40,735 nt of DNA from Clostridiales bacterium (GTDB lineage Bacteria; Bacillota; Clostridia; Lachnospirales; Lachnospiraceae), in the NCBI GenBank assembly GCA_012837605.1, contig DUQV01000139.1, forward strand, positions 1 through 40,735, read 5' to 3'. Position numbers and translations under genes: made by a program. The notes below the pieces were generated by a model, which did no database searches, was not told where the DNA came from, and worked only from the letters and a program-made list of their open reading frames with translations. This document shows positions 1 through 40,735 of this stretch, in pieces. Position 1 is the stretch's first letter, and each line of letters begins with the position of its first letter.

Positions 1-1
1 A

Positions 2-115
2 GAAGAAGGCGGCTGTACATCAATCAACTTTGGAACCCGCTCCTTTCTGGGAGGTAATGTGTGTTTGACGATTCCATTATACCAGAGGCGTTTCAGGTCT
101 CATTTTTATTATTAA
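2..115 (+). CDS. possible 3' end of a gene entering from upstream
   Basis: An open frame of 37 codons runs from the window edge to a TAA at 113-115 and ends in residues FRSHFYY. The other two forward frames close earlier, near 57 and 68. No family is recognisable from so short a tail, and it may not be coding. It sits 35 bases before the ribosome binding site of the small gene at 151. A pair of this kind (a large gene tail followed by a small acidic protein) would suit a toxin and immunity arrangement, but nothing in the sequence proves that. Confidence 0.22.
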   Translation, partial: EEGGCTSINFGTRSFLGGNVCLTIPLYQRRFRSHFYY

Positions 116-150
116 GTTAACAGACCATATTTATTGTATTGGAGGAAAAC

Positions 151-596
151 ATGAGTGAGAATAAAATATTTAATAAAGATAGAGATGATTCAAAAGAAGC
201 AACTGCTGCAGAGTATTTAGATTTTAGAGGTGATCGTGCGGCAAAAAAAGAGTACAACTTAAAGATCTTCCCGAAGTAGATACATATATTTTATATAACG
301 AGATATTAAGGTATCATGATCGAGATGGTAATCCGGGTAAACTAGAACGAGGAATCGGACGTGTTATTGAATATACATCATCATTAATGGGAGTAGAAGT
401 TTATATACGACCTGATTATTGCCAGCGAATATACTTCAAAATCTTTGATGTGTGTGTGGGTCTTATTGAGTATATGGAATTGACTGATTATGTATATATA
501 GGTGGCAATGATTTGGGTTATTCATATGAGGATCTAGACATCAACAATCCGCATCCTGATATAGCAAAACTGATACGAAAGAAACATATTGAATAA
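151..596 (+). pseudogene. small unknown protein split by a frameshift at an A7 run
   Basis: The ATG at 151 follows GGAGG at 141-145 with 5-base spacing. In the starting frame it codes only 42 residues and stops at 277. A -1 shift (or one extra A) at the seven-A run 243-249 joins it to a second frame that is open to the TAA at 594-596, giving one 148-residue protein. The downstream part reads like real coding sequence (for example DLPEVDTYILYNEILRYHD) and continues well before the ATG at 387, which has no good ribosome binding site. The protein is acidic, soluble, without a signal peptide or membrane segment, and I do not recognise its family. The run has the form A-AAA-AAA-G, so it could be a programmed -1 slip, a real mutation or a base-calling error. 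An immunity or other accessory role is only a guess from its position. Confidence 0.5.
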
Positions 597-701
597 AAAT
601 GCATAATAGTACAATTGTAGTTCAACATAAAAGCTATTGACTTATTATAAATGTGGACAATCAAAAGGAGAAAGAAAAAATATTGGAGAGACATATAGCT
701 C

Positions 702-1610
702 CTATAATTCTTCAACCGCACCTAATACAGCAATACCGACCATAACCATGATTATCAATACATAATGTAATTTGCTTAGCTTCTCCCTTAAAAATATTCG
801 GGATAAGATAACTGATACAATACTGTATGAAGCAATCATAGGAGCTGTCACGACAGCGTTAGTTGACATGGCATATACGTAGAAGAACTGTCCTGCAGTT
901 TCGAATACTGCTGCTGATGTCCTGATAGGCTCCTTTAGAATATTGAATTTCTTCTTCTTGACAACATTCAGATATATCAAAGCTATTACAGCATATAGAA
1001 GCCATGTAAATTCATAAGCAAGGAGGGCAGCATCTTCACTGATTAAGCTAAGCTTATCAAGGTAGATACCATCTGCGGCTGTCCCTATGGCATCAAGCAC
1101 AGCATATAATATAGGGAATGTTATTGCCAATACTCCTATCTGATATTTTGGATTCACTTTTGCTTTATCGGTCTTTATAGCCTCTGTCTGCAATCTTTTT
1201 TCCAAAACAGCAAGCCCTATAACACCGGCGGTTATTAATACGATTCCAACAGTATTTAGAACACCCAGCTCTTTGGGAAACAGTATAATAAGTACTATAG
1301 CGGTTAAGGCACCGGAGGAGTTTTGTACCGGAGATGAAATGGACAGTTCCAAGTATCGCAGCCCAAAATATCCAATCAGCATGGATAATATGTAGAAGAA
1401 GGATACCGGCAGATACTTGATCATATCAAAGGGATCGAATTTAATCCCCTTTATTAGCATGTATAGAATACCGTGCAAACCCATAACAAGACCAACCATA
1501 ATTCCTATCTTTATAGTACTGTATTTATCTTTGCTGTCAGCACCTCTTTTGTAGAAAAGGTCAGCAGTGCCCCATGCGAGCGTTGTTAATAAAGCAAATA
1601 AAAACCACAT
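702..1610 (-). CDS. EamA/DMT-family membrane transporter
   Basis: This 302-residue protein is almost entirely hydrophobic, with about ten predicted membrane segments arranged as two similar halves, the layout of the drug/metabolite transporter (EamA) superfamily. The start MWFLFALLTTLAWGTADLFYKRG is typical: a short first helix with a Trp-Gly pair followed by a basic residue. Members export or import small metabolites such as amino acids, sugars or nucleosides across the cytoplasmic membrane; the substrate cannot be read from sequence. The ATG at 1610 has AAGGAG about nine bases upstream on the minus strand. It is transcribed away from ridA, with about 220 bases of AT-rich DNA between them, and has no operon partner. 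I am confident of the superfamily but not of the function. Confidence 0.85.
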   Translation of the reverse strand: MWFLFALLTTLAWGTADLFYKRGADSKDKYSTIKIGIMVGLVMGLHGILYMLIKGIKFDPFDMIKYLPVSFFYILSMLIGYFGLRYLELSISSPVQNSSGALTAIVLIILFPKELGVLNTVGIVLITAGVIGLAVLEKRLQTEAIKTDKAKVNPKYQIGVLAITFPILYAVLDAIGTAADGIYLDKLSLISEDAALLAYEFTWLLYAVIALIYLNVVKKKKFNILKEPIRTSAAVFETAGQFFYVYAMSTNAVVTAPMIASYSIVSVILSRIFLREKLSKLHYVLIIMVMVGIAVLGAVEEL

Positions 1611-1831
1611 ATAATAGACTCCTTATTACAATTATTAGCCGATATTGCTTGCTGATACTATTATTTATAATTGTTTTATGTATCCCGTTGAATTAAAAAC
1701 GGTATTATTATAAATGATTAATATGAATAAGTCTATAATTTTTGAGATTAAAATTTTTAATTTATCTATGCATATATATTGTTTTATATTATAATGAATG
1801 GAAAATACGAATATGAAAAGGGGAGATGCTT

Positions 1832-2206
1832 ATGCAGAAAATAAACACTGATAAAGCACCTGCGGCTATAGGACCATACAGTCAAGCCGTAATTGTAAAT
1901 GGCGTACTATATACATCAGGGCAAATTCCGATTGATCCTGCAAGCGGACAGGTGGTTGAGGGAGGAATAAAGGAGCAGACAATTCAGGTAATGAAGAATC
2001 TGCAGGCTCTGCTTGAAGAGGCAGGCACATCATTTGAGAATGTATTTAAAACCACCTGCTTCTTATATGATATAGGAGATTTTGCTGCATTTAATGAAGT
2101 GTATAGTGAGTATTTTACAGGGAAGCCGGCACGCTCCTGTGTAGCAGCAAAGGATCTTCCCAAGGGCGTTTTGGTAGAGGTTGAATTAATAGCAACAGTG
2201 CAGTAA
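1832..2206 (+). CDS. ridA: RidA family enamine/imine deaminase
   Basis: RidA hydrolyses reactive enamine/imine intermediates (such as 2-aminoacrylate) made by pyridoxal-phosphate enzymes, protecting those enzymes in the cytosol. The 124-residue length is normal. Visible family marks are IGPYSQAV (13-20), SGQIPIDP (29-36), the catalytic arginine R101 in PARSCVAAKDLPKG, and E118 in VEVELIA. An in-frame ATG lies at 1826, but it abuts the AAGGGGAG ribosome binding site (1818-1825). The ATG at 1832 is spaced by six bases and is preferred. The gene stands alone and converges with the superoxide dismutase gene. Confidence 0.93.
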   Translation: MQKINTDKAPAAIGPYSQAVIVNGVLYTSGQIPIDPASGQVVEGGIKEQTIQVMKNLQALLEEAGTSFENVFKTTCFLYDIGDFAAFNEVYSEYFTGKPARSCVAAKDLPKGVLVEVELIATVQ

Positions 2207-2230
2207 TCAACTAAAGGATTGAATAGTAAT

Positions 2231-2264
2231 AGAGGGGACTTTTTGCGAAACAAATGTCCCCTCT
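2231..2264 (+). terminator. hairpin between ridA and sod
   Basis: A perfect 9-bp stem (AGAGGGGAC with GTCCCCTCT) encloses a 16-base loop just after ridA. It is followed by only a poor T tract, so it may be a weak terminator for ridA. It lies about 55 bases past the sod stop on the other strand. Confidence 0.5.
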
Positions 2265-2320
2265 TAGCTCATTTATAAGAATCTCTTATAAAATAATGAG
2301 TTAAAGTCAATCACAAAATA

Positions 2321-2944
2321 TTAAGCGGATTTAACCCTATGATAGTTTGCAGTGACCTCATCCCAATTAAGCACTTCAAAGAATGCACCGATATAATCCC
2401 CACGCAGATTCTTATACTTAAGGTAGTAAGCATGCTCCCATACGTCAATTCCAAGTATGGGAACCCATCCGTTATTATCCATGAGTGGATTGTCCTGATT
2501 AGGGCTGCATGATACATGCAAATCTCCATTCTTATTAGCTGATAGCCATGCCCAGCCGGAACCAAATCTGCCTAATGCTGCAGCAGTCAGCTTTTCTTTG
2601 AAGGACTTGAAGCTGCCGAATTCTTTATCAATCCTGTCTGCCAGTTCTCCCGTAGGCTTATTGCTTCCACCCGGTTTTAGGGTAGCGAAATATAAATTGT
2701 GGTTATAAAAACCGCCTCCGTTATTTCTTACAGCAGTCCTTAACGCTTCATCCGAAATATCTGAAAGATTCCCCAGAATATCCTCGATGGATGAGTCCTT
2801 TAGGTCGGGTAATTTATCCAGTGCCCCATTCAGATTATTGGTATAAGCGGCGTGATGCTTTGAATAATGTGTAATCATAGTGAGTTCATCAATATAAGGC
2901 TCCAGTGCATTAAAATTATAATTAAGTTCGATTTGTTTAAACAT
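2321..2944 (-). CDS. sodA: superoxide dismutase, Fe/Mn family, Mn-type signature
   Basis: The enzyme converts superoxide to hydrogen peroxide and oxygen in the cytosol. The 207-residue length matches the family. The four metal ligands are visible: H26 (in THYSKHHAAY), H82 (in YNHNLYF), and D167 and H171 (in DVWEHAYYLKYKNLRGDY). The GRFGSGWAWL segment is at 126-135. The active-site glutamine is in NQDNPL near 150 and glycine fills the NNGGGFYNH position, the pattern of manganese rather than iron enzymes; cambialistic use is possible. The ATG at 2944 has AAAGGAGG ten bases upstream. In a presumed anaerobe it would serve oxygen tolerance. It is a single gene with an ATTGT/ACAAT palindrome about 60 bases upstream. 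Confidence 0.95.
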   Translation of the reverse strand: MFKQIELNYNFNALEPYIDELTMITHYSKHHAAYTNNLNGALDKLPDLKDSSIEDILGNLSDISDEALRTAVRNNGGGFYNHNLYFATLKPGGSNKPTGELADRIDKEFGSFKSFKEKLTAAALGRFGSGWAWLSANKNGDLHVSCSPNQDNPLMDNNGWVPILGIDVWEHAYYLKYKNLRGDYIGAFFEVLNWDEVTANYHRVKSA

Positions 2945-3005
2945 ATAATAATCCTCCTTTATTTAAGTAATATATGCTTTAGTAAATGGTTACATCATTA
3001 AAATT

Positions 3006-3017
3006 ATTGTACACAAT
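3006..3017. promoter_or_regulatory. ATTGT-AC-ACAAT palindrome upstream of sod
   Basis: A 12-base inverted repeat lies in the region shared by the divergent sod and cotH-like genes. It differs by one base from the ATTGTATACAAT core of the palindrome before pflB at 19040. It could be an operator for sod; no regulator gene is nearby. Confidence 0.3.
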
Positions 3018-3097
3018 TTAATTGTATGCTTATTATTGCACATAATTAAATAAAAATCAAGAGGTAAATTTAAGTTTATTAAAAAAATTAAAGTTTA

Positions 3098-3126
3098 TTG
3101 CAAAACCTTGTAAAATAGATTATGAT
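3098..3126 (+). promoter_or_regulatory. sigma-A-type promoter for the cotH-VTC-DUF4956 operon
   Basis: TTGCAA at 3098-3103 and TATGAT at 3121-3126 are separated by 17 bases, about 40 bases before the first gene's start codon. No spore-specific promoter was evident by eye. Confidence 0.5.
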
Positions 3127-3164
3127 ATTTATTGTGTTATGAATATGTTTTTAGGAGTAATTAC

Positions 3165-4556
3165 ATGAATTCAGATAAAGTAAAAAAAATAAGTCTGGGT
3201 GTAAGTGTCATTATTGCAATGATATTATTTTTATGTCTGTATTTACTTGGTTATGACGATGTAGAGGATAATGATGAAAAAGCCTTAAATACGAAGATTA
3301 CCGCTCCTATATCTATGAAGAATAATATTCTTAGAGAAAACAAGAATATCTATTACAGGTATAATCCGGGAAAAATGTCAAAGGTATACATCAATGTATT
3401 TTCGACAAAAGACAAGGATGGAAAAGAATATAATTTCTCTGACTTTGACATGATTGCCGCATGGAATAAGGATTTTAATCCGGTTCTGGATGCCAATGTA
3501 CAGTTTGCTGACAAAGAAGAGCAGCCAAAAGAAAAGTCCATGAGTAATCCAAATGCTTCAATAAGAGTCAGAGGTAATCCGCAAGTACCGCTTAAGTCTT
3601 ATCGTATAAAGCTCATGGATGGTTTTGAGGGGTATGAAGGACAATCGGTGTTTAATCCGGATAAGAATTCTAACGATCCCAGCAGAATTGCAAATAAGCT
3701 GGCACATGATCTTATTATGGATTTAAAGCATATATCCGGTTTTCGGACAAGCTTTCTTGAACTATATATAAGAGATGATTCCTTGACCGGTGAGGACAGT
3801 GAATTTCATTCCTATGGACTGTATACTCATATTGAGCAGCCCAATAAAGCATATTTAAGATCCCGTGGGCTTGATGAGAACGGCAGTCTGTACAGGGCAG
3901 AGGATTTTAGCTTCAGACTTACCTCACACATTAAGAATGTAGACAATCCCGATTATGATGAGCAGACATTTGAGGAAGTATTGGTTATAAGGGAAGGAAA
4001 AGATCATTCTAAACTTGTACAGATGCTTCAGGATATTAATGATGAGAGCAGGGATTTTGAAGAGGTTTTTCATACATACTTTAATGAGGATAACTATCTG
4101 ACATGGCTTTCTATAAACATTCTTCTTGGAAATGTCGATGGGATGACGGAAGGCTTTTTGTTGTACAGTCCAAGCAATTCATTAGGTTTCTATCTTCTGC
4201 CATGGGATTTTGACGGTATTTTCAGATGGATGGAGGACGAAAGCAGTGAGTCCGATATATATGACAGTATGAAGAACGTGGTTTTACATAGAAAATACCT
4301 GAGCATGGATGGAAGTTTGGAAAAATTAAAGGCAAGAATGGAAGAGCTGGTATCGGACGCTTTCTCTCCGGACAGAGTCAAATCCCTGATAAAGCATTAT
4401 AGACCCATATTATTAGAGATGATGAACCGGTATCCTGACAATGTTATTTCGCCGATATCTCTTAATGAACAAATGGCTTATCTTAAGCAAATAGATGAAA
4501 GGATACTCATCAATTATAATGAATTCATAAAACGTTATGAGACAGGAGATGACTGA
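3165..4556 (+). CDS. CotH-like kinase domain protein, membrane-anchored
   Basis: CotH proteins are atypical protein kinases; Bacillus subtilis CotH phosphorylates spore coat proteins. This 463-residue member has a basic N-terminus, one membrane segment at about residues 11-25, then a large domain that would lie outside the membrane. Family landmarks are H222 in HIEQPNKAYL and the LLPWDFDGIF segment with D348 and D350, the expected metal-binding region. A TTG at 3132 would add 11 residues, but AGGAG at 3153-3157 fits the ATG at 3165. The stop overlaps the next start (TGATG), so it is translationally coupled to the VTC-type polymerase. The context suggests work with polyphosphate at the cell surface rather than, or as well as, a spore coat role. 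The family call is firm; substrate and role are not known. Confidence 0.85.
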   Translation: MNSDKVKKISLGVSVIIAMILFLCLYLLGYDDVEDNDEKALNTKITAPISMKNNILRENKNIYYRYNPGKMSKVYINVFSTKDKDGKEYNFSDFDMIAAWNKDFNPVLDANVQFADKEEQPKEKSMSNPNASIRVRGNPQVPLKSYRIKLMDGFEGYEGQSVFNPDKNSNDPSRIANKLAHDLIMDLKHISGFRTSFLELYIRDDSLTGEDSEFHSYGLYTHIEQPNKAYLRSRGLDENGSLYRAEDFSFRLTSHIKNVDNPDYDEQTFEEVLVIREGKDHSKLVQMLQDINDESRDFEEVFHTYFNEDNYLTWLSINILLGNVDGMTEGFLLYSPSNSLGFYLLPWDFDGIFRWMEDESSESDIYDSMKNVVLHRKYLSMDGSLEKLKARMEELVSDAFSPDRVKSLIKHYRPILLEMMNRYPDNVISPISLNEQMAYLKQIDERILINYNEFIKRYETGDD

Positions 4557-5266
4557 TGGAATACAAAGGATATAAGCTTCGGAATGAATTGAAATTCTAT
4601 ATTAATACATATGTCTATCAGGTGCTGAGAGAGCGGTTGCGGCATGTGCTTACGACAGATCGGTATATGAGGGATGAAGAGGGATATCTGATAAGCAGTA
4701 TTTACTTTGATGATATATATCATTCCGCTGTGAAAGACAAGATAAATGGTATACAGTCCAGAGAGAAGTACAGAATAAGACTTTATAATCATGAGGATAC
4801 ATTTATAAGACTGGAATGTAAGACAAAGTTTGATGAATATATTTCAAAACAGTGGGCGAGGATAACCAGACAGGAATATGACCAATTACTAAGCGGAGAC
4901 TATGAGTTTCTGATTTCCAGGCCGGAGCAGGTATGCAGAAAGCTGTATGCAATGCATAAAACCAAATTGATGAAACCGGTTACAGTCGTGGAATATCAGA
5001 GAGAAGCATATGTTCACCCCCTTGGAAATGTCAGGATAACCTTTGATAAAAATTTATCAGCCTCCATCGGAGAGCCTGATATCTTTCATATAGATTATGA
5101 AACCTTACAAATTCCCATGGACAGCATGATGATTATGGAAGTAAAATATGACGATTATATTCCGGATTATATTAAAAAGATAATCCAAACGGATCGTTTG
5201 ACAAAATGTGCAATATCAAAATATGTTATATGTAGAGAAATCAACAGAAAGGTGAGAGCAATATGA
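4556..5266 (+). CDS. VTC-domain polyphosphate polymerase
   Basis: VTC-type polymerases build polyphosphate from ATP inside a basic tunnel; the yeast enzyme is the Vtc4 catalytic domain. This 236-residue protein is the bare domain without membrane segments. Marks include RNELKFYI at the start, SSIYFDD followed by SREKYRIRLYN, the IRLECKTKFDEYISKQ strand with its lysines, VEYQREAYV, VRITFDKN and the acidic-basic IMEVKYDDYIPDYIKK near the C-terminus. These strands, rich in Arg, Lys and Glu, are the tunnel wall of the family. The start overlaps the stop of the CotH-like gene and its own stop overlaps the start of the DUF4956 gene (ATGA), so the three proteins are made together. The enzyme may need the neighbouring membrane protein, as yeast VTC needs its membrane subunits. 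Confidence 0.85.
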   Translation: MEYKGYKLRNELKFYINTYVYQVLRERLRHVLTTDRYMRDEEGYLISSIYFDDIYHSAVKDKINGIQSREKYRIRLYNHEDTFIRLECKTKFDEYISKQWARITRQEYDQLLSGDYEFLISRPEQVCRKLYAMHKTKLMKPVTVVEYQREAYVHPLGNVRITFDKNLSASIGEPDIFHIDYETLQIPMDSMMIMEVKYDDYIPDYIKKIIQTDRLTKCAISKYVICREINRKVRAI

Positions 5267-5931
5267 AAACATTTTCGGATATTTTTAAAAAAAGTTTTTT
5301 AAGCGACGCATCTATGGATTTGAACCTTTATAAGATTTTTATGTCCCTGCTCGCAGCATATGTTTGCGGTATGATTATTTATTATGTGTATAAGCATTTT
5401 TATAAAGGAGTTCTATATAGTCATAATTTTAATATATTACTTGTGCTTGTCAGTATGGTTACAGCATTCATCGTGCTTACAATCAGTTCAAACATAGTAC
5501 TGTCCTTAGGTATGGTCGGTGCATTGTCAATCGTCAGGTTTCGTACAGCAGTTAAGGATCCTTTGGATGTCGGCTTTTTGTTCTTTGCTATCTCTATAGG
5601 CATAACCTGTGGAGCCAGCCTATATCTGATGTCATTTATATGTACAATAGTAATATCTCTTATATATATCTTAATGGTTAAGGTTAAGACAGACACGCAT
5701 GTATATCTGCTTATATTAAAGTATGAGCAGAATGCGGATGAGGAAGTACAGAATATTTTATCAAAAATGAAATATGCAATAAAAAATAAAACCATATTCA
5801 AAGACAATATTGAATTGACCTTGGAAATGAAGATAAAAGCAGATGATACCGAATTTGTATCGAAATTATCACAAATCGAAGGTGTACATAGTGCAGCATT
5901 GGTAAATTATACAGGAGATTTTGCTGAATAA
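5263..5931 (+). CDS. DUF4956 membrane protein
   Basis: This 222-residue protein has four predicted membrane segments (about residues 22-44, 55-75, 78-100 and 108-138). They surround the conserved stretch LGMVGALSIVRFRTAVKDPLDVGFLF, typical of DUF4956. A soluble C-terminal domain of about 80 residues follows and would sit in the cytosol. The biochemical function is not known. It is regularly seen next to VTC-type polyphosphate polymerases and CotH-like proteins, and here it overlaps the polymerase gene by four bases. A reasonable inference is that it anchors the polymerase or passes polyphosphate through the membrane, in place of the membrane subunits of eukaryotic VTC. It is the last gene of the operon, followed by a strong hairpin. 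Confidence 0.82.
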   Translation: MKTFSDIFKKSFLSDASMDLNLYKIFMSLLAAYVCGMIIYYVYKHFYKGVLYSHNFNILLVLVSMVTAFIVLTISSNIVLSLGMVGALSIVRFRTAVKDPLDVGFLFFAISIGITCGASLYLMSFICTIVISLIYILMVKVKTDTHVYLLILKYEQNADEEVQNILSKMKYAIKNKTIFKDNIELTLEMKIKADDTEFVSKLSQIEGVHSAALVNYTGDFAE

Positions 5932-5938
5932 AAATAGA

Positions 5939-5980
5939 AGCTGCTGCAAAGTGTATCTATTAACCTGCTTTGCAACAGCT
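5939..5980. terminator. bidirectional terminator between DUF4956 and hsp20 genes
   Basis: A 13-bp stem (AGCTGCTGCAAAG with CTTTGCAACAGCT, one G-U or A-C pair depending on strand) lies between two convergent genes. T-rich sequence follows on both strands, with the better T tract on the minus strand after hsp20. Confidence 0.75.
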
Positions 5981-5988
5981 CCTTAATT

Positions 5989-6429
5989 TTATTCTATGGC
6001 TATATATTTCTTATTGTCCAGTTTTGCTGTTTCCTTATCCTTGGGGAATTTGATTTTCAGTACGCCATTTTCAAAAGCTGCCTTAAAATCCTCTTCCTTA
6101 AGATGGTCGCCTACATAGAAGCTTCTTCTGCAACTGCCACTATAGCGTTCCCTACGGATGTACCTGCCTTTCTTGTTTCTTTCCTCTTTTGTCTCTTCTC
6201 TGCCGGCTGAAATAGTGAGATATCCATTATCCAGTGAAGCAGTTATATCCTTTTTATCATACCCGGGAAGTTCAATCTCCAGAAGATATTCATCTCCCAA
6301 ATCCTGAATATTAGTAGTCATCCATCCGGACAGAGGTAAGCGTGCAAATGACGGGAAGCTGAACATGTCGTCAAATCCATCGAAAAAATCATCAACAAAA
6401 TTGTTTTTAAAAATGCTTGGTAATAACAT
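5989..6429 (-). CDS. Hsp20/alpha-crystallin small heat shock protein
   Basis: Small heat shock proteins are ATP-independent chaperones that hold unfolding proteins in large oligomers. This 146-residue protein has the family layout: an aromatic N-terminal arm (FVDDFFDGFDDMFSF), an alpha-crystallin domain from about residue 40 (ELPGYDKKDITASLDNGYLTI) ending with the family signature AFENGVLKIKFPK, and a short C-terminal tail KKYIAIE. An ATG at 6435 lies one base from the AAGGAGG ribosome binding site, so the next ATG at 6429, with seven-base spacing, is the better start. It has its own sigma-A promoter. I saw no CIRCE element, so HrcA control is not supported. Confidence 0.93.
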   Translation of the reverse strand: MLLPSIFKNNFVDDFFDGFDDMFSFPSFARLPLSGWMTTNIQDLGDEYLLEIELPGYDKKDITASLDNGYLTISAGREETKEERNKKGRYIRRERYSGSCRRSFYVGDHLKEEDFKAAFENGVLKIKFPKDKETAKLDNKKYIAIE

Positions 6430-6508
6430 AACCATTCCTCCTTAAACATACAATTTTTCGTTTTGAATCATTTTTAATTATTATATATCAGCTATCTGTT
6501 CTATATGA

Positions 6509-6537
6509 AATATAACACATATAATAAAATGTGTCAA
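6509..6537 (-). promoter_or_regulatory. sigma-A promoter for hsp20
   Basis: On the minus strand a perfect TTGACA (6537-6532) is followed after 17 bases by TATATT (6514-6509), about 80 bases before the start codon. The long AT-rich leader may carry extra control. Confidence 0.7.
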
Positions 6538-6653
6538 GTATGAAAGATAAGTTTCACAGAAAATTCACATTTATCCATAAAACGGAGGTACTACTCTTTG
6601 AATGCAATATTATAAATTAAATATTAATGTTTACTTAATTTTTCAATATATAC

Positions 6654-6682
6654 TTGAAAATATTATTAATAATTAGTATAAA
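6654..6682 (+). promoter_or_regulatory. sigma-A promoter for the lipid kinase gene
   Basis: TTGAAA at 6654-6659 and TATAAA at 6677-6682 are 17 bases apart, about 80 bases before the start. The rest of the 334-base gap between hsp20 and this gene (6540-6650) is AT-rich with nothing else I can name. Confidence 0.65.
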
Positions 6683-6763
6683 TGAGATAATAAAGTATAT
6701 GGATTTATACTAAGAAGCAGAAACTGAGAGAATCGCAACCATATGTTAAGGAGGGCAACCTTC

Positions 6764-7663
6764 ATGTTAGTTTCAGATAATGCAAAAATGCTATTTATCG
6801 TTAATCCCGTTGCAGGAAGAATCCATCCTAAAAGCAATCTTAACCACATTATGGATCTTTTTAAGGACAATGGCTATAATCTGACTGTGAAAAAAACAGC
6901 TGCCAGAGGACATGCAACCGAATTGGTTCTAAAATACGGAAAACATCACGATATAATAGTATGTAATGGTGGAGACGGTACTCTCAATGAAGTAATATCG
7001 GGTGTAATGAGGCTTGATAAAAAAGTTACCATTGGCTATATACCTTCAGGTACAACTAATGACTTTGCCAGCAGTCTTAACTTATCGGATAAAATAGAAA
7101 CAGCAGCAATGACTATAATAAATGGACAGCCTAGGACAGTAGATATAGGCTTGTTTGGTGATAAAAGATATTTTAGCTATATAGCATCATTTGGGGCATT
7201 TACCGGAAGTTCATATTCAACTCCTCAATCGTATAAGAATTTAATTGGTCATCTGGCTTATGTATTGGAAGGAATGAAAGACATCCCCAATATAAGACCT
7301 TATCATGTACGGGTTGAAGCAGAGGGGCAGGTCTATGAGGGAGATTATTTATTCGGTGCTGTAAGCAATTCCATATCTATCGGCGGACTTCTTAAGCTTG
7401 ATTCTAACAAGGTGGATTTGAATGACGGTTTATTTGAAATTATTCTGATTAAAAATCCCAAAACACCGTTTGAGCTTAGTCGAATGTTACTGTCAATAAG
7501 TAAGAAAGAATATACTGATAAATTAATACAGTTTATAAAGGCACCTGAAGCAACATTTTATATGGAAGAATCTATCCCCTGGTCAATAGACGGAGAATAT
7601 GAAGCAGGTGTCAGTAAGGTCAGGATAAAAAATATTACGAATGCTATAAGTATTATGGTATAA
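6764..7663 (+). CDS. diacylglycerol/lipid kinase family protein (DgkB/YegS type)
   Basis: Members phosphorylate lipids, usually diacylglycerol to phosphatidic acid, at the inner face of the membrane. The 299-residue length is typical. The N-terminal nucleotide-binding domain shows NPVAGR (14-19) and GGDGTLNEV (69-77), and IPSGTTNDFA follows. The C-terminal half carries GAVSNSISIGG and the WSIDGE motif near the end. An ATG at 6743 precedes the AAGGAGG (6748-6754) and is too early; the ATG at 6764 is spaced by nine bases. Its neighbours are an LCP protein and an LTA-synthase-like enzyme. In Bacillus DgkB recycles the diacylglycerol left by lipoteichoic acid synthesis, and that role fits here, though it is inferred. 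Confidence 0.88.
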   Translation: MLVSDNAKMLFIVNPVAGRIHPKSNLNHIMDLFKDNGYNLTVKKTAARGHATELVLKYGKHHDIIVCNGGDGTLNEVISGVMRLDKKVTIGYIPSGTTNDFASSLNLSDKIETAAMTIINGQPRTVDIGLFGDKRYFSYIASFGAFTGSSYSTPQSYKNLIGHLAYVLEGMKDIPNIRPYHVRVEAEGQVYEGDYLFGAVSNSISIGGLLKLDSNKVDLNDGLFEIILIKNPKTPFELSRMLLSISKKEYTDKLIQFIKAPEATFYMEESIPWSIDGEYEAGVSKVRIKNITNAISIMV

Positions 7664-7699
7664 GGTATTCCCTTCGTCAGCTTATTATTCTTGGTTGGG

Positions 7700-7728
7700 T
7701 TGAAAAAAGAATGATAAAGACTTATAAT
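7700..7728 (+). promoter_or_regulatory. sigma-A promoter for the LCP gene
   Basis: TTGAAA at 7700-7705 and a perfect TATAAT at 7723-7728 are separated by 17 bases, 53 bases before the start codon. Confidence 0.7.
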
Positions 7729-7780
7729 ATAACCAGTTTTTGCACAACAGATGCAAGGAAGGTAAGGGATTTGTCTAATA

Positions 7781-8905
7781 ATGGATAAACGAAAGAAATT
7801 AATGATAAGCGGAATTATTCTGGTCGTTCTGCTTCTTGTTTTTTGTTGGATGATATTTACAAGAAGCGGACGAAGAGTAATATATAGATTAGCAGGAAGT
7901 TATATATATCAAGGTGTTGATAAAGATGATGATTTGGAAACAAGTTCTGTAATTATTCCGTTTGAAAAAGAACAATATAAAAATGAGAATAACAATGCCA
8001 AAGCTGAGGATTCAGAGAATGCTGAACCAATAATTGAAGCAAATGAGCCTGCACCAAGGATATTGCCGGATCCAAGGCATGAAGATTATGTCAGCAATTA
8101 TCTGTTGTTTGGGGTGGAGGAAATATTTAATGCTAAGAACACCGATACAATTATGATTGCTTCCATTAATACAAAGGACAGCACTGTTAAGCTAACATCC
8201 ATATTAAGAGATACTTATGTGGAGACTGAAGAATATGGACCAAGTAAGATTAATGCCATCTTTGCAATGGGCGGTGCAAAGGCATTTGTGAAGGTAATAG
8301 AAGATTATTTCCGTATTAAGATCGACGGATATGCATATATCAATTTTGAGGCTTTTGAGAATATTATAGACAGTCTTGGTGGGATATCCATTGAGCTTGG
8401 AGAAGAAGAAGCAGAGTATCTGAACACTACTAATTATATATCAAACCCTGCATATCGTAATGTTAAAGCCGGTTGGAATGAACTGAACGGAAATCAGGCA
8501 CTTGGTTATTGCCGTATCAGACTGGTACCAACATTAGGAGGTACAAGTGATGATTATGGAAGGTCATTAAGACATAGAAGAGTATTAAATGCCGTCTTTA
8601 ATAAATATAAATCTAAAAGTTTATTTGATTTGCTGCGTATATCCAATAATGTACTTGGCTATGTAAAAACCAACGTTAACAGGCAGCAGATTGAGAAAGC
8701 CATTGAGGACATAGTAGAGAACAGGATAACTAAGATGGACAGTATGCGTCTTCCTGTAAACGGAGCATTTGAAGCACCTATTAAGTATCAAGATGTCGGT
8801 TACCCTTTAATATATGATTGGGATGAGAATATAATCAAGCTATATCAGTTCATATATCTGGATGCAAGGGAAGAAGCAGAGGTAAATTTGGAGAAATATA
8901 AATAA
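7781..8905 (+). CDS. LytR-CpsA-Psr (LCP) family cell-wall glycopolymer ligase
   Basis: LCP enzymes move lipid-linked anionic polymers (such as teichoic acids or capsule) onto peptidoglycan outside the membrane. This 374-residue protein has a membrane segment at about residues 7-24, a low-complexity acidic linker to about 90, then the LCP domain. The domain shows NTDTIMIASINTKDSTVKLTSILRDTYVE, which holds the conserved Asp and Arg residues. It continues with INAIFAMGGAKAFVKVIEDYF, then YAYINFEAFENIIDSLGGI, and LNGNQALGYCRIR with its conserved arginines. The ribosome binding site before the ATG at 7781 is weak (GGTAAGGGA). It ends six bases from the convergent PilZ gene. Together with the lipid kinase and the sulfatase nearby it points to anionic wall polymer assembly. 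Confidence 0.9.
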   Translation: MDKRKKLMISGIILVVLLLVFCWMIFTRSGRRVIYRLAGSYIYQGVDKDDDLETSSVIIPFEKEQYKNENNNAKAEDSENAEPIIEANEPAPRILPDPRHEDYVSNYLLFGVEEIFNAKNTDTIMIASINTKDSTVKLTSILRDTYVETEEYGPSKINAIFAMGGAKAFVKVIEDYFRIKIDGYAYINFEAFENIIDSLGGISIELGEEEAEYLNTTNYISNPAYRNVKAGWNELNGNQALGYCRIRLVPTLGGTSDDYGRSLRHRRVLNAVFNKYKSKSLFDLLRISNNVLGYVKTNVNRQQIEKAIEDIVENRITKMDSMRLPVNGAFEAPIKYQDVGYPLIYDWDENIIKLYQFIYLDAREEAEVNLEKYK

Positions 8906-8911
8906 TTATAT

Positions 8912-9592
8912 CTAACCACTTGATTTCGGTTTTTTCCCTTTTGCAGGCGGAGATGAATAGTTATTAACCCTTTTTCGTAATGCTTCTCCCTGTTTGCGGG
9001 CAATGTAATTGCCAAGCCGGTTGTTCTTCTCATTGAATTTACATCCGTAAAGGAAGGAATCAAGATGCGGTAGGAATTCCTTTCTCACAATAATGCCTGA
9101 TAAGCTTAAGATGGAATTTTTATCTTTAATCTTAAGTCGAATTACTCTATCAGTTTCAAGTTCTTCCTTAGTAATGAAAGCAACACCGGTTTCGCTGAGA
9201 TCTTTAACTAATACAGAGAGGGCTAAAGGACCACTGGAAGTATTAATATATATAGGCATATCTTCCCCTATATACATCCTATAAGCCTCTCTCCGATTAT
9301 AGGGCTTACCTTCTCCTCCTGCTGTATCGATTTTATGATAGATGGCACCATCATATTTTACCAGCTTAACAATGACATTATCCCATAAAAACACCTTACC
9401 GTTTATCTTGACGATAAGATTAATGCGGCAATTATCATTAAAACCTACAGTCTGGTCATTGACTATAATAGGAGAAATCAATACAGAATTATTTATAGTT
9501 AGTTGTACTTCACTGTCAAAGGATATGGTTTGTCCGCTATATCGTACTTCAAGCTCTATTTTAGCACCATTTGGTATATCATTAATAATCAA
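8912..9592 (-). CDS. YcgR-like PilZ-domain protein (c-di-GMP receptor)
   Basis: PilZ domains bind cyclic di-GMP and usually control motility or surface polymers. This 226-residue cytosolic protein has an N-terminal beta-rich domain of YcgR type (about 1-95) and a C-terminal PilZ domain. The two binding motifs are present: RxxxR in NRREAYR (R101, R105) and DLSETG (D131, S133, G136). The C-terminal 25 residues are basic and disordered. The start is a TTG at 9592 with a strong AAGGAGGTG seven bases upstream; no better ATG exists nearby. It is transcribed alone, converging with the LCP gene. The target is unknown; flagellar motor control is common for this architecture, but no motor gene is in this window. 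Confidence 0.88.
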   Translation of the reverse strand: MIINDIPNGAKIELEVRYSGQTISFDSEVQLTINNSVLISPIIVNDQTVGFNDNCRINLIVKINGKVFLWDNVIVKLVKYDGAIYHKIDTAGGEGKPYNRREAYRMYIGEDMPIYINTSSGPLALSVLVKDLSETGVAFITKEELETDRVIRLKIKDKNSILSLSGIIVRKEFLPHLDSFLYGCKFNEKNNRLGNYIARKQGEALRKRVNNYSSPPAKGKKPKSSG

Positions 9593-9687
9593 AAGGGCAC
9601 CTCCTTAATGATACAATGTAAGTATATTACATATTAACAAATAAAACAACAATTATATTCAAAGACTAAACAAATTTTATTAATTTT

Positions 9688-9716
9688 TTGATATTTTTTG
9701 ATGTTTACAGTATTAC
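9688..9716 (+). promoter_or_regulatory. probable promoter for the S66 peptidase gene
   Basis: TTGATA at 9688-9693 and TATTAC at 9711-9716 are separated by 17 bases, about 50 bases before the start. The -10 match is only fair. Confidence 0.4.
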
Positions 9717-9766
9717 TTTATTAATACAGAAAAAATAAATGGGAAAGGTATGGTAACAGTAGAATT

Positions 9767-10798
9767 ATGATATATCCTGCTAATTTGGAAAAAGGTTTTT
9801 ATATCGGTGTTACTGCAACCTCTGCGGGCTTTGAAGATGAGGTTGATTTAAAGCGTCTGAGTAATGCAATAGCGAATTTTGAAAAGCGGGGTTATCCTGT
9901 TATTACAACTCCAAATGTTAAGAGAAGTGACAATAAAGGTCGAAGCTCAGATGCAGCTACTAGGGCGAAGGAATTATCAGACCTGGTAAATGATCCCAGA
10001 GTAAGAGTTATTATAGCGGCATGTGGAGGAGAATTTCTGCTGGAGATGCTTCCATATGTAGATTATATGGCGATAAAAAACAGTCCGAAATGGATACAGG
10101 GATTTTCTGATACAACCGGATTATCCTTTACAATAACTACGAATCTGGATATTGCTACAATATATTCATATAATTTCAGCAGCTTCGGAATGAAGAACTG
10201 GCATCACTCCTTGTCGGACAACCTGCTTATACTTGAGGGTAATGATATTGTTCAGAGCAGTTATGACATGTATCAGGACGGATATTATAAAAGAGTGACC
10301 GGTCTGGAAGAATTTGTACCGGAGAAGGAAGTGGAGTGGAGGAATCTGCCTCCTAAAGGGTTCGAAGGCATTGATGAGATTTATATTCAGGGTCGTATAC
10401 TGGGTGGCTGTCTGGATATCCTAAAAAGTCTTGTCGGTACAAGATTTGATAAAACAGTTGAATTCGCCGAAAGATATTATGAGGACGGAATTTTATGGTT
10501 TTTTGAAAGCTATAATCTTAATAGCGAAGGCATGATGCATGCTTTGTGGCAGTTGAGAGAAGCGGGATGGTTTAAAAATGCAAAAGGCTTTATATTCGGA
10601 CGTCCCGCAATGTATGAATCACTATATGAGATCTCTTATGAAGAGATTGTCTGCTCAGTATTGGGAGAGTTGGGTTTACCAATAATATTAGATGCAGATA
10701 TTGGTCATAAGCCACCGCAGTTTTCAATTATAAACGGTGCTATTGCTAAGGTTAGGAGTAAAAATAAAAAAGGAACGATTATATTTGAAAGAAGGTAG
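9767..10798 (+). CDS. S66-family peptidase (LD-carboxypeptidase/MccF type)
   Basis: S66 serine peptidases either trim D-Ala from murein tetrapeptides (LdcA) or cleave microcin C-like amides (MccF). The 343-residue length is closer to MccF-type members. The catalytic triad is visible: S114 in GFSDTTGL, E247 in WFFESYNL and H314 in DIGHKPPQF, with ILGGCLDIL in the middle. It has no signal peptide, so it acts in the cytosol. The ATG at 9767 has no good ribosome binding site. A six-codon reading frame from 9750 ends across the start (ATGA), so coupling to it is possible. The next gene begins eight bases after the stop, so the pair is probably cotranscribed. A role in wall recycling or antibiotic detoxification cannot be decided from sequence. 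Confidence 0.88.
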   Translation: MIYPANLEKGFYIGVTATSAGFEDEVDLKRLSNAIANFEKRGYPVITTPNVKRSDNKGRSSDAATRAKELSDLVNDPRVRVIIAACGGEFLLEMLPYVDYMAIKNSPKWIQGFSDTTGLSFTITTNLDIATIYSYNFSSFGMKNWHHSLSDNLLILEGNDIVQSSYDMYQDGYYKRVTGLEEFVPEKEVEWRNLPPKGFEGIDEIYIQGRILGGCLDILKSLVGTRFDKTVEFAERYYEDGILWFFESYNLNSEGMMHALWQLREAGWFKNAKGFIFGRPAMYESLYEISYEEIVCSVLGELGLPIILDADIGHKPPQFSIINGAIAKVRSKNKKGTIIFERR

Positions 10799-10806
10799 CG
10801 GTTCTT

Positions 10807-12915
10807 ATGAAAATAGAGAAAGATAATAATACATTATATCCTATGCTCTTTTTTATAGGAACGTTAATTTATCTGGAATTAATAACTCATTTGTATATTT
10901 ATAATTCAATAGACGGAAAAATAATATATCCTATTACATTTGCAATCCCTATAGGTATATTATTCACAATTCTCTCGGGTTTTTTTGAACGCTTTGGAAA
11001 TATGCTGATTATGTGGCTGCTTACATCGTTATCATGCTTGATTTTCGGGCTGCAGCTTGTTTATTACAGTGTATTTAAGGTCTATTTCTCATTTCAGACA
11101 CTTGGTATGGCCGGTGATGCCATATCTGAATTCAGTGAGGAAGTAAATAATGCAATTAGTGCAAATATTATCCCTGTTTTATTAATAATGCTTCCTTTGG
11201 CTGTATTGTATTTTCTGATAAGATATGTTCTTTTATGCGAAAAAAGAAAGACAAACATTCAGGGATATCTTGTTATTGCAGCATTGTGTTTTCATTTGCT
11301 GGCACTTTTTTTGCTGCCTATATACAGTAAGGATGACTATACGCCATATGATCTGTATTATCATAGTAAGGTTCCTGAGCTTAGCGGGAGACACCTTGGC
11401 ATCATAACCTTAACCAGATTTGATTTGTCAGGCATGCTTAAAGAAGAGGAGGAGCTAGTCTTAGTGGATAACGGTACTGTTATTATTGATGCTGAGCAGG
11501 ATGAAGAGCCCACTTCTGCTCCAGCACTAAAGCCTAATACTAATGACAGCTCTGCAAAGCAGGACAATCCGGGGAACGGGCATACATCTGTATCTCCCTC
11601 ATTATCACCAACTCCCTCATTATCACCAACTCCTAAACCTATAGATACTTCGCCAAATGTAATGAATATTGACTTTGAGGAATTGGCTAGGCATGAAGAA
11701 AACAAATCAATAAGAATACTTCATAAATATTTTGCTTCTTTGCCGCCAACCAACAAGAATGAATATACAGGTATGTTTAAGGGGTATAATCTGATCTTGG
11801 TAACGGCAGAGGGATTTTCACCTTATGCAGTTCATAAAGATTTGACACCTACTTTATATAAACTGATAAATGAGGGTTTTGTATTCAAAAACTTCTATAC
11901 TGCTTTGTGGCAGACAAGCACCAGTGACGGCGAGTATGTGGCACTTACAGGTCTTATACCGGTCGGAACCAGAAGCATGTATAATTCACGTGATAAACTG
12001 CTGCCATTTTCTTTAGGGAACCAATTTAATCTTCTTGGTGTTGGGAGCAAGGCCTATCATAATCACACCTATACTTATTATGAGAGAGATCAGACCCATC
12101 CTAACCTTGGATATATCTATAAAGGTAAGGGAAATGGTCTTGTATTGGATTCAGATGTATGGCCCGGCTCTGATCTGGAAATGATAAATCATACTGTAGA
12201 TGAATATATCAATGAGGAACAATTTCATGTGTATTATTTGACCGTAAGCGGACATATGAATTATACGTTTACCGGTAACAGTATGTCGTATAAGAATAAG
12301 GCGTTGGTTAAGGATCTGCCTTATTCTTCAGAAGCAAGAGCATATATAGCATGTCAGATCGAGTTGGACAGGGCAATGGAGGAATTAATAAAGAGATTAA
12401 ACGATGCAGGTGTAGCTGATAAGACAGTGATTGCATTAAGCTCAGACCATTACCCATATGGTTGGGAGAAGGAAAGGCTTGATGAGCTTGCCGGCCATGA
12501 AATTGACCCTGAATTTGAAATATATCGCAATCACTTTATTTTATGGAATCAAGGTATGGACAATAATATTGTTATAGACAAGCCTGCATCCAGTTTGGAT
12601 ATTCTTCCGACCCTCAGCAATCTTTTTGGATTAACCTATGATTCAAGGCTTTTGATGGGACGGGATATCTTATCTGACAGTGAGCCTTTGGTTATTCTGG
12701 GCAACAGAAGCTTTATTACAGATAAGGTGATGTTTAATTCAGAAACAGGAGAGGTAATAAAATTAACCGATGAGGAGCTGCCTCCCGATTATGTTAAGAA
12801 TATAAATGCCATTATAAAAAACAAATTCACAATAGCAAAAAGTATCCTATCATTAGATTATTACCGTTATTTATTTCCAAACTATCCTGAAGGATTTGTC
12901 ACGGATAATGATTAA
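10807..12915 (+). CDS. LTA-synthase-like sulfatase-family membrane protein
   Basis: LtaS-type enzymes transfer glycerol phosphate from phosphatidylglycerol to a growing polymer outside the membrane and release diacylglycerol. This 702-residue protein has about five N-terminal membrane helices (to about residue 175), a Pro/Ser/Thr-rich linker (about 235-285), and a C-terminal sulfatase-fold domain. Predicted metal and catalytic residues are E335 (VTAEGF), the nucleophile T372 (STSDGEY), and D547-H548 (SSDHYPYG). The AYHNHTYTYYERD stretch matches the substrate-binding segment of LtaS. The start follows the S66 stop by eight bases with GAAGG upstream. The linker and the absence of a clear signal-peptidase site between helices and linker differ from classical LtaS, so it may act on another phosphoglycerol or phosphoethanolamine polymer. 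Confidence 0.85.
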   Translation: MKIEKDNNTLYPMLFFIGTLIYLELITHLYIYNSIDGKIIYPITFAIPIGILFTILSGFFERFGNMLIMWLLTSLSCLIFGLQLVYYSVFKVYFSFQTLGMAGDAISEFSEEVNNAISANIIPVLLIMLPLAVLYFLIRYVLLCEKRKTNIQGYLVIAALCFHLLALFLLPIYSKDDYTPYDLYYHSKVPELSGRHLGIITLTRFDLSGMLKEEEELVLVDNGTVIIDAEQDEEPTSAPALKPNTNDSSAKQDNPGNGHTSVSPSLSPTPSLSPTPKPIDTSPNVMNIDFEELARHEENKSIRILHKYFASLPPTNKNEYTGMFKGYNLILVTAEGFSPYAVHKDLTPTLYKLINEGFVFKNFYTALWQTSTSDGEYVALTGLIPVGTRSMYNSRDKLLPFSLGNQFNLLGVGSKAYHNHTYTYYERDQTHPNLGYIYKGKGNGLVLDSDVWPGSDLEMINHTVDEYINEEQFHVYYLTVSGHMNYTFTGNSMSYKNKALVKDLPYSSEARAYIACQIELDRAMEELIKRLNDAGVADKTVIALSSDHYPYGWEKERLDELAGHEIDPEFEIYRNHFILWNQGMDNNIVIDKPASSLDILPTLSNLFGLTYDSRLLMGRDILSDSEPLVILGNRSFITDKVMFNSETGEVIKLTDEELPPDYVKNINAIIKNKFTIAKSILSLDYYRYLFPNYPEGFVTDND
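11596..11631 (+). repeat. perfect 18-bp tandem duplication in the sulfatase linker
   Basis: Two identical 18-base units in a row (each beginning CCCTCATTATCACC) encode a duplicated Pro-Ser-Leu-Ser-Pro-Thr in the flexible linker. The unit is a multiple of three, so copy changes would only lengthen or shorten the linker. Confidence 0.85.
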
Positions 12916-12977
12916 AAACAACAGTATAATATTAATAGATACACTTAAATCATAGTATTAAAAGAGGTAGATGTATT

Positions 12978-13265
12978 ATGAAACTGACACAAGAAGATTT
13001 TAACAAAATATTGAATACTGTTAAGATAAGCTTATCGGAGGAAGAAGAGATTAAGCTTATAAAGGATTTAAATCAGTTAATCGAATTTATAGATACTATG
13101 AATGAACAGGATTCTGAAAATGTTGAACCGATGGCATATATTCATTCTATTAAGAATGTATATCGTGATGATGAGGTAACAGATTCAATATCAGGACAAA
13201 AGCTGCATGAAAATGCACCTGAAATTTCGGATGATTATTATGTGGTTCCCCGTATTATTCACTAA
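12978..13265 (+). CDS. gatC: Asp/Glu-tRNA(Asn/Gln) amidotransferase subunit C
   Basis: GatC is the small scaffold of GatCAB, which turns mischarged Glu-tRNA-Gln and Asp-tRNA-Asn into the correct aminoacyl-tRNAs. The 95-residue size is normal. The N-terminal helix pair (KISLSEEEEIKLIKDLNQLIEFIDTMNEQD) and the motif NVEPMAYIHSIKNVYRDDEV, followed by LHENAPEISDDYYVVPRII, are the standard GatC landmarks. The ATG at 12978 follows AAAGAGGTAGATGTATT. It heads the gatC-gatA-gatB cluster, with gatA beginning about 28 bases after its stop. Presence of the complex implies indirect glutaminyl- or asparaginyl-tRNA synthesis. Confidence 0.95.
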   Translation: MKLTQEDFNKILNTVKISLSEEEEIKLIKDLNQLIEFIDTMNEQDSENVEPMAYIHSIKNVYRDDEVTDSISGQKLHENAPEISDDYYVVPRIIH

Positions 13266-13292
13266 TCTGAAGAAAACCGTTTGGAGGCAAAA

Positions 13293-14759
13293 ATGAAGGA
13301 AATAACAGCGATGTCGGCTATGAAGGTGGCAGATAAGATTAAGAAAAGAGAGCTGTCAGTGCAGGAAGTTGTAGAAGCACAGCTTAAAGCGATAAAATTG
13401 AGAGAGCCTATATACAACTGCTACATTACCATAACAGAGGATAAAGCCAGAGAGGATGCCATTAAGGTACAGAGGCGGATTGATAACGGCGAGCTTAAGG
13501 ATTCGCCACTTGCAGGTGTGCCTGTGGCTATAAAGGATAATATATGCACCGAAGGGGTAAAAACCACATGTGCATCCAAAATGCTGGCAGATTATGTTCC
13601 CTCATATAATGCAACAGTTGTCAAAAGGCTGGAAGATGCAGGAGCAGTTTTAATCGGAAAGGTTAATTTGGATGAATTTGCTATGGGAGGTACCACAAAG
13701 ACCTCTTATTTTGGTGAAACGAAGAATCCATGGAACATATATCATACGCCCGGAGGATCCAGTGGCGGTTCATCGGCTGCTGTATCAGCGGAGGAGGCAT
13801 TTGTATCATTAGGTTCGGATACAGGAGGTTCCATCAGACAGCCCGCCGCATATTGTGGATTGGTGGGGTTTAAGCCTACCTATGGTACTGTATCAAGATA
13901 TGGATTGATACCGCTTGCATCATCTCTTGACCAGATAGGACCATTATCCAGAAATATCTCTGATTGTGTTTCTGTTCTTGAGGTTATATCGGGGCATGAT
14001 CCGATGGACGCAACATCCGTAAAGCAGGAGAGATTCATCTATCGTCAGGCATTGATAGATGATGTAAAGAATATGAGGATAGGTGTTCCCAAGCTGTATC
14101 TGGAGGAGGATTTGGACGAAGATATAAGATGCTGCTTTATGGAAGCAATAAAGACCTTTGAGGAAATGGGGGCTAAGGTGGAATTATTTGATTTGGATGA
14201 GATACGATATAGTGTACAGGCATATTATATTATATCATGTGCTGAAGCCTGCTCCAATCTGGCAAGATATGATGGGGTAAGGTATGGTTATCGTGCAGGG
14301 GATTATGAAGGACTTGATGAATTATACAAGAAATCAAGAGGAGAAGGCTTCGGATATGAAGTAAAGCGAAGAATTATGCTGGGGGCATATGTACTAAGCT
14401 CAGGTAATTACGAGTCTTATTACAATAAAGCCGGAAGAATAAGAAGCATTATCAGTAAAGCATATGAGGAAGCCTTTAACAGGTATGATGTTCTGTTCAG
14501 CCCCGAATCACTAAGTACTGCTCCTCAACTTAACGAGGACAGTTCACTGTCAAAGAGAAAGCATCATTCAGAGATACTGAATGTTTCCGTCAATTTGGCC
14601 GGTCTTCCGGCTGTAAGTATTCCATGCGGCAGGGATAAAAACGGGCTGCCTATAGGGCTTCAGATTATATCCAAAAAGTTTGGGGAAAGATCCATCATTC
14701 AAGCAGCCTATGCATTTGAAAAGACAAAACCGTACGAGCGACCGCAAGCTCTGCTTTAA
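13293..14759 (+). CDS. gatA: Asp/Glu-tRNA(Asn/Gln) amidotransferase subunit A
   Basis: GatA is the glutaminase that frees ammonia for the amidation done by GatB. This 488-residue protein has the amidase signature with the Ser-Ser-Lys triad at K81 (VAIKDNI), S156 (GGSSGGSS) and S180 (GSDTGGSIRQPAAYCG), at spacings identical to known GatA proteins. The family's C-terminal segment (NVSVNLAGLPAVSIPCG, then LPIGLQII) is intact. A TTG at 13281 would extend the protein, but GGAGG at 13283-13287 fits the ATG at 13293 with five-base spacing. gatC lies just upstream. A 268-bp palindromic element begins seven bases after the stop and separates it from gatB. Confidence 0.96.
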   Translation: MKEITAMSAMKVADKIKKRELSVQEVVEAQLKAIKLREPIYNCYITITEDKAREDAIKVQRRIDNGELKDSPLAGVPVAIKDNICTEGVKTTCASKMLADYVPSYNATVVKRLEDAGAVLIGKVNLDEFAMGGTTKTSYFGETKNPWNIYHTPGGSSGGSSAAVSAEEAFVSLGSDTGGSIRQPAAYCGLVGFKPTYGTVSRYGLIPLASSLDQIGPLSRNISDCVSVLEVISGHDPMDATSVKQERFIYRQALIDDVKNMRIGVPKLYLEEDLDEDIRCCFMEAIKTFEEMGAKVELFDLDEIRYSVQAYYIISCAEACSNLARYDGVRYGYRAGDYEGLDELYKKSRGEGFGYEVKRRIMLGAYVLSSGNYESYYNKAGRIRSIISKAYEEAFNRYDVLFSPESLSTAPQLNEDSSLSKRKHHSEILNVSVNLAGLPAVSIPCGRDKNGLPIGLQIISKKFGERSIIQAAYAFEKTKPYERPQALL

Positions 14760-14765
14760 TAAATT

Positions 14766-15033
14766 CCCAAATCCCAACCGGAACAGTTTGTTTTGTCATC
14801 TGCTTGAAACAGTATTACTCATGCTTCGATTTCAATGTATAAGAAGTTCTAATATCTGTCAGTTTTACACTCCCAAGATAATAAAACAGATAACTCGCTT
14901 CGCTCAAACAGATCTGTTTTATTATCTAGTGCAAAACTTCCAGATATAAGAACGTCTAATACATTTACATAGGCGCATGGAGTAATACTGTTTCAAGCAG
15001 ATGACAAAGGAAGTAGTTTCATTGGGATTTGGG
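14766..15033. repeat. 268-bp palindromic (hairpin-forming) element between gatA and gatB
   Basis: Almost the whole gatA-gatB gap is an imperfect inverted repeat. The outer ends are 12-bp perfect complements (CCCAAATCCCAA at 14766-14777 and its complement at 15022-15033). Next comes a perfect 28-bp pair (14793-14820 with 14980-15007), then a diverged middle, then a perfect 16-bp pair (14876-14891 with 14912-14927) around a 20-base loop. It has no credible reading frame of its own. The terminal inverted repeats suggest a MITE-like mobile remnant, but no target-site duplication is clear at the ends. If transcribed, the RNA could fold into a long hairpin inside the gat message. This accounts for the stretch of about 310 bases without a gene. 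Confidence 0.85.
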
Positions 15034-15072
15034 CATTGAGAAACATACATATGAGTAGTGAGGAAGAATAAT

Positions 15073-16503
15073 ATGATGAATTATGAAACGATTATTGGTT
15101 TGGAGGTACATGTGGAATTATCCACAGAATCCAAGCTTTTCTGTCCATGCTCAACCAGGTTCGGCGACAAACCCAATTCAAATTGCTGTCCCGTGTGTAT
15201 CGGAATGCCGGGAGTATTTTCGATTCTAAACAAAAAGGCAGTTGAGTATGCCATATCAGTCGGAATTGCTCTTGATTGTACCATAGTAAAGAGCTGTACG
15301 TTTGACAGGAAGAATTATTTCTATCCTGATCTTCCAAAGGGATACCAGATATCCCAAAAGTATTGTCCGATTGCAAAAAACGGAAGACTGATTATAGATA
15401 CCAAGGACGGCAGCAAGTCCATAGGTATTCATGAGATGCACATCGAGGAAGATGCAGGTAAGCTGATTCATGATTCGGATAATAATCAGACGCTTGTAGA
15501 CTATAACCGTTCAGGAGTTCCGCTGATAGAAATAGTAAGTGAGCCGGACTTAAGATGTGCAGACGAGGCAGCAGCGTTTTTAGACAAGCTGAGAATGATG
15601 CTGATATATATGGGTGTATCTGATTGTAAGATGCAGGAAGGCTCTATGAGGGTAGATATCAATCTTTCTGTCAGGAAAACCGGCAGCAGGGAGTTTGGTA
15701 CCAGAACAGAGATAAAGAATCTGAATTCTGTTAAAGCAATAACCAAAGCAATCGAAGGAGAAAGCAAGAGGCAGATTGATATACTGAAAGCAGGAGGAGT
15801 TGTTGATAAGGAAACCAGAAGGTGGGATGATAATAAAAATGAAAGTATCAGGATGAGGACAAAGGAGGAAGAAGACGACTATCGATATTTTCCTGATCCT
15901 GATATTGTACCTATAGAAATTTCTGATAATTGGATAGATAGGCTTCGGTCATCGCTTCCTGAGTTTCGGGACGAGAAAATAATTCGCTATCAAAAGGAAT
16001 ATGGCATATCAAAATATGATGCGGAAGTAATAACTTCATCCGTTGAAATGGCCAAGTTATTTGAGGATACGACTAAACTGTGCGATTTGCCAAAGGAAGC
16101 AGCTAACTGGCTGATGGTCGAGGGGATGCGGCTGTTGAATGAGAATAACATAGATGCGTGTGATATTTGCATAACCCCGGAGAGATTATCAAAGCTGATT
16201 CTTATGGTTGAGCAAGGAAGAGTAAATCGTATTAAAGCCAAGGAAGTGTTTGAAAAATCATTTCTGGAGAATATAGATCCTGAGGAGTATGTGAAAAATC
16301 ATAGACTTGAGATGATTTCTGATGCAAGTGTTATTAGGTTGGCTGCGATGAAGGTACTTGAAGATAATCCCGGGGCAGTATCAGATTATAAGAATGGCAA
16401 GAAGAAGGCCTTCGGAAATCTGGTTGGGCAGACCATTAAGGCTATGGATCACAAGGCAGACCCTGCGATAGTAAATGCAATTATTAAGGAACTTCTTGAG
16501 TAA
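15073..16503 (+). CDS. gatB: Asp/Glu-tRNA(Asn/Gln) amidotransferase subunit B
   Basis: GatB binds the mischarged tRNA, activates the Glu or Asp side chain with ATP and amidates it with ammonia from GatA. The 476-residue length is standard. The N-terminal GLEVHVELSTESKLFC segment is intact, as are the zinc-site cysteines (FCPC and CCPVC), NRSGVPLIEIVSEPD and GSMRVDINLSVR. The tail is the YqeY-like helical domain (about 330-476) that grips the tRNA. A GTG at 15058 overlaps the ribosome binding site. GAGGAAG at 15060-15066 fits the ATG at 15073 (or 15076). It completes the gat operon despite the palindromic insert upstream. Confidence 0.96.
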   Translation: MMNYETIIGLEVHVELSTESKLFCPCSTRFGDKPNSNCCPVCIGMPGVFSILNKKAVEYAISVGIALDCTIVKSCTFDRKNYFYPDLPKGYQISQKYCPIAKNGRLIIDTKDGSKSIGIHEMHIEEDAGKLIHDSDNNQTLVDYNRSGVPLIEIVSEPDLRCADEAAAFLDKLRMMLIYMGVSDCKMQEGSMRVDINLSVRKTGSREFGTRTEIKNLNSVKAITKAIEGESKRQIDILKAGGVVDKETRRWDDNKNESIRMRTKEEEDDYRYFPDPDIVPIEISDNWIDRLRSSLPEFRDEKIIRYQKEYGISKYDAEVITSSVEMAKLFEDTTKLCDLPKEAANWLMVEGMRLLNENNIDACDICITPERLSKLILMVEQGRVNRIKAKEVFEKSFLENIDPEEYVKNHRLEMISDASVIRLAAMKVLEDNPGAVSDYKNGKKKAFGNLVGQTIKAMDHKADPAIVNAIIKELLE

Positions 16504-16507
16504 TTTA

Positions 16508-16536
16508 TTGTTATTTGACAGCTGTTGTAATATAAT
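16508..16536 (+). promoter_or_regulatory. sigma-A promoter for the small PilZ gene
   Basis: TTGTTA at 16508-16513 and a perfect TATAAT at 16531-16536 are separated by 17 bases, about 40 bases before the GTG start. A TTGACA also lies at 16515 but has no -10 at the right distance. Confidence 0.6.
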
Positions 16537-16576
16537 AGTAGCAGGTTTATAAAATTCAATTAGCGGAGGTTATGTT

Positions 16577-16936
16577 GTGGAGGAGAGAAGAAAATCAAAA
16601 AGGATGCCTATCAGGCTTTCCTTGGAAATCAGCGACTTATACAAGCAGGACTATGTTAAGGTAGCTAATATAAATGCTCCTATTGAGGTTTTGAATATTT
16701 CAAAATCCGGGATTGGCTTCAGGTCAGAAAGCAAGCTTCCCATAGGCTATTATTTTAATGCCAGTATTAATCTGGGAGATAAAGAAACACTGCATAGTGT
16801 CGTAAAAATTATCAGAAGCCAACCTATTGATGATAAATTAACAATGTACGGATGCGAATTTGTAGGAATGGCAGAAGTACTGTCATTTGTATTTGATGCG
16901 TATGACTATAAGCTTGGAGAAAAAGAATCAGGTTAA
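16577..16936 (+). CDS. single-domain PilZ protein
   Basis: A 119-residue cytosolic PilZ protein that should bind cyclic di-GMP. The binding motifs are R5-KSK-R9 near the N-terminus and NISKSG (N40, S42, G45). The rest of the domain (GIGFRSESKLPIGYYF, then a central strand and MYGCEFVGM) is typical. It starts with GTG at 16577, with GGAGG at 16565-16569 seven bases upstream; the nearby ATG at 16572 is out of frame. It has its own promoter and ends five bases from the convergent FliK-like gene. It is the second PilZ protein in the window, so cyclic di-GMP signalling is active in this organism. The partner is unknown. Confidence 0.87.
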   Translation: MEERRKSKRMPIRLSLEISDLYKQDYVKVANINAPIEVLNISKSGIGFRSESKLPIGYYFNASINLGDKETLHSVVKIIRSQPIDDKLTMYGCEFVGMAEVLSFVFDAYDYKLGEKESG

Positions 16937-16941
16937 GCTTA

Positions 16942-18729
16942 CTATGCCCTGATATCGAAGGTATATCGGTGCATGTTTGGATCTGATACGTCCTGTTGCA
17001 GGATATCAGATATAAAATCCGGCTTACTGTCCGATATCTGTGTCTTAACCTGAAGCTGATATCCTTTGCTGTTTAGTGCATCGATAAGCTCATTCAGATG
17101 CTTTGATATAATCTGTTCGGACGATTTCTCCACATAAAAAACCGCATTTATCTGCCGATTCTTAACAGAGATATGAATGTCCAAAGGACCTAAGTTTGTC
17201 ATATCAAGGTGGAGTAAAACATTCAGACCTTCTGAATCAGTATGCTTATGATGCTTGCGTGTAAATACATACAAATCTCCATGAGCATCACGACCGGCAA
17301 GTCTGATAGGCAGTTGAACATACAAAAACATCTCATTCAGCATTCTCATAAACTGCAGATTATCCTGCAGTTTATTTATTGATGATTTAAAATCCGGCGA
17401 AATGCTCATCCTGAAATTATCTGTAAGCTTATCCAGCTTCTCCATGTCCTTATCAAGCCGCCTGTAGAATTCCTTAACCTTATCTTTATTGGCAAGCTCA
17501 TCGGGGCTTAATGTCCATCTGCTGTGAAGAGCTTCAGATATTGTTTCCCGGTATGCTTCGGATTTGAGCAAGTGCACAAGCTTATCTTTGGCATCTTCAG
17601 AAAGCTTGCCGTACATGCCTATAAATGCCTTCACTATACTGTATATAGGGGCATAATTATCTATAACAGGCTGTGATGCTTCACTGCCAAACAGATCATA
17701 AACTACGGATAACAGGCTTTCTAAGGTCATAGTACCATTTGAAAGCCGGGATATAATATGTTCTGCCGTATCGCTGCTATAATATGATGATTTGTTTATA
17801 TCGGTAATCAACATTTCCTTAAGCTGCTTCAGCTCATTATCGGGTATAACATGTGCTATAGAGGTATCAGGATATATTTGTTCCGGTATGCTTTTGCCGT
17901 CTGCTATTATATTAAGCAGCTCTCTGTGCAGGATGATAACACCCTCCGTATGATTATCAGAATAAACGCTTTCTGAGGGAACATCTGCATACTGAGTATT
18001 ATTCGACCCGGAAACCATTTCTTCAGAAGTCTCTTGATTAACCGTAATAATATCCAAACTGTGATGATTATTTAAACGTATGTTATTATCAACTGCAATG
18101 TCATTAATATTATCTGTCAACGTTTTTAATTGGTTTAAGATTTGATGCATACCTTTTTGATATGCTTCAAATTGAGCGATACTGCCGGAATTAATCGGCA
18201 GATTATTCTTATGCATAAGAATAAGTGAAGCAGGGCTGACATCAGGATAAGCTGATGTAAGCTTAATTAACTGCAGAATTGTATTCTTATCAACAGGCAT
18301 CTGATAATTCAAAAGCTCCTGCACAATAGCTATATTTCTTTCTGAAGCCGTAAGTCCGGAGGCATATAAAGCCTTATGAATAATATCATTCATCGGGGAG
18401 CCGCCTGTGGGTATATATCGCAAAGTAATCTGACCGTCGGTTTCATCCGATATCACAAACTCCGCTGTTTGACCAATTGAAAGAGGAACATCACCGGACA
18501 GCTTGCCGTTAATTATCTGACCGCTTGGTTCCAATCTTATCTTGACTTCCTGATAACGCAGATCTATTATCTCACCTCTAATAATAGGGTTTTCATTTTT
18601 ATTAACCTGAACAGGCTTTTGACTGCGTGCGGAGGTTTTGATATTCGGTGCCTTTATCTGGGATGCTTCATACTCAGAGGCTGCTTTATGCAGTCTGTTT
18701 TGTTTTGGTCTATATTCATTTATCTCCAT
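16942..18729 (-). CDS. FliK-like protein with a flagellar hook-length control (Flg_hook) C-terminal domain
   Basis: This 595-residue protein has an N-terminal basic tail. Next comes a small beta-rich domain (about 45-110, IIRGEIIDLRYQEVKIRLEPSG), then a long, mostly helical middle. Its C-terminal domain at about 500-585 resembles the Flg_hook domain of FliK (LLHLDMTNLGPLDIHISVKN, then a span ending LIDALNSKGYQLQVKT). In FliK this domain switches the export gate when the hook is complete. No flagellar gene lies nearby, so it may be an orphan relative with another job, for example in another export system. A GTG at 18738 overlaps the AAGAGGTG ribosome binding site, so the ATG at 18729 is chosen. 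The domain match is by eye and moderate. Confidence 0.65.
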   Translation of the reverse strand: MEINEYRPKQNRLHKAASEYEASQIKAPNIKTSARSQKPVQVNKNENPIIRGEIIDLRYQEVKIRLEPSGQIINGKLSGDVPLSIGQTAEFVISDETDGQITLRYIPTGGSPMNDIIHKALYASGLTASERNIAIVQELLNYQMPVDKNTILQLIKLTSAYPDVSPASLILMHKNNLPINSGSIAQFEAYQKGMHQILNQLKTLTDNINDIAVDNNIRLNNHHSLDIITVNQETSEEMVSGSNNTQYADVPSESVYSDNHTEGVIILHRELLNIIADGKSIPEQIYPDTSIAHVIPDNELKQLKEMLITDINKSSYYSSDTAEHIISRLSNGTMTLESLLSVVYDLFGSEASQPVIDNYAPIYSIVKAFIGMYGKLSEDAKDKLVHLLKSEAYRETISEALHSRWTLSPDELANKDKVKEFYRRLDKDMEKLDKLTDNFRMSISPDFKSSINKLQDNLQFMRMLNEMFLYVQLPIRLAGRDAHGDLYVFTRKHHKHTDSEGLNVLLHLDMTNLGPLDIHISVKNRQINAVFYVEKSSEQIISKHLNELIDALNSKGYQLQVKTQISDSKPDFISDILQQDVSDPNMHRYTFDIRA

Positions 18730-18749
18730 ATAATTCACCTCTTAGTGCC

Positions 18750-18783
18750 TGTATACAATAGTAATTATACAATAATAATTGTA
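18750..18783. promoter_or_regulatory. TGTATACAATA site and TACAAT-N4-ATTGTA inverted repeat
   Basis: Just upstream of the FliK-like start lie TGTATACAATA (18750-18760) and the inverted pair TACAAT (18768-18773) and ATTGTA (18778-18783). They share the ATTGTA/TACAAT words of the pflB operator at 19040. This gives the FliK-like gene and pflB similar sites at both ends of their shared 366-base gap. The middle of the gap (18790-18950) holds only AT-rich DNA. Confidence 0.3.
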
Positions 18784-18951
18784 CTAAATTAACCATGATT
18801 ATTATAGTGGATAGTAAATAATAACAGTTCAAAATATAACAGGCATGTTATATAATATATCGGTTATTAAATGATTTTTGGCTATATCAATGGCAAATAA
18901 AATGTGATTTGTATCATTGATTTAATATTTAAAATAATGTATTATTATTAA

Positions 18952-18967
18952 AATTGTTAAAACAATT
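18952..18967. promoter_or_regulatory. AATTGTT-AA-AACAATT palindrome upstream of pflB
   Basis: A perfect 7-bp inverted repeat with a two-base centre lies about 45 bases before the pflB -35. It has TTGTTAA/AACAA words like a Rex site, but the spacing does not fit the usual Rex consensus. Confidence 0.3.
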
Positions 18968-18987
18968 ATTTACTAAACAAAAGCTTA

Positions 18988-19004
18988 TTGATAATTGTTA
19001 TCAA
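18988..19004. promoter_or_regulatory. TTGATAA-N3-TTATCAA palindrome just before the pflB promoter
   Basis: A perfect 7-bp inverted repeat ends six bases before the -35 hexamer, a usual place for an activator. The TTGAT/ATCAA halves look like FNR/CRP-family half-sites, but are seven bases apart instead of four, so the regulator is uncertain. Confidence 0.45.
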
Positions 19005-19010
19005 TTACTG

Positions 19011-19039
19011 TTGACTTGGCTAAACAATTTATTTAAAAT
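19011..19039 (+). promoter_or_regulatory. sigma-A promoter for pflB
   Basis: TTGACT at 19011-19016 and TAAAAT at 19034-19039 are separated by 17 bases, 56 bases before the start codon. Confidence 0.65.
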
Positions 19040-19057
19040 TATATTGTATACAATATA
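19040..19057. promoter_or_regulatory. 18-bp perfect palindrome at the pflB transcription start
   Basis: TATATTGTATACAATATA directly follows the -10 hexamer, so a protein bound here should block transcription. The TTGTATACAA core fits the FadR-type GntR operator pattern (TnGTA-TACnA). No GntR gene lies in the window. Confidence 0.55.
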
Positions 19058-19095
19058 GAATTAAAAGACTATAGTTTCCCCAAAGGAGGATAGAT

Positions 19096-21321
19096 ATGAG
19101 ACAAGAATGGCATGATTTTGAAGGAGGAAGCTGGACTACAGATGTTAATGTAAGAAGCTTCATACAACATAATTATACCCCATATTCGGGTGATGAATCG
19201 TTTCTGGTTGGTCCCACTAAGAGGACTTTGAAGCTTTGGGAGAAAGCCAAAGAGCTGATGAAATTGGAAAATGAGAAGGGAATTATTGATGCTGAGACCT
19301 TAAGACCATCCACCATAACGGCATTTGGTCCGGGTTACTTGGATAAAGAAAATGAAGTAATTGTCGGCTTTCAGACGGACAAACCGTTAAAAAGAGGAAT
19401 AATGCCTAACGGCGGTATCCGTGTTGTCAAAAAGGCATTGGAATCCTATGGTTATACTCTTGACAAGACGACTGAAGAGATTTATACACAGAACAGAAAG
19501 ACTCATAATGACGGGGTTTTTGATGCTTATACAGATGCAATGAGAAAGGCAAGACACTCAGGCATAATCACAGGACTTCCTGATGCGTACGGAAGAGGAA
19601 GAATAATCGGCGACTATAGAAGAGTTGCTCTTTATGGTGTGAATTTTCTGATTGAGGAAAAAAAGCATGAGAAAAAGCTTCTTGAAAATCCGAATCTTGG
19701 TTCTCCTGATATACGTCTGAGAGAGGAACTGTCGGAGCAGATTAAAGCCTTAATGCAACTGAAAGAGATGGCTGCATCATATGGATATGACATAAGTAAT
19801 CCTGCGAGGGATTCCTTTGAGGCTACCCAGTGGACATATTTTGCTTATCTTGGTGCCATAAAGGAACAGGATGGTGCCGCAATGAGTCTTGGTCGTGTCT
19901 CTACTTTCCTTGATATATATTATGAAAGGGATTTAAAGGACGGAAAAATCACCGAAGAAGAGGTTCAGGAACTGGTTGATCAGTTTGTTATGAAGCTCCG
20001 AATGGTGAGGTTTTTACGTACACCTGAATATAATGATTTGTTTTCAGGTGATCCTACTTGGGTTACAGAATCTATCGGCGGCATGGGTCTGGATGGAAGA
20101 ACCCTTGTAACAAAAACCAGCTATAGATTTCTGCATACTCTGTATAATTTGGGACCGGCACCGGAGCCTAATCTTACGGTACTTTGGTCAATATTTTTGC
20201 CTGAGCCGTTTAAAAAATACTGTGCAAAGGTTTCTATTGATACCAGTTCCATACAGTATGAAAGTGATGATATAATGAGAGAGTCATGGGGCGATGATTA
20301 TGGAATAGCATGCTGTGTATCTGCCATGAGGCTGGGTAAGCAGATGCAGTTCTTTGGAGCCCGTGCGAATCTTGCCAAAGCATTGTTATATGCTATAAAC
20401 GGAGGAAAAGACGAGATATCGGGAGAGCAGGTTGCTCCTATTTTTGCCCCTGTTACAAGCGAATATCTTGATTATGACGAGGTAGTATCGAAATTTGACC
20501 AGATACTTGATTGGCTATCCGAATTATATATTAATACACTGAATGTTATTCACTATATGCATGATAAATACAACTACGAGAGGCTTCAGATGGCACTTCA
20601 TGATGTGGATATTCTTCGTACTGAGGCTTGTGGTATTGCCGGATTATCGGTTGTAGCCGATTCCCTGTCAGCGATAAAGTATGCTAAGGTAAAGGCAATA
20701 CGTAATGAGGACGGTCTCGTTGTTGATTATGAAATAGAAGGAGATTATCCTGCTTTTGGCAATAACGATGACAGGGTAGATAAGATTGCGTATGAAGTGG
20801 TTGAGCGGTTTATGAATAAGCTTAGAAAGATTAAGACATACCGCAGTGCAAAGCAAACTCTCTCGATATTAACAATAACCTCTAATGTTGTATATGGTAA
20901 AAAGACAGGAAGTACACCTGACGGCAGAAAGAAAGGAGAACCTTTTGCTCCCGGTGCAAATCCTATGCATGGAAGAGATAAGAAAGGTGCGATAGCATCC
21001 ATGGCATCTGTTGCAAAATTGCCGTATAAGCATGCACAGGATGGTATTTCTTATACATTCTCGATTGTTCCTAAGGCTTTAGGAAAGGATATGGATGACA
21101 GGATAAAGAATCTGGTTGGTATGCTTGACGGATATTTCCGCAGTAAGGGTCATCATATTAATGTTAATGTATTTGACCGTGAGACTCTGCTTGATGCTAT
21201 GGAGCATCCTGAAAAATATCCGCAGCTTACAATTCGTGTATCAGGCTATGCAGTTAACTTCATTAAGCTGAACAGAGAGCAGCAGCTTGATGTTATTCAT
21301 AGAACCTTCCATGAGAGATAA
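19096..21321 (+). CDS. pflB: formate C-acetyltransferase (pyruvate formate-lyase)
   Basis: PflB splits pyruvate with CoA into acetyl-CoA and formate under anaerobic conditions, using a glycyl radical. The 741-residue length is normal. The adjacent catalytic cysteines C406-C407 are in GIACCVSAM, and the radical-bearing glycine is G717 in RVSGYAV near the C-terminus. The N-terminus ([29 protein letters not shown]) is that of genuine PflB rather than a glycerol or choline lyase. AAAGGAGG precedes the ATG at 19096 by six bases. The activating enzyme gene pflA follows 227 bases downstream. The upstream region holds a good promoter and several palindromes, so control by redox or carbon signals is likely but unproven. 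Confidence 0.97.
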
Positions 21322-21358
21322 AATAAGATAAAAGTAAAATTTTTGCAATCGAAAACTG

Positions 21359-21376
21359 TTATATGATATCATATAA
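21359..21376. repeat. 18-bp perfect palindrome between pflB and pflA
   Basis: TTATATGATATCATATAA is perfectly self-complementary. It has no T tract and is too AT-rich for a strong terminator. It could be an operator or a processing hairpin setting the ratio of pflB to pflA. Confidence 0.4.
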
Positions 21377-21548
21377 TAATTCCTTTCGGATTTTGACAGG
21401 CTTGTTTCTTGGCAGTTCAATTTTACTGTAAATCGGTGGGGGCTATATTGCTTTATTAAAGAAATATTTCGCATTTATGCGGGTTGTGTGGTTTTTCAAA
21501 CGTCTAAAAGGTTTATATGGTTTCTTACAAGAAGGGGGAGAATGGCAT

Positions 21549-22289
21549 ATGACAAGGCTTGGACGAATTCATTCATTAGAAAGCTTTGGTACAGTGGATG
21601 GACCGGGGATACGTTTTGTGGTTTTTATGCAGGGTTGTCCTCTTAGGTGTCAGTTTTGCCATAATCCTGATACATGGGATGTAAATGGCGGCACTGAATA
21701 CACACCGGAAGCATTATTCAGTGAAATAATAAAGTATAAATCATATATGGATTACTCAGGAGGCGGAGTCACCTTTACCGGTGGCGAGCCTCTGCTTCAG
21801 GCAGAGTTTCTGGTAGAAGTGAGTAAGCTATGTAAGAATAAAGAAATATCAGTTGCTTTGGACACTTCGGGTTTCATTCTTAATGACAGCGTGAAGGAGC
21901 TTTTAGATTATACGGATTTGGTTCTGCTTGATATTAAGAATTATGATCCGATTGTATATAAGGCTATTACCGGGGTTAGTTTAAGCCCCACCTTAAAATT
22001 CCTGGACTATCTTAGAGAGAAGAATACAGCAACATGGGTGCGATATGTGGTAGTACCTCAGCTTACCGACAATTTGGATGGCGTGGTGAAGCTGTCGGAG
22101 CATCTTGACGGTTATTCGAATGTTAAGAAGATTGAGCTTCTTGCGTTTCACAAGATGGGCGAGTACAAATGGAAGGAGATGGAGATAGATTATAAGTTGA
22201 CTGATACAAAGGAGCCAAGCAAGGAGCTTATGGATCAGATAGCGGCAATCATGAGGACAAACGGGAAAATTGTAACTTCAAACATATGA
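21549..22289 (+). CDS. pflA: pyruvate formate-lyase activating enzyme (radical SAM)
   Basis: PflA uses a [4Fe-4S] cluster and S-adenosylmethionine to put the glycyl radical on PflB. The 246-residue length is normal. The cluster motif CxxxCxxC is C30-PLR-C34-QF-C37, preceded by ESFGTVDGPGIRFVVFMQG and followed by the GGGVTFTGGEPLLQ motif that binds SAM. An in-frame start at 21477 would add 24 residues of poor sequence. GGGGGAG at 21534-21540 fits the ATG at 21549 with eight-base spacing. No separate promoter was found, so it is probably read through from pflB. A histidine phosphatase gene starts 12 bases after it. Confidence 0.96.
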   Translation: MTRLGRIHSLESFGTVDGPGIRFVVFMQGCPLRCQFCHNPDTWDVNGGTEYTPEALFSEIIKYKSYMDYSGGGVTFTGGEPLLQAEFLVEVSKLCKNKEISVALDTSGFILNDSVKELLDYTDLVLLDIKNYDPIVYKAITGVSLSPTLKFLDYLREKNTATWVRYVVVPQLTDNLDGVVKLSEHLDGYSNVKKIELLAFHKMGEYKWKEMEIDYKLTDTKEPSKELMDQIAAIMRTNGKIVTSNI

Positions 22290-22301
22290 TGGAGGTTGAA
22301 C

Positions 22302-22886
22302 ATGAAGATCTACTTAATACGTCATGGAGAGACAGATTGGAATCTTATAGGGAAAGTTCAAGGAAGGGAGGATGTACCTCTTAATGAGACCGGAAGAAGG
22401 CAGGTCAGAAAATGTGCCGCAGCCTTGAAAAATACAGAAGTAAAGATTATAGTAACGAGTCCTTTATCCCGTGCTGTTGAGACAGCAGAAATCATTTCAG
22501 ATTCGATTGGAGGTTCAAAGATAATCATAGATGACGGATTGATAGAGCGGGATTTTGGCCGGTTGTCCGGTATATCTTATGATTCAAGGAAATTTTTTGA
22601 TACATTTGGTTTTGAGGATACGATTGAACCGTTGGACAAGCTTAGTAAAAGGCTTGTTGATTGTATCTGTAAGTATGCAGCGAAATATAATAATCAAGAT
22701 ATTATAATGGTATCTCACGGTGCAGCTATAAATTCCGTTATAATGGTACTGACCGGCGGAGAAAAGGGTTCGGGAAAAACCGGATTGAAGAATGCATGTA
22801 TTAATATTATTACATATGAAGATAATGAGCTTATACTGGATCATTTCAATCTGTCAGCGGAGGAGTTTATGGAATTACTGCCATAA
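22302..22886 (+). CDS. histidine phosphatase family protein (phosphoglycerate-mutase-like)
   Basis: These enzymes transfer a phosphate through a histidine in the N-terminal RHG motif. This 194-residue cytosolic protein begins MKIYLIRHGETDWN, with R7 and the nucleophile H8. It has the usual QGREDVPLNETG, then SPLSRAVETAEII, and the second histidine in MVSHGAAINSV. It is the size of the CobC/GpmB-like phosphatases rather than true 2,3-bisphosphoglycerate-dependent mutase. A TTG at 22296 abuts the ribosome binding site GGAGG (22291-22295), so the ATG at 22302 is used. It lies 12 bases after pflA and is probably in the same transcript. The substrate cannot be told from sequence. Confidence 0.88.
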   Translation: MKIYLIRHGETDWNLIGKVQGREDVPLNETGRRQVRKCAAALKNTEVKIIVTSPLSRAVETAEIISDSIGGSKIIIDDGLIERDFGRLSGISYDSRKFFDTFGFEDTIEPLDKLSKRLVDCICKYAAKYNNQDIIMVSHGAAINSVIMVLTGGEKGSGKTGLKNACINIITYEDNELILDHFNLSAEEFMELLP

Positions 22887-22917
22887 AGAAAACTGAATGT
22901 GATGGCAGAAAAAATAT

Positions 22918-22958
22918 TATATTTTACTCATATTGCGATAGTAAATGAGTAGAATATA
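22918..22958 (+). terminator. hairpin after the histidine phosphatase gene
   Basis: A 14-bp stem (TATATTTTACTCAT with ATGAGTAGAATATA, one G-U pair) encloses a 13-base loop. It is AT-rich and lacks an immediate T tract, so termination is likely only in part. It separates the pfl genes from the repeat array before ispF. Confidence 0.4.
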
Positions 22959-22997
22959 TGTAATAATATAGATAATATTTTTGTTGTGGAGATCTGT

Positions 22998-23193
22998 GGA
23001 GGTCAAAACCTGCGTTGAATGTTGTGTAACTTGAATTTTGCTCTGGAGGTCAAAACCTCCGTTGAATGTTATGTAACCTTGAATTTTGCTCTGGAGGTCA
23101 AAACCTCCGTTGAATGTTGTGTAACCTTATATTTTGCTGTGGAGGTTAAAACCTCCGTTGAATGTTGTGTAACCTTATATTTTGCTGTGGAGG
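22998..23193 (+). repeat. tandem Shine-Dalgarno hairpin repeats ahead of ispF (period 48)
   Basis: GGAGG occurs at 22998, 23045, 23093, 23141 and 23189, a period of 47 then 48, 48 and 48 bases. Each of the first four copies continues with CCTCC (CCTGC in the first), able to pair with its own GGAGG around a short A-rich loop. Then comes GTTGAATGTTGTGTAAC and an AT-rich filler. The fifth GGAGG is the real ispF ribosome binding site, seven bases before the ATG. The same core is repeated before degV at 38315-38460 on the other strand. It is not a CRISPR, because the copies are directly tandem with no spacers. With the hairpin at 22918 it explains the stretch of about 310 bases before ispF. Confidence 0.9.
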
Positions 23194-23200
23194 TTTAAAA

Positions 23201-23752
23201 ATGAGAATTGGAACAGGCTATGATGTTCATAGGCTTGTAGAGAATAGAGAATTAATTATCGGGGGAGTAGCGATTCCGTATGAGAAGGGTCTGATGGGAC
23301 ATTCAGATGCGGATGTGCTTATTCATGCTATAATGGATGCCCTATTGGGGGCAGCAGCTTTAGGAGATATCGGGAGACATTTTCCTGATACGGATGAAGC
23401 TTATAAAGGAGCATCCGGCTTAGAGCTATTAAAAAAAGTTAAAGAGCTTTTAGATGATAAGCTGTATCTTATAGAAAATATCGATGCTACAATTATTGCC
23501 CAGAAACCTAAGCTTTCAGGATATATTCCTGAGATGGTGAGAAATATAGCGACAGTTCTTGAGCTTACAGATAATCAGGTTAATATCAAGGCAACAACTG
23601 AGGAAGGACTGGGATTTACAGGTGAAGGGTTGGGAATAGCAGCCCATGCCGTATGTCTCATTGAATCCATGATGAATTATCAAGTGGATGTTACTCCGGC
23701 ATATAATGAAAAGGGCTGTAACGGCTGCGGAGGATGTCCAAAGAGACGGTAA
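23201..23752 (+). CDS. ispF: 2-C-methyl-D-erythritol 2,4-cyclodiphosphate synthase with a Cys-rich tail
   Basis: IspF makes the cyclic diphosphate intermediate of the non-mevalonate isoprenoid pathway. The first 155 or so residues are canonical: zinc ligands D8, H10 (GYDVH) and H42 ([13 protein letters not shown]), [11 protein letters not shown], and [15 protein letters not shown]. The protein then continues beyond the usual end with about 27 residues finishing [11 protein letters not shown], placing C173, C176 and C179 in a CxxCxxC pattern. An in-frame ATG at 23162 would add 13 residues encoded by the repeat, but GGAGG at 23189 fits the ATG at 23201. No other pathway gene is adjacent; a cysteine-controlled operon follows. 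The core call is firm; the tail's function is unknown. Confidence 0.95.
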
Positions 23753-23773
23753 AATTTTATCATACGAAACATA

Positions 23774-23802
23774 TTGACAAATCAAATAACAATGCATAAA
23801 AT
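23774..23802 (+). promoter_or_regulatory. sigma-A promoter for the T-box cysE-cysS operon
   Basis: A perfect TTGACA (23774-23779) and TAAAAT (23797-23802) are separated by 17 bases, directly before the T-box leader. Confidence 0.75.
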
Positions 23803-23809
23803 GAATTAA

Positions 23810-24085
23810 AGCTTACAAATATATCTGAGTTAATGATAAAAGCGATGAACGGAAAAGTAACTCATGGGATTGTATCAGAGATGGGGTGTCACCGGCTGAA
23901 AGCACTCCTTACAGGAACTTGAGCGAAGTGCATCCGGGAGCTGATTCGGTGAGGGTTAACTTAGCCGAATCCGGTAACAGCCGTTATATGTATAAAGATG
24001 TGTGTCAAGTATGTATATGATATTGACATACAAGTAGAGTGGAACCGCGACTTATACCGCCTCTATATTAGAGGCGGATTTTTTA
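23810..24085 (+). promoter_or_regulatory. T-box riboswitch, cysteine (UGC specifier)
   Basis: The leader carries the invariant T-box sequence TGGAACCGCG at 24040-24049, which pairs with the uncharged tRNA acceptor end. Stem I begins with a GATGAACGG-type kink-turn near 23845 and has an apical CCGGCTGAAAG element near 23892. On the 3' side of stem I, GAAG-TGC-ATCC places TGC (23929-23931) as the likely specifier codon, which reads cysteine. This agrees with the genes downstream, a serine acetyltransferase and cysteinyl-tRNA synthetase. When tRNA-Cys is charged, the terminator at 24057-24084 should form. The bases from the terminator to the cysE start (24086-24212) show nothing else of note. 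Confidence 0.92.
24057..24084 (+). terminator. T-box intrinsic terminator
   Basis: A perfect 7-bp GC-rich stem (CCGCCTC with GAGGCGG) around a 7-base loop is followed by a run of six T. It is mutually exclusive with pairing of the T-box sequence in the antiterminator. Confidence 0.9.
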
Positions 24086-24212
24086 GTTTGAAGAAAATTG
24101 CGTCCTAACGAAACTCTTTCTTATGCAGTCAATAACGCTTAGGCTTTAACAGTTAACTGAATTTTTGTGATTATAATAACAGAAAGCATAATTGTTCCGG
24201 GGAGGTTAATAT

Positions 24213-24962
24213 ATGGGACTTATTAAATATATTAAAGAAGAAATGAGAATTATAAAGGAAAGAGATCCTGCCATTAAGTCTCCGCTTGAGATATTTTTAT
24301 ATCCGAGCTTTAAGGCAATATTAAGATACCGTATAGCTCACAAGCTGTATCTTAAGAAGCACTACTTTCTTGCCAGATGGATATCACAAAGGACTGCACG
24401 AAAGACCGGTATTGAGATACATCCGGGAGCAACTATCGGAAAAGGCTTGTTTATCGATCATGGCATAGGTGTGGTCATAGGAGAAACCACCGTCATAGGA
24501 GATAATGTAACTCTTTATCAGGGCGTTACCCTAGGAGGTACCGGCAAAGAAAAAGGCAAAAGGCATCCGACCATAGGCAATAACGTAATGATAAGTGCCG
24601 GAGCAAAGGTACTGGGCTCCTTCACAATAGGGGAAAATTCAAAAATAGGTGCGGGCTCTGTAGTATTATCAGAGGTACCTGCTAATTCTACCGTAGTAGG
24701 AGTACCCGGACGAATCGTAAAACGTGATAATGTTAAGATACCAAGAGAGGACTTGGATCAGGTTCACCTTCCGGATCCATATCTTAATGATATGAATAAT
24801 CTCAAGAAGGAAAATGAATATCTGAAGAATGAGATAAAGAAGCTGTGCAGCAGGTTTGATGATATAAAGAGTACATGCAAAAAACTGGAGGAGTTGGACA
24901 GAATACTTGATGAGTTAAAGAAACAGGATAATGATAAAAAGGCCAAACAAGTTAAAGAATAA
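24213..24962 (+). CDS. cysE: serine O-acetyltransferase
   Basis: CysE acetylates serine with acetyl-CoA, the first step of cysteine synthesis. The N-terminal helices (to about 65) are followed by a left-handed beta-helix of hexapeptide repeats (about 68-172: [36 protein letters not shown] and on). That region holds the catalytic histidine in [12 protein letters not shown] and the CoA-binding [15 protein letters not shown]. It is the short bacterial type, but with about 60 extra residues at the C-terminus (from about 190) that form a charged coiled coil ([17 protein letters not shown] and on). This tail replaces the short peptide that docks into CysK in other species. GGGGAGG precedes the ATG by seven bases. 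It is first in the T-box operon with cysS. Confidence 0.94.
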
Positions 24963-25022
24963 AGAAATAAGCAGAAAATAAGGTTATAATCAAATGATAA
25001 TAACGCATTCAGGAGGAATAAT

Positions 25023-26426
25023 ATGAGAATATATAATACACTAACACAGCAAAAGGAAGAATTTATTCCAATTGAAAAAAACAAGGTGCGAATGTATGTC
25101 TGCGGACCGACCGTATATAATTATATCCACATAGGAAATGCCAGACCGGCCATTTTCTTTGATACGGTGAGACGATACTTTGAATACAAGGGCTATGAGG
25201 TTAATTACGTATCAAATTATACGGATGTGGATGATAAAATCATCAAGCGTGCACTTGAAGAGGGCATATCCTCTACTGAGGTTGCCGAGAGATATATTAT
25301 TGAATTCAAGAAGGACATGGATATTCTCAATGTCCTTCCTGCCACCTGTCATCCGAAGGCAACCGAGGAAATCGATGATATGATCGAGATGATTTCCATA
25401 TTAATTGAGAAGGGTTACGCATACGAGAAAAACGGAACGGTTTACTTTAGAACCAGAAGCTTTGAGGAATACGGAAAGCTTTCAAAGAAAAATATTGATG
25501 ATTTGGAAGCCGGAGCAAGAATAGCGGTAAGCGATGAAAAGGATGATCCAATGGATTTTGTTCTTTGGAAGCCTAAGAAGGAAGGGGAGCCATATTGGAC
25601 ATCACCTTGGGGAGACGGTCGTCCGGGCTGGCATATTGAATGTTCGGTTATGAGCAGTAAGTATCTTGGTGACCAGATTGATATTCATGGCGGTGGTGAG
25701 GATTTGATATTTCCGCATCATGAAAATGAGATTGCCCAAAGCGAAGCAGCTACGGGAAAGCCATTTGCAAAGTATTGGATGCACAATGCTTTTATAAATA
25801 TTGATAATAAGAAAATGTCAAAATCAGAAGGCAATTTCTTTACGGTCAGGGATATAACTAAGGAATATTCCGGACAGATTATACGCTTTTTCATGCTGAA
25901 TGCACACTACCGCAGCCCGTTAAATTTCAGCAGGGATTTAATTGAGGCTGCCAAGAACTCGCTCACACGTATCATAACCTCTGTAGAACAGTTGGAATTT
26001 CTTCTGAAAAGTGATGCATTAACAAGTGAAGAGATATCTGACAGTGAAAGCAGTATATTGCAGGAAGCTGATTTACTTCAGAGAAAATTTGAGGATGCTA
26101 TGGAGGATGACTTTAATACTGCAGATGCAATTGCTGCCATCTTTGAACTGGTAAAATTAGCAAATATTAATTGCAACTCAGACAACAGCATAAAATTTAT
26201 TACATCTATGAGAGACAGAATTGTAGCCCTATGCGGCATACTAGGAATTGAGGCTCTGAAGGAGGAAGAGATTCTTCCTGAGGAAATTGAAAGACTTATA
26301 GAGGAAAGACAGACAGCCAGAAAAAATAAAGACTACGCCAAGGCAGATAAGATAAGAGATACTCTGCTTGAGAGAGGAATAATTCTTGAGGATACAAGAG
26401 AAGGTGTAAAATGGAAAAGAAAATAG
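25023..26426 (+). CDS. cysS: cysteinyl-tRNA synthetase
   Basis: CysS charges tRNA-Cys. The 467-residue length is standard. The HIGH motif appears as HIGN at 36-39, after the zinc ligand C27 in [14 protein letters not shown]. The other zinc site residues are in [15 protein letters not shown] and [20 protein letters not shown], and KMSKS is at 264-268. The C-terminal anticodon-binding region (ending [29 protein letters not shown]) is complete. AGGAGGAATAAT precedes the ATG. It follows cysE by 60 bases, so both are under the cysteine T-box, and its 3' end overlaps mrnC by 16 bases. Confidence 0.97.
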
Positions 26427-26854
26427 ATGCAGAACATTTAATATCCATATCGGATTATATAAGGAAGGCTTGGAATCTGCCGGATACGGATATCAGAGCC
26501 TATTCAGGTCTTACTTTGGCTTATATCGGAGATGCTATTTATGATTTGGTGATAAGAACCTATGTGGTAGAGCATGGTAATGCACCGGTTAATAAGCTTC
26601 ATAACAAGGTCATTAAATTGGTACAAGCCTCCGCGCAGGCAAAACTTTATCATATCATACAGGATAAGCTTACAGATGAGGAAGAAGCCATATATAAGAG
26701 GGGAAGGAATGCCAAGTCCTTCACCTCCTCTAAGAATGCGGACATTATCGAATACCGTACAGCCACAGGCTTGGAAGCCCTATTCGGATACCTCTACCTG
26801 ACAGGGCAGACAGCCCGCCTCCTAGAACTCATCCACCCTGTACTATATTCGTAA
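26411..26854 (+). CDS. mrnC: Mini-ribonuclease III
   Basis: MrnC is an RNase III catalytic domain without an RNA-binding domain; in Bacillus it matures the ends of 23S rRNA. The 147-residue protein shows the RNase III signature [14 protein letters not shown] with the catalytic acids D41 and D45. It also has the family-typical [55 protein letters not shown]. The start overlaps the end of cysS by 16 bases, so it is translationally coupled. The cysS-mrnC pairing is common in Firmicutes. It ends the T-box operon. Confidence 0.95.
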
Positions 26855-26880
26855 CAATTGGTAAGTTTTTCTTAAGCAAT

Positions 26881-26916
26881 TTGCCATTCTTTTGCCTTAT
26901 AAATATTCTAGAATAT
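26881..26916 (+). promoter_or_regulatory. possible promoter with an overlapping palindrome before the nucleotidase gene
   Basis: TTGCCA (26881-26886) and TATTCT (26904-26909) are 17 bases apart. The perfect palindrome ATATTCTAGAATAT (26903-26916) covers the -10, as a repressor site would. Both calls are by eye. Confidence 0.4.
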
Positions 26917-26999
26917 CCCCATGATGTGAAACGCTGGCAATGTTGACGTAAATTAGGAGAATTGATTATTGGATTAATTCTTCTGGGTAAGGAGGAAGG

Positions 27000-29900
27000 A
27001 TGACGAAAAGAAGAACAACGAAAGGAAGAACAAGTTTTTATTTTCTCTCAGTGCTGACACTTGTGATAATGGCACTGGGAATGCTTATGAGTATAGGGGC
27101 AAATCAGCCCCGCAATGTAATCGCAGCAGAAGATAAAGCAGAAATTATTGATTTCAGAATTATTGGAACCACAGACCTGCATGGACAGCTTAACAGCAAG
27201 GACTATGAGCGGGGAGTAGATTTTAATTATGGCGGTCTTGCAAGAGTTTTTGATCTTATTAAGAAGACTAAGGCAGAACTGCCGGAGGGAAACACCATTA
27301 CTCTGGATGCAGGCGATGTATTATTTGATTATACAACAGAATATATATTTTCAGCGAACCAAGAGGAAATCCAGCCGATTTATAAGGCTATGAAGCATGT
27401 TGGATATGATGCCATAACACTTGGTAACCATGAATTTGACTATGGTTATGATTACATACTGCGCCAATTGGATGGCTCCGGTCTTAGAGATATTACAGTG
27501 GTGTCAAATGTTACTGATGCCCGGACAGGGGAGCATCCGTTCTTGGAAAATATGCTTATAACCCGTATGGTTAAGACCAGAACCGGTAAGGAGATTGAAG
27601 TAACGATAGGAATTATCGGACAGACTGTTCCTGCATTTGCAAGCAAAACCCACAGCTATACAGGCATATTAATCGGCCAAGATATGGTGGAGAATGCAAG
27701 GACTCAGGCAGAAAAATTAAAGGAGATGGGAGCGGATATTATTATTGCCCTGTCTCATACGGGAATAGGACCGGAGAATCCGGAGCCTTATTTTAAGAAT
27801 GTTGCCTATGCTTTAACGAAGATACCTGAGATTGATGCGGTAATAGCAGGACATGAACACGATTTATACCCTACAACCGATATGTCCTCTACCTTTTATA
27901 ATCTTTCAGGGGTTGATAAGAATACTTACCTAATGAACGGAAAAAATGTTGTAATGGCAGGTGACAGAGGAAGGGCAATTGGTGTAATTGATCTTGTCCT
28001 TGAGGTTAAGGGTGATTCTGTTAATATTGTTAATCGAAAATCCGATCTGCGGATGGTGAATGAGAAAACCACGGAAGAAGATTCAACAATTGCTGAGATG
28101 TTTGGTGGATGGGAAGAAGAGCTGCTTGATTATGCAACGGATATTCTTGCTCAATTGGAACCGGGCACGTCATTGCAGAATTATTATGGCTTATTAGCAG
28201 ACAATGCTGCCATACAATTACTTAACGACTCCAAGATACATTATGCTTTGAATCGTATTAAATCTACAGAGAAGAAGTATATGGATTATCCTATAATAGC
28301 GGCTTCAACATATGAAAGCTTTGGTGTTAAGTCGATATATGATTTTGTTGACATTAAGGATAAGATTACAGAAGCGAATTTGGCAACACTACAGAATTAT
28401 AACAGCTATCTGTATGTATATACAATTACAGGAGCTCAGCTGAAAGAATGGCTGGAGTGGTCTGCCAGTGCATATGAAACCATTGTAGTAGAAACACCTT
28501 GGCAGGATTCTACCATGTCTTCTTTGATGAAGGAAACCGGGCTTAAGTCTTTAATTCGTGAGGAATGGCTGAATGATTGGAGCAATTTTTATGTGTTTGA
28601 TGGAATAAGCTATCAAATTGATCCGTCAAAGTATCCCAGATATGATTTTTCGGGAAATCGGATCAGTAATAACAGAAGAATATCAAATGTATACTATCAA
28701 GGAAAAGAAGTTACAGATGATATGGAGCTTCTGATAGCCACCAACAAAATTACCAGACCAACCGCTGCAAATCAAGGGATAGAGAATCAGTCAGTTCTTA
28801 GAGGCTTTATAAGGAGTCAGGCGATACTGGCAAACTATATTCGTCAGCTTTCAAAGAGTGGAACTATAATGCCGCAGGTTGACCACAACTGGAAATTATT
28901 ATTACCCGGAAATTATCAATTTATTGTAAGGGTGCCATATTATGCCAAGGATTTGTTTGAAGAAACATCTTGGTATAGGACGTACTTGACTCAGAAAGAT
29001 GGATACAGATATTATGCTGCAGGATATCAGACAGATTTGAAGGATAATACAGCTCCGCATATGGTTGTAGCTCCCCTGATAACGAATCCTACAGCAAGCC
29101 CCTATGAGATAGCCGTACAGGCTGCTGATGATTCACAGATAAAGCTTCTTAAAGTTCTGGACGGAGAATATGATATAGACTATGATGCCTGGATTATAGG
29201 CAGAGATATCCCAAGCAATGGATTTACTGTAAGGAAAAACAGTATATATACTATTTATGCTGAGGATATTAATGGTAATAAAACAATTAGAAAGGTAGTT
29301 GTTGATAACTTTAATGATAATCTTTTACCCAGACCGATTGTAGACAACTACACGAACAGGAAACAAAGAATAAGCGGAAAGGCAGAGCCTAATACGGTCT
29401 TGGTGATTGAGACACCAAACCGCATATATGAAGAGAAAATAAATGGAAGCGGTACATTTTCAGTAGCTCTTCCCGGACAGCTGGCAGAAACCTATATTAC
29501 ACTGTATGTCAGAGATGATGAAAGAGGACTGGAAAGTGAGCGTGTTGAGGTCAGAATTAACCGTACAGGTCCTAATCAGCCTTTAGTAAACCCTGTTTAC
29601 AACAATGATAATTATATTACAGGAAATGCACGTGATAATATAACCTCAGTCTTAGCCATTATAGATGATACTGTATATGTATCCGATGACGGCGGCAGGG
29701 AGTTATTTGAATCAAACAAGGAAATATACGATCCTAAGCTAAAAATTGTTGAAACCTTAGTAAATGTATCCTATGATGGTCAGTTTATTATTTTATTACC
29801 ACCTCAGACAGCCGGTACTTCCATACAGATTTATGCTATGGATCATGTGTCAAGAAACAGCAGGGTGAGTACGGTTACGGTCGATAAAGCTGCTCCAAAT

Positions 29901-31040
29901 GCACCTGTTGTCAACGAGGTCAGTAATATTGAGAGAACAATAACGGGGCATGTTCCATCTGAACCTAATATAAAGGTCGAGCTGCACCTTAATAGGAAGG
30001 TATATACTACAAAAACAGATAAAGAAGGAAGATTCTCATTTGAATTTGATGATCAGCTTTATGCCGGACAATCGCTTCTTGTTGTTGCAACTGACGTCAA
30101 GTATGGCAAAGAAAGGTACAGTTATCCGATTGAAGTAGTCGTTAGTGACATAGAAGCTTATATAAGACCGAATTCCACTAATTTGATTTTAAATCGTGTT
30201 ACCAACAAATCCAATTTGATATCGGGCTATTATTATGCGGGCGGTAATGTATATGTTGCAATTGCAAAAGGTGAGGGGAAGGATTTTAGAAGCAGTATAT
30301 ATAATATTCCGACCAATGAGAGTTCAAGATTTGTTCATTATCTGGATGAGAAATTGGATATAGGAACAAAGGTCTATGCCATGGTCAGATTTGTTGACGG
30401 CAGAATCCTATTGGCACAATCATTTACAGTAATTGCAGGAAGACCGGATATGCCTGTCCTTCTGAGTGAAATTACTAATACAGATAAAATTGTAAATGTA
30501 GTGGCTGTCAAGGATGTAGAGATTGAACTGATAATTGGCAAAAAGAAATATACTACCAATGAATATTATTATGACGAAGCATTAGGAAAATATATTTACA
30601 CATTGGCAACAGACAGAGATGTGTCAGGAACCGTAGTAAAAGTTACAGCTTCTAATCAGGTCGGAACCAGTGATCCTCTGATTACAGAGCTTGTAAAGGT
30701 CTCACCGGATCCTCCTAAAGTAAACAAAGTATATGAAGGTGATACAATTATTACAGGTTCAATAGAACTTCTGGATTATGTGATTCCTCAGGAGGAGGGC
30801 AATGAAATCACAGAAGAGGTTCCAAAGGAATTTGAGGATGCAGTATCGGAGGTCGCCAGAACGCAGACCAAGGTATATGCACAGATTGGGAATAAGAAAT
30901 ATAAAGGAACAATAGACAATAAAGGTAATTTCTTTGTTGAAATTCCTGAACAAAAAGAGGGAACACCTATAAAGCTTTGGGGTACGAATAAAGCGGGAAG
31001 GGGACCGCTTATAAAGATTGTTGTTGAAAAGAAAAATTAG
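27000..31040 (+). CDS. secreted 5'-nucleotidase / cyclic phosphodiesterase with C-terminal Ig-like repeats
   Basis: A 1346-residue surface or secreted enzyme likely to release phosphate and nucleosides from extracellular nucleotides. A signal peptide covers about residues 1-43 (hydrophobic 13-34, IAA before E44). The calcineurin-like phosphatase domain has D59 and H61 (TTDLHGQL), then DAGDVLFDY, LGNHEFDYG, LSHTGIG and AGHEHD. The 5'-nucleotidase C-terminal domain spans about 400-640 (NYNSYLYVYTITGAQLKEWLEW). From about 685 there are some seven beta-sandwich repeats of 80-100 residues. Several open with a P-V-N/D then ITG pattern (for example APVVNEVSNIERTITGH). No LPXTG or surface-layer anchor is seen. 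AAGGAGGAAGG precedes the ATG. Deoxyribonucleoside salvage genes lie downstream. Confidence 0.88.
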   Translation: MTKRRTTKGRTSFYFLSVLTLVIMALGMLMSIGANQPRNVIAAEDKAEIIDFRIIGTTDLHGQLNSKDYERGVDFNYGGLARVFDLIKKTKAELPEGNTITLDAGDVLFDYTTEYIFSANQEEIQPIYKAMKHVGYDAITLGNHEFDYGYDYILRQLDGSGLRDITVVSNVTDARTGEHPFLENMLITRMVKTRTGKEIEVTIGIIGQTVPAFASKTHSYTGILIGQDMVENARTQAEKLKEMGADIIIALSHTGIGPENPEPYFKNVAYALTKIPEIDAVIAGHEHDLYPTTDMSSTFYNLSGVDKNTYLMNGKNVVMAGDRGRAIGVIDLVLEVKGDSVNIVNRKSDLRMVNEKTTEEDSTIAEMFGGWEEELLDYATDILAQLEPGTSLQNYYGLLADNAAIQLLNDSKIHYALNRIKSTEKKYMDYPIIAASTYESFGVKSIYDFVDIKDKITEANLATLQNYNSYLYVYTITGAQLKEWLEWSASAYETIVVETPWQDSTMSSLMKETGLKSLIREEWLNDWSNFYVFDGISYQIDPSKYPRYDFSGNRISNNRRISNVYYQGKEVTDDMELLIATNKITRPTAANQGIENQSVLRGFIRSQAILANYIRQLSKSGTIMPQVDHNWKLLLPGNYQFIVRVPYYAKDLFEETSWYRTYLTQKDGYRYYAAGYQTDLKDNTAPHMVVAPLITNPTASPYEIAVQAADDSQIKLLKVLDGEYDIDYDAWIIGRDIPSNGFTVRKNSIYTIYAEDINGNKTIRKVVVDNFNDNLLPRPIVDNYTNRKQRISGKAEPNTVLVIETPNRIYEEKINGSGTFSVALPGQLAETYITLYVRDDERGLESERVEVRINRTGPNQPLVNPVYNNDNYITGNARDNITSVLAIIDDTVYVSDDGGRELFESNKEIYDPKLKIVETLVNVSYDGQFIILLPPQTAGTSIQIYAMDHVSRNSRVSTVTVDKAAPNAPVVNEVSNIERTITGHVPSEPNIKVELHLNRKVYTTKTDKEGRFSFEFDDQLYAGQSLLVVATDVKYGKERYSYPIEVVVSDIEAYIRPNSTNLILNRVTNKSNLISGYYYAGGNVYVAIAKGEGKDFRSSIYNIPTNESSRFVHYLDEKLDIGTKVYAMVRFVDGRILLAQSFTVIAGRPDMPVLLSEITNTDKIVNVVAVKDVEIELIIGKKKYTTNEYYYDEALGKYIYTLATDRDVSGTVVKVTASNQVGTSDPLITELVKVSPDPPKVNKVYEGDTIITGSIELLDYVIPQEEGNEITEEVPKEFEDAVSEVARTQTKVYAQIGNKKYKGTIDNKGNFFVEIPEQKEGTPIKLWGTNKAGRGPLIKIVVEKKN

Positions 31041-31066
31041 AACAGCCAAAAAATAATGCATGCTTG

Positions 31067-31120
31067 AATAAGGAGCACATGGAATTCTTATTATAAGATA
31101 CTTTGTGCTCCTTATTTTAA
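31067..31120 (+). terminator. strong terminator after the nucleotidase gene
   Basis: A perfect 13-bp stem (AATAAGGAGCACA with TGTGCTCCTTATT) encloses a 24-base loop and is followed by TTTAAT. Confidence 0.8.
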
Positions 31121-31139
31121 TATGATTCTGATGTATTTT

Positions 31140-31168
31140 TTGATATTTGTACTTCAATATTATATAAT
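31140..31168 (+). promoter_or_regulatory. sigma-A promoter for the DUF4349 gene
   Basis: TTGATA (31140-31145) and a perfect TATAAT (31163-31168) are 17 bases apart, leaving a leader of about 160 bases before the start codon. Confidence 0.65.
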
Positions 31169-31334
31169 AAAACCGGAGATACAAACAATTATACCAGAGA
31201 AGAAATAAATTAGTGTAAGTCCGTTTATCTGTTTGGTTTATCAGAAGAAGATTATGGAACCATGTGGAAAACAGGTGCGTCTAATTATTAGTGATATAAA
31301 AGTCTTCAGGCTAAAGAAGGGATGGAGGGTTATT

Positions 31335-32333
31335 ATGAAAAAAATTAGGATTATCGTGATACTTATTATGATTTTTACATTAGGATCAATTTTCGCAGCT
31401 TGCAGTAAGAGTGCAAAATATGATATCAAAGGTCCTGTTCAGGGCAGTGGATCATATGAATATGACAAGGACGATGCCCCAATGGAAAATAATTATGGGA
31501 GAGACCAATCAACAGAAGAATCAGGGCTCACAAGTATAAGTCCAATTACTTCAGGAAGTACAGATAACACATCAATGGATAAAATTATTACAAGGGTAAG
31601 TTTAGAGGTAGAGACTCAGGAATTTGATACGCTTGTCAGTATCATAAAGGATGAGATTGTAAGGCTTGGAGGCTATGATGAAAGAACAGAAATTAGCGGG
31701 AAAAGCTATTACAGCAGCAGAAACTTAAGACATGCTTATATAGTTGCCAGAATTCCAAAGGACAGACTGAATGAATTTGTTACGGTTGTTAAAGATAATG
31801 GAAATGTTATTAATGAGAATTCATCATCAGATAATGTTACCCTTCAATATGTAGATACCATGAGTCGCAAAAAATCTCTGGAAATTGAACAGGAGAGGTT
31901 ATGGTCATTATTGGAAAAGACCGATAACCTGGAGGATATAATAGCACTGGAAAGTCGTTTAAGCTCGATTCGTTATGAACTTCAGATGTATGAGACCGAG
32001 CTTAGGACTATTGATAACAAGGTGGAATACAGTACTGTTACCATATCAATTAATGAAGTTGAACGCATGACACCTACCAGCGAAGAGAAGGAGACAGTAT
32101 TCACCAGGATTAAAAACGGATTCAGTGAAACCGTTTATAACATAACAGAAGGTCTGAAGGATTTCTTCGTTTGGTTTGTAGTGAACCTTCCTTATCTCAT
32201 TATATGGGCTGTTATAATCACAGCTGCTGTATTTATAATAAAAAGGATTTATAAAAAGAAAAGGAACAGAAGAGATTATGCCCCCAAAATAGATATAAGA
32301 ATAAAAGATGAAAATATCGATAAACAAAAATAA
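31335..32333 (+). CDS. DUF4349 putative lipoprotein
   Basis: A 332-residue membrane protein. It starts with a lysine-rich signal and hydrophobic core ending IFAAC, a probable lipoprotein cleavage site at C22. A low-complexity linker to about 75 is followed by the DUF4349 domain (ITRVSLEVETQEFDTLVSIIKDEIVRLGGYDE and on). The domain contains a long helical hairpin (KSLEIEQERLWSLLEKTDNLEDIIALESRLSSIRYEL), and a C-terminal membrane segment (about 280-305) with a basic tail ends the protein. The function is unknown. An in-frame start at 31233 would add 34 residues, but GGAGGG at 31324-31329 fits the ATG at 31335 and reveals a proper signal sequence. It is monocistronic with its own promoter. Confidence 0.85.
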   Translation: MKKIRIIVILIMIFTLGSIFAACSKSAKYDIKGPVQGSGSYEYDKDDAPMENNYGRDQSTEESGLTSISPITSGSTDNTSMDKIITRVSLEVETQEFDTLVSIIKDEIVRLGGYDERTEISGKSYYSSRNLRHAYIVARIPKDRLNEFVTVVKDNGNVINENSSSDNVTLQYVDTMSRKKSLEIEQERLWSLLEKTDNLEDIIALESRLSSIRYELQMYETELRTIDNKVEYSTVTISINEVERMTPTSEEKETVFTRIKNGFSETVYNITEGLKDFFVWFVVNLPYLIIWAVIITAAVFIIKRIYKKKRNRRDYAPKIDIRIKDENIDKQK

Positions 32334-32391
32334 CTTACAGCCTGTTCTCAGATTCTTAATTAAAACCGGATATAAAGGATATTAAGTCGAT

Positions 32392-32481
32392 TCTCCTCAT
32401 TCGAAATAACTGGAAATATATGGGTATTAATGCTACGATAAATAAGTTACCATAATCTTTACAGTTTATTGAATGAGGAGA
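32392..32481 (+). repeat. long-range inverted repeat covering the next gene's ribosome binding site
   Basis: TCTCCTCATTC (32392-32402) is the exact complement of GAATGAGGAGA (32471-32481), and the pairing extends imperfectly inward. The right arm contains the AGGAG ribosome binding site of the gene at 32489, so the folded form would hide it. Confidence 0.5.
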
Positions 32482-32488
32482 TATTATT

Positions 32489-32884
32489 ATGAGACGAATC
32501 ATTATATTATTATGGCTTATGGTTGTAGGTATTACAGGAGTGATAAAGACAGAATTGAACACCATTTATAGCCTTTATCCGTCAAAAAAGCAAATAACAG
32601 ACAATTATTTGTATCCTATGTATGCACTGGATCTTGTTAAGGAAGCATATGCTACTAATTTTACGAAGGTCAATTTACAGGATGATACTAATTATTATTT
32701 CTACAAGCTTGATTCGGCAGATTATTATTTGGTTTATGAGGATACGGATGATATAACAGGGTATTATCTAATTCATCTGTATGAATTTGTTATTGACGAT
32801 ACAGATACAGGGATTGGTCATACTGTAACATATGGCTGGTATTGGGTTAACCCATATACCGGTGATATATGGGTTTATCCATAA
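32489..32884 (+). CDS. small secreted or membrane-anchored protein of unknown function
   Basis: A 131-residue protein with an N-terminal hydrophobic segment (MRRIIILLWLMVVGITGVI) that is a signal peptide or anchor. The remaining 110 residues are acidic and rich in Tyr and Asp, with no cysteine. The end YGWYWVNPYTGDIWVYP resembles the closing strand of small PepSY-like or secreted beta-sheet domains of Clostridia, but I cannot assign a family. AGGAG at 32476-32480 lies eight bases before the ATG and can pair with an upstream sequence. It stands 155 bases after the DUF4349 gene and converges with the MATE gene. Confidence 0.7.
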   Translation: MRRIIILLWLMVVGITGVIKTELNTIYSLYPSKKQITDNYLYPMYALDLVKEAYATNFTKVNLQDDTNYYFYKLDSADYYLVYEDTDDITGYYLIHLYEFVIDDTDTGIGHTVTYGWYWVNPYTGDIWVYP

Positions 32885-32909
32885 CCGGATACTCTTTCAT
32901 TAGCTGTAG

Positions 32910-34304
32910 CTACAGGGATATCATGGACCATTTTCCACTTGAGAATCGCCTGAAGCTTACAATCAACCTAAACATCTGATCTAAGCCTAAGGCTATCCAA
33001 GCACCGTATAAATCAAGTCCTAAAGGAAAGCAAAGCAACCAGGTAAGAAAAGGTCTTATAAGAGCAATGCTGATGAAAGATGTTACTGCTGTATAGGCTG
33101 TATCTCCGGCACCTCTAAGGCATCCGCTCATAACTACTTGTGAAGTTTGGGCATGGGTAGTGAAGGAGGCGATAATCATTATACTTGCTCCTAATGATAT
33201 GATGGCCTGTTCATTACTAAAGAGCGATACCAAAAATTCTCCACCGAACATAAATACAAAGAATATAACCGTAGAGACCATAAATGCCAGTCTCTGTCCG
33301 GTTTTGCCGTATATTATGGACAAATCCGATCTTTTTGCACCAAGATTCTGACCAACCAAAGCTGATGCAGCGATGGATAACCCGTCACCAAATGAAAAGG
33401 ACAGTGACAGAATATTCATGCATATTAAATGAGTAGAATATGATGTGGTTCCCAATCTTGCTATAATTGCTGCATAAGCAAAGAAACCGATTCTCATGAA
33501 CACCTGCTCAACAAATGCACTTGAGCTTACCTTTAGTATTGGATTTAATATATTTCTTCTAAATGTCCATATCGATTTATGATAGAAGCTCAGATAATTA
33601 TGCCTTCTAAACATAGTAGCCGTTGATATTATAAAGGCAACGCAAGCTCCCATTGCAGTAGCTATGGCGGCACCGGCTACCTCAAGTCTGGGGAATATCC
33701 AGATACCGTTTATCAGCAGATAGTTAAAAACTATATTAACCAGATTGCTGGCTATATTTGTCCACATGGATATTTTGGTTTTTCCGCATCCTCTTTGAGC
33801 AGCATTAATGGTTAGATTCAATGACTGAAACGGGATGCTGAACATAATGATTCTAAGATATGTCACGGCATCCTTTATATAAGAATTCTCAGCACCTGCA
33901 AATAAGAGAATTGGTCTTGCGAATACATATCCCAATACGGACATTGTCAAAGAAATTATGGTGGAGAGCAGAATGCCTGTCCTAAGGACATTATTAGCTC
34001 CTGTTTGATTCTTTTGTCCTTTTCTTCTTGCGGTAACAGCCGTGATACCGACATTCAGGGAAAAAATCATAGCCAACAGGATATACTTTGGCTGATTTGT
34101 TATTCCTACGGCGGCGATTGCATGTTTCCCCAGACCACCGACCATCATGGTATCAACTGCACCTACAAGTCCGACAAGAAGAGCTTCAAGGGCTGAAGGC
34201 CATGCCATTTTTATAAAATTATTATAAACGGTTTTTGTCTGAGGTAAGTCTCCTATAATCTGATTGGGCTTTATCATACCTCTAACCGTAAAAAGATTCT
34301 TCAA
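32910..34304 (-). CDS. MATE family efflux transporter
   Basis: MATE proteins export drugs or metabolites in exchange for sodium or protons. The 464-residue protein has twelve predicted membrane helices in two related bundles. Typical segments are WPSALEALLVGLVGAVDTMMVGGLG in helix 1-2, GITAVTARRKGQ, and the second-half counterpart LSIAASALVGQNLGAKR. It starts with TTG at 34304, with GGAGATG nine bases upstream; the ATG in that leader is out of frame and the next in-frame ATG lacks a ribosome binding site. It is a lone gene with a plausible promoter and is divergent from deoD. The substrate is unknown. Confidence 0.92.
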   Translation of the reverse strand: MKNLFTVRGMIKPNQIIGDLPQTKTVYNNFIKMAWPSALEALLVGLVGAVDTMMVGGLGKHAIAAVGITNQPKYILLAMIFSLNVGITAVTARRKGQKNQTGANNVLRTGILLSTIISLTMSVLGYVFARPILLFAGAENSYIKDAVTYLRIIMFSIPFQSLNLTINAAQRGCGKTKISMWTNIASNLVNIVFNYLLINGIWIFPRLEVAGAAIATAMGACVAFIISTATMFRRHNYLSFYHKSIWTFRRNILNPILKVSSSAFVEQVFMRIGFFAYAAIIARLGTTSYSTHLICMNILSLSFSFGDGLSIAASALVGQNLGAKRSDLSIIYGKTGQRLAFMVSTVIFFVFMFGGEFLVSLFSNEQAIISLGASIMIIASFTTHAQTSQVVMSGCLRGAGDTAYTAVTSFISIALIRPFLTWLLCFPLGLDLYGAWIALGLDQMFRLIVSFRRFSSGKWSMISL

Positions 34305-34372
34305 TGTAATTCATCTCCAATTCCAATCTCAATAAATAAGCCGCATGTTCTCAATAATATATAACATTGTAA

Positions 34373-34400
34373 ATTATATCATTTTGATACTAAAATTCAA
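34373..34400 (-). promoter_or_regulatory. probable promoter for the MATE gene
   Basis: On the minus strand TTGAAT (34400-34395) and a perfect TATAAT (34378-34373) are 16 bases apart, about 70 bases before the TTG start. Confidence 0.5.
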
Positions 34401-34483
34401 TGTGTTTTGCAATAGCACGATGTAAATGCCGTTGATAATTGCCTTTTTATTAAAAAAATGCTAGAATATTTTATATTAGTTGA

Positions 34484-34513
34484 TTGTTTATTGGCATTTG
34501 TAAATACTATAAG
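34484..34513 (+). promoter_or_regulatory. possible promoter for deoD
   Basis: TTGTTT (34484-34489) and TATAAG (34508-34513) are 18 bases apart, 33 bases before the start. An ATACT-ATA-AGTAT inverted repeat overlaps the -10. Confidence 0.35.
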
Positions 34514-34546
34514 TATTGATAAATTAATCTTAAGGAGGAGCAGCCT

Positions 34547-35254
34547 ATGAATATACCAACGCCGCACATTGGAGCCGGGGAGGGCGATATAGCTAAAACT
34601 GTCCTTATGCCCGGAGATCCGCTAAGAGCAAAATTTATAGCTGACAATTATTTGGATGATGTTGTATGCTTTAACGAGATCAGGAACATGCTTGGTTTTA
34701 CGGGAACATATAAGGGGAAAAGAGTTTCAGTAATGGGAAGCGGTATGGGTATGCCGTCTATGGGTATATATTCCTATGAACTGTTTAATTTTTATGATGT
34801 GGAAAATATTATAAGAATCGGATCCGCAGGCGGTATAGCAGATGATATTAAGCTGAGAGATATTGTAATCGGCATGGGAGCATCCACAAACTCAAAATAT
34901 GCTGAACAATATAAGCTTCCGGGAACATTTGCACCTACAGCGGATTTTGGACTTCTTAGAAGGGCTGTGGAAGCGGCAGAGAAGCTTGGGATTAAAACAG
35001 TGGTAGGAAATATTCTGTCCTCTGATACTTTTTATGATGATAATCCCGATGCCAACTCATTGTGGAAAAAAATGAATATTTTATGTGTGGAGATGGAAGC
35101 AGCTGCTCTATATATGAATGCAGCCAGAGCCGGGAAGAAGGCTCTGTGTATACTGACAATTTCCGATCATGTCTTTACAAAAGAAGCATTATCTGCACAA
35201 GACAGACAAAACACCTTCCATGAAATGATGGAGATCGCTTTGGAAACTGTATAA
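34547..35254 (+). CDS. deoD: purine-nucleoside phosphorylase, DeoD type
   Basis: DeoD splits purine nucleosides with phosphate to free base and (deoxy)ribose 1-phosphate. The 235-residue size is that of the hexameric bacterial type. Family marks are TPHIGAGEGDIAKTVLMPGDPLRAKFIA at the start, MGSGMGMPSMGIYSYELF, IGSAGGI, the purine-site CVEMEAAALY and the catalytic Asp in TISDHVF. AAGGAGGAGC precedes the ATG. cdd begins 86 bases after its stop, so the two form a nucleoside salvage pair. Confidence 0.96.
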   Translation: MNIPTPHIGAGEGDIAKTVLMPGDPLRAKFIADNYLDDVVCFNEIRNMLGFTGTYKGKRVSVMGSGMGMPSMGIYSYELFNFYDVENIIRIGSAGGIADDIKLRDIVIGMGASTNSKYAEQYKLPGTFAPTADFGLLRRAVEAAEKLGIKTVVGNILSSDTFYDDNPDANSLWKKMNILCVEMEAAALYMNAARAGKKALCILTISDHVFTKEALSAQDRQNTFHEMMEIALETV

Positions 35255-35340
35255 AACTTAATATTATGAAGAAGGGTTTATAATTAATATTATTAATACA
35301 ATTAATTCAGTAGAATTAAACTGTATTCAAGGAGGATATT

Positions 35341-35838
35341 ATGGAGCATGATAAAAATCAGGTGCACAGTCTGATATGTCGTGAAAAAGGTGAATTAATA
35401 TCAAAAAATGAGTTGGTAAGCCGTTCTGTTATTAGGAATCTGATTAGAGAAGCCATATCAGCTATGGAGAAGGCTTATGCACCATATTCCGGTTTTAAGG
35501 TGGGAGCAGCTTTGTTAACGGCTAAGCAGAAGATTTATACCGGATGTAATATTGAAAATGCCTCATATTCGCCGACAAATTGTGCTGAAAGAACCGCTTT
35601 TTTTAAGGCGGTCAGTGAAGGGGAAAGAGAGTTTGCTGCGATTGCCGTTGTAGGAGGTAATGATGGTGTAATTAAGGATTATTGCCCTCCCTGCGGTGTA
35701 TGTCGCCAGGTTATAAGAGAGTTTGTTAACCCCCGCAGGTTTCTGGTGATTGTAGCGAAATCTGAAGAAGATAATCTGGTATATTTCTTGGATGAGCTGC
35801 TTCCGATGGGTTTTGGACCGGAGCATATTAACCATTAA
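35341..35838 (+). CDS. cdd: cytidine deaminase with an N-terminal extension
   Basis: Cdd converts cytidine and deoxycytidine to uridine and deoxyuridine. The 165-residue protein has the small tetrameric type's zinc site: C81 with E83 (TNCAERTAFF), C118 and C121 (PPCGVCRQ). Substrate-contact residues are in YAPYSGFKVGAALL and GCNIENASY. The family is usually about 130-140 residues. Here some 30 residues precede the first conserved helix, and AAGGAGG before the ATG at 35341 supports that start. A small imperfect hairpin (35297-35325) lies just before the ribosome binding site. It follows deoD and ends at a strong terminator. Confidence 0.95.
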   Translation: MEHDKNQVHSLICREKGELISKNELVSRSVIRNLIREAISAMEKAYAPYSGFKVGAALLTAKQKIYTGCNIENASYSPTNCAERTAFFKAVSEGEREFAAIAVVGGNDGVIKDYCPPCGVCRQVIREFVNPRRFLVIVAKSEEDNLVYFLDELLPMGFGPEHINH

Positions 35839-35856
35839 GATATAAAAAATAATATA

Positions 35857-35902
35857 ATAATAATTAAAACGGTGCCGGGCACCGTTTGATTATTATTTTT
35901 AC
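35857..35902 (+). terminator. strong terminator after cdd
   Basis: The stem AAACGGTG with CACCGTTT around CCGGG extends through flanking AATAATAAT/ATTATTATT pairs and runs into a T tract. The DNA from here to the glyA promoter (35905-36000) shows nothing further. Confidence 0.85.
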
Positions 35903-36000
35903 TAAAATATTTATTATATTTTTTGCACATAATTATTAGATAAAGTAATGAATAATAGATAATTATGTTGATTTTTAAGCTTTTAAAGAAAAGTTGATTA

Positions 36001-36009
36001 TGGTATACT
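36001..36009 (+). promoter_or_regulatory. extended -10 promoter for glyA
   Basis: TGGTATACT is a TG-extended -10 element (TATACT at 36004-36009), 71 bases before the start. No strong -35 is seen. Confidence 0.45.
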
Positions 36010-36080
36010 CTTACAAAGTAGCTTGTACCTGCTGCGGTTTAAGCTATTATACGATATCAACCTGAAAGGAATTGATAAAA

Positions 36081-37325
36081 ATGTACTCATTTGATGATGT
36101 TAAGGCATTTGACCCGGAGATAGCTGATGCGATAACCTTAGAAATTGGGCGGCAGAATAATCATATTGAACTTATTGCTTCAGAGAATTTTGTAAGTAAA
36201 GCGGTTATGGCAGCCATGGGAAGCCATTTAACTAATAAGTACGCTGAAGGATATCCTGGAAAGAGATATTACGGCGGATGTGAATTTGTTGATATTGCTG
36301 AGAATCTGGCTATAGACCGGGCTAAGAAGCTGTTTGGCTGTACTTATGCCAATGTTCAGCCTCATTCAGGAGCACAGGCTAATATGGCAGTATTTTTTGC
36401 CTTGCTTAAGCCGGGAGATACGGTAATGGGAATGAATCTTAACCATGGGGGACATCTGACACATGGAAGCCCTGTAAATATGAGCGGCAGTTATTTTAAG
36501 ATTGTTCCTTACGGGGTAAATGACAACGGCTATATAGATTATGATGAGGTCAGAAGTATTGCTCTTGAGAATAAGCCCAGATTAATTATTGCAGGTGCAA
36601 GTGCTTATGCAAGACGGATAGATTTTAAGAGGTTTAGAGAGATAGCTGATGAGGTAGGAGCATTTCTTATGGTAGATATGGCTCATATAGCAGGACTTGT
36701 TGCGGCAGGATACCATGAAAGCCCTATACCTTATGCTCATGTCACCACTACTACAACACACAAGACCCTGCGGGGACCACGCGGAGGAATGATTCTGTCC
36801 GATAAAGAATTCGCAGATAAGTATAAATTGAACAAATCAGTTTTCCCGGGAATCCAAGGAGGACCATTAATGCATGTTATTGCCGCCAAGGCGGTTTGCT
36901 TTAAGGAAGCTTTGGAGCCTGACTTTAAGGATTATGCAAGAAGAATAATTGAAAATGCACAGGCTCTTGCGAATGGATTAATGAAGAGAGGCTTTAATTT
37001 GGTATCAGGAGGTACCGATAACCATCTGATGCTGGTTGACCTTCAGAACATGGGTGTAACCGGTAAGGATGCTGAGAAGCTTCTGGAGAAAGCGAATATC
37101 ACATGTAATAAGAATACGGTTCCAAATGATCCGGCATCACCATTCGTAACCAGCGGAATTCGCCTTGGAACAGCAGCAGTGACCACCAGAGGTCTGAATG
37201 TTGAGGATATGGATGTGATAGCTGAAGCAATTTATCTTCTGATCAAGGATGCTAAGGCTAACAGGGAATTGGCTATGAAGATGGTAAAGGAGCTTACTGA
37301 CAAGTATCCGTTATATTCTATATAA
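36081..37325 (+). CDS. glyA: serine hydroxymethyltransferase
   Basis: GlyA interconverts serine and glycine and feeds one-carbon units to tetrahydrofolate. The 414-residue length is typical. Conserved parts are [39 protein letters not shown], and the pyridoxal-phosphate lysine K228 in [24 protein letters not shown] and the substrate-binding [14 protein letters not shown] are also intact. A TTG at 36072 lies one base after AAAGGA; the ATG at 36081 with ten-base spacing is preferred. It is monocistronic between two terminators. Confidence 0.97.
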
Positions 37326-37361
37326 ATAATAAGAACTGTTTCAAATAATAAGAACTGCTTC
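37324..37361 (+). repeat. 19-bp tandem duplication at the glyA stop and terminator arm
   Basis: AAATAATAAGAACTGTTTC (37324-37342) is repeated at once with one change (37343-37361). The second copy is the left arm of the glyA terminator; the first copy overlaps the stop codon and could compete for the same right arm. Confidence 0.8.
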
Positions 37362-37403
37362 ACAGCGTAGGTTTGGGCTATGCTGTAGAGCAGTTCCTTT
37401 TTT
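37351..37403. terminator. bidirectional terminator between glyA and degV
   Basis: A long imperfect stem (AGAACTGCT...ACAGC with GCTGT...AGCAGTTCCT) is followed by six T on the plus strand. AT-rich sequence follows on the minus strand after degV, so it can serve both convergent genes. Confidence 0.8.
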
Positions 37404-37417
37404 ATTATAACATGTCA

Positions 37418-38308
37418 TTAATTTATATATTCGTATTTTTTTATAAAGCTTATTCCTATAGCACCGGGACCGGTATATGTGCCTATTGTTACACCTATCC
37501 GGAATATTGGGAGAGTAAGCTTTCTGTTAAAATATGTCTCAAGCTTCTCCTTAAGATAATGTGCATCATCTGAAGTAGTGGCATCTACAACGCAAAAATC
37601 ATATTCGGATGGATTTTCACCTGTTTCATGAAAATATTCCACTACCATTTCAAAGACCTTATCAAGTGCTTTTTTCCTGCCGCGAATATTAGAATATGGA
37701 ATCAGTTCGGCATCCTTAAGCTGAATAAGAGGCTTCAGATCAAGCAAATCTTTTGCAAGAGAAATAACCTTGCCGATTCTTCTGCCCTTAGCAAGGTACT
37801 CTAATGTATTTAATGTAAACATAATCCTTGCAGTGGTTTTCAATGTTTCTGCTTTTTGAGTCGCTTCCTCCAAGGATAATCCTGCTTCCTTCATAGCCGC
37901 TGTCTGCAAAAGCAGTATTCCCTGCCCGCCGGTAGCCTGTGTGCTGTCTATAACAGATATAACGGAATGAGGATACTGCTCCTCTAATATTTGTTTAGCG
38001 TTTATTGCCGATTGATAAGAGCCGCTGAGCTTCTGCGAAAGGCATATGCATAGAATGTCGCAGCCTTCTTTAAGAACCGGCTTAAACATTGAGATATAGT
38101 CGTTTACAGAAGGCAGGGATGTCTTAGCATAGATGTCCTTCGATTCCAGCGTTTCATAAAATGCCTCCTTGGTTATATCAATATTTTCTTTATAATAATT
38201 CACCTGATCAAAGCTTACATAAAAGGGTATAAGCCCAATTTGATGCTTCTTAAGCAGATTATCAGGCAAATCGCACGAGGAATCGCTAAATATTTGATAA
38301 GGCCGCAT
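37418..38308 (-). CDS. DegV family fatty-acid-binding protein
   Basis: DegV proteins bind a fatty acid; members called FakB present it to the kinase FakA for phosphorylation and phospholipid synthesis. The 296-residue length is typical. Marks are the start IFSDSSCDLP, the loop AKTSLPSVNDYISMF, the LSQKLSGSYQSA segment, IDSTQATGGQG, and a C-terminal IGTYTGPGAIGISF. AGGAGG lies six bases before the ATG at 38308, and this ribosome binding site is the last unit of a 49-bp tandem repeat array. No fakA-like gene is in the window, so the FakB role is inferred from the family. Confidence 0.93.
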   Translation of the reverse strand: MRPYQIFSDSSCDLPDNLLKKHQIGLIPFYVSFDQVNYYKENIDITKEAFYETLESKDIYAKTSLPSVNDYISMFKPVLKEGCDILCICLSQKLSGSYQSAINAKQILEEQYPHSVISVIDSTQATGGQGILLLQTAAMKEAGLSLEEATQKAETLKTTARIMFTLNTLEYLAKGRRIGKVISLAKDLLDLKPLIQLKDAELIPYSNIRGRKKALDKVFEMVVEYFHETGENPSEYDFCVVDATTSDDAHYLKEKLETYFNRKLTLPIFRIGVTIGTYTGPGAIGISFIKKYEYIN

Positions 38309-38314
38309 GGCAAT

Positions 38315-38460
38315 CCTCCTAAATCAATTTATATTATTTCACAACATATAACGGAGGATTTATCCTCCTCAATAAATTTGTATTATTTCACTACATACAC
38401 CGGAGGATTTATCCTTCCTCAGTAAATAATAATATTTCACCGCATACAACGGAGGGTTTG
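38315..38460 (-). repeat. tandem Shine-Dalgarno hairpin repeats ahead of degV (period 49)
   Basis: On the coding (minus) strand the degV ribosome binding site GGAGG (38319-38315) is preceded by further copies of its own region at a 49-base period (38368-38364, then a GGAAGG variant at 38418-38413). Each is followed by CCTCC (38357-38353, 38406-38402, 38455-38451). The closest copy has GGAGGA-TAAA-TCCTCC, a perfect 6-bp hairpin, then GTTATATGTTGTG. The two farther copies carry GGTGTATGTAGTG and GTTGTATGCGGTG at the same place. The same layout precedes ispF at 22998-23193. Beyond the array, 38461-38577 is AT-rich with nothing else I can name. Confidence 0.85.
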
Positions 38461-38577
38461 TTCTCACTTACATAACCTTATATCGTGGTTTTCATTACTA
38501 CATCTATTGTAAACTATTGTTTGTTAATATTCAATAAAAACTATGAAAATATTCTACATAGTTTTCTTAATAAATAT

Positions 38578-38606
38578 TTGTCGCATTTGTAAATATACGC
38601 TATACT
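38578..38606 (+). promoter_or_regulatory. sigma-A promoter for topB
   Basis: TTGTCG (38578-38583) and TATACT (38601-38606) are 17 bases apart, about 120 bases before the topB start. Confidence 0.55.
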
Positions 38607-38627
38607 ATTATTGATTAATTTAAACAT

Positions 38628-38727
38628 CCGAATAACGCGAGTATAATAGAAAGCCGGTAAGGAATGCAGAGGCTAAGGACGACCTTGCCGCATAACGCAA
38701 GTATAATAAGAAAGTTGGTAAGTAATG
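38628..38727 (+). repeat. 60-bp tandem duplication of the topB start region
   Basis: CCG-ATAACGCGAGTATAATA...GGTAAGGAATG (38628-38666) recurs 60 bases later as CCG-ATAACGCAAGTATAATA...GGTAAGTAATG (38688-38727), with one extra A. The second copy provides the topB start codon. The first copy's ATG (38664) opens a 75-codon frame that overlaps topB out of frame. Confidence 0.8.
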
Positions 38728-40735
38728 TCTATAAGTTTATATATAACAGAGAAACCAAGCGTGGCATTGGAATTCGCAAAAGCATTGAAAATATCAGGAA
38801 AAAGGAAAGACGGATATATAGAATCTGCAGACAGTATAGTTACCTGGTGTGTAGGTCATCTTATCACTATGAGCTACCCGGAAGCTTATGATCCGGCATA
38901 TAAAAAATGGAGAATGGAGGCTTTGCCTTTTCTTCCAAAGGAATTCAAATATGAAGTAATACCTAACGTAAAAAAGCAGTTTAATATAGTTAAAGAGCTC
39001 TTAAACCGAAAGGATGTAAGTACTATCTATGTCTGCACAGACTCCGGACGGGAAGGAGAATACATATACCGATTGGTAGATCAGGCTGCCAAGGTGCCGG
39101 ATACCAAGATTAAAAAGAGAGTATGGATAGATTCACAGACAGAGGAAGAGATCCTTAGAGGGATTAGAGAAGCCAAGCCATTAAGTGCTTATGATAATCT
39201 TTCAGATGCAGCATATCTTAGGGCTAAAGAAGACTATCTTATGGGGATTAATTTCTCTCGGATTCTGACATTAAAGTATGGGAATTCAGTTCAAGGCTTC
39301 TTGCAATCAAAAAAATGGTCTGCAATTTCTGTAGGAAGAGTTATGACATGTGTGCTTGGTATGGTTGTAAGAAGAGAAAGGGAGATAAGAAGCTTTGTTA
39401 AGACACCATTTTATCGGGTCCTTTCATCTTTTGATATAAAAACTGATGAATATAACGGTGAGCTTGTCGGAGAATTTAAAGCTGTGGAAGGTTCGGCTTA
39501 TTTTAACTCACCATTATTATATAAGGATAACGGATTCTTAGAAATAGCATCCGCTGTGAAGCTTATTAATCAGTTGGCGAAAGAGCGACCGTCATATAAT
39601 GAGGATGGCACTTGGAACAGCGATAATTCATATGATAATCAGCTGTTTGGAACTATTACACAGCTGGAAAAGAAAAAGGAGAATAAGAATCCTCCTCTTC
39701 TGTATAACCTTGCTGAGCTTCAGAATGACTGTTCCAGAATTTATAAAATTAGTCCCGATGAGACTTTAAAGATTGTCCAGGAGCTCTATGAAAAGAAGCT
39801 TGTTACATATCCAAGAACAGATGCAAGAGTGCTGTCTGCTGCCGTAGCAAAGGAAATAGGAAAGAATATAAGAGGTCTGGTAAGCTATTCAAAGCTAAGC
39901 AAATATGCAGAAAAAGTTCTGGCTGCCAATGCATTTAAGGGTATAGAAAAGTCCAGATATGTCAACGACAGCAAGATTACCGATCACTATGCCATTATCC
40001 CTACCGGACAGGGTATCAGTGCTCTGGATAGTGTATCGGCGACTGCCAAGAAGGTATACGAAACCATTTCCAGAAGATTTCTCAGTATTTTCTATCCGCC
40101 GGCTGTCTATCGCAGAATTAATATTACAGTTCAGATAGAACGGGAGTCTTTCTTTTCATCTTTTCGAATGCTGGAGCAGGAAGGATATTTTGAAGTGGCA
40201 GGCGTTCCTTCTAAGGACAGGTTGAATAGTATTAACAGGCAAGATAAACAGACTGACACAGAGGAGAATGATGAACCTCAGAATGATATCAAGGATCGGA
40301 ACTTCATAGAAGCAATAATGAAGCTCAAGGCAGGAATGAAGCTTCCTGTTAACGGACTAACGATAAAGGAGGGCGAGACCTCCGCACCCAAGAGATACAG
40401 TTCGGGTACCCTTATTCTGGCCATGGAAAATGCCGGTCAGCTTATAGAGGATGAAGAGCTTCGTGCACAAATCAAAAGCAGCGGTATCGGAACCAGTGCC
40501 ACCCGGGCGGAGATACTGAAAAAACTCATCAAGATTTCATATCTTGAGATGAATAAAAAGACACAGATAATCACTCCTTCTCTTCTTGGTGAATTGGTGT
40601 ATGAAGTTGTCAATGCTTCAATAAAATCACTTCTTAATCCGGAGCTTACTGCAAGCTGGGAGAAAGGACTTGCTTATATAGAGGAAGGCAATATTACTAA
40701 GGAAGAATATATGGATAAGCTTGAAGGATTTGTCA
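38725..40735 (+). CDS. topB: DNA topoisomerase III, 3' end beyond the window
   Basis: TopB is a type IA topoisomerase that passes single strands and helps unlink replicating DNA. At least 670 residues are present and the frame is open at the window edge. The Toprim domain has E9 in ITEKPSVA and the acidic cluster in CTDSGREGEYIYRLVDQA. The catalytic tyrosine is Y362 in LVTYPRTDARVLS. IGTSATRAEILKKL near residue 590 is also typical. The ATG at 38725 is forced by a stop in the same frame six bases upstream; its ribosome binding site is weak (GTTGGTAAG). The start region is tandemly duplicated. Variants of this enzyme also occur on mobile elements, but nothing mobile is seen here. Confidence 0.94.
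   Translation, partial: MSISLYITEKPSVALEFAKALKISGKRKDGYIESADSIVTWCVGHLITMSYPEAYDPAYKKWRMEALPFLPKEFKYEVIPNVKKQFNIVKELLNRKDVSTIYVCTDSGREGEYIYRLVDQAAKVPDTKIKKRVWIDSQTEEEILRGIREAKPLSAYDNLSDAAYLRAKEDYLMGINFSRILTLKYGNSVQGFLQSKKWSAISVGRVMTCVLGMVVRREREIRSFVKTPFYRVLSSFDIKTDEYNGELVGEFKAVEGSAYFNSPLLYKDNGFLEIASAVKLINQLAKERPSYNEDGTWNSDNSYDNQLFGTITQLEKKKENKNPPLLYNLAELQNDCSRIYKISPDETLKIVQELYEKKLVTYPRTDARVLSAAVAKEIGKNIRGLVSYSKLSKYAEKVLAANAFKGIEKSRYVNDSKITDHYAIIPTGQGISALDSVSATAKKVYETISRRFLSIFYPPAVYRRINITVQIERESFFSSFRMLEQEGYFEVAGVPSKDRLNSINRQDKQTDTEENDEPQNDIKDRNFIEAIMKLKAGMKLPVNGLTIKEGETSAPKRYSSGTLILAMENAGQLIEDEELRAQIKSSGIGTSATRAEILKKLIKISYLEMNKKTQIITPSLLGELVYEVVNASIKSLLNPELTASWEKGLAYIEEGNITKEEYMDKLEGFV

Follow-up and report, generated by a model that had tools for sequence, protein, structure and literature searches.

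Ahead of two genes of the window, by which we mean the whole 40,735-nucleotide stretch of DNA analysed here, a Shine–Dalgarno sequence (SD) and its complement (anti-SD) alternate in tandem, and the last SD of each row is the ribosome-binding site of the gene. Our reading, to which we give a probability of about 60%, is that such leaders are cis-acting bistable RNAs in which n anti-SDs and n + 1 SDs control access to the ribosome-binding site. How would such a row work? An anti-SD paired with the SD just upstream would form a small hairpin and leave the next SD open; paired with the SD just downstream, it would close the true site. With n anti-SDs set against n + 1 SDs, one SD would remain free, its position in the row would decide whether the gene is translated, and tandem duplication, by altering n, would tune the setting. 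We infer exchange between the two folds in the cell, an effect on translation and a trigger; candidates for the trigger are free 30S subunits, co-transcriptional folding, and the binding of a protein or RNA to the GTTRTA core that follows the anti-SD.

The degV and ispF leaders

The degV array (38309..38460, minus strand) consists of three SD/anti-SD units, each about 49 nt long. A tandem repeat of this period on this strand had been proposed in an earlier note on this DNA, and Tandem Repeats Finder recovers it (period 49, 3.0 copies, score 194), with CCTCC copies spaced 49 nt apart at 38455-38451, 38406-38402 and 38357-38353. The gene (37418..38308, minus strand) encodes a DegV family protein of 296 aa (Pfam PF02645, E 1.4e-69); its ATG is at 38308, and the final GGAGG of the array, at 38319-38315, is its ribosome-binding site. 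In full, the true site GGAGGATT (38312..38319, minus strand; alignment row L003) has 8-nt complementarity to the upstream AATCCTCC. The last unit (38311..38368, minus strand) runs from SD GGAGGA through a TAAA loop, anti-SD TCCTCC, core GTTATATGTTGTG and linker to the true SD, and is the top match in the genus to our model R1 (74.5 bits), being also one of the 96 training rows of that model. Its anti-SD, AAATCCTCC (38353..38361, minus strand), has two predicted partners, 38368-38363 upstream or 38319-38312 downstream. The middle unit (38402..38418, minus strand) combines an SD of the form GGAAGG with CCTCC, and the outermost (38451..38467, minus strand), for which ortholog leaders were compared, has a degenerate SD, GTGAGA, together with CCTCC.

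The ispF array (22994..23197, plus strand) has four 48-nt units, with anti-SDs at 23009 (mutated to CCTGC), 23056, 23104 and 23152, and Tandem Repeats Finder assigns 22994-23194 a period of 48, 4.2 copies and a score of 332. The true site is GGAGGTTT (23189-23196, plus strand). We take the start of ispF to be 23201, which is the best placed relative to its GGAGG, rather than the ATG at 23162 given by the mechanical ORF list; the gene (23201..23752, plus strand) encodes a YgbB family MECDP synthase (Pfam PF02542) that is matched in 33 of 34 genomes of the genus. The order of a unit is SD copy GGAGGx, A-rich loop, anti-SD x'CCTCC (AAAxCCTCC), core GTTRTAWGTNNYG (GTTRTA-type), A/T-rich linker and next SD. 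Written as GGAGG-N6-CCTCCGTTATATGTTGTG, the nearest degV unit shares 16 of 18 positions with that of ispF, exactly as the earlier note had it. With up to three mismatches, CCTCCGTTNNATGTTGTG occurs seven times in the window, always within these two arrays (0.13 expected; at most one in 100 shuffles). Both leaders fold better than shuffled sequence by a modest excess (degV, z -2.60, with 2 of 200 shuffles as good; ispF, z -2.01, with 6 of 200).

Other elements lie nearby. A T-box leader (Rfam RF00230, 117.9 bits; 23836-24067, plus strand) precedes a hexapeptide transferase gene at 24213, perhaps as part of a cysteine operon, and a 19-bp tandem repeat, AAATAATAAGAACTGCTTC (37324-37362, 2.1 copies), stands just after the serine hydroxymethyltransferase gene. 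Another dispersed repeat, whose ends are inverted in the manner of CACGAATAAGCAGATTAGTCCATGG...CCATGGACTAATCWGCTTATTCGTGG, occurs in the degV leaders of three related genomes (L311 in G226, L314 in G215, L318 in G207) and in locus L127, where it lies directly 3' of a truncated SD/anti-SD unit.

Units stand before start codons

The window's own genome (G000; 2.11 Mb in 183 contigs, 85% complete) has 25 matches to GGAGGN{3,12}CCTCCGTT and two to the reversed pattern. Two of the 25 (L015 and L024) are chance matches, because they lie inside open frames of 251 and 543 codons and have no GGAGG downstream. Matches precede ispF and degV and, among others, genes that we take to be hisS, serC, rpsR, araA, tyrA-like and xerD-like, and, presumably, genes for a response regulator, a glycosyltransferase and an MFS transporter; apart from seven window proteins run against Pfam, gene names are our reading of N-terminal sequences. 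Downstream genes have no common theme, so no regulatory signal is evident among them.

The earlier note had asked whether the motif is enriched before start codons, and it is: 95 of 109 GTTRTA array ends (a set that excludes rows with N or with insufficient sequence) have a GGAGG and an ORF of at least 40 aa. Among the 14 misses, two (L015 and L138) are chance matches within long open frames; six are arrays that continue with a variant core (L013, L147, L163, L169, L195 and L202); three have a site and a start, with the ORF cut short or the site reading GGGGG (L151, L174 and L159); and three are without a clear start (L127, L204 and perhaps L194). From G207, 40 stretches were fetched, which are not all of its matches, and in seven G207 loci (L124, L128, L131, L140, L144, L156 and L161) runs of N begin within or just after the array, such that assembled copy numbers may be too low.

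Could the units encode a repeated peptide? Their spacing in the GTTRTA dataset varies from 45 to 52 nt, and of 52 spacings 19 are divisible by three, so a reading frame is not kept; given this variable spacing and an ATG that is unconserved in the core, we reject a leader peptide or small ORF. The preference expressed earlier for RNA or DNA structure over a repeated peptide gains from this spacing and also from compensatory changes between the anti-SD and the true SD.

Complementarity to two neighbours

In 88 of 95 GTTRTA loci the base adjoining CCTCC is complementary to the true site, and in 83 of 95 to the upstream SD; the shuffled expectation, obtained on an earlier parse of 100 loci, is 46-47%. 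In 29 arrays that do not have the GTTRTA core, the adjoining base complements the downstream SD in 28 and the upstream SD in 17, with 11 arrays complementary downstream only and none upstream only. At hisS, T-, A- and G-type triples occur across different species. Part of the dataset was picked by a pattern that fixes AAA, and the AAA before CCTCC is therefore ascertained; the covarying base and the TT described below are free of this effect.

Across 96 aligned units, 90.2% of the cells of the helix between the anti-SD and the true SD are paired, and the covariation score is 0.118 versus 0.028 in shuffled data (0 of 500 shuffles reach it), with five of the nine pairs invariant and the outermost pair failing in 59 of 83 cells. 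Two-sided changes occur in 46 cells, at three of the nine pairs, two of which would be loop positions of the upstream hairpin; for the number of pairs with changes on both sides, 49 of 500 shuffles reach the observed value. The 96-unit alignment, like the 98-unit set used for energies, was drawn from the earlier 100-locus parse, and some rows in all three have the SD misplaced at GAGGAGG sites, an error corrected in the 95-locus counts. At the level of sequence, we have shown the layout, its place before start codons, and a complementarity of the anti-SD to two neighbours that is accompanied by covariation.

The ribosome-binding site itself seems fitted to its blocker. Of 95 element loci, 78 have TT directly after the true site, compared with 12 of 184 genes of the same DNA that lack the element (Fisher p 7e-39, a value that ignores relatedness and counts orthologs separately). 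TT follows the site in 28 of 226 genes in tiles of G201, a genome with no R1 match, and in 3 of the 15 distinct orthologous genes found in those tiles; the ribosome-binding site therefore seems to have changed when a unit was gained. In arrays of the non-GTTRTA type, TT is found in just 16 of 29. Template switching between inverted repeats could be another, mutational route to matching arms. Conservation of the core GTTRTAWGT extends past the paired bases, and neither fold accounts for this core: perfect pairing of the GTTRTA core with the linker occurs at 16.7%, against 17.6% in shuffled sequence.

The two folds are predicted to be close in energy. With pairing enforced in 98 units, the mean is -11.4 kcal/mol for the upstream fold and -12.5 kcal/mol for the downstream fold; 18 units prefer the upstream fold by more than 1 kcal/mol, 31 lie within 1 kcal/mol, and 49 prefer the downstream fold by more than 1 kcal/mol. 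Pair counts and predicted energies agree with a putative alternative fold that would sequester the SD. At equilibrium, the anti-SDs in both window leaders are predicted to share partners and the true site to be mostly paired (unpaired 0.06 at 37 °C in both); output would then be low, barring an effect of kinetics or of ribosomes. RNA thermometers, too, rely on an anti-SD that closes an SD. The arrays differ in showing little predicted opening between 37 and 60 °C: partition functions at 37, 45, 55 and 60 °C give next to none for degV (0.06 to 0.07) and a weak one for ispF (0.06 to 0.19), and on these predictions we reject a thermometer.

Spread across the genus and family

Judging from the genomes compared, SD/anti-SD arrays are lineage-specific in both presence and copy number. 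Among 34 genomes of the genus, for which the name Herbinix (Lachnospiraceae) is inferred, 21 have at least one R1 match. Four related genomes show a large expansion (G215, 118 matches; G207, 90; G226, 77; G213, 61); G000 has 26, G225 8, G216 7, G210 6, and G209 and G232 5 each, and the remainder have 0-2. A three-protein tree, in which several nodes are weakly supported and several taxa are represented by only one or two proteins, places the GTTRTA-rich genomes in one subclade. Orthologs of ispF have four units in G000, two in G215, one each in G207 and G213, and none in G216, G201 and G214.

A search of 84,980 genomes with the exact pattern returned 88 stretches, of which all except four come from MAGs matching genomes of this genus. 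We treat the four (L165, L196, L209 and L225) as chance because no GGAGG lies within 60 nt downstream and they sit in open frames, three of more than 400 codons and, for L225, one of 98 codons. Some of the records (SHOH01: L164, L166, L171 and others) belong to a MAG labelled Anaerolineaceae that corresponds to G207, a genome placed in the window's genus; the label is probably wrong. Within the family, the GTT pattern in 200 genomes has 24 matches in the window's own genome and at most five in any other. A generic pattern in 397 family genomes gives 34 matches versus 0 for the control in the window's own genome and 8 versus 0 in G216, and excesses in G370 (13 versus 2), G405 (6 versus 0) and G376 (6 versus 1), the matches listed for G405 and G376 being G/C-rich and those of G370 unlisted; the remaining genomes look similar to the control by eye, their counts being unsummed. 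A single AT-rich SD/anti-SD/SD unit (L417, G024:C56), which precedes the start of a gene from a different genus of this family, looks real.

In other Herbinix species, weak R1 matches prove to be SD/anti-SD units with a different sequence after CCTCC. The pattern GGAGGN{4,7}CCTCCN{24,42}GGAGG is present in 27 of the 34 genomes and exceeds its mirrored control in 26 of these, with many matches counted on both strands as the hairpin is palindromic; the excess is clear in G204 (35 versus 1) and G202 (15 versus 1), weak in G230 (19 versus 8) and G222 (47 versus 11), and absent in G205 (1 versus 3). At 20 places and 11 further loci inspected, spacings are 23-28 nt or about 40-56 nt, and rows reach six units, as ahead of a gyrB-like gene. 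The unit is tied to a start codon (GGAGG and ORF) in 29 of 30 loci, the exception being L396; these loci are the 11 best model matches, one per other genome, and 19 picked by hand from listed places in only some genomes, with listed places such as G206:C191, G204:C10:38309 and G205:C49 passed over and one extra G207 locus uncounted. The 29 non-GTTRTA arrays have 21 different trinucleotides directly after CCTCC. Going by N-termini, the gene that we take to be carB is preceded by a 26-nt row in G202, by one of 46 nt in G203 and, in G207, by a GTTRTA unit; the presumed pheS has rows with different cores in G204 and G226; and the presumed nusA has at least one unit in seven genomes. The same layout recurs with unrelated cores and periods and with locus-specific linkers, so what recurs is the alternation of SD and anti-SD more than a copied sequence. 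The dispersed element proposed earlier is thereby borne out only in part.

Other explanations

Might the units instead be a mobile or copied DNA element? Such an element would insert after an SD and carry its own SD at the far end; the anti-SD would lock the old SD, translation would be kept, and the insertion would be tolerated with no benefit to the gene. In favour of this rather unlikely account is rpsR, where the empty leaders of G201 and G216 terminate in GGATAAGGAGGT and a spacer, and G000 has the same SD (GGAGGT) followed by a clean 47-nt gain that ends in a new GGAGGT; G218 has one unit here, and G213 and G215 two each. The strong expansion in the four related genomes and a few near-identical linkers at different genes (for example, L148 and L161) also fit insertion. 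Against it, linkers differ equally within and between genomes (17.2 of 30 in both), and unrelated cores and periods stand at some of the same genes in other species, including carB and pheS. Flank repeats, assessed in 103 of 130 arrays, cut both ways: in 13 arrays both flanks carry a strong direct repeat, against none in the control, and a similarity of 14 of 22 positions is attained by 22 arrays, where 5.7 would be expected, yet the mean similarity is only 11.7 of 22 versus 10.1 in the control, and several strong repeats resemble a decayed neighbouring unit. Insertion with a long target duplication, which the ispF locus of G213 had suggested, is rejected on these figures, as is a MITE-like transposon, given also that linkers are unlike across loci and that rpsR repeats only SD letters.

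Like REP/REPIN sequences with their RAYT transposases, the arrays are short dispersed palindromes limited to certain genomes; unlike them, they are strand-specific, tied to ribosome-binding sites and furnished with locus-specific linkers. REP-like dispersal free of strand or ribosome-site links is contradicted by array ends that precede starts. Numbers of Y1 transposase genes show no correlation with copy number: PF01797 is absent from G000 (85% complete), occurs once each in G207, G213 and G215 and six times in G226, and is also present in G200, G201 and G205, genomes with no R1 match. RAYT is an improbable engine. Viral contigs gave no exact match, which speaks against carriage by viruses.

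It is quite improbable that the arrays are a by-product of replication, in which a palindrome near the ribosome-binding site provokes template switching and slippage, and inverted copies of the site and tandem units accumulate with no selection. Units of one locus are nearly identical (27 of 30), copy number varies among orthologs, and the layout exists with different linkers, all as expected of such a process. In the loci read, units nevertheless rarely stand anywhere but before starts, the scarcity of TT among G201 orthologs suggests that the ribosome-binding site was altered upon gain, and gene sharing between species exceeds the assumed chance level. In 16 genome pairs, 35 ortholog pairs carry a unit, and G000 and G213 share six such pairs versus about 0.05 for loci placed at random among 2,500 genes (an assumed gene number). 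These shared genes argue for use of the unit; repeated gain at favoured genes would give an equal count. Similarity between linkers is only a little higher for orthologs than for other gene pairs (0.51 versus 0.44), so common descent of each unit is unproved.

We find it harder still to credit that the units bind a translational repressor or a small RNA, with repetition adding avidity and the hairpin merely presenting the site. Conservation of the core past the paired bases would fit, and a comparable possible role is given to the TAACTGA repeats near starts in Beggiatoaceae (PMC4679880). The variety of trinucleotides in other Herbinix arrays, which have no common core, does not fit. The TAACTGA repeats resemble our arrays as lineage-specific tandem repeats before starts of unrelated genes with a proposed translational role; they are described as direct repeats of heptamers with little SD character, about 10% having an SD, whereas our unit contains both GGAGG and its complement, and a heptamer of that type is rejected (PMC4679880).

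A riboswitch with a conserved ligand-binding aptamer is rejected, as no Rfam family falls on the arrays (nothing in the degV region comes near a gathering score at E up to 5, and only the T-box elsewhere in the window reaches one) and the core differs between clades. Translational riboswitches and leader attenuators use an expression platform of anti-anti-SD, anti-SD and SD. As in that platform, the arrays would have two mutually exclusive folds, with one strand either closing the SD or freeing it; they differ in that the anti-anti-SD is a full copy of the SD and the module is tandem and spread over unrelated genes.

Significance

Sequestration of the SD is well known; what stands out here is an SD multiplied together with its blocker, ahead of many unrelated genes, in one genus, with linkers that differ between species. 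On the sequence evidence, the arrays look like an undescribed kind of RNA switch, and no description of them was found in the accessible portions of the literature searched, a body with few subscription papers and with preprints outside its scope. A broader picture, which we offer tentatively, is of a genus-wide device made only of ribosome-site letters: one unpaired SD could occupy any position in the row, ribosomes bound to upstream SDs would push the register such that the real site closes, the row would read the supply of free ribosomes, copy number changed by slippage would set the response of many housekeeping genes, and the device would have arisen repeatedly with different linkers. Orthologs of ispF with 0, 1, 2 and 4 units and the six-unit gyrB-like array represent a natural series for the effect of n. 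If the switch works as we propose, bacteria would possess a copy-number dial for translation that needs neither protein nor ligand.
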